A stretch of 64,000 nucleotides of DNA from contig NZ_CP026304.1 of assembly GCF_003054555.1 (NCBI RefSeq), positions 4,030,001-4,094,000 of the forward strand, given 5' to 3'. Of this stretch, positions 1 to 64,000 are shown in pieces; position 1 is the stretch's first letter; each line of letters starts with the position of its first letter. A program made the translations under genes and the position numbers. This DNA comes from Streptomyces lunaelactis (GTDB lineage: Bacteria; Actinomycetota; Actinomycetes; Streptomycetales; Streptomycetaceae). The notes below the pieces were generated by a model. That model was not told where the DNA came from and ran no database searches. It saw only the letters and a list, made by a program, of their open reading frames with translations.

Positions 1-317
1 ACCAGTTGAAGTACCTCTCCGAGCGGATCCCGGCCACCTTCGTCTATGCCGGACTCGACATGGACAGCACCGGTTTGTTCAACGGCACCCGCGGCAAACA
101 GATCGCCAGCCGCTTCGCGGTCCTGGAGAGCGGCGCGTTCCCCTACGGAACCCCGCGCCAGCGCGAGGACTGGCATGCCCTGGTCGCCACCCTCGAACAG
201 TCCCTGCGGCTCCACCGGCACACCCCGCCCCCTACTTCGCCTTGCTCTGATCCGTTTCGGTCCCACCGGCGCCCGGGCCGGACCAGACGGCGAGCTCACC
301 CTCGGGCAACGATATGA
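1..317 (+). CDS. C-terminal end of a TniB-like AAA ATPase (partial)
   Basis: The reading frame is open from the left edge, so only the last ~100 residues are present. The stretch with LKYLSERIPATFVYAG, then a GTRG motif and ...WHALVATLEQSLRL, resembles the end of the TniB/transposon-type NTP-binding proteins common on streptomycete mobile elements, which work with a DDE or serine recombinase to select target DNA. The family resemblance is from memory. Real homology probably ends near base 220: the last ~30 residues are low-complexity Pro/Arg/Ser sequence and overlap the opposite-strand gene. The partner transposase would lie outside the window to the left. The Walker motifs are not in view, so the ATPase call rests on the tail alone. 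Confidence 0.55.
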   Translation, partial: QLKYLSERIPATFVYAGLDMDSTGLFNGTRGKQIASRFAVLESGAFPYGTPRQREDWHALVATLEQSLRLHRHTPPPTSPCSDPFRSHRRPGRTRRRAHPRATI

Positions 318-687
318 AGCGCCATCCCGCTGGCCCCGTGACTTGCCACGCTTCGAACGTCGGGTCGGCCGGGCAGTTCAGATGGAAGCCCGTCTCGAAC
401 ACCAGCCGCAGTGTGCCGGACTTGAACGCGACCGCAGACGCGACTTTCGCCCCGAACAGAGGAAGGGCCGCTGCGACGTCCTGGGACTCCGGCGTCAGGA
501 GTACTGAGGGGTTGGTCCGGATCGACCCGCGCGAGAGACGGGCGGGTGCTTCCAATGCGACTTCCCAGTCCTCGTCAAGGGCCAGCACGAGTCGAAAGTC
601 GACGGTGATCCTGGTGATGCTGAGGCCACGGAGGTTCAGGATCCATCTGTCCTCGTGCTCGACGGGACCAGTTGCAGTGCTCACCAA
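232..687 (-). CDS. Small hypothetical protein (DUF6188-like)
   Basis: A 151-residue soluble protein with no signal peptide or membrane segment. It has a beta-rich look (alternating hydrophobic/charged segments such as RWILNLRGLSITRITVDFRL) and a Trp-containing C-terminal motif WRFISLPEGELAVW. It resembles a small streptomycete family annotated DUF6188, of unknown function; I recall this from memory and cannot confirm it. It has an uninterrupted frame with strong GC at third positions. Its 3' end overlaps the poorly conserved tail of the converging partial ATPase gene by 86 bases, which suggests the ATPase frame runs on past its natural end. Confidence 0.6.
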   Translation of the reverse strand: MVSTATGPVEHEDRWILNLRGLSITRITVDFRLVLALDEDWEVALEAPARLSRGSIRTNPSVLLTPESQDVAAALPLFGAKVASAVAFKSGTLRLVFETGFHLNCPADPTFEAWQVTGPAGWRFISLPEGELAVWSGPGAGGTETDQSKAK

Positions 688-891
688 TGCACCTTGGCCG
701 ATTTGGCAATCGAGAACCAGGGGGTTTCGCCGCTGTCAGGCGCCCAAACGAGAGGCCAGCTCGCGCGATGCGGAATCCCACGTCATCACCGTGGGCCGAG
801 CCGGCCCAGGGGACACCAGTGAGCCGGAGGGCGACCCTCATTGCGCCGGAGGTAACTCCCTTGTGCCAGAAGCCGTCTCCCTATGTATCGC

Positions 892-955
892 CTTGTATCG
901 AGCATTTGACACAAGACCCCGACCAGGGCATCTTGTACCCACTGCTTGATACAAG
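892..955 (+). promoter_or_regulatory. Probable operator/promoter of the GntR-membrane protein unit
   Basis: Two near-identical dyads flank this stretch: CTTGTATCGAG at 892-902 and the perfect dyad CTTGATACAAG at 945-955. Between them are a TTGACA hexamer (906-911) and further CTTGTA/ACAAG half-motifs. YtrA-type GntR regulators usually repress their own operon through such spaced dyads. The arrangement sits immediately upstream of the membrane-protein start at 977, so autoregulation by the GntR gene at 1758 is inferred. Confidence 0.5.
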
Positions 956-976
956 ATGATCTGGGGGGATCTCCAT

Positions 977-1765
977 ATGCTCGACACCGTCCCGCTCCAG
1001 TCCCGGTTCCTCGACCACGCCGACCACTACGCCCGCTGGTCCGGTCTGGCCATCGGCATCGTGGCCGCACAGCAGTTGGTCACGATGGAGAGCGGCGACA
1101 TCACGATGCCCCTCGTGTTCGCCATCACCGCTTTCGGCCTGTGCGCGGTGGGCGGTGTCCTGCTCGGCGACGCCCTGACCCTGCGTCCCCAGGAAGCGGT
1201 ACGCACCGCGAGTCTCGCCCCGCGCCTGGTCCGAGACCAAGTGCCGCCCCGTATGGCGCCCCTGCTTCTTCTGCAGGCGGCGTCCCTCGTCACCCTGCTG
1301 GTGATGGGTGCGGTCACGGCCTCCTCCGACCCCGCCCGGACAGCGGGGCGTGTCATCACCGTCACCTGCTAAGGGATGCGCGCATCCCTCGGTCCCTGGC
1401 CGGGCCTGTACTACAGCGGCCCGATGTTCGCCGCCCTCGCGGTCGGAACCCCCGTCTGCGTCTGGGCCCTGCGCCGTATCGCCCACGGCCCGGGCGACGA
1501 CCAGCAGCGCCGCGACCGCGCGTGGGCGATCACCGGAGCCTGGGGGCTGCTGGTGTCGAGCCAGGTGCTGCTCGTCGTTCTGATGATCTTCGTCGCGCTC
1601 ACGGAGAAGGCCTGCGCCGGCCCGCTGGGCGCCGCCACCATCGTGGTGATCTGCCCCCTGGGCCTGCTGAGCCTGTTCACCTTCGGATGGTCCCTGGTCA
1701 CCGTGGTGGCACCCCGGGCGGTCGACGACGAGGCAGCCGACGATGGGACTTTCGACGATGAGTGA
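977..1765 (+). pseudogene. Polytopic membrane protein gene interrupted by an in-frame TAA
   Basis: One continuous frame is broken at 1370-1372 by TAA and resumes two codons later at ATG 1376. The first part (131 residues from ATG 977, preceded by GGGGGGAT as ribosome site) has three hydrophobic segments. The second part (129 residues) has three more and ends in an acidic tail. Together they would make a six-span protein of about 262 residues. Both halves keep strong coding GC3, so the stop looks recent; GAA or CAA to TAA would need one substitution. The gene overlaps the GntR gene by 8 bases, as membrane partners of YtrA-type regulators often do. Alternatives are two separately translated three-span proteins, or a base error. 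No function is assigned. Confidence 0.6.
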
Positions 1766-2243
1766 CACCGCCGTCCGCGTCGACACCACCAGCCAGGTAC
1801 CGCCGTACGAGCAGATCCGCGCCCAGCTGGCCGCGCTGATCCGCACCGGCCGGCTGGCCGAGGGCGAGCGCCTGCCGACCGTGCGCCAGCTCGCCGCCGA
1901 CCTCGGTCTGGCGCCGGGCACCGTGGCCCGCGCCTACCGCGAGCTGGAGGCCGCCGAGCTGATCCGCACGCGCCGTGGCGCGGGCACCCGGGTCGCGGCG
2001 CTCCCGTCCGAGCCGCACTCGCACGATGCCGACCAACTCACCACTCTGGCCCGGGACTTCACCTCCGCTGCCCGAGCGCTCGGCGCCGACACCGAGGACA
2101 TCCTGACCGCCGTCCGCGACGCCCTGGACCCGGGGCCCGCCTCCTCCTCGGCCACCGCCGACAGCGGAGCAGGTGGCCCCAAGACGGCCGAGGCGTCGGC
2201 GCAAGTCACAGGCGTGAGGAACAGGCTTGAGCAGCAGGCGTAA
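1758..2243 (+). CDS. GntR-family regulator, YtrA subfamily
   Basis: A 161-residue DNA-binding regulator. The N-terminal winged helix-turn-helix (about residues 12-80) contains PPYEQIRAQLAALIRTG, LPTVRQLAADLGLAPGTVARAYRELEAAELIRTRRGAGT, the standard GntR signature. The short C-terminal region (about 80 residues) is too small for FadR/HutC effector domains, which fits the YtrA subfamily. Such proteins usually repress an adjacent membrane or ABC transporter gene. The start at ATG 1758 overlaps the stop of the membrane gene (translational coupling). If the membrane gene is really broken, this regulator may have lost its main target. Downstream is a 10 bp-stem hairpin. Confidence 0.85.
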   Translation: MSDTAVRVDTTSQVPPYEQIRAQLAALIRTGRLAEGERLPTVRQLAADLGLAPGTVARAYRELEAAELIRTRRGAGTRVAALPSEPHSHDADQLTTLARDFTSAARALGADTEDILTAVRDALDPGPASSSATADSGAGGPKTAEASAQVTGVRNRLEQQA

Positions 2244-2293
2244 GTAACAGACGTAACAGGCACAGGTAACAGTGGGTGATGAGCCACTGTTAC
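2244..2293 (+). terminator. GTAACAG repeats and terminator hairpin after the GntR gene
   Basis: The heptamer GTAACAG occurs three times just past the stop codon (2244, 2253, 2266). The third copy opens a perfect 10 bp stem, GTAACAGTGG/CCACTGTTAC (2266-2275 and 2284-2293), with an 8-base loop. There is no U-tract, as is usual in streptomycetes. Downstream to 2478 I see only a (AGGAAC)n-like short tandem repeat at 2371-2393 and no supported gene. Confidence 0.55.
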
Positions 2294-2478
2294 GCCACGG
2301 CGCGACCACTGAAACGTTCCGTTCCTACGGTCCTGGCGCAGCCGGAGAACCTCCACTCCGGATCGGCCAGAGGAACAGGAACAGGAACAGGACCGGCAGC
2401 TGGACTACCAGTCGTGGCTGACGACCCAGGCGTGGTATCAGTTCCAACGGCCCACCCTTCCGAGCCACGGCTGCGCCC

Positions 2479-3918
<1,440 letters not shown>

Positions 3919-4136
3919 TTAACGATGTTGAATTCAGGCCAGCCGCTCCGCGCAGTCCGGCGGCACGCACACCCGCACACCCGCACCTCCGCGCCGAGTC
4001 CCCGCAACCGCACCGCGAGTCCCACCGGCGGTTCGACTTTCCCGCGCAACCCGTACGCCGACAACAACTCACGTACTTAGCGAATCTGCCATTTCCGCAG
4101 GCCCTGGCCTTGGCCGGCCATTCTGCGGCACGACCC

Positions 4137-4155
4137 GGGCCTTGCCGCAAGCCCC
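4137..4155 (-). promoter_or_regulatory. Rifamycin-associated element (RAE) upstream of rox
   Basis: The 19-mer GGGCCTTGCCGCAAGCCCC (reverse strand GGGGCTTGCGGCAAGGCCC) is a near-perfect inverted repeat. It matches the cis element described upstream of rifamycin-inactivating genes and helR in actinomycetes, as I remember it. Its position upstream of rox supports rifamycin-inducible expression of rox. Confidence 0.8.
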
Positions 4156-4178
4156 CCGGTGCGCTATATCTTGAGAGT

Positions 4179-4202
4179 GGCAAGGAGTGGTAACTCCTTG
4201 CC
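4179..4202. terminator. Perfect palindrome with T-rich flank next to the RAE
   Basis: GGCAAGGAGT (4179-4188) and ACTCCTTGCC (4193-4202) form a perfect 10 bp stem with a 4-base loop. On the + strand TTTGCCTTTTG follows, giving the shape of an intrinsic terminator. It begins 23 bases from the RAE. It may insulate the rox promoter region from + strand transcription or act as an operator; the sequence alone cannot decide. From here to 4360 there is a GC3-rich + strand stretch but no gene I can support. Confidence 0.5.
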
Positions 4203-4360
4203 TTTGCCTTTTGTCGTCCGCTGTGGACGGACAACTGTCGACGACCATCGGCCCGGACGCGCCCGTCGGCGACACGGCGCAGACGGTCACCGAACGCATC
4301 GCGGCGGCCCTGGCTCCGGATCACCCTCTTGGCCGACTGACCCCGATGCTGTCGGCGGAG

Positions 4361-4867
4361 TTACCCGGCGGCACCGTCGAGTGCTCCGCTCAGGTTCCGG
4401 ACGTAGGAAATCCCTGGGCGGCCGTCCAGCCGGATCTCGCCGACGGGTACGAATCCCGTACGGGCCAGCACCGCTCGCGAGCCCGCGTTGTCGAGCGTCG
4501 TCACGGCCCGCAGCGTGGTCAGGCCGTACTCCGTTGTGGACAGGGCACATACCTGCTGGACGGCAGCCGTGGCCAGGCCCCGTCCGGCCGCCTTCTCGGC
4601 GATCCGGTAGCCGAGTTCGGCCGAGCGGTCCGCGACGTCGATCAGGTTGACCCGTCCCTGCACCGCACCGTCGTTGTCCACCAGGACATGGAAGTGGTGC
4701 AGCCCGGCGGCCTGTTCAGCGAGCAGGTCGCCGTGTCGTGCGTCGAATCCGGCGAAGTAGCCGTCACCACGGTCGGGAATCGACGCGGCGAAGTACGCCC
4801 GGTTCTCGCGCTCGAACTGGAGCAGGGCCGGAGCGTGATCGAGGCGGAGACGCTGGAGTTCGGGCAT
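4361..4867 (-). CDS. GNAT acetyltransferase, RimJ/RimL type
   Basis: A 168-residue GNAT enzyme transferring acetyl from acetyl-CoA to an amine. The acetyl-CoA loop appears as ELGYRIAEKAAGRGLATAAVQQV (about residues 86-108; the R/Q-x-x-G-x-A pyrophosphate loop is AAGRGLAT). It is followed by the typical RimJ/L ending LRAVTTLDNAGSRAVLARTGFVPVGE. No membrane segments. Substrates in this subfamily range from ribosomal protein N-termini to antibiotics, and nothing here fixes it. It is divergent from the DinB-like gene and lies between two rifamycin-linked genes, but a link to antibiotic resistance is only positional. Confidence 0.8.
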   Translation of the reverse strand: MPELQRLRLDHAPALLQFERENRAYFAASIPDRGDGYFAGFDARHGDLLAEQAAGLHHFHVLVDNDGAVQGRVNLIDVADRSAELGYRIAEKAAGRGLATAAVQQVCALSTTEYGLTTLRAVTTLDNAGSRAVLARTGFVPVGEIRLDGRPGISYVRNLSGALDGAAG

Positions 4868-4947
4868 GCGACAACGCTACGCACCCTCGGATATCTGAAC
4901 GACTCTGCCCCCGTCGTTGGGTAGCGTCTGGCACCGGCCGATACGTG

Positions 4948-4959
4948 GCCGCAAGCCCC
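4948..4959 (+). promoter_or_regulatory. Half-site matching the RAE upstream of the DinB-like gene
   Basis: GCCGCAAGCCCC here is identical to 12 contiguous bases of the RAE at 4144-4155, but the other arm (CTTGCC) is replaced by unrelated sequence (TACGTG). It lies 25 bases before the GTG start at 4984. A 12-base identity within 800 bp may be a decayed element or chance in 72% GC DNA. Confidence 0.3.
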
Positions 4960-4983
4960 CGCCGCCGTCGAGAGGATTCAGCA

Positions 4984-5490
4984 GTGTCCGACGAACGAAT
5001 CGGCCCGCCCCTGCTCGGCGGCGAGCGCGAGACGGTGCGCGCCTTCCTCGACTTCCACCGCGCGACACTCGCCATGAAGTGCGACGGCCTCTCCGACGAG
5101 GACCTGCAAGCGCAGTCGATGCCGCCGTCGACGCTCTCTCTGCTCGGCCTGGTGCGGCACATGGCCGAGGTGGAGCGCACCTGGTTCCGCCGGGTGATCA
5201 ACGGGGAGGACATACCGCTCGTGTGGTCGGACGAGGGCGATTACCAGGTGGCGTACGACGCGAGCGCGTCCACGCGCTCGGAGGCGTTCGGGGCCTGGCA
5301 GAGGGAAGTTGAGCACTCCCGCCGGATCGAGGAGAAGGCGGAGTCCCTCGACGTCACCGGCTACCAGCCCCGGTGGGGCGAGCAGGTGTCGCTCCGGCTG
5401 GTGATGCTGCACATGGTGCACGAGTACGCCCGGCACAACGGCCACGCCGACTTCCTCCGCGAGGGCATCGACGGGACGGTCGGGGCCTGA
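4984..5490 (+). CDS. DinB-like/DUF664 metalloenzyme
   Basis: A 168-residue four-helix-bundle protein of the DinB/DUF664 superfamily, which holds metal-dependent thiol transferases (mycothiol- or bacillithiol-dependent) and detoxification enzymes. The metal-binding His positions are visible in LVRHMAEVERTWFRR (~residue 60), and in HMVHEYARHNGHADFLRE near the C terminus. The start at GTG 4984 is chosen because GAGAGGA precedes it and the N terminus then matches the typical DUF664 length. It is divergent from the GNAT and lies near rox and the HelD-type gene. Mycothiol-dependent detoxification would fit streptomycete biology, but the substrate is unknown. Confidence 0.78.
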   Translation: MSDERIGPPLLGGERETVRAFLDFHRATLAMKCDGLSDEDLQAQSMPPSTLSLLGLVRHMAEVERTWFRRVINGEDIPLVWSDEGDYQVAYDASASTRSEAFGAWQREVEHSRRIEEKAESLDVTGYQPRWGEQVSLRLVMLHMVHEYARHNGHADFLREGIDGTVGA

Positions 5491-5538
5491 GGGGGACGGT
5501 CTGGCCGTAGCGGGGTGTCCTGCTCGCCGACGGGTGTC

Positions 5539-7605
5539 CTACTCACCGCCCCTTCGGATCTCCAGCTCCGGCGGCAACGGGCCGCGGTGCAGCACGTCGA
5601 GCCGGGACACCGCGCGAGTGAGCACGACATACAGCCGGTGCAGGCCGCGCGTCTCCGCCCCCGCGATCGCCGCCGGTTCGGCGACGACGACATGGTCGTA
5701 CTCCAGGCCCTTGGCGACCGTCGCGGGCAGTACGGTCACGCGCGCCTCGGCCGCGAGGTCGTCGGCCGTGGCGGTCGCGATGCCCGCCTCCGCGAGCGCC
5801 GCGCGCAGCCGGTCCGTCTCCGGGCCGTCCGCGATCACCCCGATCGAGCCCTGGTGGTCCAGCGCCGCCCGCACCGCATCGACCGTCGCGGCGGCCAGGT
5901 CGTCGACCTCGCGGATCGTCAGCTCACCGTCCCCGCGCATCGATCGGGCCGGAGGTACGTCGACGCCCAGCGCCGGGACCAGCCGGTTGGCGAGGTCCAC
6001 GATTGCCGCCGGCACCCGGAACCCGGTCGTCAGCGGCACCACGGCCGCCTGCTCCTTGCCCAGGTGAGCCAGTTGCTCGGACCACGTGCGAGCGGCCCAC
6101 GGTGTGGTGCCCTGCGCGAGGTCGCCCAGCACGGTCAGCGAGCCGAAGCCGGCCCGGCGGGCGACGGCGCGGCACTGCATCGGTGAGAGGTCCTGTGCCT
6201 CGTCGACGACGATGTGGCCGTAGCCCTCGGGGCGTTCCATCAGACCGGCGAGCTCGTCGAGGAGCACGAGATCGGCGGCCGACCACTTCGCGGACTTGTA
6301 CGAGCGCGGAGGCCGGTCCCAGCGGATGGCATCCTGCTCCGCCCCCGAGAGCAGCGGGTCGGCAGCTCGGGCCGGGTCGGTGAGCAGCGCGGCCAGCACC
6401 TCTTCCGGCTGCGTATGCGGCCACACCGTGTCGACGAACGCGGAGACCGCACGCGCCCGGCCGACCTTCTGCACCCACGTGTTGCCCATCGGTCCGGCCC
6501 GTCGCTCCGCCCGGAGCTGGATGGCGCGCACGGCGCGGGTGCGGACGCGTTCGCGGCCGACGGCGTACGGCGGTGCTTCCGCCCGCACCTCGGCGACGAT
6601 CTGCTCCAGCTCGTCGAGCGGGACGCGCCAGCGGTACGAGCCGTCGGGCACGGCGACCTCCTCGGCGGGCGCCGACACCCTCACGTACAGCGCCCGGTGC
6701 AGGACGGCGGCCATCCGGGCGTCGTGCTTGACGACCGCGGCGGCCTCGCTGTCCTGCGTCCGCACCTCGTGGCGGGCGATCTCGTCGTCGACCGTCGACT
6801 GGCGGATACCGGTCTCGCCGAGCGAGGGCAGCACCTCGGAGATGTACGAGAGGAAGGTCCGGTTGGGGCCGAGGATCAGCAGTCCGCGGCGCTGGATGCG
6901 CTGCGGATAGGTGTAGAGGAGATACGCGGCCCGGTGCAGGCCGACGGCGGTCTTCCCGGTGCCGGGGGCGCCCTGGACGCAGACGGATTCGGCGAGCCCG
7001 GACCGTACGAGATCGTCCTGCTCGGGCTGAATGGTGGCCGCGATGTCGCGCATCGGGCCGACGCGCGGCCGCTCGATCTCGCCGGCCAGGATCGCGCTCC
7101 CGGCCGAGTCGCCGGCGGTCAGCCGCTCGTCCTCGAGACTGCTCAGATCGGCGGAATCTCCCTTGCTCCAGGGCGCCCAGCCGAAGCGGCGGCGTACGGC
7201 GACGCCCTGCGGATCGCGGGCGCTCGCCTGGTAGAAGGCGCGCGAGACGGGAGCGCGCCAGTCGACGACTAGGGGCGGGGCAGTGCCGTGTAGGGGCTGT
7301 TCGGTGATACGGCGGCGGCCGATGTGGTAGCTCTGCCCGTCCAGGTGGTCGAGGCGGCCGAAGAACAGCGGGCTGTCCGGCTCCTCGTTCAACGCCTTGG
7401 CCCAGCTGCGCAGTTGGTAGCCGAGGACTTCGGCGTCGGCGCCGGAGGCGAAGGCGTTCTCGCCGCTGACGACTTGCTGGGTGGCGCCTTCGGCCATGCC
7501 GGTCATGGCCGCACGGCAGGCCTCATGGAAGTTTCGCTCCCGCGTCAGTTCCTGGGTGAGTCCGTGGGCCGGTTCCTGGGTGAGCGCATCGTCGGGTGCC
7601 GTCAT
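5539..7605 (-). CDS. helD: HelD/HelR-type RNA polymerase-recycling ATPase
   Basis: A 688-residue UvrD/Rep-like superfamily 1 NTPase of the HelD class, which removes stalled RNA polymerase from DNA or nucleic acid using ATP. A charged N-terminal helical arm (residues ~1-70) is followed by Walker A GAPGTGKT (212-219), an insertion with basic helices (~340-400), Walker B VVDEAQD (~466-472), GDLAQGTTPWA and C-terminal motifs (VLPATVAKGLEYDHVVV, LYVVLTRAVSRL). The actinobacterial subgroup HelR protects polymerase from rifamycin and is induced through an RAE. Rox is only 1.6 kb away, but no RAE lies directly upstream here. It could therefore be the housekeeping HelD or a HelR under TetR control. 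It is 43 bp downstream of a TetR gene, same strand. Confidence 0.85.
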   Translation of the reverse strand: MTAPDDALTQEPAHGLTQELTRERNFHEACRAAMTGMAEGATQQVVSGENAFASGADAEVLGYQLRSWAKALNEEPDSPLFFGRLDHLDGQSYHIGRRRITEQPLHGTAPPLVVDWRAPVSRAFYQASARDPQGVAVRRRFGWAPWSKGDSADLSSLEDERLTAGDSAGSAILAGEIERPRVGPMRDIAATIQPEQDDLVRSGLAESVCVQGAPGTGKTAVGLHRAAYLLYTYPQRIQRRGLLILGPNRTFLSYISEVLPSLGETGIRQSTVDDEIARHEVRTQDSEAAAVVKHDARMAAVLHRALYVRVSAPAEEVAVPDGSYRWRVPLDELEQIVAEVRAEAPPYAVGRERVRTRAVRAIQLRAERRAGPMGNTWVQKVGRARAVSAFVDTVWPHTQPEEVLAALLTDPARAADPLLSGAEQDAIRWDRPPRSYKSAKWSAADLVLLDELAGLMERPEGYGHIVVDEAQDLSPMQCRAVARRAGFGSLTVLGDLAQGTTPWAARTWSEQLAHLGKEQAAVVPLTTGFRVPAAIVDLANRLVPALGVDVPPARSMRGDGELTIREVDDLAAATVDAVRAALDHQGSIGVIADGPETDRLRAALAEAGIATATADDLAAEARVTVLPATVAKGLEYDHVVVAEPAAIAGAETRGLHRLYVVLTRAVSRLDVLHRGPLPPELEIRRGGE

Positions 7606-7621
7606 TCCACCGAGAATAACG

Positions 7622-7642
7622 TAACCGAGTTAAGTTTTTAAC
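7622..7642 (-). promoter_or_regulatory. Overlapping AT-rich palindromes between tetR and the HelD-type gene
   Basis: TAACCGAGTTA (7622-7632) and GTTAAGTTTTTAAC (7629-7642) are two overlapping dyads in an AT-rich 43 bp gap, conspicuous in this GC-rich DNA. They sit 17-37 bases upstream of the start at 7605, where an operator or AT-rich promoter would act. Binding by the adjacent TetR is inferred. Confidence 0.45.
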
Positions 7643-7648
7643 CGCGAC

Positions 7649-8257
7649 TCACTCGAGGCCGCCGCCCAGCTGCCCGAACGCCAGCGCCGCCGCGGCGACC
7701 GCGTCCGGACGGACCTGCTCGGCGCTCTCCCCCGCCGCGATCCGCCGCCAGTTCTCCTCGGCCAGGATCCGCTGCACGGCGACGATCTGGCCGGCCGCGA
7801 GCCGTGCGCCGAGCCCGCCGCCGAGGGCAGCGGCCAGCGCCGACTCCGACCTGCCCTGGTACGCGTACAGCCGCGCGACCAGGCTCGGCGTCCCGTACAG
7901 CAGCCGGTGGTAGGCGAGTACGCCCTCCTCGTCACTGAGCCCGGTCACCGGGTCGCGCCGCTCCAGACCGTCGAGGAAGTGCCGGTGCAGGGCGTGCAGC
8001 GGGGAGTGCCCGGCCGGCCGGGCCGCCACGACACGGGCGGCCTCGTCCTCGTGGTCGGCGAACCGGTGCAGCGCCAGGTCCTCCTTCGCGGGGAAGTACC
8101 GGAAGAGGGTCGGCTTGGAGACATCCGCGGCGGCCGCGACCTCGGCGACCGGGACCGCGTCGAAGCCCTTCTCCAGGAAGAGCGCGATCGCGGCATCCGA
8201 GATCGCCCGGTACGTCTGCCGCTTCTTGCGCTCGCGCAATCCCGTTTCACCGCTCAT
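7649..8257 (-). CDS. TetR-family regulator next to the HelD-type gene
   Basis: A 202-residue TetR repressor. The N-terminal helix-turn-helix is clear: RKKRQTYRAISDAAIALFLEKGFDAVPVAEVAAAADVSKPTLFRYFPAKEDL (residues ~10-60). The C-terminal ligand-binding domain (~70-200) is helical and unassigned. The start codon lies inside a 14 bp tandem duplication (8247-8274). The copy upstream gives ATG-AGC-GGT-GAG-TCA-TGA, a five-codon frame whose stop overlaps the real ATG. The gene precedes the HelD-type gene on the same strand with palindromes between, so co-transcription or repression of that gene is likely. The ligand is unknown. Confidence 0.85.
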   Translation of the reverse strand: MSGETGLRERKKRQTYRAISDAAIALFLEKGFDAVPVAEVAAAADVSKPTLFRYFPAKEDLALHRFADHEDEAARVVAARPAGHSPLHALHRHFLDGLERRDPVTGLSDEEGVLAYHRLLYGTPSLVARLYAYQGRSESALAAALGGGLGARLAAGQIVAVQRILAEENWRRIAAGESAEQVRPDAVAAAALAFGQLGGGLE

Positions 8258-8432
8258 GACTCACCGCTCATGACGACGAGCGTACGCATCCGAGGCCGAC
8301 CTCAACCGCACGTGAGGTCAGCGAGGGACGGACGCTGCTCGGGAAGGTGCTGCCGACGACGTGACGGGACAGGTTCGGGGGCGGCCCGAGACAGGTCGCG
8401 TGAGCGAATCGCACCCCGGCCCTCGCGCCTCC

Positions 8433-9197
8433 TCAGCGGCGTCGTTCGATCAGCACCTCAATGCCGTCCAGCACCCGGTCCAGGCCGAAGGTGAACTCGA
8501 AGTCCGGGTCGTCCGGTTCGAACATCACGTCGGACTCCAGCATGCGCGCGAGCGCCGGATAGCGGTCCGGGTCCGCGAACCTCTTCAGGGTCCGGCCGTA
8601 TCGGGCCATGACCTCCTCGGGCGAGAGCCCGCTCGCCTCGATCGCCGCACCCAGGTCCGCCATCAGCAGCGCCTCGTTCCGCACGAAGCCGCCGACCAGC
8701 AGGATCACCGAGATCTTCTCGCCCTCGTCGAGCCCGGTGTCCTCCAGCGCGACCAGGGCCTGCTCCCACCAGGCCACCGAGTTGGGCGTGGCGGGCGGCC
8801 CCGAGATGGGGATGCGCAGGGCCCACAGGTTCCGGTGGAACACCTCGCGCTGCGCCCGCGCCCACGCCGCCAGCGCCTCCCGCCAGCCGGTGCCGGGTGC
8901 GGGGTGCGGGGGCGGCGTTCCGATGACCGCCTCCTGCATCAGGATGTAGAGCTCGTCCTTGGCGGCGACATATCGGTAGAGCGACATCGTCGAGACGCCG
9001 AGCTCCTTGGCGATCCGCCCCATGGAGACCGCGGCGAGCCCTTCCGCGGCCGCGACGGCGACGGCCGTGTCGACAATGCGGTCCAGGCTGAGCCCGGGCT
9101 TGGGGCCCTTCGCGGGGCGTTCGCGCAGGCCCCAGGCGGCTTCGATGCTGGCGGGCAGCCCGGTATCGCTGACGTCGCCGCGCCTGCTGCCGGTCAT
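8433..9197 (-). CDS. TetR-family regulator of the DrrAB-type exporter
   Basis: A 254-residue TetR regulator with the TetR_C (tetracycline-repressor-like) C-terminal domain. The HTH lies at about residues 34-80 (LSLDRIVDTAVAVAAAEGLAAVSMGRIAKELGVSTMSLYRYVAAKDELYILM). Start ATG 9197 is chosen; an in-frame ATG at 9242 would add 15 Arg-rich residues and run into the operator region. It is divergent from the ABC transporter pair, and the 23 bp palindrome at 9271-9293 lies between them. This is the standard layout for drug-sensing repressors controlling efflux. The effector is not identifiable. Confidence 0.88.
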   Translation of the reverse strand: MTGSRRGDVSDTGLPASIEAAWGLRERPAKGPKPGLSLDRIVDTAVAVAAAEGLAAVSMGRIAKELGVSTMSLYRYVAAKDELYILMQEAVIGTPPPHPAPGTGWREALAAWARAQREVFHRNLWALRIPISGPPATPNSVAWWEQALVALEDTGLDEGEKISVILLVGGFVRNEALLMADLGAAIEASGLSPEEVMARYGRTLKRFADPDRYPALARMLESDVMFEPDDPDFEFTFGLDRVLDGIEVLIERRR

Positions 9198-9270
9198 CAC
9201 CCTCCGCCTTCGCCCGCTCGTCTGCTCTTGCGCTTGACGCACATCCTAGTAATGCGTAACCCTTACACAG

Positions 9271-9293
9271 TACCGCGTATGTCATACGCAGTA
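9271..9293. promoter_or_regulatory. Palindromic TetR operator between tetR and drrA-like genes
   Basis: The core GCGTATGTCATACGC (9275-9289) is a perfect 7+1+7 dyad. It extends outward with TAC/GTA to 23 bp with a single mismatched pair. This is the usual size and shape of a TetR-family operator. It lies 44 bases before the transporter start and 74 before the regulator start, so one site can serve both promoters. Confidence 0.75.
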
Positions 9294-9336
9294 ACTGCTC
9301 CCGGGATGACCCTGCGAGAAGGAGAGTGCGGCAGTC

Positions 9337-10287
9337 ATGAACGAGTCACCGGCCATCGAGGCCACGGGCCTCTCGAAGGCCTACGGAAAGTCGAAGGTTC
9401 TCGACGGCATCGACCTGCGAGTCGACCGCGGCACCGTCTTCTCGCTGCTCGGGCCCAACGGCGCGGGCAAGACGACGACCGTACGGATCCTCGCCACCCT
9501 CACCACCGCCGACGCGGGCCGGGCGCGCGTCGCCGGGTACGACATCGTCGCCGACCGCGGCCGGGTGCGCCGTGCCATCAGCCTGACCGGCCAGTTCGCG
9601 GCGGTCGACGAGAAGCAGACGGGCGAGGAGAACCTCCGGATGATGGCCCGCCTCAGCGGCCTGTCCCGGCGGGACGCCCGCCGCCGCGCCGCAGAACTCC
9701 TCGAACGCTTCGACCTCGCGGATGCCGGCCGCCGCCGGACGGTGACGTACTCCGGCGGGATGCGCCGCCGCCTCGACCTCGCCGCGGGCCTGGTCGGCGA
9801 CCCGGAGGTCGTCTTCCTCGACGAGCCGACGACCGGCCTCGACCCCCGCAGCCGCGCCGAGCTCTGGCAGGTGGTGCGGGATCTGTCGGACCGGGGCGCG
9901 ACGGTGTTCCTGACCACCCAGTACCTGGAGGAGGCCGACCGCCTGGCGGACCGCATCGCGGTCGTCGACGGCGGCCGGCTGGTGGCGGAGGGCACGGCGG
10001 CGGAACTCAAGGCACGGGTCGCGGGCCACCGCCTCGATCTCGTACTCAACGACACGGCGGCGTACTGGCGGCTCGAGTCACGCGCCGTGCACCGCTCCCC
10101 CGGGACGCTCACGCTCGGCCTGCCGACGGACGGCACGGCGGCCCATGTGCGGGCGCTGCTGGACGAGGTCGATCCGGACCGCCGGGATGTGACGCGCTTC
10201 GCGCTGCACACCGCCACGCTCGACGACGTGTTCCTCGCCCTCACCGGCTCCCCTGCCCGCACCCACAAGGAGCCGGCTCATGTCTGA
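9337..10287 (+). CDS. ABC transporter ATP-binding protein, DrrA family
   Basis: A 316-residue cytoplasmic ATPase of a two-component drug exporter. Walker A GPNGAGKTT (~39-47), Q-loop LTGQFAAVDE (~85), signature YSGGMRRRLD (~146), Walker B VVFLDEPTTGLD and the switch His region TTQYLEEADRLADRI are all present. The C-terminal regulatory extension typical of DrrA (daunorubicin resistance) follows, ending HTATLDDVFLALTG. The start has AGAAGGAGAG upstream. It overlaps the permease gene by 8 bases, so the two are co-translated. The substrate could be a polyketide or another hydrophobic drug; nothing in the sequence fixes it. Confidence 0.92.
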   Translation: MNESPAIEATGLSKAYGKSKVLDGIDLRVDRGTVFSLLGPNGAGKTTTVRILATLTTADAGRARVAGYDIVADRGRVRRAISLTGQFAAVDEKQTGEENLRMMARLSGLSRRDARRRAAELLERFDLADAGRRRTVTYSGGMRRRLDLAAGLVGDPEVVFLDEPTTGLDPRSRAELWQVVRDLSDRGATVFLTTQYLEEADRLADRIAVVDGGRLVAEGTAAELKARVAGHRLDLVLNDTAAYWRLESRAVHRSPGTLTLGLPTDGTAAHVRALLDEVDPDRRDVTRFALHTATLDDVFLALTGSPARTHKEPAHV

Positions 10288-11035
10288 CGTACTGACACCC
10301 GCCCTGACCATGACCGGCCGGAGCATCCGTATCAGCCGGCGCAACATCGACGCCGTCATCACCTCGATGATGCTGCCGCTCATGCTGATGCTGGTCTTCA
10401 TCTACTTCTTCGGCGGAGCCATCAACACCGGCACGAAGTACGTGACCTACGTGATCCCCGGCATCCTCGTCCTCTGCGCCGCCTTCGGCGCGTCCTCCAC
10501 CGCGGTGAGCGTGAGCGAGGACATGAAGGGAGGGATCATCGACCGCTTCCGCTCGCTCGACGTCGGCGGCACGGCGATCCTGGCCGGGCATGTGGCGGCG
10601 AGCACCGTCCGCAATCTGTTCTCGACGATGCTCGTCCTCGGCGTCGGCCTCCTCATCGGCTTCCGACCGTCGGCAACACCACTCGGCTGGCTCGCGGCCG
10701 CGGGCATCCTGATCGCCTTCCTGCTGGCGATCTCCTGGCTCTCGGCGGCGGTGGGCCTGCTGGCCAGAACTCCCGAGGCGGCGGCCGGCTTCACCTTCTT
10801 CATGATGTTCCTGCCCTACCCGAGCAGTGCGTTCGTCCCGATCGAGACGATGCCGAACTGGCTCCACGGCTTCTCGGAACACCAGCCGGTGACCCCGCTG
10901 ATCGAGTCCCTGCGAGGCCTGCTGCTGGCCCAGCCGGTGGGGACGGCACCGTGGACGGCGCTGGCGTGGTGCGGGGGGATGCTGGGGGTGGCGGTGGCGC
11001 TGTCGGGGGTGCTGTTCAGGGTGCGTACCCAGTGA
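10280..11035 (+). CDS. ABC-2 type permease, DrrB family
   Basis: A 251-residue inner-membrane permease with about six hydrophobic spans (MMLPLMLMLVFIYFFGGAI, YVIPGILVLCAAFGA, LFSTMLVLGVGLLIGF, GWLAAAGILIAFLLAISWLSAAVGLLA, FTFFMMFLPYPSSAFVPI, ALAWCGGMLGVAVALSGVLF). The ABC-2 motif region around FLPYPSSAFVPIETMPNWLHGFSEHQPVTP is typical of DrrB. It pairs with the preceding DrrA-type ATPase to make the exporter. The following 128 bases up to 11163 contain no gene I can support. Confidence 0.9.
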   Translation: MSDVLTPALTMTGRSIRISRRNIDAVITSMMLPLMLMLVFIYFFGGAINTGTKYVTYVIPGILVLCAAFGASSTAVSVSEDMKGGIIDRFRSLDVGGTAILAGHVAASTVRNLFSTMLVLGVGLLIGFRPSATPLGWLAAAGILIAFLLAISWLSAAVGLLARTPEAAAGFTFFMMFLPYPSSAFVPIETMPNWLHGFSEHQPVTPLIESLRGLLLAQPVGTAPWTALAWCGGMLGVAVALSGVLFRVRTQ

Positions 11036-11163
11036 GCCTGTTGTCGTTCTCGGTGCCGGCGCCTCGGCGCATCTGAGTGCGATTCCGCTCCGGCGCGGGA
11101 CGGCTACGAAGAGCCGACGGAAGAGGCCGTCGAAGTCGAAGAGAACGCGTCCAGCGGCGCGAA

Positions 11164-12036
11164 CTACCAGCCTGGCTCCCGCGAGATCCCCCACAATTCG
11201 TCGAAGTACTCGCGCCATGCCTTGATCGCTTCTGTCGCGTCCTTGCCGCCCGCGTGGTGCCAGCGCGTGAGCATCGAGTTGTACCCCTGAGGGTCCAGGA
11301 CCCTTCTGTCGGCGGCTGCTCCGAAGGGAAAGTCGGTCTTCTCCAGTTTATTGTAGTAACCCTCGAAGACCAGTTGGTCGTTCATCAGGTACAGCTTGAG
11401 AGCGGCCGGCATCCGGAAGAATCTGAACTCGACCCTGAGATCGACCACCCCACCCCGGTCGAGCACTCGCTTGCTCCGCTCCAGCGAGTCCCTGTAGTCC
11501 TTGATCTTCGACTGCAGATACGCACGGAACTCCGGGTCGTCTTCGACCTTCCCCTCCGCCGTCAGTTTGCCGGGCAGCACATTCGGATCCCAGAAGTCGG
11601 GAAGCAGTATCCGTACGTCGACGTTCCGGGTGGGCCCAGGGCGCGTCTTGAGCCGGTCCAACCGCCGTGCCAGCTGATCGATGAGGGTTTCGCCGGTGTA
11701 GCCGATGAAGCCGATACTGACGGTCCGCTCTTCGAATACTTCCTCGAAGTGCTCGGCGAGCTCCCCGGGCCCGACCCGGTCCCTGACAGCCGGCTTCGAG
11801 ACTTCGATCAGCCGCTGTACGGAGCTGTAGAGCGCGTAGCCGACGAGGCTGAGCAGCGCACCGCCAAGGAACGCTTTGTCCTCCAGCGCATCCCCCACGG
11901 GCTTCACGAACTGGGCGACCAGTCCGAGCGCGAAAATGCCGACCAGCAGCCAGCGTGTCACCGCCGACTCGGCACGCTCCTGGAAGTCGGACATGCGCTG
12001 GCGCAAGGACTGATCACTCGACACGAAGCACCCCAA
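11164..12036 (-). CDS. Two-span membrane protein with a PLD-fold-like C-terminal domain
   Basis: A 290-residue protein. Two hydrophobic segments lie near the N terminus (WLLVGIFALGLVAQFV, residues ~28-44; FLGGALLSLVGYALYSSV, ~56-73), followed by a ~200-residue cytoplasmic domain. That domain has VDVRILLP, VDLRVEFRFFRMPAALKLYLMNDQ and ends GYNSMLTRW...WREYFDELWGIS. The same landmarks recur in the C-terminal half of the GntR gene at 12891-13778, so the two share a domain. KLYLMNDQLVFEGYY resembles a phospholipase D-fold strand but has no HKD motif, so it is probably a sensor rather than an enzyme. It is the third gene of a GntR-HAD-membrane unit. Function unknown. Confidence 0.75.
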   Translation of the reverse strand: MGCFVSSDQSLRQRMSDFQERAESAVTRWLLVGIFALGLVAQFVKPVGDALEDKAFLGGALLSLVGYALYSSVQRLIEVSKPAVRDRVGPGELAEHFEEVFEERTVSIGFIGYTGETLIDQLARRLDRLKTRPGPTRNVDVRILLPDFWDPNVLPGKLTAEGKVEDDPEFRAYLQSKIKDYRDSLERSKRVLDRGGVVDLRVEFRFFRMPAALKLYLMNDQLVFEGYYNKLEKTDFPFGAAADRRVLDPQGYNSMLTRWHHAGGKDATEAIKAWREYFDELWGISREPGW

Positions 12037-12074
12037 GTCCCGTGAACGACAAGTCAGTTGGCTATCGTGCCGGA

Positions 12075-12782
12075 TCAGTCGCCGCCAGTGACAGCCCTGA
12101 GTGCCGCCAATACCTCCGAGATCGCGCCAACGACATCCGACGCCCCGGACCGCAGGAGCAGATCTTCCTTCCGACGGTTGCGGGCATAGCCCAGAAACGG
12201 CACGCCCGCCTGGCCGGCAGCGATGACATCGGCAGGAGTGTCCCCGATCATCAGCGTCCTGTCCGGTTCCGTCCCGGTGGATTTCAGTGCACGACAGATC
12301 GAGTCGGGATGCGGCTTGAGCAAGGCCGGGTCGAAGGTGCGGCCGTGGATGTGGGGCTCGAAGTACGCCAGTAGGTCATGCCTGGCCAAGTAGGTCTTCA
12401 GCGCACGAGGCGAGTTGTTGGACGCAACGGCGAGCTTCCGGTCACGGCCCCTGAGTTCACGGATCAACGAGGCGGCCCCCAAGGTGGGCGTGGCGCTCAC
12501 CGCTGCTTTCAGTTCCTCCACCGTCAGCCACTCCTCCATGTTCCGGACAAGCGGACTGGCAGGAGCCACTTCAGCCAGCACCTTGAGGATCTCGAGTGGG
12601 TCCCTCGAGTGGCGCGTCTGCTCAGGCAGCAGCCTCGGCGCCCCGCGCTGCTCGAGCAAGTCCACAAGAGACTCGGCGATCCCCGACGCCGGATACCCGG
12701 CGAAGAGGGCACACACCGGACCGTCGAAGTCAAAGATCACGCACTCAGCGGCCGCCAGAAGTCCGTGCAAGTCGGCGCCCAC
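12075..12782 (-). CDS. HAD-family phosphatase
   Basis: A 235-residue haloacid-dehalogenase hydrolase of the phosphoglycolate phosphatase-like type, cleaving a phosphate ester through an aspartyl-phosphate. All four motifs are present: motif I VIFDFDGPV with nucleophile Asp18 and Asp20, motif II ASNNS, motif III KPHPD with the Lys, and motif IV MIGDTPADVIAA. A helical cap lies between motif I and II (~residues 30-90). The substrate is unknown. It sits between a GntR regulator and a membrane protein that share a domain (gaps of 108 and 38 bp, same strand), suggesting it makes or removes the ligand they sense; that is inference. Confidence 0.88.
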   Translation of the reverse strand: MGADLHGLLAAAECVIFDFDGPVCALFAGYPASGIAESLVDLLEQRGAPRLLPEQTRHSRDPLEILKVLAEVAPASPLVRNMEEWLTVEELKAAVSATPTLGAASLIRELRGRDRKLAVASNNSPRALKTYLARHDLLAYFEPHIHGRTFDPALLKPHPDSICRALKSTGTEPDRTLMIGDTPADVIAAGQAGVPFLGYARNRRKEDLLLRSGASDVVGAISEVLAALRAVTGGD

Positions 12783-12800
12783 AGCACTCCGTCCATAGGG

Positions 12801-12823
12801 TGCATCGTTGTGCCGACGATACA
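12801..12823 (-). promoter_or_regulatory. Inverted repeat upstream of the HAD gene
   Basis: TGCATCGT (12801-12808) and ACGATACA (12816-12823) form a 7-of-8 inverted repeat with a 7-base spacer, 19 bases upstream of the HAD start. The arm size and spacing suit a dimeric repressor. It could be the binding site of the neighbouring GntR protein, though it does not resemble the dyad at 13813-13857. Confidence 0.4.
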
Positions 12824-12890
12824 GAGCGTGTTCCCCGTCCGCCTCCGGCTGCCGTCGGCCTCGTACTCCTGTTACGGCGCTGGTGGCTGA

Positions 12891-13778
12891 TCAGGGTGCA
12901 AGGTTGATTTCTGTGGCGATCGTCCCCCACATGCCGTCAAACCACGCCTGCGCCTGTGTCACAAAAGCCTCGTCCCGCTTCTCCCCGCCGCGGCCGAAGG
13001 GGAAGAGCATCGAATCGCTGCCGAGCGCGTCGTAGATCTCGACCGACGTGTCATCGATCTGCTCCTCGCGCCGCTTGACGGTGTAGAACGCGAACAGCGC
13101 CTCCGAGCCGTTCAGCAGATAGAGCTTCACGGGCGGGGTGAAGGGCAGCGCCTTCAAGGTCACCTCGACGTCGATGCTGCGCGTGCTGCGAAGCGCCCGG
13201 AGGCTGTGCCGCAGGACGGCGCCTTGGGTGTTGCGCAGCGACAGCCAGTGTTCGTGCACCCGCCTCTCGTCGCCGGAACTCTCGGCGGGGCGAGGGAAGG
13301 CCAGGTCCAGGTCGCGGGCCGGCAGCAGAAGCCGGACCTTCACCGTGGCGGGGGTGACCCGGCCGGCGCGGATCAACTGCAGCGGCTCGGCGAGCGCGAG
13401 GTTGAGTGTCTCCGCGGTCAGACAGATCGCGTCGATGCGGACGTGGGGCGCCTCGAACGCCTCCATGATGCGAGGCCCCAGGCCGGCAATCGTCTGCTGG
13501 GGCTCTTCGGCTGCCGGGCCCGCGCCGGACGAGAGTTCGGCGATGCGGGCCGGAGCTCCCCTGGTCCTGCCCTCGAGCAGGCCGGCTTCCTCGAGGTGCG
13601 TCAGCGCCTGCCGGATCGCGCCCCGCTCCACCCCGAACTGCTCGGCCAGGCTCTCCTGCGTCGGCATCCGGTCACCGGCCTTCAGGACGCCGGTACGGAT
13701 GCGCTCGCTCAGAATCTCCGCCACTTCTCCGGACGTGGGCCTTCTGGTGCCGTTCACTCCACTGCGCTCATGGGTCAC
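12891..13778 (-). CDS. GntR-type regulator with a sensor domain shared with the nearby membrane protein
   Basis: A 295-residue regulator. Residues ~12-80 form a GntR winged helix (PTSGEVAEILSERIRTGVLKAGDRMPTQESLAEQFGVERGAIRQALTHLEEAGLLEGRTRGAPA). The rest is not a FadR or UTRA domain. It contains ICLTAETLNLAL, VKVRLLLP, DVEVTLKALPFTPPVKLYLLNGSEALFAFY and GSDSMLFPFGRG...AWFDGMWG, which line up in order with the C-terminal domain of the membrane protein at 11164-12036. Such ~295-residue wHTH proteins are known in streptomycetes, but I recall no function. It is first in a same-strand trio with the HAD phosphatase, with a 10 bp inverted repeat upstream. Confidence 0.8.
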   Translation of the reverse strand: MTHERSGVNGTRRPTSGEVAEILSERIRTGVLKAGDRMPTQESLAEQFGVERGAIRQALTHLEEAGLLEGRTRGAPARIAELSSGAGPAAEEPQQTIAGLGPRIMEAFEAPHVRIDAICLTAETLNLALAEPLQLIRAGRVTPATVKVRLLLPARDLDLAFPRPAESSGDERRVHEHWLSLRNTQGAVLRHSLRALRSTRSIDVEVTLKALPFTPPVKLYLLNGSEALFAFYTVKRREEQIDDTSVEIYDALGSDSMLFPFGRGGEKRDEAFVTQAQAWFDGMWGTIATEINLAP

Positions 13779-13812
13779 AACAGAACGCTACAACTCGACG
13801 CCACCCACTGAT

Positions 13813-13857
13813 AGTTGTCCACCGATTGTCTGAGTAGTCCGCCAAGCGTGGACAACT
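13813..13857 (-). promoter_or_regulatory. Perfect 10 bp inverted repeat upstream of the GntR gene
   Basis: AGTTGTCCAC (13813-13822) and GTGGACAACT (13848-13857) are exact reverse complements separated by 25 bases, 35 bases upstream of the GntR start at 13778. The spacer contains TTGTCTGAGTAGTCC, which carries further TTGTC half-motifs. The layout suits GntR autoregulation. Confidence 0.5.
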
Positions 13858-13899
13858 CCAATGAAGTTGGTGCCAACTTGGCCGACGGGGGGATCCGCC

Positions 13900-15144
13900 T
13901 CAGAAGATGTCCGGGCACCACGGCCGCCTCGGCGTACGGAACACCGCGTCCGCCACCCCCGCCGCCCCCGGTGTCCCCTCCTCCACCCGGCCCAGTGCCG
14001 TCAGCCGGACCGCCGACTCGTCGCCCAGGTAGAGCGAGCCCAACTCCCGTACATCCAGCGTCAGGTCCGGCGCCTGCGACGACGGCGCGCAGACCGCTCC
14101 GTCCGGCGAAGCGTCCAGCCGGAAGCGGCCGCCCGCCAGGCCCAGACCGTCGTGGACCTCGACCACCAGGGACGCCGACGTCGGGTACGTACGCCCCTCC
14201 AGCGCCCGTACGACATCCAGGATCCGCACCCACAAGAAGTCCGCCTGCGTCAGGATCCTCGCCGCGCGCGGGTCCGGCAGCAGCAGTGGGAGCAGGTCGT
14301 CCGGGGCCCGGTAGCCCGACTTGACCGTGGTGATCCAGTCCACCGAGCAGACGTAGTGCCACAGCGCGCGCTCCGCCGCGGGCGTCAGCGCGATCATGTC
14401 GCGCACCGACGCCGTGTTCAGCGGCTGCTTGGCGTCGCCCCACTCGTCGTCCGACGCGTAGACGATCAGGCCGTCCGCCTCTCCGGTCGCCGAGCGGTGG
14501 ACCGCGTAGAACGGCTCCGTCCAGGATTGGCCCGGCAGTTGCTCCTGGCCGGTGGCGGCCCGCCACCAGAGCTCGTCGCGGGTCACCACGCCCGGCTGCA
14601 CGGCCGCGAGGCGCGCATGCAGTTCCGGGCCGGTCTTGCGTACGTCCGTGCCGTCCACCAGATCGATGCGGCCGCCGTCCTCCGGGCCCGACCAGCGCGG
14701 GTCGAGGCCGGAGCGCGGGACGTCGATCGCCCACTCGGTGATCGAGGCGGCCGGGCCGTAGCCGTACCGCCCGTAGATCGGGTACTCGGCGGCGATCAGC
14801 GTGGACACGATGTCCCCGCGCTCCTTCGCCTCCGCCAGGTCCGCGGTCATCATGCGGCTGAGCAGGCCCCGGCGGCGGTGCGTGGGCGAGACGGTGACGT
14901 TCGAGACGGCGCTCGCCGGGAGCGCGGCGCCGCCCACCGCGGTGAGCTGCTGGGCGAAGGAGCGGTACGTCGCCACACAGCGGCCGTCGTCGAAGGCGCC
15001 GCGCACCCGCGCGAGGTCCGTATGCGCCAGGCGGTCGGCGGCCTCCGCCTCCGAGACCACCGGCGGCCGCAGAAACCCGGTGGCCAGCGCCCGCAGCCAG
15101 TCGCGGAACTCGGATTCGGTGACCCTGCGGGTTTCGAGGCTCAT
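13900..15144 (-). CDS. eis: Eis-like GNAT N-acetyltransferase
   Basis: A 414-residue protein with the three-part Eis layout: an N-terminal GNAT domain ([20 protein letters not shown]..., with acetyl-CoA loop [15 protein letters not shown] at ~residue 85), a second GNAT-like domain, and a C-terminal SCP2-like domain ([29 protein letters not shown]). The C-terminal carboxylate used by Eis enzymes is at the end (WCPDIF). Mycobacterial Eis acetylates aminoglycosides and protein lysines; streptomycete members are less defined. Start MSLETRR (15144) is chosen over 15162. It is followed at 15170 on the same strand by asparaginase. Confidence 0.85.
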
Positions 15145-15169
15145 ACTCACCACGCTAGCCACGCGTCGT

Positions 15170-16129
15170 TCAGAATGTCGCCCGAATTTCGCCGACCTCC
15201 GCGCTGCCGCCCAGCAGCGGCGCGTGCCCGATCCGGCCCACCACCGGCGAGTCCACGCCCAGCAGTTCGAGCGACCGGGCCAGCACCGGGCCCAGCGCCC
15301 GCGCCGAGCCGTCGTGCACCTTGAAGGCCAGCGCGCGGCCGTCCGCCAGCGCCACCGCCTGGACCGCCTCCGCGCCCATCTTGGAGAGCGTGCCGGGCAC
15401 CTCGCGCATCAGCCAGGTGTCGGGGCGGCGCGTGCCCGCGACGTACTCGGGGTGGGCGCGCATCGCGTCGGCGACCCGGCGTTCCGCGGAGCCCGGCTCG
15501 GCGAGCACGAAGTGGCGGAAGGCGCGCGCCAGGCCGGTCAGGCTGATCGCCATCAGCGGGGCCCCGCAGCCGTCCGTGCCCACCGCCGTGACCCGCTCGC
15601 CGGACGCGTCCTCGACCACCGAGTGCACCAGCTGCTGGAGCGGGTGCGCCGGGTCCAGGTATCCGGCGCGGTCCCAGCCGTTCAGCGCGCAGGCCGCGAG
15701 CATCGCCGCGTGCTTGCCGGAGCAGTTCATGGTGACCTTGTCGCGGTCACGGCCCGCGGCGAGATACGTCTCCGCCTCGGCCGGGTCCAGCGGCAGATCC
15801 GGCGGGGTCTGCAGCTCATCGGCCGTCAGCTCGTGCTCGGCGAGCAGCTTGCGTACGAGATCGAGGTGGAAGGCCTCGCCCGAGTGGCTGGCGGCGGCCA
15901 GTGCCAGCCGCTCCCCGGAGAGGTCGAGCCCGGCGCGCAGTACGGCCGCGGCCTGCATGGGCTTGTTGCTGGAGCGAGGGAAGACCGGCGCGGCCGGGTC
16001 GCCGAGCGCCAGCTCCACACTGCCGTCCGCCGCCAGGACGACGAGCGAACCCCGGTGATGGCCCTCGACAAAGCCGGAACGTACGACTTCGGCGAGGACC
16101 GGGGGTATGGCAGCGGTGGAGGTGCTCAT
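15170..16129 (-). CDS. Type II (zinc, Rhizobium-type) L-asparaginase
   Basis: A 319-residue enzyme hydrolysing L-asparagine to aspartate and ammonia. It belongs to the R. etli AnsA-type (class 3) family, unrelated to E. coli AnsB. Family landmarks: [19 protein letters not shown], the serine-lysine motif [11 protein letters not shown] (~50-59), [11 protein letters not shown] (Cys136, Lys139) and GTDGCGAP (Cys188), the Cys/Lys/Cys positions matching the zinc ligands known for the Rhizobium enzyme. There is no signal peptide, so it is cytoplasmic. The gap to the Eis-like gene is 25 bases, so the two are probably co-transcribed. Confidence 0.88.
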
Positions 16130-16218
16130 ATCGGCCTTCCGGGTGGGGGCCCGCTCCCGGAAGGATCGCCGCAGGTTCGACGGAGCGATCGACGGAACGA
16201 TCGGTTCGGAGAGTCGCT

Positions 16219-16890
16219 TCAGGTGAGCAGGTCGTCTACTTGTGCTTCGCCTTCACGGTACCTGCGGGCGATCTCCGCGCTGCAATCGTCGGCCGTGCGC
16301 TGCAGCAGCTGACGGCGGCGCGAGACCTGCTGCTCGTAGCGGATCAGCCGCCCCATCGCCGAGAGCAGCTCATCGTTCGTACGGGCGTCGAGGTCGGAGA
16401 GCGCGACCTCGGCGAGCATGTCGGCGGCCAGGATCCGGTACTCCTCGCTGTGCGGCGTGGAGAGCGTCACATGGCGGGCGGAGGAGCGGTGCTGCGAGGG
16501 GGCGTCGGCAAGGATCTCGGAGAGCCGGTCGACCACCGGCGGCTCCGGGACGACCGGCTTCTGGGGGTCCGTACGCCGGGCGAGCTCGGCCCGCAGGATG
16601 TCGATCCGCCCCTGCAGCAGCCGTCGCACATAGCTGAGGTCCGCCTCGTCGCGGTGCGAGTCGCGGCGGAGATTGCGCAGCTCCGGCAGCCGCAGGGCCG
16701 GCAGGTTGTGCTGGGGGGCCTCCGGCAGGGCGTCCCCGGAACGCTGGTGGGGCGGTCGCGCGGCACGGGTCGCCACAGGAGTTGCCACAGGAGTTGCCGG
16801 AAATGCGGGGAGCGCGGGATGCGCGGGAAACGCAGGAAGTGCGGGAAGCGATACGGGACCGGTCGGCTGCCCGGCGCCAGATGTACTCAT
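16219..16890 (-). CDS. rsiG: RsiG, c-di-GMP-dependent anti-sigma factor of WhiG
   Basis: A 223-residue protein. A Pro/Ala-rich N terminus (~1-60) precedes an antiparallel coiled coil carrying the diagnostic RsiG motif E-x3-S-x2-R-x3-Q-x3-D twice: E82/S86/R89/Q93/D97 in the first helix and E186/S190/R193/Q197/D201 in the second. In S. venezuelae these motifs bind partially intercalated c-di-GMP dimers, and the complex sequesters the sporulation sigma factor WhiG. Both copies are complete here. It is divergent from dtd, as I remember for S. venezuelae. It sets the timing of spore formation in response to c-di-GMP. Confidence 0.93.
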
Positions 16891-17007
16891 GTGCGTATGT
16901 CCGTCCCCTCGACCGGTGCGGCTGCACCGCCTTCGTGCATGGTGCCACTCCGCGAGGTCCCGACGCAGGCGCTCTGCACCCGTTCAGCCCCAGATAGGTT
17001 GGTCTGT

Positions 17008-17433
17008 ATGCGTGCAGTGGTGCAGAGAGTCGACGGCGCGAGCGTCGTCGTGGCGGGCGAGACGATCGGCGAGATCGTCGGCGAAGGCCTGTGTGTGCTG
17101 GTGGGAGTCACCCACGAGGACACCGCGGAGAAGGCGGAGCGGCTGGCCCGCAAGCTCTGGTCGGTCCGGATTCTGGAGGGCGAGAAGTCCTGCTCGGACG
17201 TGAATGCGCCCTTGCTGGTGATTTCACAGTTCACTCTCTACGGGGACGCCCGCAAGGGCCGACGCCCCACCTGGAACGCCGCCGCGCCCGGCGAGGTGGC
17301 CGAGCCGCTGGTCGACGAGGTGGTGGCGCAGCTGCGGGCGCTGGGGGCGACGGTGCAGACGGGCCGGTTCGGGGCGGACATGCGGGTCTCGCTCACGAAC
17401 CACGGCCCGTTCACGGTGATCGTCGAGGTTTAG
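17008..17433 (+). CDS. dtd: D-aminoacyl-tRNA deacylase
   Basis: A 141-residue homodimeric deacylase removing D-amino acids (and glycine from tRNA-Ala) from tRNA. The signature pair is present: [15 protein letters not shown] (~75-89) and the Gly-cis-Pro motif [11 protein letters not shown] at the C terminus. The start is [15 protein letters not shown] -10 box at 16995-17000 lies exactly 7 bases before the ATG, so the mRNA is probably leaderless. The gene is short but full length for the family. Confidence 0.95.
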
Positions 17434-17484
17434 GCCGCCCCCCAGCCGGCCTTGCCGTACGGCTAGGCCGGTCTTGCCGTACGG

Positions 17485-18450
17485 CTACTGCTCGACCACC
17501 GGCTCCTGCGCGGCCGCCGTGTCGCCCGCCAGCAGCTCCGCGTCCACCGGCACATTGCGCTTCACCAGCGCGAGCGCGATCGGGCCGAGCTCGTGGTGGC
17601 GGGCGGATGTGGTGATGAAGCCGAGCTGGCGGCCCTCCTCACCGTCCGACGCGAGCCGCACCGGGGTGCCGTGCCCCGGAAGGTGCACCTCGCTGCCGTC
17701 CAGGTGCAGGAAGACCAGCCGGCGCGGCGGCTTCCCCAGGTTGTGGACGCGGGCGACGGTCTCCTGGCCGCGGTAGCAGCCCTTCTGGAGGTGGACCGCG
17801 CTGCCGATCCAGCCCAGCTCGTGCGGGATGGTGCGGTGGTCGGTCTCGAAGCCGACGCGGGGGCGGTGGGTCTCGACGCGCAGTGCCTCGTACGCCAGGA
17901 TCCCGGCGGCCGGGCCGTGCTCGGCGGCGAACGACTCGAGGCCGGCGCGCGGCAGGAACAGATCGCGGCCGTGCGGGGTCTCCCGTACGACAACGCCCTT
18001 GGGCGGCTCGGCGATGGAGCCGGCGGGCAGGTGCACGACCGCGAACTCCTCAGTGCGGTCGGCGACTTCCACCCGGTAGAAGAACTTCATCGACTCCAGA
18101 TAGCCGATCAGCGCCTCCTGCGTGCCCGGCTCGACATGCGCCCAGACGCTCTCGCCGTCGTCGACGAGATACAGCGCGTGCTCGATGTGACCGTGCGCGG
18201 AGAGGATCAGCGCCTCGGTCGCCTGGCCCGCCGGGAGCTCGCTCACATGCTGGGTGAGCAGCAGATGCAGCCAGCTCAGCCGGTCGTCGCCGGTGACGGT
18301 GACGACGCCGCGGTGCGAGAGGTCGACAAAGCCGGTGCCGTCCGCGAGGGCGCGCTGCTCGCGGAACAGATCGCCGTAGTGCGCGGCGACACCTTCGTCG
18401 TGTCCTTCGGCGGCGACGGCACCGGGCAGGAACAGCAGGGGGCTCTTCAT
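17485..18450 (-). CDS. ygfZ: YgfZ/GcvT-like folate-binding protein
   Basis: A 321-residue member of the COG0354 family, folate-dependent proteins that help maintain iron-sulfur clusters. The diagnostic motif KGCYRGQETVAR (~residue 227) is intact. The N-terminal half shows the aminomethyltransferase-like fold (FVDLSHRGVVTVTGDDRLSWLHLLLTQHV). Start MKSPLLFLPG at 18450; upstream in-frame codons overlap the nur gene. The nur stop is 10 bases upstream on the same strand, so nur and this gene are likely co-transcribed. Confidence 0.88.
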   Translation of the reverse strand: MKSPLLFLPGAVAAEGHDEGVAAHYGDLFREQRALADGTGFVDLSHRGVVTVTGDDRLSWLHLLLTQHVSELPAGQATEALILSAHGHIEHALYLVDDGESVWAHVEPGTQEALIGYLESMKFFYRVEVADRTEEFAVVHLPAGSIAEPPKGVVVRETPHGRDLFLPRAGLESFAAEHGPAAGILAYEALRVETHRPRVGFETDHRTIPHELGWIGSAVHLQKGCYRGQETVARVHNLGKPPRRLVFLHLDGSEVHLPGHGTPVRLASDGEEGRQLGFITTSARHHELGPIALALVKRNVPVDAELLAGDTAAAQEPVVEQ

Positions 18451-18460
18451 GCAGATAAGC

Positions 18461-18907
18461 CTACGACTCGATAGTTGAAGCATCAGCAGATTCAGCCGTG
18501 CAGGTGCTGCAGCGGCCGAAGATCGCGAAGTGCTTCATGTCCGTCTGGAAACCGAAGCTCTCGCGCAGCTTCGCGGTGAACTCGGCGGCGACGGAGACAT
18601 CCGCCTCGATCACGTTCGTACAGTCCCGGCACACCAGGTGGATGTGGTGGTGGCGGTCGGCGAGGTGGTACGTCGGGGCGCCGTGGCCGAGGTGGGCGTG
18701 CGAGACCAGATCGAGCTCCTCGAGCAGCTCGAGGGTCCGGTAGACCGTGGAGATGTTCACGCCGGACGCGGTTTTGCGGACCTCACTGAGGATGTCGTCG
18801 GGGGTCGCGTGCTCGAGGGTGTCGACGGCCTCGAGGACAAGCTGGCGCTGCGGAGTCAGCCGGTAGCCGCGCTGCCGCAGATCGCTTTTCCAGTCGGTGC
18901 TCACCAC
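18461..18907 (-). CDS. nur: Nickel-responsive Fur-family repressor Nur
   Basis: A 148-residue Fur-family metalloregulator that, with Ni(II), represses nickel uptake and the iron superoxide dismutase gene in S. coelicolor (SCO4180 as remembered). The winged helix is RGYRLTPQRQLVLEAVDTLEHATPDDILSEVRKTASGVNISTVYRTLELLEEL. The His-rich segment HLADRHHHIHLVC carries the nickel-site histidines, and two CxxC pairs follow (CRDC, CSTC). Two consecutive GTG codons are candidates. TACACT lies 7 bases before the first one at 18907, giving a leaderless start that I prefer; the second is 18904. Confidence 0.88.
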   Translation of the reverse strand: MVSTDWKSDLRQRGYRLTPQRQLVLEAVDTLEHATPDDILSEVRKTASGVNISTVYRTLELLEELDLVSHAHLGHGAPTYHLADRHHHIHLVCRDCTNVIEADVSVAAEFTAKLRESFGFQTDMKHFAIFGRCSTCTAESADASTIES

Positions 18908-19023
18908 GGGGTCCAGTGTAGGCGGGGCTGCGGAACGGTGGCCCGAACCGGGCGCCCTTGCCGGGGCTCCGCCCAGGAGCGGGGCTCCGCCCAGGAGCCC
19001 CACGACGGTGAACCGGCGTCGGG

Positions 19024-19596
19024 CTACCGGAAGAAGGCGATTCCGTCGTCGGGAAGGTCACCGAGGTCCTTGGCCCAGGACTCGACCTGCTCCGGGGAGA
19101 CGACCTTCTTCAGATGCGCCGACATGTACGGCCGCAGCGGAATCTCCGGGGTGGACTTCTCGCCCACCCACATCAGGTCGCCCTTCACATAGCCGTAGAG
19201 CCGCTTGCCACCGCTGTACGCACCCGAGACCCCGGTGCGCGCCACCGCGTCCGTCACCAGGTCGATCTGGGGCTTCTGGTCGGCGAGCTCGCCGTACCAG
19301 ATCTCCACGACACCCTGGTCACGGGCCATGACGATCTCGACCTTGCGATCGGCGTCGATACGCCAGTAGCCGGACTCGGACTCCAGCGGGCGGACCTTCT
19401 TGCCCTCGGCGTCGAGCACCCAGGTGTGCGAGACGTACTCGACGAAGTCCCGCCCGTCGTGGCTGAAGGTGACCTCCTGGCCGAAATTGCACTTCTCGGC
19501 ACCGGGGAAGTCGGAAACGCCCGCGCCTTCCCAGGTGCCGAGGAGGAAGGCGAGGGGGACGAGGCCCGGGTTCAGGTCGGACGGAATCTCGATCAT
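19024..19596 (-). CDS. Nitrobindin-like FABP-family heme protein
   Basis: A 190-residue ten-stranded beta-barrel protein of the nitrobindin/THAP4 C-terminal (DUF1794) family. The GTWEGAG motif near the N terminus and the repeated pattern of short beta strands (YVSHTWVLDAEG, ESGYWRIDADRKVEIVMA) are typical. Family members bind ferric heme and handle peroxynitrite; the distal/proximal heme His lies near the C terminus, and YMSAHLKKVV may hold it. The fatty-acid-binding name in databases reflects fold only. Soluble, no signal peptide. It ends 120 bases from the nur start on the same strand. Confidence 0.82.
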   Translation of the reverse strand: MIEIPSDLNPGLVPLAFLLGTWEGAGVSDFPGAEKCNFGQEVTFSHDGRDFVEYVSHTWVLDAEGKKVRPLESESGYWRIDADRKVEIVMARDQGVVEIWYGELADQKPQIDLVTDAVARTGVSGAYSGGKRLYGYVKGDLMWVGEKSTPEIPLRPYMSAHLKKVVSPEQVESWAKDLGDLPDDGIAFFR

Positions 19597-19632
19597 GAGC
19601 AGCTCTGTCGATCTGTAGAGATACGGGTGTGA

Positions 19633-19734
19633 CTAGCGCTGACCCTGGTACAGCTTCTTCACGGTCAGTCCGGCGAAGGCGGCGACGCCGACGCAGACCA
19701 GAACCAGCAGGGCTTCGAAGAATGCCACAAGCAC
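19633..19734 (-). CDS. Very small single-span membrane protein
   Basis: A 33-residue protein from GTG 19734, preceded by GAGGAG at 6-base spacing; a second in-frame GTG at 19728 would be 12 bases from it. One transmembrane helix fills most of the sequence (FFEALLVLVCVGVAAFAGLTV), and a short basic tail ends KKLYQGQR. I recall the same tail in other streptomycetes between the nitrobindin gene and the next operon. No function is known. It is too short for normal gene-finding cutoffs. Confidence 0.6.
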   Translation of the reverse strand: MLVAFFEALLVLVCVGVAAFAGLTVKKLYQGQR

Positions 19735-19766
19735 GGGGTGCTCCTCGGATGAGCGGTGGGCGGTAA

Positions 19767-19805
19767 AGGGCCGGGCCCCAGCCTAATGGGTTGGGGCCCG
19801 GCCCT
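19767..19805. terminator. Strong hairpin terminator
   Basis: AGGGCCGGGCCCCA (19767-19780) and TGGGGCCCGGCCCT (19792-19805) form a perfect 14 bp stem with an 11-base loop. It lies immediately after the last gene of the three-gene membrane operon (stop at 19816) and before the small membrane protein, so it ends the operon's transcript. Confidence 0.8.
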
Positions 19806-19815
19806 CTCTGCGAGG

Positions 19816-20745
19816 TCAGCCGAGCAGCTGGTTCTGGAGGACCACGGCCTGGTGGAAGGGGACGGCCGGAGCCTTGCCCTTCTTCGACTGAATGATCAGC
19901 GCGATCGTGTCGCCCGCCGTGATGTACGCGTGCCGGACGTGGACGGGGCCGCGGGGTGCCGCCTCGTCGTACACAGTGCCTTCCGTCGAAGGAACAGTGA
20001 CATGGCCCGGATACGACTCGTCCAGCGGCGCGCTCTCCTCCACCCCGTTGACCGGAGGGCTGGCCTCCAGGTCGCCTCCGAGGTGGTTGCCGAAGAACAC
20101 GTTCGCGAACCCGGCCGACCGGAACCGGACCAGGTAGATCCGGGTCGAGGTGGAGTCCGGCATGGTCCAGCCGCGGGCCGCGATGTCGAGCAGGCCATCG
20201 TCGGTGAGGTCCTGCTTCATGTCGGCCCGGTCCTCCTCGGCGTACTCCGCGAGGAAACGGTCGGCCGACACCTTGTTCCTGGCGCCCTTGAGCTCGGGGA
20301 GGACCTTCGAACCGGCCGGCGCGGGAAGCAGCAGCGCGCTCGGGCTCGCGTAGTGGATCCCGCCGGGATTGTCCTTGTCGAACGGCAGCCTGGCACCTGC
20401 CGGCAGTACCGGCATCGTCAGGGTCGGGTAGACCCAGCGGCCGTCGTCCCTGGTGCTGAGGCCAGGAACGTCGGTGCGTGTCTGGTCGGTGATGCCGTAC
20501 GCGACACCCGTACCCAGCGAGCCGAACACGAGCACGGCCGCAGTCCAGCGGAGTACGGCGCGCAGTTTGCGGCGCTCGGGCCTGGGCGCGGGCGCAGCTT
20601 CGGGTTCGGGCGTTGCCTCGGCCTCGGCCTGGGGCGCTGCCACCGCATCGGGCGCACGCTCGGGCATCGCCGGTATCTCGGGCAGGCCATCGGCCGACGG
20701 CGGGAACTCAGGAAGCGGTGGCATCTCGGACTTCTGGCCGGTCAC
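19816..20745 (-). CDS. Single-pass membrane protein, third of a paralogous operon
   Basis: A 309-residue protein with a long Pro/Glu/Ala-rich cytoplasmic N terminus (~1-85), a basic stop (RPERRKLR), one transmembrane helix (AVLRWTAAVLVFGSLGTGVAYG, ~92-112) and a ~195-residue extracytoplasmic domain. It ends RHAYITAGDTIALIIQSKKG...VVLQNQLLG. The start GTG 20745 overlaps the previous stop (GTGA). Topology and ending match the two upstream genes, suggesting tandem duplication and divergence. No catalytic motif seen. The function is unknown; the extracellular domain could act at the cell wall. Confidence 0.72.
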   Translation of the reverse strand: MTGQKSEMPPLPEFPPSADGLPEIPAMPERAPDAVAAPQAEAEATPEPEAAPAPRPERRKLRAVLRWTAAVLVFGSLGTGVAYGITDQTRTDVPGLSTRDDGRWVYPTLTMPVLPAGARLPFDKDNPGGIHYASPSALLLPAPAGSKVLPELKGARNKVSADRFLAEYAEEDRADMKQDLTDDGLLDIAARGWTMPDSTSTRIYLVRFRSAGFANVFFGNHLGGDLEASPPVNGVEESAPLDESYPGHVTVPSTEGTVYDEAAPRGPVHVRHAYITAGDTIALIIQSKKGKAPAVPFHQAVVLQNQLLG

Positions 20746-21545
20746 ACGTACTCCCCGGGGGACTTCAGATGGTCGAGCTGCTTGGAGAGAATCGCCGCAG
20801 CGCCGATGGTGTCGAGCGGCTTGACCCCGTAGGCGGTCGCGTTCATGAGCACATCGCCCTGGTAGGCACTGCAGAACATGGCGTCGAGCTTCGCCTTGGA
20901 GTCCTTGGGCATCAGGAAGCACTTGGCGTTCTTGTAGCCCTGGATCGCGGGGCCTTTCCGGAAGATGCCGAGAGCGTCAGCGAACGCGCTCTGGAACTGG
21001 GCCAGCTCGCGGCCCTTCCCGGCGTTCTCGATCTGCGCGAGCTGGACTTCGATCGCGAACCCGCCGTCGAAGGAGCGGTAGCTGCGCATCGCGACGCCCT
21101 GCAGCTTCAGCTTGTCGACCGCCTTGTTGCGCTGATTGCGCTGAGCGGAGGGCAGGCCGCGCGAGCCCTCCTTGAACACGGCGACAGCCTGCCTCTTGCT
21201 GAGGACGGTGTCGTTCCCGTAGACGTCGATGTCCGGGCCCAGTTCATAGCCGTACGGCACCGGCAGCAGACTGGCGGCGAGCCCCTTGGGCTGCGCGGCC
21301 TTGCCGTCGTCCGCCGCCCCGCCCGCCGGTTCCGCCCACACGACGGTGGGCGCGGTGCGGTCGGCATCGCCGAGCCGGTCCAGCGCCCAGAAGCCGCCGC
21401 CCGCGACGACCGCGAGCGCGAGTACGACCGACACCCCGACGACCAGCCTGCGGTCGATGCGGCGGGGCTCCTTGGGGGTGGCGAGGATCTCCGGAGCGGA
21501 TTCCGGGGACTCCGGAATCTCAAGGGTGGCCGGCTGCTCGGTCAC
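20742..21545 (-). CDS. Single-pass membrane protein, second of the operon
   Basis: A 267-residue protein with a cytoplasmic N terminus (~30 residues), a transmembrane helix (LVVGVSVVLALAVVAGGGFWAL, ~34-55) and an extracytoplasmic domain. That domain includes two Cys (KNAKCFLMPKD, DAMFCSAYQGD) that could form a disulfide. It resembles its two neighbours in layout and in the conserved late strand QGDVLMNATAYG followed by an amphipathic helix AAAILSKQLDHL. It overlaps both neighbouring genes by 4 bases, so all three are translationally coupled. No known domain recognised. Confidence 0.72.
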   Translation of the reverse strand: MTEQPATLEIPESPESAPEILATPKEPRRIDRRLVVGVSVVLALAVVAGGGFWALDRLGDADRTAPTVVWAEPAGGAADDGKAAQPKGLAASLLPVPYGYELGPDIDVYGNDTVLSKRQAVAVFKEGSRGLPSAQRNQRNKAVDKLKLQGVAMRSYRSFDGGFAIEVQLAQIENAGKGRELAQFQSAFADALGIFRKGPAIQGYKNAKCFLMPKDSKAKLDAMFCSAYQGDVLMNATAYGVKPLDTIGAAAILSKQLDHLKSPGEYV

Positions 21546-22339
21546 AGGCGCTCCAGCTGCTGCTTGGCGAGGGACATGACGGCCTTCTCGGAGACCTTGC
21601 GGGTGTTGTTCATGTACCAGATCTCCATGACGACATCACCGCGCCGGGCTATGACCCGTGCCTGGTAGACCGGCTCGTATCCGGCCTTGCGCAACGGTTC
21701 GTCGTAGACATAGACCCTTCCGTTGCCGCTGCCGGGGATCGGCTTGCCGTTGTTTCCGGCGTAGTCGTCATGGGACATGTAGGCCTGCTGGCCCAGACCC
21801 CACTCGGGGGCGGAGAGCCGGTCGTCGTCGCGGAACTGGATCAGATTGACGGTGACGAAGACCTCGCCGCGCTGCCCCCAGGAGGTCGTCGCGATCCGGC
21901 GGGGATCGTCTCTCAGCATGTCCTCGAACATACGGTCCGGCTTTTTGAAGTCGCCCGCGTACTCAATGAGGCTCATCCAGTCCGCGGCCTGCGACTTGTC
22001 CGCCGTGGCGCCCTTCGGCTTTCTCACCAGCAGCTTGCGCAGATCGCCGTCCGTCTTGACCTGACGGTTCACATTGACCGACTGCGCGGTGGTGCTCGCG
22101 CCCGCCGGAACGGTCTTCGAGTCACTCAGTTCCGGCTGCGACAGCGGCGGCAGCGGGGTCGGCTCACGGTCGTACTGGACGGCGTATCCCGTGACCACTC
22201 CCGCGACCACGCCGAGCACCGCCGCCCCGGCGATCAGCAAGGTCGTACGGCCCCGTCTGCGCGGCGGGCGCGGCGATTTCGGCAGCTCAGGACGGTTTTC
22301 TGGCTTTTCCAAAGGGTCCCCCCACGGGACATGAAGCAC
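21542..22339 (-). CDS. Single-pass membrane protein, first of the operon
   Basis: A 265-residue protein with a basic, Pro-rich N terminus (PRPPRRRGR), a transmembrane helix (TTLLIAGAAVLGVVAGVVTGYAV, ~32-54), and an extracytoplasmic domain whose end (RRGDVVMEIWYMNNTRKVSEKAVMSLAKQQLERL) parallels the two downstream proteins. ATG 22339 begins MLHVPWGDP; ATGA overlap joins it to the next gene. The three genes form an operon ending at the hairpin 19767-19805. No enzyme motif recognised. Confidence 0.7.
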   Translation of the reverse strand: MLHVPWGDPLEKPENRPELPKSPRPPRRRGRTTLLIAGAAVLGVVAGVVTGYAVQYDREPTPLPPLSQPELSDSKTVPAGASTTAQSVNVNRQVKTDGDLRKLLVRKPKGATADKSQAADWMSLIEYAGDFKKPDRMFEDMLRDDPRRIATTSWGQRGEVFVTVNLIQFRDDDRLSAPEWGLGQQAYMSHDDYAGNNGKPIPGSGNGRVYVYDEPLRKAGYEPVYQARVIARRGDVVMEIWYMNNTRKVSEKAVMSLAKQQLERL

Positions 22340-22415
22340 AGAGTCCGTTACCTGTGCACACCACAGACCACCGACGGGCGGACGGGGTTGTGCGGTCCGG
22401 GATTACAGTTCGGGC

Positions 22416-22778
22416 ATGTCGAAGAAGCTCGTGATCAAGGTGACCGCCGGCGCCGACGCCCCCGAGCGCTGCTCGCAGGCCTTCACGGTGGCGGCCGTCG
22501 CCGTGGCCAGTGGCGTGGAGGTCTCGCTCTGGCTGACCGGCGAGTCCGCGTGGTTCGCGCTGCCGGGGCGCGCGGCCGAGTTCGAACTCCCGCATGCCGC
22601 GCCGCTGCCCGATCTGATCGAGTCGATCCAGGCGGCCGGGCAGATCACGCTCTGCACGCAGTGCGCGGCCCGTCGGGACATCACGGAGAAGGATGTGCTG
22701 GACGGCGTACGGATCGCGGGCGCGCAGGTCTTCGTCAGCGAGATCATGCCTGAGGGCGTCCAGGCCCTCGTCTACTGA
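22416..22778 (+). CDS. DsrE-family small protein
   Basis: A 120-residue protein of the DsrE/DsrF-like fold (KKLVIKVTAGADAPERCSQAFTVAAVAVASGVEVSLWLTGESAWF). These proteins act in sulfur relay or persulfide handling. Cys residues occur at PERCSQ and in LCTQCAARR (~residues 87-91), the latter at the position where DsrE-like proteins often carry the active Cys. TACAGT at 22404-22409 sits 6 bases before the ATG, so it is likely leaderless. It is near the rhodanese gene sseA, which fits a sulfur-transfer role, though it is on the other strand. Confidence 0.82.
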   Translation: MSKKLVIKVTAGADAPERCSQAFTVAAVAVASGVEVSLWLTGESAWFALPGRAAEFELPHAAPLPDLIESIQAAGQITLCTQCAARRDITEKDVLDGVRIAGAQVFVSEIMPEGVQALVY

Positions 22779-22799
22779 GAACAGCCACTGAGTACAACT

Positions 22800-23063
22800 T
22801 TATGGCTGACGGCGCTTCTTGCCGTCCAGCTCGTCCCACCACTCGTCGGACTTCGGGTCCCCGGACGGGTCGTCCCACCAGCGGTCGTCAGGACCGCGCG
22901 CGTTGCCGACCATCGCGGCCAGCGGCGGGATGACCATGGCGACAACGCACATACCGACGGCGACGGGTATCGACCACAGACGCACGAAGGCCCAGGCGGA
23001 CACGAAGAGAAGGACGCATCCGCCCATCAGCACGAAGTATCGACGCCGGCGTCGCGCGTACAT
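22800..23063 (-). CDS. DUF3099 small membrane protein
   Basis: An 87-residue protein with a basic start (MYARRRRRYF), two hydrophobic helices (FVLMGGCVLLFVSAWAFVRL and IPVAVGMCVVAMVIPPLAAMV) and an acidic/Trp-rich C terminus (DDRWWDDPSGDPKSDEWWDELDG). This matches the actinobacterial DUF3099 family, of unknown function. It converges on the DsrE gene with a 21-base gap. Confidence 0.82.
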   Translation of the reverse strand: MYARRRRRYFVLMGGCVLLFVSAWAFVRLWSIPVAVGMCVVAMVIPPLAAMVGNARGPDDRWWDDPSGDPKSDEWWDELDGKKRRQP

Positions 23064-23105
23064 GTTTCCAGCGTACGGCCGGGTCCGGCACGGGGCATGG
23101 CACGA

Positions 23106-23162
23106 CCGAAGGGCCGCACCCCGCTCAGGAAGCGTCCAACCCCCTGGGGTGCGGCCCTTCGG
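23106..23162. terminator. Hairpin terminator after the sseA operon
   Basis: CCGAAGGGCCGCACCCC (23106-23122) and GGGGTGCGGCCCTTCGG (23146-23162) form a perfect 17 bp stem around a 23-base loop, just downstream of the DUF1416 stop on the minus strand. Confidence 0.78.
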
Positions 23163-23177
23163 CCAGTACGAGAGAAC

Positions 23178-23465
23178 TCAGACCGCGATCGCGACCTCGG
23201 CGAGGCCGCCGGTCTGCGCGACGACCGTACGGTCCGCCGTGCCGCCCGGGACGAGCGCACGAACGGTCCACGTGCCCTCGGCCGCGTAGAAGCGGAACTG
23301 TCCGGTCGCCGAGGTGGGGACCTCGGCGGTGAACTCTCCGGTCGAGTCCAGGAGGCGCACGTAACCGGTGACGGGCTCGCCGTCACGCGTCACGCTGCCC
23401 TGGATGGTCGTCTCGCCGGGCTTGATCGTCGAAGCGTCGGGGCCGCCGGCCTTTGCTCCACACAT
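23178..23465 (-). CDS. DUF1416 protein
   Basis: A 95-residue beta-sandwich-like protein starting MCGAKAGGPDAS. It matches the DUF1416 family found beside thiosulfate sulfurtransferase genes in Actinobacteria. The sequence is a single carboxypeptidase-regulatory-like fold (GETTIQGSVTRDGEPVTGYVRLLDSTGEFTAEV... FRFYAAEGTWTVRALVPGG). The conserved Cys2 near the N terminus is the obvious candidate for sulfur or thiol chemistry. It follows sseA by 53 bases on the same strand and ends in a terminator, so the two form an operon. Confidence 0.85.
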   Translation of the reverse strand: MCGAKAGGPDASTIKPGETTIQGSVTRDGEPVTGYVRLLDSTGEFTAEVPTSATGQFRFYAAEGTWTVRALVPGGTADRTVVAQTGGLAEVAIAV

Positions 23466-23518
23466 AGGGGCTGTCCTTCGTGAGCGGGAGGTGGGAGGGG
23501 TTACTTGTTCGGGAGGGG

Positions 23519-24358
23519 TTACTTGTTGGCGCCGAGCTCGATCGGCACGCCGACGAGGGAGCCGTACTCGGTCCACGAGCCGTCGTAGTTCTTGACGTTC
23601 TCGATGCCGAGCAGCTCGTGCAGGACGAACCACGTCAGCGCGGAACGCTCACCGATGCGGCAGTAGGCGATGGTGTCCTTCGCCAGGTCGACCTGCTCGT
23701 CGGCGTAGAGCTCCTTGAGCTCGTCGTCCGACTTGAAGGTGCCGTCGTCGTTGGCGTTCTTCGACCACGGGATGTTGCGCGCGGTCGGGATGTGGCCCGG
23801 ACGCTGCGACTGCTCCTGCGGGAGGTGCGCCGGGGCGAGCAGCTTGCCGCTGAACTCGTCGGGCGAACGCACGTCGACCAGGTTCTGGTTGCCGATCGCG
23901 GCGACCGCGTCGTCACGGTAGGCGCGGATCGCGGTGTTCTGGGCCTTGGCCTTGTACTCGGTCGCGGCGCGCGTCGGCACGGCGTCGACCAGGTCGCGGG
24001 AGTCGAGCTCCCACTTCTTGCGGCCGCCGTCGAGCAGCTTCACGTTCTCGTGGCCGTAGAGCTTGAAGTACCAGTAGGCGTACGAGGCGAACCAGTTGTT
24101 GTTGCCGCCGTAGAGGACGACCAGGTCGTCGTTGGCGATGCCCTTGGCGGACAGCAGCTTCTCGAAGCCGGCCTGGTCGACGAAGTCGCGGCGCACCGGG
24201 TCCTGGAGGTCCTGCTTCCAGTCGATGCGGACGGCGTTCTTGATGTGGTTCTTCTCGTAGGCGGAGGTGTCCTCGTCGACCTCGACGATGACGACCTTCG
24301 GGTCGTCGATGTGGGCCTCGACCCAGTCGGCGTCTACCAGGACGTCGCTGCGGCTCAT
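23519..24358 (-). CDS. sseA: Thiosulfate sulfurtransferase (rhodanese)
   Basis: A 279-residue tandem-rhodanese enzyme moving sulfane sulfur from thiosulfate to an acceptor such as cyanide or a thiol. The inactive N-terminal rhodanese domain (~5-125) is followed by the catalytic one (~150-279), with the active-site loop CRIGERS, Cys233. The start is MSRSDVLVDADWVEAHIDDPK, with GGAGAAA upstream. A 26-codon leader ORF with two cysteine codons lies ~140 bp upstream and two hairpins lie between, suggesting expression responds to cysteine supply. In S. coelicolor it is annotated as cysA-like/sseA. Confidence 0.92.
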   Translation of the reverse strand: MSRSDVLVDADWVEAHIDDPKVVIVEVDEDTSAYEKNHIKNAVRIDWKQDLQDPVRRDFVDQAGFEKLLSAKGIANDDLVVLYGGNNNWFASYAYWYFKLYGHENVKLLDGGRKKWELDSRDLVDAVPTRAATEYKAKAQNTAIRAYRDDAVAAIGNQNLVDVRSPDEFSGKLLAPAHLPQEQSQRPGHIPTARNIPWSKNANDDGTFKSDDELKELYADEQVDLAKDTIAYCRIGERSALTWFVLHELLGIENVKNYDGSWTEYGSLVGVPIELGANK

Positions 24359-24446
24359 GCGCTTTCTCCTCCGGGGCAGTGTGCGGCGGTTGGTGCGAAG
24401 AGGGGTGTGCGGGTACGCGGAACACGCGGCATCCGGCACGGGGGGC

Positions 24447-24496
24447 GGCCCTGACAATCGTCGAAGGGCCTGGGGGATACGGGAGTCGGGCTCCCG
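24447..24496 (-). promoter_or_regulatory. Hairpins between the cysteine leader and sseA (attenuator candidate)
   Basis: Two stems follow the leader stop on the minus strand: CGGGAG/CTCCCG (24480-24496, 5-base loop), which starts directly after the leader stop codon, and GGCCCT/AGGGCC (24447-24470). A ribosome stalled at the leader's Cys codons would be positioned to affect folding here. No U-run follows, so the mechanism could be Rho-dependent or translational; this is inference. Confidence 0.4.
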
Positions 24497-24497
24497 C

Positions 24498-24578
24498 TCA
24501 GAAGGTGCGACAGAGCATGGCGGCGACGCGGCACAGGTCTACTGCCCGCCGCTTCGTGAGATCCGCCTGTCGCTTCAT
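24498..24578 (-). CDS. Cysteine-containing leader peptide upstream of sseA
   Basis: A 26-residue ORF starting MKRQADLTKRR and ending VDLCRVAAMLCRTF, with a Cys codon at residues 16 and 23 (TGC, TGT). Streptomycetes carry similar short peptides ending LCRxxxxLCR before sulfur-assimilation genes; I recall them annotated as putative leader peptide. The ORF lies ahead of sseA on the same strand, and hairpins follow it. The likely role is sensing Cys-tRNA charging to control sseA-DUF1416. Confidence 0.72.
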   Translation of the reverse strand: MKRQADLTKRRAVDLCRVAAMLCRTF

Positions 24579-24804
24579 GCCACCGATCGTAGGGACGAGT
24601 CGGCCGTCGTGTCACCGGCGTGTCGGATGCTGAGACGCGATCGTCCACCATGCGGGACACCAGGGCCGCCCGGGCGCCTCCCGGCGGCCTCCGCGGCGGA
24701 TGTGCGCGGGCCCGCCTTCTACCCAGCGGACAGCGGCGTCTCACCATGCGATCGGGCGGGGCGGGCGTACGGCGGGTTCCTGCCCCGCCCGCCCCTACCC
24801 GCTT

Positions 24805-24867
24805 CTTGTCCTCAAGCGCCGGACAGGCTGTCAGCTCTTGTCCTCGAGCGCCGGAACGGGCAGTCAG
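24805..24867. repeat. Streptomyces intergenic repeat, two tandem copies
   Basis: Two imperfect copies of a ~30 bp unit around TCCTCAAGCGCCGGA lie in tandem (24805-24834, 24837-24867). The second overlaps the stop codon of the DUF2993 gene. A relative occurs at 49099-49125. Such TCAAGCGCCGG-type units are scattered through streptomycete intergenic DNA. The remainder of 24579-24804 contains no gene I can support. Confidence 0.55.
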
Positions 24868-25613
24868 CCCGCCAGGGACACGTCCGTGCCCTTGCCCGAG
24901 AACCCCAGTCCGCTCTCCGTCGCATCGACCTTGTCGAGCTTGATGCTCGACGGCATCCCGGCGATCTTCAGGTCGTAGTCGACGGCCTTGCGCAGCTTCT
25001 CGTCGAAGCCCGGCACCGGCAGCTTCGGCATCGCCTCGGCCCGCAACTGCACCGTGCTGCCGCCGTTCAGCACGACCGTGCTGTACGTGGTGATCGTGCG
25101 GCCGTCGAGCATGCCCTTCAGGGCCCCGGGGACATCGATGCCCGCACCCTCGAGCAGATCGGTGAGCGGGCCTGTGACCTTGACCTGGCCCTTCGCCGCC
25201 CGGTCGGCGCCCGCATAGCTGACGGTCGCGCCCTGCGGCGCGGCCTTCGTCAGGTCGGCGTAGGAGATCCGGGCCGAGCCGTCGGCCTGGTCCGCCACGG
25301 CGGAGGAGAAGCTGCTGTCGATCCGTACCTTGCGCAGCTCGGCCTTGACCTCGGTGACATTGACCGAGCGGTCGCCCGCGGTGGCGGTGATGCCGGCGAG
25401 ACTGACGTCGACCTCGTCCAGTTCCTTGCCCACGACCTGGGTGAGGAAGGGGAAGCCCTTGATGGAGATCTCCGGGGTCGACGTCAGCCCCTGGCTGCTC
25501 TTGATCTTGTCGGCCGCCTCGGACTCGGCCATGTTGACCGCGATCCGGTCCGCGGCGACGAAGATGCCGCCCAGGATCACGGCGATGATCAGCAGTATTC
25601 GCAGTGCGCGCAT
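24864..25613 (-). CDS. LmeA-like/DUF2993 phospholipid-binding protein
   Basis: A 249-residue secreted or membrane-anchored protein. It has an N-terminal signal/anchor (MRALRILLIIAVILGGIFVAADRIAV) and a BPI-like DUF2993 domain: GLTSTPEISIKGFPFLTQVVGKELDEVDVSLAGI, then repeats of beta strands to FSGKGTDVSLAG. Mycobacterial LmeA binds phosphatidylinositol and supports lipomannan elongation; here lipid binding at the outer face of the membrane is inferred. It stands alone, 120 bp from the next gene. Confidence 0.82.
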   Translation of the reverse strand: MRALRILLIIAVILGGIFVAADRIAVNMAESEAADKIKSSQGLTSTPEISIKGFPFLTQVVGKELDEVDVSLAGITATAGDRSVNVTEVKAELRKVRIDSSFSSAVADQADGSARISYADLTKAAPQGATVSYAGADRAAKGQVKVTGPLTDLLEGAGIDVPGALKGMLDGRTITTYSTVVLNGGSTVQLRAEAMPKLPVPGFDEKLRKAVDYDLKIAGMPSSIKLDKVDATESGLGFSGKGTDVSLAG

Positions 25614-25732
25614 TGCTCGGTGTCCCCCACCCTGATGTCTCCGGCCCCCATGACGCCCGTGAGCCTAGTCAGTCCGGACGACGCCTTCGTTCAAATGATC
25701 GACGACTGGCGCGTGCCTTTGGTTCCGGGGGA

Positions 25733-26836
25733 TCACACCAGCGCGCGGCCGATCAGATAGACCGCGGGGGCCGCGGCGGTCAGCGGCAGGGCCACGCCCG
25801 CCGTCATGTGGACGAAGCGGGACGGGTAGTCGTAGCTCGCCACCCGCAGTCCGACCAGCGCGCATCCGCCCGCGGCGAGGCCGAGCAGGGCGCCCTCGGC
25901 GCCGATGTCCGTCAGGCCGCCGGCCGCGATGCCCGCGCCGGTGGCCGCCAGCAGGGCCAGGACGGCGGACGCGGCACCGGCCAGCGGCAGCGCGCGGGCG
26001 AGGACGGCCACGGCGACCGCGATCCCGCCGACCACCACGGCGTCGGCGGTGGCCGCGAGATGCCCGGTCGCGAGGATGGCGAGTGCGGCCGATGCGACGG
26101 TCGCCATCAGGCCCTGCATCCGCTCGTCGGCGCCCGCGCGGCTGCGCAGCTGCAGGACGAGGGTGAGCAGCACCCAGACGCCGAGCGTGCCGATGATCGC
26201 GGCGGGGGCGTTCTCGCGGCCGACGGCGAGCAGTACGACATCGGCGGCGAGGCCGCCCGCGAAGGCGAGCGCGATGCCCTGGCGGGCGGGCCACATGCCG
26301 TTCAGCCGGAACCAGCCGGCGGCGGTGAGGGCCTGCAGCAGCACGAGCGGTACGAGCAGGGCGTACTGGCCGGCGGCAGCACCGCCCGCGAGCAGCAGTC
26401 CGAGTGCGGCGGTCAGCCCGGCGGGCTGCATGCCGGGCGGGATGATCGGCGAGCGTCCCTCGGCGCGGGCGCGCTGGGCGTCCGTGATGCGGGCGTTCCC
26501 CACGGTGGTGGGGGCGCTGTACTCGGCGGAGGCGGCGGGCGGCTCGTACGCCGCGGGTCGCGGGGCGGGTCGCGGGGCCGGTTGCGGGGCCGGTTGCGGG
26601 GCGGGCGCCTCGGGCGGCAGCGGGTACGCGCCCTGCTGCGGCAGATACGCGGCGTCGGCGGCGGGCGGCGCGGGCTGCACGATCGGCTGGTACTGCGTGT
26701 CCCAGGTCTCGGCCTGCCAGGTCTGGGTGGCGCCCGCGTCGTGGACCGGCTGCTGGTACGGGTCCTGGTACTGCTGATACGGCTGCTCCGGATACGGCTG
26801 CTGCTGCCCGTACGGATACTGCTGATCGCTGCTCAT
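25733..26836 (-). CDS. Polytopic membrane protein with Pro/Gln-rich N terminus
   Basis: A 367-residue protein. The first ~110 residues are a Tyr/Gln/Pro-rich low-complexity cytoplasmic tail (QYPYGQQQPYPEQPYQQYQ... and APQPAPQPAPRPAPRPA), followed by about nine to ten hydrophobic helices in a compact Ala/Gly/Leu/Val-rich domain. Start MSSDQQYPYG (26836) is chosen; in-frame upstream sequence overlaps the moaD-like gene. No transporter motif recognised. It follows the MoaD-like gene by 10 bases, so it is probably co-transcribed with it and the hydrolase. Confidence 0.72.
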   Translation of the reverse strand: MSSDQQYPYGQQQPYPEQPYQQYQDPYQQPVHDAGATQTWQAETWDTQYQPIVQPAPPAADAAYLPQQGAYPLPPEAPAPQPAPQPAPRPAPRPAAYEPPAASAEYSAPTTVGNARITDAQRARAEGRSPIIPPGMQPAGLTAALGLLLAGGAAAGQYALLVPLVLLQALTAAGWFRLNGMWPARQGIALAFAGGLAADVVLLAVGRENAPAAIIGTLGVWVLLTLVLQLRSRAGADERMQGLMATVASAALAILATGHLAATADAVVVGGIAVAVAVLARALPLAGAASAVLALLAATGAGIAAGGLTDIGAEGALLGLAAGGCALVGLRVASYDYPSRFVHMTAGVALPLTAAAPAVYLIGRALV

Positions 26837-26846
26837 GATGTGCGGT

Positions 26847-27101
26847 TCACCCTCCTGCGAACGGCGGGAGCACCTCGACCGTGCCGCCCTCGGCAAGGCG
26901 TACGGTCTCATGGCCGCGGGTCCCGACGGGGTCACCGTCGACGAGGAACGAACACCGTTGCAGTACGCGCGTCAGCTCGCCGGGGTGGCGGTCGCGCACC
27001 GCGTCGAGCGCCTCGGCGAGTGTTCCCGCGGCGTACGGCTCCTCCGCGATCCCGGCCGCTGCCTTGGCCGCGGCCCAGTAGCGGATGGTTCCCGCTGCCA
27101 T
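26847..27101 (-). CDS. MoaD/ThiS-family sulfur carrier
   Basis: An 84-residue beta-grasp protein ending in the diagnostic Gly-Gly (EVLPPFAGG), which is adenylated and then thiocarboxylated to donate sulfur for molybdopterin or other sulfur-containing products. Start MAAGTIRYW (27101). No MoaE partner lies in the window. In S. coelicolor a similar gene sits near glnR. It lies between the hydrolase and the membrane protein on the same strand, with gaps of 33 and 10 bases. Confidence 0.8.
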   Translation of the reverse strand: MAAGTIRYWAAAKAAAGIAEEPYAAGTLAEALDAVRDRHPGELTRVLQRCSFLVDGDPVGTRGHETVRLAEGGTVEVLPPFAGG

Positions 27102-27134
27102 GTCGGCACTCCTTTCGTCGGCTTCCATGATGGG

Positions 27135-27971
27135 CTACTCGCCGGCGAGCCAGTCGGCGAGGCGGCCGAGCAGCTCGTCGTCGGCGGCGTTCTCGGCGTG
27201 ACCCATGCCCGGCTCCAGCCACAGCTCGGCGTCACCCGCGGCGGCCAGCATCCGCGGATGGTCCAGCGGGAAGTACGGGTCGCGGTCGCCGTGCACGATC
27301 AGCAGCGGCGTCGGCGCGATGAGGGGTACGGACTCGACCGGGGAGAGCGGGACCGGGTTCCACTCGTCCGGGTGGATGCGGGTGCCGAGGCCGTAGCGGC
27401 CGACCAGCCGGCCGAGCGGACGCGTGACCACCCAGTGCAGCCGCCGCATCGGGGCCGTACCGCGGTAGTACCAGCGGGCGGGTGCGCTGACGGCGGCCAC
27501 CGCGTCCGTACGCGCTTCTTTGCGCCCCCCGTGCATCGCGTCCGTCTCCGCCGTCTCCGTGTGCGTCGCGGCGTGCCGCAGCACCACCGAGCCGCCCATC
27601 GAGAAGCCGACGGTCACCACGCGCGCGTGGCCGAAGGAGCGCGCCCACTCGACCGCCGCCGCGAGATCCAGCACCTCGCGGTCGCCGACCGTGGAGCGGC
27701 CGCCCGAGCCGCCGTGGCCGCGGAAGGAGAAGGTGACCACGGCCGCACGCTGCGCGAACACCTGTGCCGCGCGTCTCACTGCGGGCCGGTCGACAGAGCC
27801 GGTGAAACCGTGCGCGATGACGATCGCGGTCGCGGCTGAACCCGCGGTACACGGCTCGTACACAGCCTCGATACGGACTCCGTCATCGGTACGCAAGATT
27901 GCGCGCCGAAAGCCTCCGGCCGTCAAGGAAACGTCCGAAGTGTGAAACGGACCCTCTGACAGGGAACTCAT
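27135..27971 (-). CDS. Alpha/beta hydrolase
   Basis: A 278-residue serine hydrolase. Oxyanion/HG motif IVIAHGFTGS (~51-60), nucleophile elbow GFSMGGS (~123-129), Asp in LLIVHGDRDPYFP, and His in EPGMGHAEN near the C terminus complete the triad. The fold resembles the BAAT/prolyl-oligopeptidase-like small hydrolases; the substrate cannot be named. The coding frame remains open far upstream in antisense to glnR and the LacI gene, but ATG 27971 is the natural start. It diverges from the glnR region, and its start overlaps a promoter for the opposite strand. Confidence 0.85.
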   Translation of the reverse strand: MSSLSEGPFHTSDVSLTAGGFRRAILRTDDGVRIEAVYEPCTAGSAATAIVIAHGFTGSVDRPAVRRAAQVFAQRAAVVTFSFRGHGGSGGRSTVGDREVLDLAAAVEWARSFGHARVVTVGFSMGGSVVLRHAATHTETAETDAMHGGRKEARTDAVAAVSAPARWYYRGTAPMRRLHWVVTRPLGRLVGRYGLGTRIHPDEWNPVPLSPVESVPLIAPTPLLIVHGDRDPYFPLDHPRMLAAAGDAELWLEPGMGHAENAADDELLGRLADWLAGE

Positions 27972-27983
27972 GTGGGTTATTCT
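27956..27983 (+). promoter_or_regulatory. Sigma70-type promoter upstream of the glnR terminator
   Basis: CTGACA (27956-27961) and TATTCT (27978-27983) are separated by 16 bases, close to the vegetative HrdB consensus. The predicted start, near 27990, is immediately before a terminator hairpin, and the promoter overlaps the first codons of the divergent hydrolase. Confidence 0.5.
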
Positions 27984-27993
27984 GCTGGGCAGA

Positions 27994-28030
27994 GGATCCG
28001 GGCAACGAAGCCCCCGGGTCCTTTTGTGTT
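27994..28030 (+). terminator. Intrinsic terminator/attenuator upstream of glnR
   Basis: GGATCCGGG (27994-28002) pairs with CCCGGGTCC (28013-28021), allowing one G-U pair, followed by TTTTGTGTTTT. A U-rich tract after the stem is unusual for a streptomycete, making this a textbook Rho-independent terminator. It lies 160 bp before glnR and just after a promoter, so it either attenuates glnR or ends a ~40 nt RNA. Confidence 0.65.
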
Positions 28031-28137
28031 TTCCGGCCGTTGTTACAGGCAGGTGAACAAAGGCTCTCAGGGCGCGGGAGCCACCGTACGAGGCAGTGCC
28101 GCAACGTCCTCGCAGGGACCGAGGAGGAACCGACGTT

Positions 28138-28194
28138 ATGGGCCAGCGAACCGTGCAGAACAGTAGGACGACCCGGGCAGGTGGGGCGCGATGA
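28138..28194 (+). CDS. 18-codon upstream ORF coupled to glnR
   Basis: An ORF starting [18 protein letters not shown] is preceded by a strong GAGGAGGAA ribosome site. Its TGA (28192-28194) overlaps the glnR ATG (28191-28193) as ATGA. glnR itself has a weaker site (GGTGGGG). The composition is Arg/Thr-rich with no stalling motif evident. Translational coupling to glnR is inferred. Confidence 0.5.
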
Positions 28195-29015
28195 GCTCTC
28201 TGCTGCTCCTGACCAATGCCCTCCAGCCGTCGACGGAGGTGCTTCCCGCCCTCGGACTGCTGCTGCACAACGTGCGGGTGGCGCCTGCCGAAGGCCCGGC
28301 CCTTGTCGACACCCCCGGTGCCGACGTCATCCTGATCGACGGCCGCCGCGATCTGCCGCAGGTGCGGTCGCTGTGCCAGCTGCTGCGGTCCACCGGACCC
28401 GGCTGCCCGCTGATCCTGGTCGTCACGGAGGGCGGTCTCGCGGCCGTCACGGCGGACTGGGGCATCGACGATGTGCTGCTCGACACAGCGGGTCCGGCGG
28501 AGGTCGAGGCGCGGCTGCGGCTGGCGACGGGCCGGCAGCAGATCACCTCGGACGACAGTCCGATGGAGATCCGTAACGGCGATCTGTCGGTCGACGAGGC
28601 GACGTACAGCGCGAAGCTGAAGGGGCGGGTCCTGGATCTGACCTTCAAGGAGTTCGAACTGCTGAAGTACCTCGCGCAGCACCCGGGGCGGGTCTTCACC
28701 CGGGCCCAGCTGCTCCAGGAGGTCTGGGGCTACGACTACTTCGGCGGTACGCGGACGGTCGACGTCCACGTACGGCGGCTGCGCGCGAAGCTCGGGCCCG
28801 AGCACGAGTCGCTCATCGGGACCGTACGCAATGTCGGCTACCGCTTTGTGACGCCGGAGAAGGTCGAGCGTGCGGCCGAGGAGGCGGCGAGGGCCAAGGC
28901 GGCGGCCGCGACGGCCGCGGCCGAGCGGGCGGCGGCTCAGGCGGCGGTTTCCGTCCCCCGGACGGAGGACACGGCCGAGCCGCAGGAAGCGGGCGTACGC
29001 CCTGCCCAGAGGTAG
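28191..29015 (+). CDS. glnR: GlnR, global nitrogen regulator
   Basis: A 274-residue OmpR-type orphan response regulator that controls glutamine synthetase, ammonium transport and nitrite/urea genes. The receiver-like domain (1-120) starts [22 protein letters not shown] and matches S. coelicolor GlnR (SCO4159) nearly word for word as I remember it; such receivers work without a partner kinase. The winged helix (~125-225) has the OmpR signature [51 protein letters not shown] long Ala/Glu/Arg-rich tail (~228-274) is variable in the family. The start overlaps the upstream ORF. Confidence 0.95.
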
Positions 29016-29039
29016 GTCACCCCGCGTAGACTGCCGCGC

Positions 29040-30062
29040 GTGGCCAAGGTGACGCGGGACGATGTGGCGCGACTGGCGGGGACTTCGACCGCGGTCGTGA
29101 GCTACGTCATCAACAACGGACCCCGGCCGGTTGCCCCGGCCACGCGCGAGCGGGTACTCGCAGCGATCAAGGAGCTGGGCTACCGGCCCGACCGGGTCGC
29201 CCAGGCGATGGCCTCGCGGCGGACCGACCTCATAGGCATGATCGTGCCGGACGCGCGGCAGCCGTTCTTCGCGGAGATGGCGCACGCGGTCGAACAGGCC
29301 GCGGCGGAACGCGGAAAAATGGTGCTCGTCGGGAACTCCGACTACCGCGACGAGCGCGAGGTCCACTATCTGCGGGCCTTCCTCGGGATGCGGGTCTCCG
29401 GGCTGATCCTGGTCAGCCAGGGCCCGAGCGAGCGGGCCGCGGCGGAGATCGAGGCGTGGGACGCGCGGGTGGTGCTGCTGCACGAGCGCCCGGAGGCCAT
29501 CGATGACGTGGCGGTCGTCACGGACGACATCGGCGGCGCGCAGCTGGCGACGCGGCATCTGCTGGAGCACGGGCATCCGTACGTGGCGTGCCTCGGCGGA
29601 GTCGAGTCGACCCCGGCGGTCGGCGACCCGGTGACGGACCACGTCGAGGGCTGGCGCCGGGCGATGCTGGAGTCCGGCCGCTCGGTGGAGGGCCGGCTCT
29701 TCCAGGCCCCGTTCAACCGCTACGACGCGTATCTCGTCGCCCTGAAGCTGCTCTCGGGCCCGGAGCGTCCGCCGGCCATCTTCTGCGCGACGGACGACCA
29801 GGCGATCGGCGTCCTGCGCGCGGCGCGTGAACTGCGGATAGACGTCCCGGGCGAGCTGGCGGTGGCGGGCTTCGACAACGTCAAGGAGGCGGCGCTCACG
29901 GACCCGCCGCTGACGACGGTCTCCTCGGACCGCCCGGCGATGGCACGGGCGGCGGTGGACCTGGTACTGGACGACGGCTTGAGGGTGGCGGGTTCGCGCC
30001 GGGAGCGGGTGAAGCAGTTCCCCTCGGGCCTGGTGATCCGCCGCTCCTGCGGGTGCGCGTAG
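29040..30062 (+). CDS. LacI-family regulator
   Basis: A 340-residue sugar-type repressor. The N-terminal lac HTH is [63 protein letters not shown]. The periplasmic-binding-protein-like effector domain (~62-330) ends with a Cys-containing signature IRRSCGCA. Start GTG 29040; TAGACT (29027-29032) is 7 bases upstream, giving a leaderless mRNA. No sugar transport gene is adjacent, so the effector is unknown. It directly follows glnR (24-base gap), as I recall in S. coelicolor. Confidence 0.88.
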
Positions 30063-30377
30063 CGCGTTTTACCGGGTGCGGCGTCTTGTGACCCGGGCCG
30101 CAGGGTGCGGGTTCTTGCCGGGTGCGGGCTCCGGGGCCCCTCCCCACCAGGACGGGACAAGATCCCCCGCCTCGGTGCCCGCTCTTGCGCGGTGCGGGCT
30201 CTCGGTTCGCCGGTGGAAACCACCCACCGGACAGCAACCACCAACGCCCCCGGCCCACGCCCACCACATGACCGGGTGAGCCTCGGTTCGCCGGTGGACA
30301 TGACCGGACGCCTCTTCTGTCAGCCTTCTCAGCGCCCCCTCACGCTCCTCTCATCTCCACCCACGACAGTCATTCCC
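30063..30377. repeat. Intergenic region with direct repeats
   Basis: This gap has no gene. It holds an exact 17 bp direct repeat, CTCGGTTCGCCGGTGGA (30201-30217 and 30282-30298), several GGGTGCGG units, and a short stem GCCGGTGG/CCACCGGC-like near the first copy. It probably includes the 3' end of the LacI transcript and the promoter of the protease gene; no clear -35/-10 pair was found. Confidence 0.4.
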
Positions 30378-31447
30378 ATGACGGACTACTACCGCCGCAC
30401 CGGCGACGACGGATTCCAGCAGGAGCCGCACTCCAGCGGCGGGTACCCCGCCCCGCCCGCCCTCCCGTCACCGTGTGGCCGGGTGACGGTGGCGCCGCGT
30501 ACCAGCCCCCCGTCGCGGGCGAGCCGCCCGCGTACCAGCCCCCCGCGCACCAGCCGCCCCCCGGCGAGCCCTCTCACCGGGCCAGGGCCAAGCGTCCCGT
30601 CGCGCTCATCGCCGCCGTCGCCATCGCCGCCGCGGTCATCGGCGGCGGTGTGTCCGCGCTCGTGCAGGAGCTCACCGACAACGGCACCAGCGGCAGCAGC
30701 AGCGTCGCCGGTACCACCGTGGCGCAGAGCAGCAAGGGCACCGTCGCCGGAGTCGCCCAGGCCGTGTCGCCGAGCATCGTCGAGATCAGCGCGACCTCGA
30801 ACGCCGGCCAGTCCACCGGCTCCGGCGTGATCATCACCGGCGACGGCGAGATCATCACCAACAACCACGTCATCTCCGGCGCCGACTCCGTCAAGGTGCG
30901 GCTCAGCGACGGCAAGACCTACACCGCCAAGGTCGTCGGCACCGACCCGGACAAGGATCTCGCCCTCATCAAGCTGGAGGGCGCGAGCGGCCTCAAGGCG
31001 GCCGCGCTCGGGGACTCGACCAAGGTCAGGGTCGGCGACGAGGTCGTGGCCATCGGTTCGCCCGAGGGGCTGACCGGCACGGTGACCAGCGGCATCGTCT
31101 CCGCTCTGAACCGCGATGTCACCGTCGCGAAGGAGCAGGACCCGAGCCGGCAACAGCAGGGCGGCGGCGGCTGGCCCTTCGAGTTCGGCGGGCAGCAGTT
31201 CAACGGCGACACGGGCTCGTCGAAGACGACGTACAAGGCCCTCCAGACGGATGCCTCGCTCAACCCCGGCAACTCCGGCGGCGCCCTCATCAACATGAAC
31301 GGCGAGATCATCGGCATCAACTCCGCCATGTACTCGCCCAGTTCGGCTACCGGTTCCACCGCAGGCAGCGTCGGTCTCGGCTTCGCCATCCCGATCGACA
31401 CGGTCAAGGCCGACCTCGACGACCTGCGCTCCGGCGGCAACGGCTGA
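30378..31447 (+). CDS. HtrA/DegP-type membrane serine protease, apparent frameshift near 30450-30470
   Basis: Trypsin-like HtrA protease with a cytoplasmic Pro-rich tail, one transmembrane helix ([22 protein letters not shown]), and an extracytoplasmic protease domain. The catalytic triad is His in TNNHVISG, Asp in DPDKDLALI, and Ser in [10 protein letters not shown]. No PDZ domain follows before the stop, unlike full DegP. The start [14 protein letters not shown] (ATG 30378) is in one frame, while ...[17 protein letters not shown] onwards is in another. The frames join only if one base is missing in the C-rich run at 30444-30466. The first frame keeps coding GC3 up to that run, so this is a real deletion or a base error. 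Otherwise translation starts at GTG 30473. Confidence 0.8.
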
Positions 31448-31467
31448 GCGCGTGCGAGGCTGAAGCC

Positions 31468-32190
31468 ATGACGACCCCCCGCGAAGGCGACCGCATCCTC
31501 ATCGTCGACGACGAGCCCGCCGTCCGTGAGGCGCTCCAGCGCTCTCTCGCCTTCGAGGGGTACGGGACCGAGGTCGCCGCCGACGGCGTCGACGCCCTCG
31601 CCCGGGCGGAGGCGTACGCGCCCGATCTGATCGTGCTCGACATCCAGATGCCCCGGATGGACGGCCTGACCGCGGCCCGCCGGCTCCGCGCCACCGGTTC
31701 GACGACGCCGATCCTGATGCTGACCGCACGGGACACCGTCGGCGACCGGGTGACCGGTCTCGACGCGGGCGCCGACGACTATCTGGTCAAGCCGTTCGAG
31801 CTGGACGAGCTGTTCGCCCGGGTGCGGGCGCTGCTGCGGCGCAGCTCGTACGCGGCGGCGGCGAGCGCCGCCACCGACGACGACGTACTGGCCTTCGCCG
31901 ATCTGCGGATGGACCTGGCGACCCGCGAGGTCCACCGAGGCACGCGCCGGGTGGAGCTGACCCGTACCGAATTCACGCTGCTGGAGATGTTCCTCGCGCA
32001 CCCGCGCCAGGTGCTCACGCGTGAGCAGATCCTCAAGGCCGTGTGGGGCTTCGACTTCGAGCCCAGTTCGAATTCGCTGGATGTGTACGTGATGTATCTG
32101 CGCCGCAAGACGGAGGCGGCCGGTGAGCCGCGCCTGGTGCACACGGTGCGCGGTGTGGGGTACGCGCTGCGGTCGGGCGGCGCGGAGTGA
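31468..32190 (+). CDS. OmpR-family response regulator
   Basis: A 240-residue regulator. The receiver domain (~8-125) has the acidic pair in [11 protein letters not shown], the phospho-acceptor Asp in [14 protein letters not shown] (~residue 57), the switch Thr in LMLTARD and Lys in [11 protein letters not shown]. The winged helix (~145-235) ends [32 protein letters not shown]. It overlaps the downstream sensor kinase by 4 bases (ATGA-type), so they form a cognate pair. The signal and regulon are unknown, but they sit directly after the HtrA-type protease, a common target of envelope-stress two-component systems. Confidence 0.92.
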
Positions 32191-33635
32191 TCCACAAGTT
32201 CCGCTCGCTGCCACTGCGTTCGCGGCTGGCGCTGCTCGTGGCGGTCGCGGTGGCCGTGGCGGTCGCGGCCGTCTCCACCACCTGCTGGTTCGTGGTGCGC
32301 GGCAAGCTGTACCACGAGGTCGACTCCAAGCTGAAGTCCGCGAGCGGGCCCGTGCGGTCCTCCGACCTCGCCGTCGCACTGCGCAGTTGCTCCCAGACCC
32401 CGGACTCCCAGGCCGACTTCGGAGGCCCGAAGGCCGACTACTACTTCCAGCTCGTCCGGACCGCCGACGACAAGCCGTGCGTCTTCGCCAACTCCGTCGG
32501 CACCGTCCAGGTCGACAGCAGTGACCAGGACGTGGCGCGGAGGGCAGATCCGTCCGTCTGGACGTTCCGCAACGGCACGGACACCGACGGGAGGGACGTC
32601 CGCGTACTCACCGGCGCAGCCGTCGCAGCCGTCGCCCAGGGTCCGGGCGGCGGGGTCGTCGCGGACACCGCGCTGCTGATCGGGTACCCGCTCAAGGAGA
32701 CCGAGGGCACCCTCAACGAGCTGGCCCTCCTGCTGCTCATCGTGTCCGGCATCGGCGTCCTCGGCGCGGGCGCGGCCGGACTGTGGATCGCCCGTGCCGG
32801 GCTCAAGCCCGTCGACCGGCTCACCGGCGCCGTCGAGCATGTCGCCCGTACCGAGGATCTGACCGTACGCATCCCCGTCGAGGGCGAGGACGAGATCGCC
32901 CGCCTCTCCCGCTCCTTCAACTCCATGACCGCAGCCCTCGCGAGTTCCCGCGAGCGGCAGGCGCAGCTGATCGCGGACGCCGGGCACGAGCTGCGGACGC
33001 CGCTGACCTCGCTGCGTACGAATATCGAGCTGCTCGCGCGCAGCGAGGAGACGGGCCGTGCTCTCCCGCCCGCGGACCGTACGGCGCTGATGGCGTCGGT
33101 CACGGCGCAGATGACGGAACTGGCCCTGCTGATCGGCGACCTGCAGGAGCTGTCCCGGCCGGACGCGGTCCAGAGCGGGCCGCTGAAGGTCGTCGCCTTC
33201 CACGACGTCGCCGAGGCCGCGCTGCGGCGCGCCCGGCTGCGCGGTCCCGAGCTGGCCATCACGGCCGATCTGCAGCCCTGGTACGTGCGGGCCGAGCAGA
33301 CGGCGCTGGAGCGGGCGATCGTCAACGTCCTCGACAACGCGGTGAAGTTCTCGCCGCCGGGCGGGACGGTCGAGGTGAGCCTCAAGGACGGCGAGCTGTC
33401 GGTGCGGGACCACGGCCCCGGTATCCCGGCCGACGAACTCCCGCACGTCTTCGAGCGGTTCTGGCGCTCGCCGTCCGCCCGCGCGCTGCCGGGATCGGGG
33501 CTCGGGCTGTCGATCGTGGTCCGTACGGTGCAGCAGTCGGGCGGCGAAATCGAGCTGAAGCCCGCTACGGGCGGCGGCACGCGTGCGGTGATCCGGCTGC
33601 CGGGAGCGGCCGAGCCGCCCCCGGCGCACATCTGA
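32187..33635 (+). CDS. Sensor histidine kinase, HAMP type
   Basis: A 482-residue membrane kinase paired with the preceding regulator. The first TM helix ([24 protein letters not shown], ~12-36) and the second ([24 protein letters not shown], ~178-200) enclose a ~140-residue extracytoplasmic sensor with Cys residues ([17 protein letters not shown]). Then HAMP (~202-255), HisKA with the phospho-His in [15 protein letters not shown], and HATPase boxes N ([12 protein letters not shown]), G1 (VRDHGPGIP) and G2 ([12 protein letters not shown]). It ends 3 bases from the converging phospholipase gene. Confidence 0.92.
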
Positions 33636-33638
33636 GGC

Positions 33639-34538
33639 TCAGTTGTGCCTGATCAGTGAGTCGACCAGACCAGCGCGGGTGTTGGGGTAGTCGAGCGGAA
33701 CGATGCCGAGGCCGCGCCAGCCGCTCGCCTCGGAGCCGTTGATGAAGCTGTGCACCCTCGGGTTGAGGTTGTCGGAGTTCCAGCGCGGCGGCAGCGACGC
33801 GGAGGTGCTCACGAAGTTGATGTACATCTTGCCGGGCTGCTGGACGGCCTTGCGGAAGTGCGCCTCGATCTTGGGGTACTTGGCGTTCGGCAGGGCGTTC
33901 CAGTCGTCCTGGAGGTCGAAGACGCCACCGTCCCACCATTTGACGCCCGGCAGTCCGCCGTTGTCGGCGATGAGGACGACCTTGCCGCGGGCCTGGCCGA
34001 GCGAGGGGAGACCGTCGCCGATGTGGAACAGCGAGCGCCAGCCCCTGTTGCCGAGGTAGTCGTCGAAGATGGCGCGGAAGGTGGCGTCGCTGTCCGAGGA
34101 GTACTCCTGCTTGACGCGCATCAGGACGGTCTCGGAGGGGTGGGCGTTCAGGAAGTCGCGGCAGTAGATGAGCACATCGCCGAACATGATGTTCTGGAAG
34201 GCCGCTCCGTGGTGGATGGCGAAGGAGCCTCCGGTGACCCGGCAGCGTATGTCGAGGAAGCGGATGCCGCTGTTCAACTGGTCGGCGATGGTGGTGTTCT
34301 GGCACTGGGCCCAGAGTCCGCCGAAGCGGGCGCCGGAGTCGTGAGTGCCGGGGATCGTCAGGCGCTGGAGGGCGGTGGCGTCGCCGAAGCCTGCCAGCCA
34401 GTCCTGGGTGCCGAGTGCGCTGCGCGTGCCGAGTGCGCTGCGCGGTGCGGCGGCAGCGGCGGCGGGTGCGCCGCCGATGACCGCTGCGGCGGACGCAAGG
34501 GCTGCGCCCGCCAGGAAACCACGTCTGCTCAGGGGCAT
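33639..34538 (-). CDS. Secreted phosphatidylinositol-specific phospholipase C-type enzyme
   Basis: A 299-residue exported protein. Signal peptide MPLSRRGFLAGAALASAAAVIGG, with a twin-Arg (SRRGFLAG) suggesting Tat export, then the PLC X domain. The catalytic His pair lies in IPGTHDSGARF and AIHHGAAFQNI, with RFLDIRCR and KVVLIADN as further conserved motifs. Bacterial PI-PLCs cleave phosphatidylinositol without Ca. An exact 18 bp tandem duplication (34408-34443) doubles SALGTR just after the signal peptide. Upstream a terminator separates it from the 5'-nucleotidase gene. Confidence 0.85.
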   Translation of the reverse strand: MPLSRRGFLAGAALASAAAVIGGAPAAAAAAPRSALGTRSALGTQDWLAGFGDATALQRLTIPGTHDSGARFGGLWAQCQNTTIADQLNSGIRFLDIRCRVTGGSFAIHHGAAFQNIMFGDVLIYCRDFLNAHPSETVLMRVKQEYSSDSDATFRAIFDDYLGNRGWRSLFHIGDGLPSLGQARGKVVLIADNGGLPGVKWWDGGVFDLQDDWNALPNAKYPKIEAHFRKAVQQPGKMYINFVSTSASLPPRWNSDNLNPRVHSFINGSEASGWRGLGIVPLDYPNTRAGLVDSLIRHN

Positions 34539-34658
34539 GTGACGTCTCCTTCGTCGGCCTCCGCGGCCGTGGGGGCGGACCGCGGTCGGCACCCGGGATG
34601 ATGGCAGACATGGCCATGACATAGGAGACCTCGGGACGAACAAGAGGCGCACGCGAAA

Positions 34659-34689
34659 GGGCGGCGAGCCTCAGGAAGGCCCGCCGCCC
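34659..34689. terminator. Hairpin terminator after the 5'-nucleotidase gene
   Basis: GGGCGGC (34659-34665) pairs with GCCGCCC (34683-34689), with a nested GCCT/AGGC stem inside. It is 20 bases after the 5'-nucleotidase stop on the minus strand. Confidence 0.65.
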
Positions 34690-34709
34690 CAACTACTGCG
34701 TAGTGACTG

Positions 34710-36509
34710 CTACTTGACGACCGTGATCCGGCCCGTCGCCGGCGGCGCGAGCGGCGCGCTCGCGCTGGAGTGCGCGGCCAGATACGCGTTCAGCATCTCC
34801 AGGTCGGAGGCGCCGACGAGCTTGTTCCTGTGCTCCTTCAGCACGGGGAAGCCGTCGCCGCCGCCCGCCAGGAACTCGTTCATCGCGACCCGGTAGGTCT
34901 TCGCCGGGTCGATCGCCTCGCCGTTCAGCTTGACCGAGGAATCCACGACCCGGTCGGCGCCGGTCTTCGTCAGATCCAGGGTGTAGGTGAAGCCCTTCGA
35001 CACCTGGAGGATCTTCGGGACGGCCTGGTTCGCCCCGCTGACCTGCTGCTTGAGCGTGGTGATCAGCTGGGCGCCGGTCAGGTCGACGACGTTCATCATG
35101 TTGGTGAACGGCTGCACGGTGAACGCCTCGCCGTACGTCACGACGCCGTCGCCCTCGCTGCCGGTCGCCTTGTGGACCAGGCCCGCGCGGATGCCGCCCG
35201 GGTTCATGATCGCGAGCTGCGCCCCGCCCTTGTCCGCCGGCGCGAGACCCTCCAGCTGTGCATCCGTGATCAGATTGCCCAGCGGCTTCTCGGGCGCGTC
35301 GAAGGGGTTGTCGATGTCGGCGGAGATAAAGCCGACCGGCCGGCTCGCGATCGGCGCGGCCAGCGTGTTCCACCGCTGGATCAGCCGGGTCATGTCCTCG
35401 GCCTTCGGCACGTCACGGGTGACGACGTGGTTCGCGGAGGCGACGGCGGTACGGACGATGTCGTTCGTACGACGGTCGTAGGTGAGCGTCGTGTCGGTGT
35501 ACAGCTTGCCGAACGAGGCCGCCGACGTGACCGTGCGAGGCTTGCCCGACGGGTCCGGGATCGAGCACGCGTACGCCTGGTGCGTGTGACCGGTCACCAG
35601 GGCGTCGACCTGCGGGCTGACCTTCTTGGCGATGTCGACGATCGGTCCCGAGACGCCGTTGCCGGGGCCGGGGCTGTCGCAGTTGTAGTTGTACGAGGAG
35701 GAGGCCGGGGCCCCGCCCTCGTGGATCAGCGCGACGATCGACTTGACGCCCTTGCGCTCAAGGATCTTGGTGTACTTGTTGATCGTCTCGACCTCGTCGC
35801 CGAACTTCAGGCCCTTGACGCCCTCGGCGGTGACGATGTCCGGGGTGCCCTCGAGGGTCACTCCGATGAAGCCGATCCTGACCCCGTTCTTCTTCCAGAT
35901 GAAGTACGGGTCGAGCAGCGGCCTGCCGGTCTTCTCCTTCGTCACGTTGGCGGCGAGATACGGGAAGTCCGCTCCCTGGAACCCCTCGCCCTCCACGTAG
36001 CAGCCGTCGGTCTTGTGACAGCCGCCGTTCTGCAGCCGGGCGAGCTCCTTGGCGCCTTCGTCGAACTCGTGGTTGCCGACGGAGGTGACGTCGAGATCCA
36101 GCTTGTTCAGGGCCTCGATGGTCGGCTCGTCGTGGAAGAGCCCGGAGAGCAGCGGCGAAGCGCCGACCATGTCACCGGCGGCGGCGGTGACGGAGTACTT
36201 GCTGTCCTTGCGGGCCTCGCGCAGATGCGTGGCGAGGTACTCCACGCCGCCCGCGTCGATCGTCCTGGTCGTGCCGTCCTCGTTGGTGTGCGTGACCCGG
36301 CCGGCCGAGCCGGCGGGCGGCTCCAGGTTTCCGTGCAGGTCGTTGAAGGACAGCAGCTGTACGTCCACAGTGCGGCTCTGTCCGTGGCCGTGTCCGTGGC
36401 CGCTCTCCTGGGCGCCTGCGGGCATCGCGGCGACCAGCGCGCCGGCGGTGGTCAGCCCGGCAACTGCGGCGAGTATGCGGCGGCGGGTCTTGTGCGGTGT
36501 CGCTGACAT
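34710..36509 (-). CDS. Secreted 5'-nucleotidase/metallophosphatase
   Basis: A 599-residue exported enzyme hydrolysing nucleotides or cyclic nucleotides to nucleosides and phosphate. Signal peptide MSATPHKTRRRILAAVAGLTTAG...AGAQES. The N-terminal metallophosphoesterase domain has LLSFNDLHGNLEPP, AAGDMVGASPLLSG, SVGNHEFDEG, and GHTHQAY. The C-terminal 5_nucleotid_C domain has NPGGIRAGL, FTVQPFTNMM, and NEFLAGGGDGFPVL. His-rich SGHGHGHGQ follows the signal. Start ATG 36509. It lies in the phosphate-related neighbourhood, so a phosphate-scavenging role is plausible, but I see no clear PhoP box upstream. Confidence 0.9.
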   Translation of the reverse strand: MSATPHKTRRRILAAVAGLTTAGALVAAMPAGAQESGHGHGHGQSRTVDVQLLSFNDLHGNLEPPAGSAGRVTHTNEDGTTRTIDAGGVEYLATHLREARKDSKYSVTAAAGDMVGASPLLSGLFHDEPTIEALNKLDLDVTSVGNHEFDEGAKELARLQNGGCHKTDGCYVEGEGFQGADFPYLAANVTKEKTGRPLLDPYFIWKKNGVRIGFIGVTLEGTPDIVTAEGVKGLKFGDEVETINKYTKILERKGVKSIVALIHEGGAPASSSYNYNCDSPGPGNGVSGPIVDIAKKVSPQVDALVTGHTHQAYACSIPDPSGKPRTVTSAASFGKLYTDTTLTYDRRTNDIVRTAVASANHVVTRDVPKAEDMTRLIQRWNTLAAPIASRPVGFISADIDNPFDAPEKPLGNLITDAQLEGLAPADKGGAQLAIMNPGGIRAGLVHKATGSEGDGVVTYGEAFTVQPFTNMMNVVDLTGAQLITTLKQQVSGANQAVPKILQVSKGFTYTLDLTKTGADRVVDSSVKLNGEAIDPAKTYRVAMNEFLAGGGDGFPVLKEHRNKLVGASDLEMLNAYLAAHSSASAPLAPPATGRITVVK

Positions 36510-36705
36510 CTGTCCCCTTGTCAGTTCAGCGTGGTGTGTGGGATGCGAGCGGCAGCCTAGAGTCAACGCGCGTAGCGCGACAGGGGGGTACGGGTTACAA
36601 GCTGGTTGCCTTCGTTCGTCAACAGGCGTTTCTTCGCACCGCCGGACAACTTTGCCGAGCCGCGCGGATCCCCCGCCCGCCACCCCCCCGCCGTACTCTC
36701 GAGCT

Positions 36706-37629
36706 ATGACGATTGACGCAGCAGCCCTCGAGCCCGGGCGGCAGATCCAGACCCTTGATGAGCTCACGCCCGAGCAGGCCCAGGCCGTGCTCGCGCTGCT
36801 CGGTGACGCCGCCCGGTCCGACGGAATGCAGGCCGTCTCCGAGCAGGGGCGGCTGCAGCTGCGCGGCGGGAAGCGGGAGGGTGTACGGCATCTGCTCCTC
36901 ACCGTCGGCGGCGATCTCGTCGGGTACGCGCAGCTGGAGGACACCGACCCCGTCGAGGCCCCGGCCGCCGAGCTCGTCGTGCATCCCTCGCAGCGGGGGC
37001 GCGGGCACGGGCGGGCGCTGGGGACCGCGTTGCTGGGGACTTCCGGGAAGCGGCTGCGGGTCTGGGCGCACGGCGGGAAGTCCGCGGCGCGGCATCTGGC
37101 CCAGGTGCTCGGACTGACCCTCTTCCGTGAACTGCGCCAGCTGCGGCGGCCGTTGAGCCCGATGGACATCGCCGAGCCCGTGTTCCCGGCCGGCGTCACC
37201 GTACGCACCTTCGCGCCGGGGCAGGACGACGCCGCCTGGCTCGCCGTGAACGCCGCCGCCTTTGCCCACCACCCCGAGCAGGGTTCACTCACCCAGCGGG
37301 ACCTCGACGACCGCAAGGCCGAGCCGTGGTTCGACCCCAAGGGCTTCTTCCTCGCCGAGCGCGACGGTGAGCTCATCGGCTTCCACTGGACGAAGGTGCA
37401 CGCCGATGAGCACCTGGGCGAGGTGTACGTCGTCGGCATCCGCCCGGACGCGCAGGGCGGCGGCCTCGGCAAGGCCCTCACCGCGATCGGCCTGCGCCAT
37501 CTCGCCGCCGAGGGGCTCCCGACCGCGATGCTCTACGTCGACGCGGACAACACGTCGGCGGTGACGATGTACGAGCGCCTCGGCTTCGTCACGCACGAGG
37601 TGGACCTCATGTACCGCACGGAGTCCTGA
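36706..37629 (+). CDS. mshD: Mycothiol synthase
   Basis: A 307-residue enzyme catalysing the last step of mycothiol synthesis, transferring acetyl from acetyl-CoA to Cys-GlcN-Ins. It has two GNAT domains: the N-terminal one with VHPSQRGRGHGRALGTALL (~93-111) and the active C-terminal one with VVGIRPDAQGGGLGKALTAIGLRHL (~243-267), ending DNTSAVTMYERLGFVTHEVDLMYR. TACTCT at 36694-36699 lies 6 bases before the ATG, so the mRNA is probably leaderless. Full length. The next 290 bases contain only a doubtful 22-codon ORF (37643-37711). Confidence 0.93.
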   Translation: MTIDAAALEPGRQIQTLDELTPEQAQAVLALLGDAARSDGMQAVSEQGRLQLRGGKREGVRHLLLTVGGDLVGYAQLEDTDPVEAPAAELVVHPSQRGRGHGRALGTALLGTSGKRLRVWAHGGKSAARHLAQVLGLTLFRELRQLRRPLSPMDIAEPVFPAGVTVRTFAPGQDDAAWLAVNAAAFAHHPEQGSLTQRDLDDRKAEPWFDPKGFFLAERDGELIGFHWTKVHADEHLGEVYVVGIRPDAQGGGLGKALTAIGLRHLAAEGLPTAMLYVDADNTSAVTMYERLGFVTHEVDLMYRTES

Positions 37630-37922
37630 CCGGTTCCAGACCGTGATCGTGCCCGCTCTTGCCGTAGCCGCCACAGCCGCAGCATGCTGGCTGCGCCGAC
37701 GCCACCACTGACGTACGCACCCCACGGGGCCCGCCAAGATCGACTCCTGCGGGCCCTGTCCCGCTTTCCCTCACGTCATGTCGTCGTTACCGGCCATTCA
37801 GACGCCCTTGCGACCCTCTCTCAATGCAGCCCGCTGTGCCCGCCTCCCCCAACGGCAAGATTCCCCTCACCCCGGCCCTCTCCGACGCGCCCGTAATGCC
37901 CTTGACGCAGGAGAATGGGTCC

Positions 37923-40151
37923 ATGAGTCAGCAGCCCGCCGAGGTACCGGTCCAGCACCCCCAGCCGTCCGTCGGTTCCATAGCCGCGCACCGCCCGCAC
38001 ACAGTCGCGGCCACGGTGTCGGACCTGGAGCCGGATCTCGATGCCGATCTCGACGCGTACGAGGAAGAGCACGACGGAACCGGCGCAGAACTGCCCCAGG
38101 GACGGTTCCTCGACCGCGAGCGCAGCTGGCTCGCGTTCAACGAGCGCGTCCTCGAGCTCGCCGAGGATCCGGCCACCCCGCTCCTCGAACGGGCGAATTT
38201 CCTCGCGATCTTCGCGTCCAACCTGGACGAGTTCTTCATGGTCCGCGTGGCCGGTCTGAAGCGGCGCATCGCGACCGGTGTCGCCACCCGTTCCGCGTCC
38301 GGCCTGCAGCCCCGCGAAGTGCTGGACCTGATCTGGACCCGCTCCCGCGAGCTCATGGCCCGGCACGCCGCCTGTTACCAGCAGGACGTGGCCCCGGCGC
38401 TCGCCGAGGAGTCGATCCACCTCATCCGCTGGCCCGAGCTCACGGAGAAGGAGCAGGCCCGCCTCTTCACGCTCTTCCGGCAGCAGATCTTCCCGGTGCT
38501 GACCCCGCTGGCCGTGGACCCGGCGCACCCCTTCCCGTACATCTCGGGACTCTCGCTGAACCTCGCGGTGATCGTGCGCAACCCCGTCAGCGGCCACCGC
38601 CACTTCGCCCGGGTGAAGGTCCCGCCGCTGCTGTCCCGCTTCCTGGAGGCCTCCCCGCAGCGGTACGTCCCCCTGGAGGACGTCATCGCCGCGCATCTGG
38701 AGGAGCTGTTCCCCGGCATGGAGGTGCTCGGGCACCACATGTTCCGGGTGACCAGGAACGAGGACCTGGAGGTCGAGGAGGACGACGCCGAGAACCTCCT
38801 GCAGGCGCTGGAGAAGGAGCTCATGCGGCGCCGCTTCGGCCCGCCGGTGCGGCTCGAGGTCGAGGAGTCCATCGATCCGTACGTGCTCGACCTGCTGGTC
38901 CGCGAGCTGAAGATGTCCGACGCCGAGCTCTTCCCGCTGCCGGGGCCGCTCGATCTGACCGGGCTCTTCGGCATCGCGGCGCTGGACCGGCCCGAGCTGA
39001 AGTTCCCGAAGTTCGTCGCGGGCACCCACCGCGAACTCGCCGAGGTCGAGTCGGCGTCCGCGCCCGACATCTTCATGGCGCTGCGCGAGCGTGACGTACT
39101 GCTGCACCACCCGTACGACTCGTTCTCGACCTCCGTCCAGGCCTTCCTGGAGCAGGCCGCGGCCGACCCGGACGTGCTGGCCATCAAGCAGACGCTGTAC
39201 CGCACCTCCGGCGACTCCCCGATCGTGGACGCGCTGATAGACGCCGCCGAGTCGGGCAAGCAGGTCCTGGTACTCGTCGAGATCAAGGCCCGCTTCGACG
39301 AGCAGGCCAACATCAAGTGGGCGCGCAAGCTGGAGGAGTCCGGCTGCCATGTCGTCTACGGCCTCGTCGGCCTGAAGACCCACTGCAAGCTGTCGCTGGT
39401 GGTCCGTCAGGAGGGCGAGACGCTGCGCCGCTACTCGCACGTCGGGACCGGCAACTACCACCCGAAGACGGCCCGGCTCTACGAGGACCTGGGGCTGCTG
39501 ACCGCCGACCCGCAGGTCGGCGCCGACCTCTCGGACCTGTTCAACCGGCTGTCGGGATACTCGCGCCGCGAGACGTACCGCCGCCTCCTGGTCGCCCCCA
39601 AGTCCCTGCGCGACGGACTCATCTCGCGAATAAACAAGGAAGTCGCGCACCACCGCGCCGGACGCCCCGCCCACGTACGCATCAAGGTCAACTCGATGGT
39701 GGACGAGGCGATCATCGACGCCTGCTACCGGGCGGCGATGGCGGGCGTGCCGGTGGACATCTGGGTACGCGGCATCTGCGCGATACGCCCCGGAGTCGCC
39801 GGCCTCTCGGAGAACGTCCGGGTGCGCTCGATCCTCGGCCGCTTCCTGGAGCACTCCCGGGTCTTCGCCTTCGGCAACGGCGGCGAGCCCGAAATCTGGT
39901 TCGGCAGCGCCGACATGATGCACCGCAACCTCGACCGCCGTATCGAGGCACTGGTACGGGTCACCGACCCGGCCCACCGCGCGGCCCTCACCCGGCTCCT
40001 TGAGATGGGCATGTCCGACAGCTCGTCCTCCTGGCACCTCGGCCCGGACGGCGCCTGGACCCGGCATGCCACGGACCCGGAAGGCCAGCCGCTGCGGCAC
40101 GTACAGGAGACGCTCATAGACGCCCGGAGGCGCCGGCGTGCACAGCCCTGA
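37923..40151 (+). CDS. ppk: Polyphosphate kinase 1
   Basis: A 742-residue enzyme making polyphosphate from ATP reversibly. An acidic N-terminal extension of ~65 residues ([23 protein letters not shown]) precedes the N domain ([52 protein letters not shown]). The catalytic core carries the autophosphorylated His in [17 protein letters not shown] (~506) and a second His in [35 protein letters not shown]. Start ATG 37923 with AGGAGAA at 8 bases. In S. lividans and S. coelicolor it is PhoP-controlled and affects antibiotic production. It overlaps the CHAD gene by 14 bases. Confidence 0.95.
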
Positions 40152-41271
40152 TATTTCCCGGCGGGACTCTGCCGTCGTCCCCGGTCTCCCGGCCACGGCG
40201 GGCGAGGCCCTGGCCCGGTATCTCCATGCGCAGGCGGGCGACTTCCTGCGCAGTCTGCGCCTGCACAGCGAGAGCGGCGCGGACACGGCGGGCGTGGCCG
40301 AAGCGGCCCGCGCGCTGCGCCAGGCGTCCCGGCGCATCAGCGGGACGCTGCACACCTTCCGGCCGCTGCTCGACCCGGCCTGGGCGGACGACCTGCGTAC
40401 GGAACTGGCCTGGCTGTCCGCGACCCTGGCCCAGGAGCACGCCTTCACCTCGCGGCTCGGCCGGCTGCTCGAGGCGCTGGCCCGTCTCTCGGGCGCGACG
40501 CCGCTGCCGCCGGCGAGGGGAGAAGTCGGCGCGCTCAAGGACGCCGCTCCCGAATCCGGTGAACCGTCCGGTGCGGCATCCGGTGCGGCATCCGCTGGGG
40601 CATCCACTGCGGCCGACGGCGCTCCCCGCGCCACCGGCGCGCTCACCGTGGGGGCCGCGCGGGCCGGGGCCCTGCTGGAGCGGCAGCTCACCCTCGCCCG
40701 GACCCGCGCCCACTCGGCCGCGCTCCAGGCACTGGGCTCCTCCCGGTTCCACGCCGTCGCCGACGCCGTGGCCGTACTCGCCTCCGAGCTGCCGCTGGGG
40801 CCGGTGGCCGCCGCCCCGGCCGTCGAGGCTCTGACGCCACCCGCGGAGTTTGCCGAGCGCCGGCTGCTCGAGGCCGTGGCCGGGCTGCCGCTGGCCCGGG
40901 CAGCCCATCCGTACAACGCCGAGGCCCTGGTGCACGGCCTCGCCGCCGCCTCGGCCGGGGAGGCGCAGGACTCCCCCTGGCACCAGGTGCGGCTGCTGCT
41001 GCGACTGCACCGGTACGCCCAGGAGGTGCTGCACCCCGAGGCGGACCCGGTGCTGTGCCACGCGGGGCTGATCCTCGACCGCCACCGCGACGCCGCCGAG
41101 GCAGCGGCTGCCGCGGCCACCGCCGCCCGTACGCCGCGTATCGCCCCGGCCACCGCGTACGCGCTCGGTGTGCTCCACGCGGACCAGCGGCACGAGGTGG
41201 AGGCCGCCCGCTTCGCCTTCCAGCAGGTGTGGCAGCGGGCGCCGGCCGCGACGCCCGTGACGGCCCCGTGA
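40138..41271 (+). CDS. CHAD-domain protein
   Basis: A 377-residue helical protein with two CHAD repeats rich in His, Arg and acidic residues ([56 protein letters not shown]; and [17 protein letters not shown]...). The two are separated by an Ala/Ser/Pro linker containing an [15 protein letters not shown] low-complexity stretch (~140-165). CHAD domains bind polyphosphate through a basic groove, and the start GTG 40138 overlaps the end of ppk, so this is a polyphosphate-binding partner translated with the kinase. No catalytic residues. Confidence 0.88.
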
Positions 41272-41335
41272 GAGACACACGGCAAGCGATCAAGAAAGCC
41301 GCACGTCAGAAGCGGTTTCTACGAGGAGCAGCCGT

Positions 41336-41764
41336 ATGAACAATGACTCAGTGATTCTCGCGGCGGGCTGCGTTCTGTGGCGTCGCTCGCCCTCGGGCGA
41401 CGGGATCGAGATTGCCCTGGTTCATCGACCCAAATGGAATGATTGGTCGCACCCGAAAGGCAAGCTGAAGCGCGGCGAGGACGCCCGGCAGGGAGCAGTA
41501 CGTGAGGTACTGGAGGAAACCGGCATGACGTGCGACCTGGGACCTGAGCTGCCCAACGCCCGCTACCAGGTCGAAGGCCGCCCCAAGGACGTCCGCTACT
41601 GGGCAGCCGAGGCCATGGGCGGTTCGTTCGAGCCGAACAGGGAGGTGGACCGCCTGGTGTGGCTGCCACCCGCTGAGGCATGCACCCGTCTGACGCAGGA
41701 CCGGGACCGGCAGCTCGTCCCCGCGCTCCTCGACACACTTCATGCGACCAAGGAGGGGCTGTAA
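41336..41764 (+). CDS. NUDIX hydrolase, MutT1-like
   Basis: A 142-residue NUDIX enzyme. The box GKLKRGEDARQGAVREVLEETGM (~42-64) fits the G-x5-E-x7-R-E-U-x-E-E-x-G pattern completely. PKWNDWSHPKG before it resembles MutT1/diadenosine-polyphosphate hydrolases. It starts ATG 41336 with GAGGAG upstream. It follows ppk and CHAD on the same strand, so a role in polyphosphate or oxidised-nucleotide cleanup is plausible. In S. coelicolor this gene directly precedes pstS; here a mobile element fragment is inserted after it. Confidence 0.88.
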   Translation: MNNDSVILAAGCVLWRRSPSGDGIEIALVHRPKWNDWSHPKGKLKRGEDARQGAVREVLEETGMTCDLGPELPNARYQVEGRPKDVRYWAAEAMGGSFEPNREVDRLVWLPPAEACTRLTQDRDRQLVPALLDTLHATKEGL

Positions 41765-41806
41765 GCAACCGGTGCGTGCCCACTGCCCGGACAGGGTCCA
41801 GGACGG

Positions 41807-42454
41807 TCAACCCGGTTCGCGGTACCAAGCGATCTGGTAGGCGGGAGTGATCGTGAGGGCAAAGTCCTCGCGGGCTGGGGCAACGCGCGGGAAGAGCGCG
41901 GCGAGCTCCTCGACCGTGTCCCACAGCATTCGCGGGCCGGTCTGCCGGACGTGGGCCACGGCGGTGGAGCCGTCCTCTGTCCACAAGCCGATGCCGGTCA
42001 GGCTGCCGCCCTCATCGGGCCATGAGCATGAGTTGCAGCCGGGTAGCGCGAGAGACATCGGGAACTTCAGCCGGTCAAGCACGTCTGGAAGGTGGACGAC
42101 GGTGTCCCTGGCCGGCTGCTCGGTCACGGCCGCGAAGTCCGGCGCCCTGCCGGGGGTACGGCGTGGCATGAAGTGTGCGGGGGTCGGAAGAAAGCGTCCC
42201 CGTGCGTGGCCAGGGCCTATGACGGTTGCCCGTACGACACCGAAGCCGATCGGGGCGACGACAACCGAGCCAGTGGAAGCCTGGCCGAGGAGCGCGGGCG
42301 GGATACAGCGGAGAGCAGCCGTGGCAATGATCCGACTGTAGGGTGCGCGGCCCGGGTGGCCGAGAGCGCCGTCCCCCGCTACGACGAAGGACTTCTGCCC
42401 GTACGTGGACAGGCGATCGGAGGCGAGCGCCACCAACTCGGGATCGATGTCCAT
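41807..42454 (-). pseudogene. Methyltransferase lacking its 5' half
   Basis: A 215-residue C-terminal remnant of a PCMT-like SAM methyltransferase. It begins within the cofactor fold at MDIDPELVALASDRLSTYGQKSFVVAGDGALGHP and continues IIATAALRCIPPALL to WYREPG, but motif I (the glycine-rich V/LEIGTGTGY loop) and everything before it are missing. The break at ~42455 coincides with the 5' truncation of the divergent XRE fragment, so one deletion probably removed both N-terminal halves. In other streptomycetes such methyltransferases sit beside XRE/TPR regulators. It is unlikely to be active. Confidence 0.7.
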
Positions 42455-42462
42455 GGTCAGCC

Positions 42463-42735
42463 ATGAAAGCGTCCCTTCGGGCGCAGCCGAAGAACGAACG
42501 GCAAGGGCGCGTGCATTCCCACGCGGTCATGGCCCAGCGCCAGTTCGAGCTGGGGCATCTCGAAGAGGCGTGCTCGACATGGGGCGCGTTCCTCGACGAC
42601 TACGTGATGCTGTCGACTGCTCGCGGTGACGAACACTTCGGGACGATGCGCAACCGCATCGCCCCCTACCGCAAGGTACGTGCTGTCCGGGATCTGGACG
42701 CGCGTGCTCGGCAGGTCGCTGCCCTCAAGCGATGA
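42463..42735 (+). pseudogene. C-terminal fragment of an XRE/TPR regulator
   Basis: About 90 residues match the end of streptomycete XRE-family regulators with TPR-like C-terminal domains: HSHAVMAQRQFELGHLEEACSTWGAFLDDYV... then MRNRIAPYRKVRAVRDLDARARQVAALKR. The N-terminal helix-turn-helix is missing, and there is no plausible start with a ribosome site. Recognisable similarity begins around 42490. It ends by overlapping the tail of the integrase by 11 bases, tail to tail. Confidence 0.65.
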
Positions 42736-44389
42736 CTGCGCGACGACCAGGCAGCCCACTGACGGCCGTCCTCTTCTCACGCCAGGAGACCTTGAGCAAA
42801 GCGGGGTCGAACGGCGCCTTGTCGCTGACGCCTTCCGGGATCGGCACGATGACGACGGAGGTGATGACCTGACCGATCACCGCTCGCTTCTCCTCCAGCT
42901 CCAGTCGATCCCACTTCTCTCGCTTCCACCCGCGGAGAAGGTTTCGCCTGGCCTCGGCCATCAGGTGGTCCGTCTCTTCCTGCTCCAGCGTCTCGATGTT
43001 CCGGTTCAGACGCGTGAGCAAGCCCTGTACGTCGCTCCAGTGGGCTTCCCCAGAAGTGACTGAGTCCTCGACATCCCGTCGCTGCTTGCAGAGATGGGCA
43101 AGCTTGGCCTTGCCCCGCCAGGGGATCGTCCTGCTCTTTGTGCCGGCGAAGTGCCTGTCGAGGTAAGCCAGAACCAGGCCCTCCAGATACTCGTCCACCG
43201 GTGCCACCCTGCGGCCGATGCCCTTGCAGTTGGCGTCTCCGCATCGGTAGTAGTCGCCGTACTTGGCGTTCCTGCCGGTGGCCTTGTTGCCGGAGAGCTG
43301 CGAGCAGCAGACTTCCTCGAAGTCGTTGAGGCGTCCGCAGCGCAGGTAGCCGGAGAACAGGTAGGTCCGCGTTCGCAGTTCCCCTTCGGACCTGGCTCCC
43401 TCGGCTTGCTTCATTCCACGGTGCAGACGGTTCGCCTGGACCCCGGTCATGATGCATTTCCACATCTCGTACGTGACGCCGTCGATCTCCTCGTCGGCGT
43501 GCTCCCAGTCCCCGATCACGGGTTCGCCGGTCCTGGGGTCCGTCACGATCTTGCCGTTGAGGACTCTCCCGCCCCACCACGCCGGGTTCGTGACGAGGCC
43601 CTTCACCGCCTGTTCCGACCAGCTCCCGCCCCTCGCAGTCGTGACCTTCTTCTTGTTCATGTCGGCCGTGATACCGCGCCATGAGCGCCCCGCGTACCGC
43701 GCTTTGATCATGTCGATCAGGTGCGGCCACTCCTCAAGATCCTTGTGCTTGTTGCCGACCCTGACGGGGTCCTTGGACGCCCCGAGCCAGCCGAAGCGGC
43801 GCGGCGCACCGTAGATCCTGCCCTCCTCGGCTCGATCCGCTGCGTTCCGGGCGGTGCGCGTGCCGACCTTCTTCACCTCGCGCTCGCCAATCCCGTCGTC
43901 GTTGACGAGGTCCAGGATCGCCTTGTCCTCGATGAAGACGCCGTCGCCCACCATGACGAGTGCGTCCTGGAGAGCGATGAAGTCACGGGGAAGGCGGTAC
44001 ACGCGCTCCTTCTCGACGGCCACGCAGCCACGGACAGGTATCCCCGTCTCCTCCTCGCGACCGTGAGTGATGTCGGTGCACATCTGCCGGAACGCCGGGC
44101 GGATGACCTCGCGCTTCGCAGCCGTGAGGTTGTTGTCCTCGTAGTGCATGACAACCACACACCCGTGGAGCTCTGCGTTCCTGGTGTTGTTCCTGTGCTG
44201 GCGTCCGACGCCGATGGCGTCACCGGTCAGCCGGTCGGCAGAGATACGGGCGTAGGAGATCAAGGGGGTACGGCCGTTGAGCCAGCCTTCGACCGTGCCG
44301 CCTCTGTCCAGCCACGCCTGGAGAGGCGGGGCGATGCAGGAGCGGGAGAACGCCCTGGACGGTCGCAATGAGTTACGAGTGTCGATCAC
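42725..44389 (-). CDS. Large serine recombinase (phage-type integrase)
   Basis: A 554-residue site-specific recombinase. The N-terminal resolvase domain (~40-190) has the catalytic Ser in ISYARISADRLTG (~residue 50). The recombinase domain follows (YGAPRRFGWLGASKD...EWPHLIDMIKARYAGRSWRGITADMNKKKVTTARGGSWSEQAVKGLVTNPAWWG), then the zinc ribbon (GYLRCGRL...CCSQ...YRCGDANCKGIGRR), and a C-terminal coiled coil (LNRNIETLEQEETDHLMAEARRNLL). Such enzymes integrate phages or ICEs at attP/attB. No other phage or ICE genes lie nearby, so this looks like the survivor of an element inserted between the NUDIX gene and pstS. att sites were not found by eye. Confidence 0.88.
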   Translation of the reverse strand: MIDTRNSLRPSRAFSRSCIAPPLQAWLDRGGTVEGWLNGRTPLISYARISADRLTGDAIGVGRQHRNNTRNAELHGCVVVMHYEDNNLTAAKREVIRPAFRQMCTDITHGREEETGIPVRGCVAVEKERVYRLPRDFIALQDALVMVGDGVFIEDKAILDLVNDDGIGEREVKKVGTRTARNAADRAEEGRIYGAPRRFGWLGASKDPVRVGNKHKDLEEWPHLIDMIKARYAGRSWRGITADMNKKKVTTARGGSWSEQAVKGLVTNPAWWGGRVLNGKIVTDPRTGEPVIGDWEHADEEIDGVTYEMWKCIMTGVQANRLHRGMKQAEGARSEGELRTRTYLFSGYLRCGRLNDFEEVCCSQLSGNKATGRNAKYGDYYRCGDANCKGIGRRVAPVDEYLEGLVLAYLDRHFAGTKSRTIPWRGKAKLAHLCKQRRDVEDSVTSGEAHWSDVQGLLTRLNRNIETLEQEETDHLMAEARRNLLRGWKREKWDRLELEEKRAVIGQVITSVVIVPIPEGVSDKAPFDPALLKVSWREKRTAVSGLPGRRAVIA

Positions 44390-44613
44390 ACTGTGATGAT
44401 AGGAGCACTGCGCCCAGCCATGTCACGATATTCGTCACATCCGAAGGGCAAGAACCGGCGCAGCGAAGGCACCGCGCGCTCCTTCTGCCCGGCAGCCCAC
44501 CGCGGGTTACATGGCGGCCGGACGCCTCGAGACATGGATGCTCTGCTCGACGCGCTGCACTCTGCGTGAGCCGAATGGGTGTCCCGACCGGCGGGCACTC
44601 AGCCGCCCGACAC

Positions 44614-44667
44614 GGTTCACCTTCCGTTCACCCTCTCCCGTTGGCCGCTTCACCTGATCTGCCTAAT
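44614..44667 (+). promoter_or_regulatory. PhoP box and promoter of pstS
   Basis: Four 11-base direct-repeat units run in register: GGTTCACCTTC (44614), CGTTCACCCTC (44625), TCCCGTTGGCC (44636) and GCTTCACCTGA (44647). Three carry the G-TTCACC core of the Streptomyces PHO box, and the third is degenerate. A -10-like CCTAAT lies at 44662-44667. The repeats take the place of a -35, as expected for PhoP-activated phosphate-starvation promoters. The rest of 44390-44781 has no gene. Confidence 0.85.
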
Positions 44668-44781
44668 TTCGGCCCTACACGGTGACCGGTGCAGTGCCGG
44701 TCCCCCCACCCCGACACACGCCGCTTTGAACGTCTTCGACACCAGTCAGCGTCCGGCGGCTCTTGGAAGGAACAACCCGAA

Positions 44782-45918
44782 GTGAAGCTTCAGCGCAAGA
44801 TCGGCCTTCGCGCCACCGCGCTCGGTGCCCTCGCCGTTTCCGGCGCCCTGGTTCTCACGGCGTGTGGTTCGGACGACAACGCGGGTGGCAGCACCGGCGG
44901 CACCGGCGAGAAGACCAGCGCCGCGTCGAACATCAAGTGTGACGGCGCAAAGGGCAAGCTCCTCGCCTCCGGTTCCAGCGCGCAGAAGAACGCCATGGAC
45001 GTCTGGGTCAAGAACTACATGGCCGCCTGCACCGGCGTGGAGATCAACTACAAGTCCTCCTCGTCCGGCGAGGGCATCGTCGCCTTCAACCAGGGCACCG
45101 TCGGCTTCGCCGGTTCCGACTCGGCGCTCAAGCCCGAAGAGGTCACCGAGTCGAAGACCGTCTGCAAGGGCGGCCAGGGCATAAACCTGCCCATGGTCGG
45201 CGGCCCGATCGCCATCGGCTACAACGTCCCGGGCGTGGACAAGCTGAACCTGGACGCCGCGACGATCGCCAAGATCTTCAGCGGCAAGATCAAGACCTGG
45301 AACGACCCGGCGATCGCCGCGCTGAACGCGGGCGTCAAGCTCCCGAGCACCGCGATCCAGGCCTTCCACCGCTCCGAGGACTCCGGCACCACGCAGAACC
45401 TCGGCAAGTACCTCGGCGCCACCGCCAAGACCGACTGGCCCTACGAGGCCGAGAAGAAGTGGCCGGCCCCCGGTGGCCAGGCCGCCTCCGGCTCCTCCGG
45501 TGTCGCCGCGCAGGTCAAGCAGGCCGAGGGCGCGATCGGTTACTTCGAGCTCTCGTACGCGACCTCGCAGTCCATCCCGACCGTCAACATCGCCACGGGT
45601 GCCGCCGCCCCGGTCGAGGCCACCAGCGAGAACGCCTCCAAGGCCATCGCCGCCGCCAAGATCAAGGGCACCGGCAACGACCTGGCGCTCGGCCTCGACT
45701 ACACCACCAAGGCCGACGGCGCCTACCCGATCGTCCTGGTGACCTACGAGGTCGTCTGCGACACCGGCAACAAGGCCGACACCCTGGGCACGGTCAAGTC
45801 CTTCCTGACCTACACCGCCAGCGACGAGGGCCAGAAGGTTCTCACCGACGCCGGTTACGCCCCGATCCCGGCCGAGATCAACGCCAAGGTCCGCACGACC
45901 GTCGCGGGTCTGAAGTAG
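44782..45918 (+). CDS. pstS: PstS, phosphate-binding lipoprotein
   Basis: A 378-residue extracytoplasmic phosphate receptor of the high-affinity Pst ABC transporter. The signal peptide with lipobox ALVLTAC anchors it after Cys. The phosphate-binding loops include LLASGSSAQKNAMDVWV, YKSSSSGEGIVAFNQGTVGFAGSDSAL and FHRSEDSGTTQN. Start GTG 44782, GGAAGGAAC upstream. It is first in the operon pstSCAB under the PhoP box; a strong hairpin after it probably keeps pstS mRNA more abundant than pstCAB. In S. lividans it accumulates outside the cell. Confidence 0.96.
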   Translation: MKLQRKIGLRATALGALAVSGALVLTACGSDDNAGGSTGGTGEKTSAASNIKCDGAKGKLLASGSSAQKNAMDVWVKNYMAACTGVEINYKSSSSGEGIVAFNQGTVGFAGSDSALKPEEVTESKTVCKGGQGINLPMVGGPIAIGYNVPGVDKLNLDAATIAKIFSGKIKTWNDPAIAALNAGVKLPSTAIQAFHRSEDSGTTQNLGKYLGATAKTDWPYEAEKKWPAPGGQAASGSSGVAAQVKQAEGAIGYFELSYATSQSIPTVNIATGAAAPVEATSENASKAIAAAKIKGTGNDLALGLDYTTKADGAYPIVLVTYEVVCDTGNKADTLGTVKSFLTYTASDEGQKVLTDAGYAPIPAEINAKVRTTVAGLK

Positions 45919-45925
45919 CGCAACA

Positions 45926-45956
45926 GGCCGGCGGGGGCTTCGCGCCCCCGCCGGCC
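45926..45956 (+). terminator. Hairpin between pstS and pstC
   Basis: GGCCGGCGGGGGC (45926-45938) and GCCCCCGCCGGCC (45944-45956) form a perfect 13 bp stem with a 5-base loop. Lying inside the operon, it is likely a partial terminator or mRNA stabiliser that sets the pstS to pstCAB ratio. Confidence 0.75.
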
Positions 45957-46018
45957 ACCCATCCGGTGCACCGCCGCCAGGGGAGTCGACCGCTCCCCCA
46001 CACAGACCGGAAAGATTG

Positions 46019-47020
46019 ATGGCTTCCACCACACCGATAGACGCACCTCCTCCAACACCGGCTCCGCCGGTCACCAAGAGGAGCGGTACGTCCACCGGCC
46101 GCGCAGGCGACAAGGTCTTCCTCGGCCTGTCCCGCGGCTCGGGCATCCTGCTCCTGGTGATCATGGCGTCGATCGCCGTGTTCCTGACCTACCGAGCGAC
46201 ACTTGCCATCTCGAAGGACGAGGGCAACTTCCTCACCACCTTCGACTGGAACCCGGCGGGCAACCCGCCGGTCTTCGGCATTGCCGTCCTCCTCTTCGGC
46301 ACCGTGGTCAGCTCGATCATCGCGATGGCGATCGCCGTACCGATCGCCGTCGGCATCGCGCTGTTCATCTCGCACTACGCGCCGCGCAGGCTCGCCGCCC
46401 CCATCGCCTATGTCGTCGATCTGCTGGCCGCCGTGCCGTCGATCATCTACGGCATCTGGGGCGCCCTCTTCCTTGTCCCGTACATGGAGGGCCTCAACCT
46501 CTGGCTCGATGAGTTCTTCGGCTGGACGTACATCTTCGAGAAGACCGAAGTCGGCGTCGCCCGCTCGCTGTTCACCGTGGGCGTGCTGCTGGCGATCATG
46601 ATCCTGCCGATCGTGACCAGCGTCAGCCGCGAGGTCTTCCTGCAGGTCCCGCGGATGAACGAAGAGGCCGCCCTCGCGATCGGCGCCACCCGCTGGGAGG
46701 TCATCCGCCTGTCGGTGCTCCCCTTCGGCCGCTCGGGCGTGATCTCCGCCTCGATGCTGGGCCTGGGCCGCGCGCTCGGCGAGACGATGGCCGTCGCCAC
46801 GGTCCTCTCCCCGAGCTTCCTGATCTCCGGGCATCTGCTCAACCCGGGCGGCGGAACGTTCGCCCAGAACATCGCCGCGAAGTTCGACGAGGCCAATGAG
46901 CTCGGGCGCGACGCCCTGATCGCCTCCGGTCTCGTCCTCTTCATCCTCACCCTGCTGGTCAACGGCGCGGCCCGCCTCATCATCGCGCGCCGCAAGGAGT
47001 ACTCGGGGGCCAACGCATGA
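46019..47020 (+). CDS. pstC: PstC, phosphate ABC permease
   Basis: A 333-residue inner-membrane permease with about six spans (ILLLVIMASIAVFLTY, VFGIAVLLFGTVVSSIIAMAIAVPIAVGIALFI, IAYVVDLLAAVPSIIYGIWGALFLV, FTVGVLLAIMILPIVTSVSREVFL...). The ABC EAA-like loop appears as NEEAALAIGATRWEVIRLSVLPFGRSG. A Pro-rich N terminus is normal for actinobacteria. Start ATG 46019; a TTG three bases earlier is less likely. It overlaps pstA by 4 bases (ATGA). Confidence 0.95.
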   Translation: MASTTPIDAPPPTPAPPVTKRSGTSTGRAGDKVFLGLSRGSGILLLVIMASIAVFLTYRATLAISKDEGNFLTTFDWNPAGNPPVFGIAVLLFGTVVSSIIAMAIAVPIAVGIALFISHYAPRRLAAPIAYVVDLLAAVPSIIYGIWGALFLVPYMEGLNLWLDEFFGWTYIFEKTEVGVARSLFTVGVLLAIMILPIVTSVSREVFLQVPRMNEEAALAIGATRWEVIRLSVLPFGRSGVISASMLGLGRALGETMAVATVLSPSFLISGHLLNPGGGTFAQNIAAKFDEANELGRDALIASGLVLFILTLLVNGAARLIIARRKEYSGANA

Positions 47021-48093
47021 GCCAGACAGCCATACAGGACAGGCCCACCCCGGCTCCTGTTCCCCCGAAGGGCGGCCTCAGCGGCCGTTCGCTCCCCCGC
47101 TGGGCCCCGGCAGGATTCGCGGTCGTCTCGATCGCCCTCGGCGTCGGCATCAGCGTGGCGGCCGGCTGGGAGAGCCGCGTTCAGTGGGGCCTGATCTCGG
47201 CCCTGCTCTTCCTGGTCATCTCGTACATCGCGACGTCGATCGTCGAGAACAAGCGCCAGGCCAAGGACCGGCTCGCCACCAGCATCGTCTGGGTGTGCTT
47301 CATCCTCGCCGTGATCCCGCTGTTCTCGCTGATCTGGGTGACCGTCAGCCGCGGTATCAAGGTGCTCGACACGTACTTCCTCACGCACTCCATGGCCGGC
47401 GTCCCCGGCATCGAGCCCGGCGGCGGCGTGTACCACGCCATCATCGGCACGCTGGAGCAGGTCGGCCTCGCCACTCTGATCTCGGTGCCGATCGGTCTGC
47501 TGACCGCGATCTACCTGGTGGAGTACGGCAAGGGCGCACTGGCCAGGGCCGTCACCTTCTTCGTCGACGTCATGACGGGTATCCCGTCGATCGTCGCCGG
47601 TCTCTTCCTCCTCTCGATCATGCTGATGTTCGACCTGCAGCCGTCCGGCCTGATGGGGGCGCTGGCGCTGGCGATCCTGATGATCCCGGTCGTGGTCCGC
47701 TCCACCGAGGAGATGCTCAAGCTCGTCCCGAACGAGCTGCGCGAGGCATCGCTCGCCCTCGGCGTACCGAAGTACCGCACGATCACGAAGGTGGTCATCC
47801 CGACCGCGCTCGGTGGCATCACCACCGGTGTGATGCTCGCGATCGCGCGTATCGCCGGTGAGACCGCGCCGATCATCCTGCTCGTTTTCGGCAGCCAGCT
47901 GATCAACTCCAACCCCTTCGAAGGCGCCCAGTCCTCGCTCCCCTTCTACATCTGGGACCAGTACAAGATCGGCAGTGAGGCGTCGTACGACCGCGCCTGG
48001 GCAGCCGCGCTGGTGCTGATCGCCTTCGTCATGATCCTCAACCTGGTGGCCCGCGGCATCGCCCGCTGGAAGGCCCCGAAGACCGGCCGCTAA
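47017..48093 (+). CDS. pstA: PstA, phosphate ABC permease
   Basis: A 358-residue permease partner of PstC. Multiple membrane spans and the typical loop LREASLALGVPKYRTITKVVIPTALGGITTGVMLAIARIAGETAPIILLVFG, plus VDVMTGIPSIVAGLFLLSIMLMF. A longer N terminus than E. coli PstA (two extra spans, ~28-75) is common in streptomycetes. It is translationally coupled to pstC. Confidence 0.95.
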   Translation: MSQTAIQDRPTPAPVPPKGGLSGRSLPRWAPAGFAVVSIALGVGISVAAGWESRVQWGLISALLFLVISYIATSIVENKRQAKDRLATSIVWVCFILAVIPLFSLIWVTVSRGIKVLDTYFLTHSMAGVPGIEPGGGVYHAIIGTLEQVGLATLISVPIGLLTAIYLVEYGKGALARAVTFFVDVMTGIPSIVAGLFLLSIMLMFDLQPSGLMGALALAILMIPVVVRSTEEMLKLVPNELREASLALGVPKYRTITKVVIPTALGGITTGVMLAIARIAGETAPIILLVFGSQLINSNPFEGAQSSLPFYIWDQYKIGSEASYDRAWAAALVLIAFVMILNLVARGIARWKAPKTGR

Positions 48094-48115
48094 GGCCATC
48101 TGGAAGTGAATTGAT

Positions 48116-48892
<777 letters not shown>

Positions 48893-49033
48893 TCACCCGG
48901 TCACGTGGGCACCGTGGGCCGGGGGCGTTGGTGGTTGCTGCCGGTGAGTGGCTTCACCCGGCGAACCGCTGAACTCCCCGAGGCCCCCTAAGACGTCTCG
49001 CGGTGCTGCATGGCGGTGCCACCGCAAGACGAA

Positions 49034-49065
49034 GGGCCCGCCCCCTCTCCCAGGGGGGCGGGCCC
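49034..49065. terminator. Bidirectional terminator between pstB and pit
   Basis: GGGCCCGCCCCC (49034-49045) and GGGGGCGGGCCC (49054-49065) form a perfect 12 bp stem in the gap between the converging pstB and pit genes. Confidence 0.78.
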
Positions 49066-49098
49066 ATTCACGTATCCAGCGTCGCCGGGCGGCAAATT

Positions 49099-49125
49099 CA
49101 GCCTCGCCGGCGATTGAGGCGCGGG
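49099..49125. repeat. Streptomyces intergenic repeat copy
   Basis: CAGCCTCGCCGGCGATTGAG and following GCGCGGG resemble the TCAAGCGCCGG-type units at 24805-24867 in reverse orientation. It abuts the pit stop codon. Confidence 0.45.
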
Positions 49126-49127
49126 CC

Positions 49128-50126
49128 CTAACCGAAGATCAGGTACACGATCCCGTAGCTCATCGCGGCGACAGCCGCAGCCGCCGGCATCGTGATGAAC
49201 CACCCCATGACGATGTTCTTCGCGACACCCCACCGCACCGCGTTCACCCGCTTCGTCGCCCCCACGCCCATGATCGCCGAGGTGATCACATGCGTCGTCG
49301 AGATCGGCGCCTGGAACAGGAACGCCGAGCCGAACATGATCGACGCCCCCGTCGTCTCCGCCGCGAACCCCTGCGGCGGATCCAGCTCGATGATCTTGCG
49401 GCCGAGCGTCCGCATGATGCGCCAGCCACCCGCGTACGTACCGAGCGAGAGCATCATCGCGCAGGCGATCTTCACCCAGACCGGAATCGCGTCGCCCTGG
49501 TCCTCGACATCCGCGATGACCAGCGCCATCACCACGATGCCCATCGTCTTCTGCGCGTCCTGCAGACCGTGACCGAGCGCCATGGCCGCCGCCGAGACCG
49601 TCTGCGCTATCCGGAAACCGCGCTTGGTCCTGGCCGGATTGGACTTCCGGAACAACCACATGATCGCGACCATCACCAGATAGCCGCAGAGCAGGCCGAC
49701 GACCGGCGAGACGAACATCGGGATGACGACCTTCTCGAGCACCCCGCTCCAGATGACCTCAGTCCCGCCGGTCAGCGCCGCGCCCACCATGCCGCCGAAC
49801 AGCGCGTGGGAAGAGGACGACGGCAGTCCGAAGTACCAGGTGACCAGGTTCCACACGATCGCGCCGAGCAGCGCCGCGAAGAGAATGCCCATGCCCCGCG
49901 GGCCCTGGGGCGTCTCGATGAGTCCCTCGCTCACGGTCTTGGCGACGCCCTGGCCGAGGAAGGCGCCGGCGAGGTTCATCACCGCGGCCATCGCCAGCGC
50001 CGCGCGCGGCGTCAGCGCACGCGTGGAGACCGAGGTCGCGATCGCGTTCGCGGAGTCGTGAAAGCCGTTGGTGTACGTGAATCCGAGCGCGACACCAATG
50101 GTCACGATCAGGGCAAAGGTGTCCAC
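49128..50126 (-). CDS. pitH1: PiT-family low-affinity phosphate transporter
   Basis: A 332-residue inorganic phosphate:H+ symporter of the PiT family. The duplicated signature appears as GFHDSANAIATSVSTRALTPRAAL near the N terminus and, in the C-terminal half, GSAFLFQAPISTTHVITSAIMGVG. About ten membrane spans. It is shorter than E. coli PitA (~500) but normal for actinobacteria. The S. coelicolor gene in this position is pitH1 (SCO4138) as I remember. It is 5 bases downstream of the DUF47 gene, in one operon. The role is bulk phosphate uptake when phosphate is ample, complementing Pst. Confidence 0.88.
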   Translation of the reverse strand: MDTFALIVTIGVALGFTYTNGFHDSANAIATSVSTRALTPRAALAMAAVMNLAGAFLGQGVAKTVSEGLIETPQGPRGMGILFAALLGAIVWNLVTWYFGLPSSSSHALFGGMVGAALTGGTEVIWSGVLEKVVIPMFVSPVVGLLCGYLVMVAIMWLFRKSNPARTKRGFRIAQTVSAAAMALGHGLQDAQKTMGIVVMALVIADVEDQGDAIPVWVKIACAMMLSLGTYAGGWRIMRTLGRKIIELDPPQGFAAETTGASIMFGSAFLFQAPISTTHVITSAIMGVGATKRVNAVRWGVAKNIVMGWFITMPAAAAVAAMSYGIVYLIFG

Positions 50127-50131
50127 GAAGG

Positions 50132-50752
50132 TCAGGACTCCTTGACCGCGATGGTCTCCACGGTGTTCGCAACATGCTCGAAGGCGTCGGCCGCCTCTTC
50201 CAGCACATCCACGATCTGCTTCAGCTTGAGGACCTCGATGGCCTCGTACTTACCGCTGAAGAGATGTGCGAGAAGCTTGCGATGAATCTGGTCGGCCTGG
50301 TTCTCGAGGCGGTTGACCTCGATCCAGTACTCGGTGAGGTTGTCCATGGTCCGCAGATGCGGCATGGCCTCCGCCGTCAGCACGGCCGCCCGCGCCAGGA
50401 CCTCGATCTGCTGCTCGACCCCCTTGGGCAGCTCCTCGACCTGGTAGAGCACGACCAGGTCGACGGCCTCCTCCATGAAGTCCATGATGTCGTCGAGCGA
50501 CGAAGCGAGCTTGTAGATGTCCTCGCGGTCGAACGGCGTGATGAAGGAGGAGTTCAGCTGGTGGAAGATCGCATGTGTGGCGTCGTCCCCCGCATGCTCC
50601 GCTGCCCGCATCCGCTCCGCGATCTCGGCCCGGGCGGAGGCATCCGCACCGAGCAGTTCCATCAGGAGCTTGGAGCCCGTGACGATGTTGTCCGCGGATG
50701 CGGCAAACATGTCATAGAAGCTCGTCTCCCTGGGGGTCAGACGAAATCGCAC
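50132..50752 (-). CDS. DUF47/PhoU-like Pit accessory protein
   Basis: A 206-residue all-helical protein of the DUF47 (PhoU-like, TIGR00153) family: FYDMFAASADNIVTGSKLLMELL, the metal-binding E/DxxxD pattern in HAGDDATHAIFHQLNSSFITPFDREDIYKLASSLDDIMDFMEEAVDLV, and ADAFEHVANTVETIAVKES at the end. DUF47 genes typically pair with pit and tune its activity. It is first in the pair; its start at 50752 is divergent from csoR. Confidence 0.9.
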   Translation of the reverse strand: MRFRLTPRETSFYDMFAASADNIVTGSKLLMELLGADASARAEIAERMRAAEHAGDDATHAIFHQLNSSFITPFDREDIYKLASSLDDIMDFMEEAVDLVVLYQVEELPKGVEQQIEVLARAAVLTAEAMPHLRTMDNLTEYWIEVNRLENQADQIHRKLLAHLFSGKYEAIEVLKLKQIVDVLEEAADAFEHVANTVETIAVKES

Positions 50753-50899
50753 GTGGGGTCCTCGGGATGCTCTGGATTCGGTCAGGGTGATGCTAGGTGC
50801 ATCATCCGGCCACGGCTAACCGGCGTTCCTCAGTGTCGCCCATGAGCCACGACGATCCGCACGGGGTCCCGTTCCCGTTCTGGCGGGATTCGGTACCAT

Positions 50900-50916
50900 A
50901 TACCCATGAGGGGTAT
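50900..50916 (+). promoter_or_regulatory. CsoR operator
   Basis: ATACCC (50900-50905) and GGGTAT (50911-50916) flank a 5-base spacer, matching the G/C-run dyad bound by streptomycete CsoR. It lies 60 bases upstream of the csoR start, so csoR is autoregulated by copper. No copper ATPase or chaperone gene is in the window. Confidence 0.8.
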
Positions 50917-50975
50917 GTAGCCCTGTTTCGGACAAGCACAGTCGGACAAGCAAAGCTGGACAACGGGAGGACGCG

Positions 50976-51308
50976 ATGACGACCACCGAGGCGGCCGACC
51001 CCCCGGTCCCGGACCACGACCACGGGGTGCACGGCTACCACAAGCAGAAGGACGAGCACCTCAAGCGCCTGCGCCGGATCGAGGGCCAGATCCGCGGCCT
51101 GCAGCGGATGGTCGACGAGGACGTCTACTGCATCGACATACTCACTCAGGTCTCCGCGTCCACCAAGGCCCTGCAGTCCTTCGCGCTCCAGCTGCTCGAG
51201 GAGCATCTGCGGCACTGCGTCGCGGACGCTGCCGTGAAGGGCGGCGACGAGATCGACGCGAAGGTCGAGGAGGCGACGAAGGCGATCGCGCGCCTTCTGC
51301 GCACCTGA
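50976..51308 (+). CDS. csoR: CsoR, copper-sensing repressor
   Basis: A 110-residue four-helix DUF156 regulator. The Cu(I) ligands Cys52, His77 and Cys81 (VYCIDI, EEHLRHC) have the exact CsoR spacing, and the His-rich N-terminal HDHGVHGYH may also bind metal. Apo-CsoR represses; Cu(I) releases DNA. The S. lividans orthologue (SCO4136 region) controls the copper stimulon. The final codons and stop lie inside a 15 bp tandem repeat. Confidence 0.93.
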   Translation: MTTTEAADPPVPDHDHGVHGYHKQKDEHLKRLRRIEGQIRGLQRMVDEDVYCIDILTQVSASTKALQSFALQLLEEHLRHCVADAAVKGGDEIDAKVEEATKAIARLLRT

Positions 51309-51360
51309 CGCCCGTGCGCCTGACGCCCGTGCGCCTGACAGCCGTACAGCTGACGGCAGT
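51301..51360. repeat. 15 bp tandem repeat at the 3' end of csoR
   Basis: Four successive 15-base units start at 51301, 51316, 51331 and 51346. The first three share GC(A/G)CCTGAC(G/A)(C/G)CCGT, and the fourth is degenerate. The first unit contains the last codons and stop codon of csoR; each perfect unit repeats the CTGACG around that stop. Confidence 0.65.
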
Positions 51361-51409
51361 CAGGCGCCTCCCGTCGGCGGAGGCGCGGCGACGGCATCCC
51401 GGCCGCGCC

Positions 51410-51622
51410 TCACCCGGGGGATGTTTCCCCTCGCTCCTGCCGGGACTCGCGCGAGAGCGCAGCCCGCTCGGCCACTACCTTCAGCACCTCGTCAATACGG
51501 TCCGGGCTGAGCCACTCCCCGTCCGCGGCCGATGCCGCGATCATCAACTCGCCACACAGCTCGATCTCGGCGAGGGCAACGTGGTCCTGGACGGTCGCAG
51601 TACTGGGCGGAGCCACGCGCAT
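51410..51622 (-). CDS. Small conserved hypothetical protein
   Basis: A 70-residue acidic protein (MRVAPPSTATVQDHVALAEIELCGELMIAASAADGEWLSPDRIDEVLKVVAE...). It is similar, as I recall, to a small streptomycete protein next to csoR. No TM segment, signal or known domain; two predicted helices. It converges on csoR with ~100 bases between. Confidence 0.6.
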   Translation of the reverse strand: MRVAPPSTATVQDHVALAEIELCGELMIAASAADGEWLSPDRIDEVLKVVAERAALSRESRQERGETSPG

Positions 51623-51711
51623 TCACCTCTTCCTGCCGGTGCCGACTTCCTAGCGTAGGGATTGGGCCACGCACCGCGCATGGCACTTCCGGACCATTTA
51701 CGGCTAACTAA

Positions 51712-51871
51712 GGGGGTGTCTTACGGATCCTGCCGGGCTCGCGTGCCCTGGCACCGCACCTCGCTACGTTGTCGTCAGTCGCCGACGCTCCGCGTCGACT
51801 TCTTCCTCCGCCTTGCGATGCACGGCACCAGACCCCGCTCCCTGATCCGGCCTGATCCATAAGACACCCCC
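51712..51871. mobile_element. MITE, 160 bp, IS5-type termini
   Basis: The ends GGGGGTGTCTTACGGATC and (inverted) GATCCATAAGACACCCCC form an 18 bp terminal inverted repeat with one mismatch, and both ends are flanked by TAA (51709-51711 and 51872-51874), a 3 bp target duplication of the IS5-family type. There is no coding capacity between the ends. It is non-autonomous and would have used the transposase of a related IS elsewhere. The right end supplies the last base of the stop codon of the adjacent lipoprotein gene. Confidence 0.82.
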
Positions 51872-52695
51872 TAAGCCCCGATCTTCCCGGCGTAAATGTC
51901 CCGTTCGTCGGGGAGACGCACCACTACCGGTGTCCCGAAGTCGTACAACAGGGTGGTCGAGGTAACGGCGACCGCACCGCTCTCATTGGTGAAACTGAAC
52001 CGGTGCCGGACCTTGAGCAGCCGTCCGGCGTCGTCGAAGTACGCGTCGAAGGGCACGATGTCCTTGGCGAACCCTTTCGCCGCGGCGGCCAGCGAGGCTC
52101 GCGCATGGGGTTCGGCGACCCGCGCCGCCTGTGCGATGTCGGTGGTCCCGCGGTAGTGCCGCACCCTGGTCCCGGCCAGCTCTTCGTCGCCGACGTACGT
52201 CACCTCCCGCGCGCCACGCAGAAGTTCGGCGGCGGCGAGCGGATCGGTCGCGCCGCCGGTGACCAGATTGCCGTCCTCGAGCGTGGTCGTATCGACCCTG
52301 ACCCACTTGTCGGCCGGCACGCCCGCGCCCCGGTTCTTCATGTACAGCGCGCCGGGCGCCAGCAGCTCGGTGATCGGACGGTGCTCGTCCGCGCCCGCGG
52401 GGTCCTTGGGCAGCACGACCGTGAGCTGCCCCGTACGCCGCTTGAAGTCGTATCCGCCCTCGCCACGGATGGTCACCCGGGTCCCGCCGGTCGCCATCTC
52501 CATGGACGTACGGGCCTTGGAGCTGCCGGCTTCGGCGAGCACGTCCGCGGCCTTGCGTACGTCGTCGATGCCGCCGCCGCGCCGGTCGCCGGCGACAGCG
52601 CCACCACCGCCGGAACACCCGCCGGTCGCCACCGCCAGTACGACGGCCGCGACGGCGAACGCCCCGCCTCTGCGTCTGTGCTGCTGCACCACCAT
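51871..52695 (-). CDS. Lipoprotein, LppX/LprAFG-like
   Basis: A 274-residue exported lipoprotein: signal with lipobox (LAVATGGC), a Gly/Ser linker, then a beta-rich half-barrel domain (TSMEMATGGTRVTIRGEGGYDFKRRTGQLTVVLP ... VTSTTLLYDFGTPVVVRLPDE) like LolA/LppX-type lipid carriers. Start ATG 52695. The TAG stop codon is made from the MITE terminus and its TA flank, so the original C terminus was probably slightly different. Divergent from a small leaderless gene. Confidence 0.75.
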   Translation of the reverse strand: MVVQQHRRRGGAFAVAAVVLAVATGGCSGGGGAVAGDRRGGGIDDVRKAADVLAEAGSSKARTSMEMATGGTRVTIRGEGGYDFKRRTGQLTVVLPKDPAGADEHRPITELLAPGALYMKNRGAGVPADKWVRVDTTTLEDGNLVTGGATDPLAAAELLRGAREVTYVGDEELAGTRVRHYRGTTDIAQAARVAEPHARASLAAAAKGFAKDIVPFDAYFDDAGRLLKVRHRFSFTNESGAVAVTSTTLLYDFGTPVVVRLPDERDIYAGKIGA

Positions 52696-52841
52696 CGCCT
52701 GCCAACCCCCGAAACGGGACCGCTGCTTGTACGAGACCCCCACCCGTCCCGCATAACGACAGCCCTGGCCGCCCGTCACGCGGGGCCGGTCCCCCAGACG
52801 CGGCTCTCCGGGTACGGCCCGCGCCCCAGTACCGTGGAGAG

Positions 52842-53009
52842 GTGCCACAGCAAGACGCAGCACGCAGCGCCCCGGCCCATCACGACACCACCACCACCGA
52901 GCGCGGCTCGTTCGCCGTCGCCCGGTGCACCTGCGGCTGGAGCGGACCTGCCCGTCGCTCCCGCGACCGCGCGCGGTCGGACGCCGAGTCGCACACCTCA
53001 GCAAACTGA
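52842..53009 (+). CDS. Small Cys-containing protein, probably leaderless
   Basis: A 55-residue protein from GTG 52842: MPQQDAARSAPAHHD-type start (first codon GTG) and the core FAVARCTCGWSGPARRSRDRARSDA. The CxC plus conserved Trp/Gly suggests a small zinc-ribbon fragment. TACCGT at 52830-52835 lies 6 bases before the GTG, so the transcript is likely leaderless, as GGAGAG directly abutting the start cannot act as a ribosome site. Similar short proteins occur in other streptomycetes as far as I recall. It lies in an otherwise empty 390 bp gap. Confidence 0.6.
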   Translation: MPQQDAARSAPAHHDTTTTERGSFAVARCTCGWSGPARRSRDRARSDAESHTSAN

Positions 53010-53086
53010 CGCGCGGGTACGCGCCAAACCTTCCCGCCATGGGAACCCTCCACCCCCTGGAGCCGTCTCGTTCCCCAGGAGGCCCC

Positions 53087-54673
53087 ATGGACCGGCGCGC
53101 GCTGCTCACCACCGCTGTTGCTCTCACCGCTGTCGCCTGCACAGGCAAGGACAGCGGCGCCGGCGCGGCACCCATCGCCCCACCCACCGTCCCACCCACC
53201 CGCACCCCCACGCCGGGCAGACCCCCGGCCTCCACCGCCGTCTCCACGTCGGCCGCGCCCGACTGGAGCGCCCTTGGGCGCGGGCTGGACGGGAAGCTCG
53301 TACGCCCCGGTGACGCCGCGTACCCCACCGCCCGGCAGCTCTACAACACCCGCTTCGACTCGCTGAAGCCCGCCGCCGTCGCCTATGTCGCGGGCGAGGA
53401 CGACGTCAGGGAGTGCCTGGCCTACGCCCGGGCCCACCGCGTCCCCGTCTCGATCCGCAACGGCGGCCACTCCTACGCCGGTTGGTCCTCCGGAAACGGC
53501 CGGCTCGTCATCGATGTGTCATCGCTGAACCGCGTCGCCGCGGACGGCTCCATCGGCGCCGGCGCCAAGCTCATCGACGTCTACAACGCCCTCGCCCGCA
53601 ACGGGCGCACCATCCCCGCCGGCTCGTGCCCGTCCGTCGGCGTCTCCGGTCTCGCTCTCGGCGGCGGGCATGGCGTCACCTCCCGCGCGTACGGTCTGAC
53701 CTGCGACAGCCTCACCTCGGCCACCATCGTCACGGCGGACGGCAAGCAGCTGACCGCGAGCGCCACCGAGAACAAGGACCTGTTCTGGGCGCTGCGGGGC
53801 GCGGGCAGCGGCAACTTCGGTGTCGTGACCCGGCTCCGCTTCCGTACGCATCCCACGCCCTCGACCGTCACCGCCTATCTCACCTGGCCCTGGTCGAAGG
53901 CCGCGGCCGTGCTCGGCGCCTGGCAGAAGTGGGGCCCGGACCAGCCGGACGAGATCTGGTCGTCGGCGCATCTGGCCGCCGGGCCGGGCGGCGGTTCGCC
54001 GACCCTCTCCATCGCGGCCTTCTCCCTCGGCAGCGAGGGCGATCTCAAGAACGCGCTGGACCGCCTCGCCGACAGCGCGGGCTCGCCCGCCCGCTCGGTC
54101 TCGGTGCGACGCCGCGGCTACCGGGACGCGATGCTCGGTTACGCGGGCTGTTCGACGTTCGCGGAAGCCCAGTGCCACCTGCCGGGCACCACTCCGGGCC
54201 GTAACACGCAGGGTGCGCTGCAGCGCGAGACCTACGCCGCCGCGTCCGACTTCTTCGACCGCGGCCTCTCCGCGGCCGGGCTCCACGCGCTGATCGCGGC
54301 GACCGAGGCCTTCACCCGGATCTCGCCGGGCCAGGGCGGTGGCGGCGGCTCCATCGCGCTCACCGCGCTCGGCGGCGCGATCAACCGGGTGGACCCGTCG
54401 GCGACATCGTTCGTGCACCGGCGTTCCCGGATGCTCGCCCAGTACATCGGTGCCTGGCGGCCGGGAACCGCCGGCTCGGCGCAGCAGGCCTGGCTGAAAA
54501 GCGCCCATGCGTCGATGCGCCGTTACGCGTCGGGGGCCGCGTACCAGAACTACATCGATCCCACCCTGACCGACTGGCGCCGGGCGTACTACGGAAGCGC
54601 CGCGGACCGCCTCACCCGGCTGAAGAAGCAGTACGACCCTGACAGGATCTTCACCTTCCCGCAGGCGCTGTAG
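53087..54673 (+). CDS. Secreted FAD-linked oxidase, BBE family, bicovalent flavin
   Basis: A 528-residue exported flavoprotein, probably a lipoprotein (lipobox LTAVAC after MDRRALLTTAVA), followed by a Pro/Thr linker. FAD-binding PCMH domain: RNGGHSYAGWSS carries the His for 8-alpha linkage, and GSCPSVGVSG the Cys for the second 6-S link; GGGHGVTSRAYGLTCDSL and GAGSGNFGVVTRLRF follow. The BBE C-terminal motif is DPTLTDWRRAYYGSAADRLTRLKKQYDPDRIFTFPQ. Bicovalent members oxidise carbohydrates or large substrates. AGGAGG lies 4 bases before ATG 53087; an in-frame upstream ATG at 53040 is less likely. Confidence 0.88.
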   Translation: MDRRALLTTAVALTAVACTGKDSGAGAAPIAPPTVPPTRTPTPGRPPASTAVSTSAAPDWSALGRGLDGKLVRPGDAAYPTARQLYNTRFDSLKPAAVAYVAGEDDVRECLAYARAHRVPVSIRNGGHSYAGWSSGNGRLVIDVSSLNRVAADGSIGAGAKLIDVYNALARNGRTIPAGSCPSVGVSGLALGGGHGVTSRAYGLTCDSLTSATIVTADGKQLTASATENKDLFWALRGAGSGNFGVVTRLRFRTHPTPSTVTAYLTWPWSKAAAVLGAWQKWGPDQPDEIWSSAHLAAGPGGGSPTLSIAAFSLGSEGDLKNALDRLADSAGSPARSVSVRRRGYRDAMLGYAGCSTFAEAQCHLPGTTPGRNTQGALQRETYAAASDFFDRGLSAAGLHALIAATEAFTRISPGQGGGGGSIALTALGGAINRVDPSATSFVHRRSRMLAQYIGAWRPGTAGSAQQAWLKSAHASMRRYASGAAYQNYIDPTLTDWRRAYYGSAADRLTRLKKQYDPDRIFTFPQAL

Positions 54674-54712
54674 CGGGTGCCGGGCCGGGTGGTCGGGCCA
54701 CTGGCCAGGACG

Positions 54713-55477
54713 TCAGGCCGCGAGATCGTTCTCGCCGGTCCCGGACCCCTCGGTTCTCGGCTCCGGAATGCCCAGCGTCTCGTGCCGGTCCGCCGGCCCG
54801 GCCGCCGCCCGCTTCGACCGTACGAGCCATCCCACCCGGCCCGACCCGGCGATCCCCGACACCAGCGGCGTCAGCAGCGCCAGCGCGAGGGGTGCGAGCA
54901 GCAGCGTCACGGCCGTACCGAGCGCGAATCCGCCGACGACGTCGGTGGGGTAGTGCACACCCATGTAGACCCGGCAGAAGCCCTCGGCCAGCGCGAGCCC
55001 GATCGCGGCGAGTCCGAACGTGCGGTGCGCGACGAAGAGCCCGGCCCCGATCGCCATGGCCATGGTCGCGTGGTCGCTCACAAACGAGAAGTCGGTCTTC
55101 CCTGCCACCAGGACTTCGATGCCCTCGTGATCCCGGAACGGCCGCGGTCTCTCGACGAACCCGCGGATGGGGATGTTGACCAGCAGCGCGATACCGGCGG
55201 CCAGCGGCGCCCAGACCAGCCCGGCGACCGCCGCCACCGAGTCCTCCGTGGTGCCGCGCCGGCGCACGCTCCACCAGCACCAGAGCACCATCAGGACCAG
55301 CGCGAGCATGATTCCGTACTCGCCGGTGAACTCCATGGTGCGGTCGAGCCACGACGGGGCGTCCTTGGCCAGGCCGTTGATGTCGTAGAGCAGGCTGAGG
55401 TCGGGATCGGACCCCGACTTGGTCAGGGGGGACCCCATCGACTCCGTCAGGGGAAACCCCAATGCGAGTCCAGCCAT
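54713..55477 (-). CDS. PAP2-family membrane phosphatase
   Basis: A 254-residue membrane enzyme of the phosphatidic acid phosphatase 2 superfamily. Motif C1 region IPIRGFVERPRPF, C2 SFVSDHATMAM and C3 CRVYMGVHYPTDVVGG carry the catalytic Arg/His/Asp residues. About six spans. The N terminus contains an internal repeat (FPLTES, MGSPLTKS). Start MAGLALGF (55477) is preferred to the in-frame site at 55540. Substrates in this family include undecaprenyl pyrophosphate and phosphatidic acid; a lipid-carrier recycling role is plausible. The 250 bases to the next gene hold nothing I can support. Confidence 0.82.
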   Translation of the reverse strand: MAGLALGFPLTESMGSPLTKSGSDPDLSLLYDINGLAKDAPSWLDRTMEFTGEYGIMLALVLMVLWCWWSVRRRGTTEDSVAAVAGLVWAPLAAGIALLVNIPIRGFVERPRPFRDHEGIEVLVAGKTDFSFVSDHATMAMAIGAGLFVAHRTFGLAAIGLALAEGFCRVYMGVHYPTDVVGGFALGTAVTLLLAPLALALLTPLVSGIAGSGRVGWLVRSKRAAAGPADRHETLGIPEPRTEGSGTGENDLAA

Positions 55478-55725
55478 CTGCCGCGGCCCCTTGCCTTGTC
55501 GCCTGCCGCGACGCACCTCCGTGTGCGCCGCATCTGCCAACCCCCGTGTTCAGTGCGGTGTCTGCTGCATGGTCAGTGCGGCTGTCCCAGTCCAGGGAAC
55601 GGCCCGCTTCCCCCGTACGTTCCACTCTCCACCGAACGATCACCATGACGTTATCGAAGAGTGACACATCGTCGCAGCTCAGGGCCTTGGCCTAGCAGAG
55701 GGTTCCGGCCATGGCGGATGCTGCG

Positions 55726-56739
55726 TCAGGCTTCCGGGAGCGGCGTCGGCAGCGCTTTCGCGCCATCCTTGGTGACCCTGGTCGCGCCGAAGTAGTCCGG
55801 GGTGTCGATCTTGTCGAAGCGGATCACGGCACCGGTGTACGGAGCGTTGATCATGTACCCGCCGCCCACATAGAGACCGACGTGCCGGATCGCCCGCGAA
55901 TTGGTGAGGTCGTCCGAGAAGAAGACCAGATCGCCCGGGAGGAGCTCGTCGCGCGAGGGGTGTTCCCCGGCGTTGTACTGATCGTTCGCGACACGCGGCA
56001 TCTCGATCCCCACGGTGCGGTACGCGGCCTGTGTCAGCCCGGAACAGTCGAAGCGCCCGCCCTGATCGGGCGTGCCGTTGCCGCCCCACAGGTACTTCGT
56101 ACCGAGCTTCTGCTGCGCGAAGTAGATCGCCCCGGCCGCCTGCCGCGACGGCTCGACCCGCCCGGCGGGCCGGGCGAAGCTCTTCTCCAGGGTGCGGATG
56201 ACCTTCACGTAGTTCTGCGTCTCGCGGTACGGGGGCACGCCCCCGTACTTGATGACGGCGTACGCGCCCGCGTTGTACGCGGCGAGCATGTTGTCCGTCG
56301 GGTCGCCCGGCGCCTTTTTGACGTATCCGGCCAGTTCACAGTCGTACGAGGCGGCGGACGGAATCGCGTCGGCCGGATCCCAGACGTCGCGGTCCCCGTC
56401 CTTGTCCCCGTCGACGCCGTGCGTCGCCCAGGTGCCGGGGATGAACTGCGCGATGCCCTGGGCGGCGGCGGGGCTCCGCGCCTTGGGGTTCCAGCCGCTC
56501 TCCTGGTACAGCTGGGCGGCGAGCAGCGCGGGATTGATGGCCGGGCAGAGGTTGCCCCACTTCTGGACGAGCGGCTGGTAGAGCGCCGGTACGGCGCCCT
56601 TCGCCAGCCCGACCGCCCGCCCGCCGTTCGCACCGCCCATCAGCCCAGCGGCGGCGGAGTAGGTCCCGACGACGAGCAGCGCGACGAAGCTCAGGCACAG
56701 GCCGATCCCGACCCCACTGGCCATCCAGACTTTCCGCAC
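55726..56739 (-). CDS. Lytic transglycosylase/NlpC-P60 cell wall hydrolase
   Basis: A 337-residue exported protein: N-terminal membrane anchor (MRKVWMASGVGIGLCLSFVALLVVGTY), a transglycosylase-SLT-like domain (~60-190) with catalytic Glu in LYQESGWNP and AAQGIAQFIPGTWATHGVDGDKDG...AAYNAG, and an NlpC/P60 domain (~205-325) with Cys in GGRFDCSGLTQAAY, His in IRHVGLYVGGG, and a third polar residue. It cleaves glycan strands and gamma-D-Glu-mDap stems. Length and layout match the RipA/SCO4132-type streptomycete enzymes. It lies in a run of minus-strand genes. Confidence 0.9.
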   Translation of the reverse strand: MRKVWMASGVGIGLCLSFVALLVVGTYSAAAGLMGGANGGRAVGLAKGAVPALYQPLVQKWGNLCPAINPALLAAQLYQESGWNPKARSPAAAQGIAQFIPGTWATHGVDGDKDGDRDVWDPADAIPSAASYDCELAGYVKKAPGDPTDNMLAAYNAGAYAVIKYGGVPPYRETQNYVKVIRTLEKSFARPAGRVEPSRQAAGAIYFAQQKLGTKYLWGGNGTPDQGGRFDCSGLTQAAYRTVGIEMPRVANDQYNAGEHPSRDELLPGDLVFFSDDLTNSRAIRHVGLYVGGGYMINAPYTGAVIRFDKIDTPDYFGATRVTKDGAKALPTPLPEA

Positions 56740-56825
56740 TGCTCAACCCTCCCCCACCCGGGCCGCGTTCCGGCCCGTTTCCACCCGCGCGCCGACGCGT
56801 TGTCCACGCCTTGTCCATGCCTTCT

Positions 56826-57674
56826 CTATGCCTGGTCCGCGGCCTTCTGTTCGGCCTTGCGTCCGACACCGCCGAACATGGCGACCTCGTCGGGCACTTC
56901 CCCGTCCGCGACCTGCGGCCGCCAGCGCGAGCACGAGACCACACCGGGCTCCAGCAGGTCGAGGCCGTCGAAATACCGGGTGAGCTGCTGCGGAGTGCGC
57001 TGGGTGAGCCTGGGCGTGCCGTGCTCGTTCCAGAACGCGACGGCGGCGTCCACGTCCGGCATCGCCGGGCTGGTGATGGTGTGGGAGAGCACAAGATGAC
57101 TGCCGACGGGCAGCGCGTCCATGAGGCGGCGCACGACGCCGTACGACTCCTCGTCGTCCTCGACGAAGATCACCACACCGAGCAGCATCAGCGCGACGGG
57201 CTGGGTGAAGTCCAGCGTCCCGGCGGCGCGCTCCAGGATCGTGTCGACGTCGCGCAGATCGGCGTCGAGGTAGTCGGTGCGGCCCTCGGGGGTACTGGTG
57301 AGCAGGGCGCGGGCGTGCGCGAGAACGAGGGGGTCGTTGTCCACGTACACGATCCGCGCGTCCGGCGTGGCGCGCTGGGCCACCTCGTGGGTGTTGTCGG
57401 CACTGGGCAGCCCGGTGCCGATGTCGAGGAACTGCCGGATACCCACATCGGCGGCGAGGTGATGCACCGACCGCCCCAGGAACAGCCGGTCGGCCAGGGC
57501 GTAGTCGCCGATGCCGGGGTGGAGCTGCCGGATCTGGTCGCCGGCCTCGCGGTCTACGGAGTAGTTGTCCTTGCCGCCGGTCCAGTAGTTCCAGATCCGG
57601 GCCGTGTGCGGCCGGCTGGTGTCGATTCTGGCGAGTACGTTCTCGTCGTCGGTCACGCTGTTCAAGATATCCAA
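56826..57674 (-). CDS. SAM-dependent methyltransferase (DUF574)
   Basis: A 282-residue methyltransferase of the actinobacterial DUF574 (Methyltransf_19) family. Signature PHTARIWNYWTGGKDNYSVDREAGDQI near the N terminus, SAM motif I FLDIGTGLPSADNTHEVAQ (~81), acidic motif IVYVDNDPLVLAHARALL and the later FDGLDLLEPGVVSCSRWRP. Streptomycetes carry many copies; substrates are largely unknown. It is separated from its neighbours by 36-86 bases on the same strand. Confidence 0.88.
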   Translation of the reverse strand: MDILNSVTDDENVLARIDTSRPHTARIWNYWTGGKDNYSVDREAGDQIRQLHPGIGDYALADRLFLGRSVHHLAADVGIRQFLDIGTGLPSADNTHEVAQRATPDARIVYVDNDPLVLAHARALLTSTPEGRTDYLDADLRDVDTILERAAGTLDFTQPVALMLLGVVIFVEDDEESYGVVRRLMDALPVGSHLVLSHTITSPAMPDVDAAVAFWNEHGTPRLTQRTPQQLTRYFDGLDLLEPGVVSCSRWRPQVADGEVPDEVAMFGGVGRKAEQKAADQA

Positions 57675-57710
57675 CTCTGCCTGCCGAGGCCCGGGTTGGC
57701 TCCGAAGATC

Positions 57711-58421
57711 TCAGCCGGACGCGTACACGGGCAGACGGTCGGTGGCCAGCTGGAGGCAGAGGGGACCGGGAAGGGGGATCTCCTCGCCGTACTTGCCGCG
57801 CAGGGTCTCCTGATAGCCGCCCCCGCGCGGCTGGGTGTGCAGCGCCCAGGTCCCGTGGCGTGGATCGACGACGAGGAGGACCTTCACCCCGGCGACGGCG
57901 TACCAGTCGTTCTTCTGGCTGATGTCCCTGGCCTTCTCGGACTTGGAGATGACCTCGACGGCGAGCTCGACGTCCTGCGGGTCGATCAGCCAGTCGTCGG
58001 ACTCCAGGAACTCCGCGGGGCAGACTGTGAGATCCGGCGTCACGTAGTCGTCCGGATCTTCAGGCATCTCGATGGACGCCATCTCCGCCGCGACGAGCGT
58101 CGCGGGCAGCCTCGGCCGGATCGCTTCCTCGAGCCGGTAGATCACACCCGCGTGCTTTCCGCGCGGAGTCGGGGACATCACGAGGCTTCCTCCCACGATC
58201 TGCACGCGCAGACCCGTCGCTGCTTCGATCTGCTCGGCGACCTCGCGCAGATTGCCGGGGCGCGGACGCGGACGCAGCGGCGGCAGCACGGACATGGTTG
58301 GCGGCCTCCATCCCTGCGGGTCGGGCTCCTCGGCTGCGCGAGCGGGAGCAAGGGGAGGACCTGTGACCCGCTCAGCGACGTCTCCACCGTACTGCCCCGC
58401 GTATTCATGGGCCTCGGACAT
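57711..58421 (-). CDS. Uma2-family (DUF820) PD-(D/E)xK-like protein
   Basis: A 236-residue protein with the DUF820/Uma2 restriction-endonuclease-like fold: LRVQIVGGSLVMSPTPRGKHAGVIYRLEEAI, YVTPDLTVCPAEFL (the catalytic Asp region) and VELAVEVISKSEKARDISQKNDWYAVAGVKVLLVVDPR (E-x-K). The N-terminal ~55 residues are a Pro-rich extension. Uma2 proteins are very abundant in streptomycetes and cyanobacteria; in vivo function is unproven. Start MSEAHEY at 58421. Confidence 0.83.
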   Translation of the reverse strand: MSEAHEYAGQYGGDVAERVTGPPLAPARAAEEPDPQGWRPPTMSVLPPLRPRPRPGNLREVAEQIEAATGLRVQIVGGSLVMSPTPRGKHAGVIYRLEEAIRPRLPATLVAAEMASIEMPEDPDDYVTPDLTVCPAEFLESDDWLIDPQDVELAVEVISKSEKARDISQKNDWYAVAGVKVLLVVDPRHGTWALHTQPRGGGYQETLRGKYGEEIPLPGPLCLQLATDRLPVYASG

Positions 58422-58464
58422 CACGGTCCCCCTCCACCAGTCGCGTCGAATTCGCTACGTTCAG

Positions 58465-58902
58465 TCACGATAGGTCACCCCACTGACACTCCAGGTTCTG
58501 TACGCATTCCACCCACAGGAGCTTGCCGCCCCGCTGGAGCGGGCACGCGCCCCACCTGTCGGCGCAAAGCTCCACGAGATGCAGCCCCCGCCCGCGCTCG
58601 GCGTCCGCACCGGGCGGACTGAGCGCCCCCTTGAAGGGTGGCGGGATCTCGGGGTTGGCGTCCCGGACCCCGAGCCGGAGCCGGTGCGGCTCGGGGGCGC
58701 GGAGACGAAGACTGAATGGCCCCTGGGAGTACCGGTGGGCGTTGGTGACGAGCTCGCTCGCGAGCAGCTCGGCGGTGTCGGTCAGGTCGGCCATGCGGTG
58801 GGCCCGCAGGACGGCCCGGAGGGTGGAACGAGCGATGCCGGGGGCGCGGGGGTCGTGCGGGAGTTGGAGGGTGTAGGCCCAGGGCGGGGATACGGTGGCC
58901 AT
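58465..58902 (-). CDS. RsbW-like ATP-binding regulator (WhiJ-cluster type)
   Basis: A 145-residue GHKL-type ATPase (HATPase_c_2). Box N-like ELLASELVTNAHRYS, G1 VRDANPEIPPP and the G2 region GRGLHLVELCADRWG. Small stand-alone RsbW-like ATPases accompany WhiJ/DUF397 gene clusters in streptomycetes and are thought to act as anti-sigma or kinase-like switch proteins. Start MATVSPPW (58902). It is divergent from the XRE regulator across a palindromic promoter region. Confidence 0.82.
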   Translation of the reverse strand: MATVSPPWAYTLQLPHDPRAPGIARSTLRAVLRAHRMADLTDTAELLASELVTNAHRYSQGPFSLRLRAPEPHRLRLGVRDANPEIPPPFKGALSPPGADAERGRGLHLVELCADRWGACPLQRGGKLLWVECVQNLECQWGDLS

Positions 58903-59013
58903 CGGAAGTCTCCTTCGCGGAGCGGCGGTTGGGGTGTGAGCCTGGTGACCGGGCCGCTCCGTCGAGCGGGGTGCTTCCAGGCGGGTGGCCTGGGTCACAC
59001 ACTAGAGCTCTCA

Positions 59014-59054
59014 CAAGGATTCTTTGACCTGAATCCAAGGATTCCGCCTATCGT
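59014..59054 (+). promoter_or_regulatory. Operator/promoter of the WhiJ-like cluster
   Basis: CAAGGATTC occurs twice as a direct repeat (59014-59022, 59036-59044), and GGATTC/GAATCC make an inverted repeat (59017-59022, 59031-59036). TTGACC (59024-59029) and TATCGT (59049-59054) are 19 bases apart. The dyads overlap the promoter in the 200 bp gap between the divergent ATPase and XRE genes, suggesting repression by the XRE protein. Confidence 0.55.
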
Positions 59055-59106
59055 TCATTCGTGTGGGTGACCCTGCAACCACCCTCAATCTCCAGGGAGT
59101 TGACCC

Positions 59107-59958
59107 ATGGCAAGCAGGCCAGCACCCTCTGCGCGCCGTCTGCGCCTGGGGGCCGAGCTGCGGAAACTCCGCGAACGCGCCGGGATGACCTCCACCCAAG
59201 CGGCCGCAATGCTCGGCACGAGCCCGGGCCAGCTGAGCAACATCGAGGTGGCCCGCTTCGGCGCCAGCGCCGACCGAATCCGCGCCATCGCGCGTATCTA
59301 CGACTGCTCAGACCAGGCGTTCATCGATGCCCTCGCGGACATGACTGCCGACCGGAAGCGGGGATGGTGGGAGGAGTACCGGGACATCCTTCCGGTCGGC
59401 CTGCGCGACCTCGCCGAGATGGAGCACCACGCCAAGGCACTGCGCACGGCGTACACCGCCCACATTCCCGGCCTCCTCCAGATCGCTGATCACTCCCGCG
59501 AGGTCTTCCGCCAGGTCGTGCCCGAACTGTCTCCGCCCGAGATCGAGCACCGCGTCTCCCACCGCATCAAGCGGCAGGACGTCATCTACCGGGCAGGCCC
59601 GATGCCCTATTCGGCGATCGTTCACGAGGCGGCGCTGCGCATGACGTTCGGAGGCACGGCTACCGCCCGCCGCCAGCTCGAGCACCTGCTCGCGATGAGC
59701 GAACACGACCACATCACGGTCCTGGTGATCCCGTTCGAGGTCGGCGCGTTCCCGGGCTCGGGGCAATCGGTGGCGTACGCACTCGGCCCCGTACCCCGGC
59801 TCGACACCGTTCACCTCGACCAGTCCCATGGCCCCGTGCTGGTGGACGCCGAGGCTCAACTCCACAAGTACCGAACACTGCTCGACCGCATGAACTCCGT
59901 CGCCCTCGAGCGGAAGAAGTCACAGGACTTCATCCGCAATATCGCCCGACACCTGTGA
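59107..59958 (+). CDS. XRE-family regulator with DUF5753 (WhiJ-like)
   Basis: A 283-residue regulator. The helix-turn-helix is LRLGAELRKLRERAGMTSTQAAAMLGTSPGQLSNIEVARFGASADRIRAIARIY (~12-65). The DUF5753 domain (~95-275) has the typical EMEHHAKALRTAYTAHIPGLLQIADHSREVF and HDHITVLVIPFEVGAFPGSGQSVAYA. WhiJ-like proteins occur with DUF397 small proteins and RsbW-like ATPases and influence development. The start ATG 59107 has CAGGGAG upstream. It is followed by two DUF397 genes, the first within 12 bases. Confidence 0.9.
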   Translation: MASRPAPSARRLRLGAELRKLRERAGMTSTQAAAMLGTSPGQLSNIEVARFGASADRIRAIARIYDCSDQAFIDALADMTADRKRGWWEEYRDILPVGLRDLAEMEHHAKALRTAYTAHIPGLLQIADHSREVFRQVVPELSPPEIEHRVSHRIKRQDVIYRAGPMPYSAIVHEAALRMTFGGTATARRQLEHLLAMSEHDHITVLVIPFEVGAFPGSGQSVAYALGPVPRLDTVHLDQSHGPVLVDAEAQLHKYRTLLDRMNSVALERKKSQDFIRNIARHL

Positions 59959-59969
59959 AGGGATCAGCT

Positions 59970-60152
59970 GTGCCGACACTCGACTGGCAGAAGTCGTCGT
60001 ACTGCGGGGAGGGCGACGCGTGCCTGAACGTTGCGGCAAGCCGCGGCTCCGTCAAACTCACCGAAAGCAGCGACCCCGACGGGGCGATACTCCACACCAC
60101 CCCCGCCACCTGGTCCGCACTCCTCCGGGCCCTCAAGGAGAACCGTGGCTGA
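59970..60152 (+). CDS. DUF397 small protein, first copy
   Basis: A 60-residue DUF397 protein: TLDWQKSSYCGEGDACLNVAA followed by VKLTESSDPDGAILHTTPATWSALLRALKE, the complete family pattern. GTG 59970 is chosen, with GAAGGGA upstream; GTG 59955 overlaps the XRE stop but has no site. DUF397 partners antagonise WhiJ-like regulators. The second copy follows by overlap. Confidence 0.88.
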   Translation: MPTLDWQKSSYCGEGDACLNVAASRGSVKLTESSDPDGAILHTTPATWSALLRALKENRG

Positions 60153-60387
60153 CATCCCCACCAGCCTCAGCTGGACCCGCGCCGCCCCCGAAGGCGCCGA
60201 GGGGCCCGGCCCCTGGATCGAGGTCGCCTTCGGGTCTGAGGGCTTTGTCCATCTACGCGAAACCAGCGCCCCCGAGAACGTCGTCACGACGACCCTGAAG
60301 AAGTGGGACGCGTTCGTCCTAGGGGTCCGGGCCGGCGAGTTCGACCACTTCGCAGAGCTCGACGGACAGGGCCCCATCACCCCCTAA
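60145..60387 (+). CDS. DUF397 protein, divergent second copy
   Basis: An 80-residue protein overlapping the first by 8 bases (GTG 60145). LSWTRAAPEGAEGPGPWIEVAF...GFVHLRETSAPENVVTTTLKKWDAFVLGVRAGEFDHF follows the DUF397 pattern (W-x-K/R...WxxFxxGVxxGEFD) but lacks the Cys-containing start of the first copy. Two DUF397 proteins for one XRE regulator suggests division of labour or duplication. Confidence 0.82.
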   Translation: MADIPTSLSWTRAAPEGAEGPGPWIEVAFGSEGFVHLRETSAPENVVTTTLKKWDAFVLGVRAGEFDHFAELDGQGPITP

Positions 60388-60769
60388 CCCTCGACAGACA
60401 CGTCAGGCGTCGCCGTGTGCCCAGTGCGGGCAGACGCGGGCCGAGCGAAGGCGTCCTGGTCACCGCTGTCCTGACCATGACGGCGGGCGGCAGCACCGCC
60501 AGGGCGACGACTGCCCGAAGCGCCCCCAAAGGTGCGACAACGACAGTCATTGCCCGGAGTCACCCTCCGTGATACATAGAGTAACCAGACGCGCTCACTG
60601 CAACCGGCCCGGCCCCCGCCGTCGCAGGTCAGGACGGTGGGATCGGTCATACGTGCGGAGATCGGGTAAAGAGACCCGCCAAGTCGGCTTACGTGGGCGG
60701 ATTCATCAGCGAAGATAGAACGACGGCCCATGCCGAGGGGCAAGGGCACTGAACAACCCAACAGGGGCG
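60388..60769. other. 380 bp gap before the secretion-like cluster
   Basis: No gene is supported. A 58-codon minus-strand ORF (60371-60550) with GGAGGG about 10 bases upstream starts MTVVVAPLGALRAVVALAV and has a signal-like N terminus; it is possible but unproven. AT-rich TGATACATAGAGTAACC near 60572 may be a promoter. The plus-strand promoter of the cluster at 60770 was not identified. Confidence 0.35.
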
Positions 60770-61879
60770 GTGAGTTACATGATCCTGGCAGCCGAAAAGG
60801 GCGACATCACCACCATCATCGGCGGAATCGCCCCGAACTGGGGGCCTTTCGGGAGCCTGGGGAACGAGGCTCGAGTGATGATCGAGGTAGTGATGGCCAT
60901 TGCCATCCTCCTCTGCCTGGGCATCGCGATCTGGGGCGCGGCCAAACAGCGCATCGGAGCGACGGCCCTGCGCGACACCTTCAGCGCCGAGCAGGGCAAG
61001 GGCCTGATTGTCGCCGGGCTGACCGGCGTCTTCATCATCGGGTCGCTGGGGACCCTGTTCACCATCGTGTACGGGATGGCTGTCTGCCCCCCCGCCGGTC
61101 CTCCCCGGGCGCGCCCGAGCCCGGTGACGAGCTACTCGCGGCGCACCCGGTGCGCCCCGGCGGCTCGGCGGCGAGTCGCATCATCGGTGGTGGGTGTGGT
61201 GGTCCTGCTGATCGCGGCTATCGCGTTCGCGAACCAGGGCGGGGGCGACGATGACGCCCCGTCGGGTACGGGTGCGAAGGGGGCGGCGGGGGCTCCGACG
61301 GCGGCGACGGGGGTGAAGCCGGTGACGGGGAAGAACGGGGAGATTCCGTCGGGGTTCGCGAAGGATGAGCAGGGAGCGGAGAGCGCGGCGGCGAATTACG
61401 CGGTGGCGCTCGTGTCCGCCGACATCCTGAAGCCCGACCGGCGGCGCGAGGTCGTGCGCCAGCTCTTCGTCACCGACAAGGTCGGGGACCTGGGGGCCCG
61501 GCTCGACCAGGCGTACAACCAGGAGTTCCTCGCCAAGATCGGGCTCGACGCGAACGGCAACGCCGCCAAAGGGCTGACCTACGTCTCACGCACGGCACCT
61601 GTAGGGACCAAGGTCACGGCGTACACGGACACGTCCACCACCGTGGAGGTCTGGTGCACCGGCGTGTTCGGCACGGCCGGAGTCAGCTCCACCAACCCCG
61701 TCACCAACGACTGGTTCACCATGACGCTCAAGCTCCGGTGGGCAGACGGGGACTGGAAGGTCGAGAGCTTTTCCCAGAAGGACGGCCCGGCACCGGTGAA
61801 CGCCGACCGTACGGCATCCAGCGCCGACGAGATCGCCAAGGCAGTCGAGCAGTACGGAGGGCTCACGTATGCCCGGTAG
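60770..61879 (+). CDS. Merged ORF: small membrane protein and VirB8-like protein (two genes, apparent frameshift)
   Basis: Residues 1-103 look like a complete small two-span protein (MSYMILAAEKGDITTIIGGIAPNWG ... IIGSLGTLFTIVYGMAV). From ~residue 145 a TM helix (VVGVVVLLIAAIAFANQ) leads to a ~190-residue NTF2-like extracytoplasmic domain (SAAANYAVALVSADILKPDRRREVVRQLF ... SSADEIAKAVEQYGGLTYAR) like VirB8/TcpC of type IV secretion. The stretch in between (61083-61165) is Arg/Thr/Ser-rich in this frame, whereas another frame reads SPGAPEPGDELLAAHPVRPGGS, a normal N terminus. One extra G near 61170 would explain it, so two genes are more likely than a true fusion. Confidence 0.72.
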   Translation: MSYMILAAEKGDITTIIGGIAPNWGPFGSLGNEARVMIEVVMAIAILLCLGIAIWGAAKQRIGATALRDTFSAEQGKGLIVAGLTGVFIIGSLGTLFTIVYGMAVCPPAGPPRARPSPVTSYSRRTRCAPAARRRVASSVVGVVVLLIAAIAFANQGGGDDDAPSGTGAKGAAGAPTAATGVKPVTGKNGEIPSGFAKDEQGAESAAANYAVALVSADILKPDRRREVVRQLFVTDKVGDLGARLDQAYNQEFLAKIGLDANGNAAKGLTYVSRTAPVGTKVTAYTDTSTTVEVWCTGVFGTAGVSSTNPVTNDWFTMTLKLRWADGDWKVESFSQKDGPAPVNADRTASSADEIAKAVEQYGGLTYAR

Positions 61880-63205
61880 CCCGCGCCGCGCGCACACGCT
61901 CACGGCCGTTTTCGCAACCGTCCAGACGGCTGCCGTGCTCGGGGCATCGCGTGCCTTCGCAGCACCGACGCCGACACCGACGCCGTCCAACAAGGACAAC
62001 TGCGACCTCATCGTCGGCCCCGCCCGGGACTACTGCGAATCGGGCGACAGCAATCGCGCCCCCCGCTCCACCGACCCCGCCGACGCCCTGGACCCCCTCG
62101 CCTCCCTCGCCCGCGGCTGCGCCGACGCCGCCGTCTGGACCGTCGACACCCTCTCCAAAGCCGTGAAGTCCACCGCCACCGTCGACTTCACCAACACCAC
62201 CTTCCTCTCCCAGTACGCCGTCGTCTTCGCCGCCGCCACCATCCTCACCCTCGTCCTCTGGCTCCTCGCCGTTGCCAAGCGCGCCATCCGCGGCGTCCCC
62301 CTCACCACCGCCATCTCCGAAGCCATCGGCTTCCTCTGGCTCACCGTCCTCGCCTCCGCCTTCACCCCGCTGATCCTCTACACCCTCGTCTCCGCCACCG
62401 ACGGCGTCACCGAGGTCATCGCCGGCGGCACCAGCGGCCAGACCGAACAGTTCTTCGGGAACTTCTCCGCAGCCCTGAAGAAGGGCACCGACATCGGCGG
62501 CGGGCCGATCATGCTGATCGTCGTCTCGCTCGTCACCGTTCTCGCGGCCGGTGTGCTCTACCTCGAGCTGTTCATCCGCGCCGTGCTCCTCTACGTCGGT
62601 GCCCTCCTCGGCGTCGTCGTCTACGCCGGACTCGTCGACAAGAACATGTGGGGGCACGTCCGCCGCTGGGCCGGCATCATGATCGCGATCATCCTGGTCA
62701 AGCCCGTGATCGCGATCGTGCTCGGAATCGCGGGCGCCCTCTCCGCCAACGAGGGACCCGACTCCTTCTCCGCCGTCGTCTCCGGCCTCGCGATCATCCT
62801 GCTCGCCATCTTCGCCTCCGCGATGATCTACCGCTTCGTTCCCGGCTTCGGCGACGAGATCGTCGCCTCCCGCAACAACCGCCTGCAGAACGGCGCCGAG
62901 AACGCCGCGGCCGCCGTCATCAGTTCACCCGCCGCCCTCGTCTCCCAGGGCATCAAGACCCACAGCAGCCGCGGCAACGAGGGCGGCGGTGGAGGCGGCA
63001 GCAACAGCGGCAGCGCCCCCCGCCCCGCCAACCCCCTCAGCGGGGGCGTCGCCGCCCACAGCAGCCGCAACCCGGGAGGCGCCGGAGGGGCGGCGGCGGG
63101 GGCGGATCCGCCGCACCCCCACCCCGTAGCAGCCGGCCCAGTACCGGTCCCACCAGTGGCACCCCGCACAGCAACCGCAAGAGCACAGGAGGTGGCGGGC
63201 GTTGA
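61869..63205 (+). CDS. VirB6-like polytopic membrane protein, apparent frameshift near 63085-63105
   Basis: About 445 residues if the tail is repaired. Signal-like N terminus (TLTAVFATVQTAAVLGASRAFA), then Cys-containing SNKDNCDLIVGPARDYCESGD, five to six membrane spans (YAVVFAAATILTLVLWLLAVA, AIGFLWLTVLASAFTPLILYTLV, IMLIVVSLVTVLAAGVLYLELFIRAVLLYVGALLGVVVYAGLV, IMIAIILVKPVIAIVLGIAGAL, LAIILLAIFASAMIYRF) and a Gly/Ser-rich tail. It resembles the VirB6-type channel component in streptomycete type IV-like loci. The start ATG 61869 overlaps the previous stop. The Gly-rich tail ends in the right place (TGA 63203-63205, overlapping the next start) only after a one-base frame change in the G-rich run near 63085-63105. 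Confidence 0.72.
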
Positions 63206-64000
63206 CGACCCAGTCCCAACCGATCACGCCCCGCCGTACGTATCTCATCGGCCGTGCCCGGCCGAACGCGATCGTCGGCAAGAACCGCGAGACCGGCGAG
63301 ATCGCGCTGATCATCGCCGGCGCGTTCCTCGGCATGATGAGCGGGCTGCTGGTCCCCGTCCTGTCCCTGCGGATCGTGCTGCTGATGGGCTTCCCGCTCC
63401 TCGCCCTCGCCGCCGTGTACGTCCCGTACAACCACCGCACCATCTACAAGTGGTTCGAGATCAACCGCAGCTACAAGCGCACCCTGCGCAGCGGCACCCT
63501 CTACCGCTCCTCCGCCGCCGAGGCCGGCATCCGCCTCGACGGCCGCGAGTTCGAGGTCGGCCCGCCCCCGGGCATCGGCAGGATCAACTGGCTCGCCGCG
63601 CCCTTCGGCCCGGACGAGATCGCCGTACTGCTGCACGCCGACCGCCGTACCGTCACCGCCGCCATCGAGATCGAGGGCCCGGGCGTCGGACTGCGCGACA
63701 GCGAGGATCAGGAGGCCCTCGTCGACCGCTTCGGCACGCTGCTGAAGCATGTGGCCAACGGCGACGGTTTTGTGACGCGCATTCAGATGCTGGCCCGTAC
63801 GCTGCCCGCCGACCCCGACGCGCACGCCAAGGACGTCGCCCAGCGCGGCGACCAGCAGACGCCGATGTGGCTGCGCGACTCGTACGACCAACTCCAGTCG
63901 ATGGTCTCCACCTCCAGCGAGCAGCACCGCGCGTACCTCGTCGCCTGTATGCACTACACCCGCGAACTGGCCGCCGAGGCCCACGCCATGGCTCGCGCAG
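63202..64000 (+). CDS. SCO6880-family secretion-associated protein (partial)
   Basis: The N-terminal ~266 residues, running off the right edge. TTG 63202 (AGGAGG 9 bases upstream, TTGA overlap with the previous stop) begins LTTQSQPITPRRTYLIGRARPNAIVGKNRETGE. A two-span membrane segment follows (IALIIAGAFLGMMSGLLVPVLSLRIVLLMGFPLLALAAVYVPY), then a soluble domain (VLLHADRRTVTAAIEIEGPGVGLRDSEDQEALVDRFGTLLKHVANGDGFVTRIQMLARTLPAD). This PrgI/SCO6880-like layout is found next to VirB4-type ATPases, so a VirB4-like gene is expected just outside the window. Confidence 0.78.
   Translation, partial: MTTQSQPITPRRTYLIGRARPNAIVGKNRETGEIALIIAGAFLGMMSGLLVPVLSLRIVLLMGFPLLALAAVYVPYNHRTIYKWFEINRSYKRTLRSGTLYRSSAAEAGIRLDGREFEVGPPPGIGRINWLAAPFGPDEIAVLLHADRRTVTAAIEIEGPGVGLRDSEDQEALVDRFGTLLKHVANGDGFVTRIQMLARTLPADPDAHAKDVAQRGDQQTPMWLRDSYDQLQSMVSTSSEQHRAYLVACMHYTRELAAEAHAMARA

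Follow-up and report, generated by a model that had tools for sequence, protein, structure and literature searches.

The closest described counterpart of the locus analysed here is the DevA/DevB developmental system of Streptomyces (PMC3187754). The S. coelicolor DevA protein belongs to the GntR regulators, has a class of effector domain to itself and negatively autoregulates its own gene together with devB; devB codes for a putative phosphatase, and devE is a tandem duplicate of devA, the two products sharing 57.6% identity (PMC3187754). DevA acts as a regulator of development, its kind being known for the control of spore formation, and the metabolite sensed by it was still unidentified in that 2011 paper, in whose main text the words "phosphotransferase" and "membrane" occur 0 times. 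No title on a membrane protein or a kinase of the devA locus was found in the literature covered by the search, most subscription papers lying outside it.

The window, i.e. the whole 64,000-nt stretch of Streptomyces lunaelactis DNA under analysis, carries on its minus strand three genes in the order GntR regulator, HAD phosphatase and two-span membrane protein, and the ORF positions bear out the original prediction in this respect:

12891..13778, minus strand: DevA-like GntR regulator with an N-terminal winged helix (PF00392) and a predicted C-terminal pseudo-phospholipase D (pseudo-PLD) effector domain (Pfam, homology, model)
12075..12782, minus strand: predicted HAD-IA phosphatase in the devB position, motifs DFDG, SNNS, KPHP and GDTPAD all present (Pfam, TIGRFAM, motifs)
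11164..12036, minus strand: two-span membrane protein with a predicted C-terminal pseudo-PLD domain (ORF from TTG 12036; the 276-aa database form fits ATG 11994)
11797..11991, minus strand: pair of predicted membrane helices, at residues 2-27 and 41-66 when counted in the 276-aa form (prediction, hydropathy)

The intergenic gaps are 108 bp between the GntR and HAD genes and 38 or 80 bp, depending on the start chosen, between the HAD and membrane genes. Because neither gap contains a site from the terminator scan (2 sites in all, 1.5 being expected), the three genes are likely to be co-transcribed as a single message. In most of the Streptomyces relatives read, the locus order is GNAT–GntR–GntR–HAD, and this neighbourhood is common to many members of the genus. 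Among the neighbour labels the GNAT was checked with Pfam, while the asparaginase-like, D-Tyr-tRNA deacylase-like, GcvT-like and Fur-like ones were assigned by eye. Plasmid DNA near-identical to the locus was looked for and none was found. The counts given below come mostly from related genomes of one genus, Streptomyces.

The winged helix of the regulator is matched by PF00392 (E 3e-16), its C-terminal half has no meaningful Pfam match, and a PHROGs search matched the winged helix and nothing further. Over the whole protein, the regulator shares 98% identity with a protein labelled Streptomyces lunaelactis. Members of the tandem GntR pairs of relatives share a mean of 62.7% identity with each other (58.7-67.9, 30 pairs); the single copy of the window shares a mean of 55.7% and 56.2% with the two members of these 30 pairs. 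Its C-terminal domain belongs to the same family as those of both members of such pairs, whose layout fits the published devE-devA arrangement. The gene order, a regulator followed by a putative phosphatase or hydrolase gene, is likewise that described in PMC3187754, and the genes of relatives suggest a HAD-type devB. On the grounds of gene context and published descriptions, the pair of GntR and HAD genes very probably represents a DevA/DevB-type locus.

A DevA-like regulator is present in 203 of 295 Streptomyces genomes (E<=1e-20), and across the class its domain reaches at least 44 of 394 genomes and at least 9 of 137 genera. A HAD gene adjoins the regulator in all 11 non-Streptomyces loci read, taken from 15 such genomes with a match. 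Since the sensor domain and the adjacent HAD gene are also found outside Streptomyces, the regulator-HAD pair is wider in distribution than the full-length membrane protein. The HAD protein itself scores above the cut-off with both PF13419 (E 3e-18) and TIGR01509, and it contains all four HAD motifs, including the catalytic Asp. The same motifs are general in the 68 HAD domains read: DFDG-type in 62, KPxP-type in 59, SNN-type in 66 and GDxxxD-type in 68. In the HAD tree the window protein was left unplaced.

The membrane protein has two predicted N-terminal helices, as originally proposed; over 19 residues, hydropathy peaks at 1.87 for the first and at a borderline 1.55 for the second. No Pfam family matches it at a useful E-value (V-SNARE at E 0.15 only). 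Its C-terminal part had been claimed to share a domain with that of the regulator, and the elements concerned lie as follows:

12894..13499, minus strand: shared predicted pseudo-PLD domain, cytosolic copy, carried by the GntR regulator (BLASTP, profile-profile, model)
11176..11814, minus strand: shared predicted pseudo-PLD domain, membrane-anchored copy, its first residues overlapping the second helix (profile match, model)
13110..13133, minus strand: degenerate HKD motif PVKLYLLN (PxKx4N) of the regulator (motif)
11380..11403, minus strand: degenerate HKD motif ALKLYLMN (AxKx4N) of the membrane protein (motif)

A single-pair BLASTP comparison of the two proteins gave 25% identity over 191 residues (E 2e-8), and a profile-profile comparison of 57 membrane-protein with 47 regulator sequences, both alignments being shallow (Neff 2.9 and 2.6), gave a probability of 99.3% and E 6.9e-21 over 192 columns that span the landmarks first noticed by eye. 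When the own genome (8.57 Mb) was searched with the membrane protein, the only hits at E<=0.1 were the protein itself and the GntR gene. Both AlphaFold models show the same order of strands and helices and retrieve PLD-fold structures, in agreement with the structural similarity anticipated; in these predicted models both C-terminal domains, of about 190 residues, are of the phospholipase D superfamily fold. As the top VIA rows of the GntR model are mostly winged-helix matches, the call for the C-terminal domain of the regulator rests on fewer rows. A sequence search of solved structures found nothing with the domain alignment and two weak matches only with the membrane-protein alignment, and among 28 domain members no Pfam family was matched by more than one.

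The suggestion of a PLD-like fold devoid of the HKD motif is sustained by motif counts as well as by the models. In 162 domains, where the active-site strand was matched by sequence pattern, the Lys of HKD is kept in 158, the His in 0, and Asp is replaced by Asn in 151; an intact HxKx4D is absent from this strand, and the H.K....D strings of three domains sit at other columns. In a tree of 161 domains, midpoint-rooted and with long branches flagged (the membrane row of the window is among the longer ones), the 34 membrane rows and the second half of the split copy L083 are separated from all regulators by a branch with support 99/94. Given this separation, the membrane form is an old split from the regulators and no recent local copy, as far as the tree of sequences can tell. 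Identity of about 25% together with the well-supported split means that the specificity of the two sensors may differ.

At least 34 copies of the membrane protein have been found in at least 33 of the 295 Streptomyces genomes; they were chosen by query coverage among the matches listed, with at most 8 candidates scored per genome, and these counts are lower bounds. All 33 genomes fall among the 203 that have a DevA-like regulator (Fisher p 3e-6, indicative only as the genomes are related). Co-occurrence of the three genes beyond close relatives, on which the original prediction staked itself, is borne out: 31 of the 34 copies have both a GntR and a HAD gene no more than 8 kb away, and three (L084, L103, L140) are solitary. 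Seven out-of-sample genomes (G419, G547, G579, G719, G774, G780, G830) all have the membrane and DevA-like places on one contig within about 8 kb. Upstream of the membrane gene and on its strand, the nearest module gene codes for a kinase in 20 cases, for a HAD in 10 and for another regulator in 1. At L105 the nearest upstream HAD is 3.8 kb off the membrane gene. The HAD and membrane genes form a separate pair on the opposite strand in L098, L099 and L139. In an order-wide sample of 293 genomes, every match at E<=1e-30 extending into the membrane helices is from Streptomyces, and two matches in other genera cover the sensor domain alone. Judged by sequence, a relative of the DevA effector domain that sits on a membrane anchor, encoded mostly beside GntR and HAD genes, is a new element of this locus type.

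A second new element, also recognised from protein families, is an APH-type kinase (PF01636), encoded within 8 kb of 28 of the 34 membrane-protein copies. In relatives it occurs as a single protein of about 360 residues or as a tandem of two, and in L068 a single ORF encodes it as a fusion with a HAD domain. The signature HxDxHxxN...(I/V)DW(E/D) is present in 49 of 74 kinase domains; of the other 25, 23 have HGDLNPWN and are mostly second domains of tandems, and two (L093, L094) differ. A search that included positive controls gave no match to the locus kinase family in the window genome at E<=1e-6; G243 and G020, each of which has two HADs and a membrane protein, gave none either. Since three of the 33 membrane-protein genomes are without a kinase match, the kinase is not obligatory.

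Upstream of the regulator gene two elements have been distinguished:

13864..13879, no strand: candidate DevA operator, palindrome AAGTTGG-N2-CCAACTT (conserved palindrome)
13813..13857, no strand: inverted repeat AGTTGTCCAC, its 10-bp arms separated by 25 bp (a single arm is common in related promoters, both together are not)

The exact pattern AAGTTGG-N2,3-CCAACTT occurs once in the 8.57-Mb genome, at 13864-13879. The palindrome AGTTGG-N3-CCAACT, with the N2 form of the window counted, is found in 68 of 82 upstream regions, which are related and not independent, compared with 2.5% of 300-bp stretches drawn at random from these loci; it is missing from the remaining 14, several devA copies among them. 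Exact AGTTGGNNNCCAACT sites in 15 other genomes lie at devA or devE promoters in 24 of 30 cases. From its sequence context, the palindrome is a strong candidate operator for a local autoregulator. A wider palindrome regulon was considered and rejected, as the six remaining sites do not exceed a reversed-pattern control (17 sites). Inverted repeats dedicated to the module had been proposed at 13813-13857 and 12801-12823. The former exists, and its motif is present in 38 of the 82 upstream regions, but both orientations occur in only 2, so that it is not conserved as a pair; the conserved palindrome adjoins it. The latter has by eye 5-bp arms only, and the listed repeats of at least 6 bp in that gap lie elsewhere (12812-12859).

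One further feature, downstream of the membrane gene, bears on the history of the locus in this strain:

11099..11159, minus strand: putative scrap of the start of another HAD gene (devB), sharing 79% identity over 61 bp with the devB resident in L087 (DNA match, profile)

The match to the devB start has E 4e-7 in L087, and L089 gives 80% over 51 bp (E 1e-6). The DNA score of the scrap is 59, while none of 50 shuffles exceeds 34; its protein-level profile score is 11.7 bits, and shuffled copies do not go beyond 4.8. The GNAT, regulator and ABC genes of the window share 73-83% DNA identity with L086-L089 and L091, which have a regulator-HAD-kinase layout without the membrane protein; the window HAD matches the HADs of these loci in short DNA pieces only (66-77%). 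Most simply read, these matches suggest that the resident devB and kinase gave way to a HAD-membrane pair, the regulator being retained; the present layout might alternatively have arisen by loss from a longer ancestral array.

The following mechanism, to which we give an even chance, would make the locus a DevA/DevB-type module with an added membrane-anchored sensor. The DevA-like regulator would repress its own operon at 13864-13879, the sign of regulation being taken over from S. coelicolor DevA. Its pseudo-PLD effector domain, presumably catalytically dead with HKD degraded to xKx4N, may bind a phosphate-bearing metabolite, the type of ligand being our assumption, and thereby alter repression. 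The HAD phosphatase would lower the level of this metabolite, and at most of the related membrane-protein loci the APH-type kinase would make it or a relative of it. As the two-span protein has the same pseudo-PLD domain, its copy may read the same or a close metabolite on the cytosolic face, an orientation suggested by the positive-inside rule applied by eye; both the sharing of the ligand and the output at the membrane are presumed. It is plausible that one phosphate-bearing ligand is sensed in both places, cytosol and membrane; the APH kinases and the kinase-phosphatase fusion at related loci strengthen the idea. More tentatively, the devA region could be regarded as a private signalling circuit, in which an APH kinase writes and a HAD erases a phosphorylated metabolite, pseudo-PLD domains read it in the cytosol (for transcription) and at the membrane, and the decision on aerial hyphae is tied to the membrane output; this is possible, though it is the less probable course.

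The main rival, itself rather unlikely, takes the membrane protein for a tether or anti-repressor: its pseudo-PLD domain and the effector/oligomerisation domain of the DevA-like protein would pair, the regulator would thereby be kept at the membrane, and the membrane copy would read no ligand. Such pairing would suit the presence of the same domain in both proteins, the fact that single-domain PLD proteins act as dimers, and the occurrence of a DevA-like regulator in 33 of 33 membrane-protein genomes. However, the low identity and the old split make a mixed dimer less likely, and in L098, L099 and L139 the membrane gene stands in a HAD pair of its own on the other strand.

Unlikely, too, is a reading in which the fold is the same and the jobs are different: an old domain would have been copied onto a membrane anchor, would sense something unrelated, e.g. 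a lipid head group, and would have merely inherited its neighbourhood. The early separation of the membrane form, the three solitary copies and MITD1 as top Foldseek match of the membrane model (E 4e-4) are consistent with this, but 31 of 34 copies stay beside HAD and regulator despite variable order, strand and kinase content.

Very improbable is the stress or anti-phage defence module put forward in the original prediction, which had called the layout typical of such modules. In its favour, the distant relative L152/L209 has the sensor domain coupled to a different N-terminal region, and the gene immediately downstream of it codes for PglY/BrxC of BREX. This neighbour represents no association, because PglY is near only one of the five such relatives (full-length relatives in at least 5 of 392 genomes; the L208 locus ends at 11.7 kb with its contig). 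PADLOC models match neither the HAD nor the membrane protein, nor either of two kinase proteins that were tried, and the GntR protein has weak matches in the wHTH region only (best E 3e-4). As the neighbourhood is also widespread in Streptomyces and the nearest studied system is developmental (PMC3187754), a defence role here is unlikely and the locus does not look like a defence island. A PLD-type enzyme at the membrane is hardly credible either: the fold is predicted and the HKD Lys is kept, but the nucleophile His is found in 0 of 162 domains, Asn stands for Asp in 151, the three H.K....D strings are misplaced, and each protein has a single half-domain.

With a predicted fold, a kinase, a phosphatase, a candidate operator and a membrane relative at hand, the ligand of DevA becomes approachable by direct experiment, the substrates of the HAD and the kinase being the candidate ligands. 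Among known systems, Nuc, NucT and Zucchini are nucleases of the PLD superfamily, whereas the window domains have a degraded HKD. Human MITD1, the best Foldseek match of the membrane-protein model, has a PLD-like domain and is described in PMC9477494 as a eukaryotic ESCRT-III partner. TrmB of Pyrococcus is an archaeal sugar-responsive repressor, the sugar-contact residues of which are named in PMC4158304, and its DNA-binding family differs from that of the window GntR. Membership of the regulator in the TrmB family was tried and rejected (PF01978 E 0.17, 12.2 bits against a cut-off of 25.6; PF11495 not reported). The nearest likeness remains with DevA/DevB/DevE of S. coelicolor, where a GntR protein with its own effector subfamily is likewise followed by a phosphatase/hydrolase gene. 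In contrast to most Streptomyces relatives read, which have the tandem paralogue, the window has a single devA-like gene and no tandem devE, and it differs from DevA/DevB also in a membrane protein bearing the same effector domain.

The link between the sensor domain (the pseudo-PLD domain common to the DevA-like GntR regulator and the two-span membrane protein) and the HAD phosphatase is independent of the GntR winged helix, since in two of the fetched relative loci, L146 and L149, this domain is carried on other N-termini and in each case the next gene encodes a HAD:

L146:1296-2378, sensor domain with another N-terminus; weak HTH_3 match in Pfam (E 0.004, below the cut-off)
L149:5271-6320, sensor domain with another N-terminus; no Pfam match

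Variants of the partner genes were also encountered. In genome G123, a single open frame (L068:6556-8421) fuses an APH kinase (PF01636) to a HAD phosphatase, and is followed by the membrane-protein gene. In G201, the membrane-protein gene (L083:8478-9307) is broken into two open frames of 136 and 197 residues. One HAD copy in G243 (L085:5085-6173) carries the motif I WAFDG, in which alanine replaces the nucleophile aspartate, and judging from this motif it is perhaps a dead phosphatase; the second, adjoining HAD has DFDG.

A second element recurs ahead of devA-like genes, in 35 of the 82 upstream regions from the fetched loci versus about 1% of random stretches:

Window 13778-13799, second element GTTGTAGCG, upstream of the devA-like gene

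The window's copy stops 7 bases ahead of the GTG start, a position suggesting a fixed promoter with a very short leader. Two of the six palindrome sites (candidate DevA operator, AGTTGG-N3-CCAACT) located away from devA, G104:C1:13105 and G104:C1:11331304, lie near the two ends of an 11.36-Mb contig, perhaps within a terminal repeat.

In G503 (L152:5662-10769 / L209:9662-14772), the sensor domain is joined to a non-GntR N-terminus, which appears HTH-like by eye and has no Pfam match. Full-length relatives of this fusion protein occur in 5 of 392 genomes, among the matches listed, and a PglY gene is nearby in one of these five. Directly downstream of the G503 fusion lies the BREX gene PglY/BrxC (PADLOC, 1473 bits).
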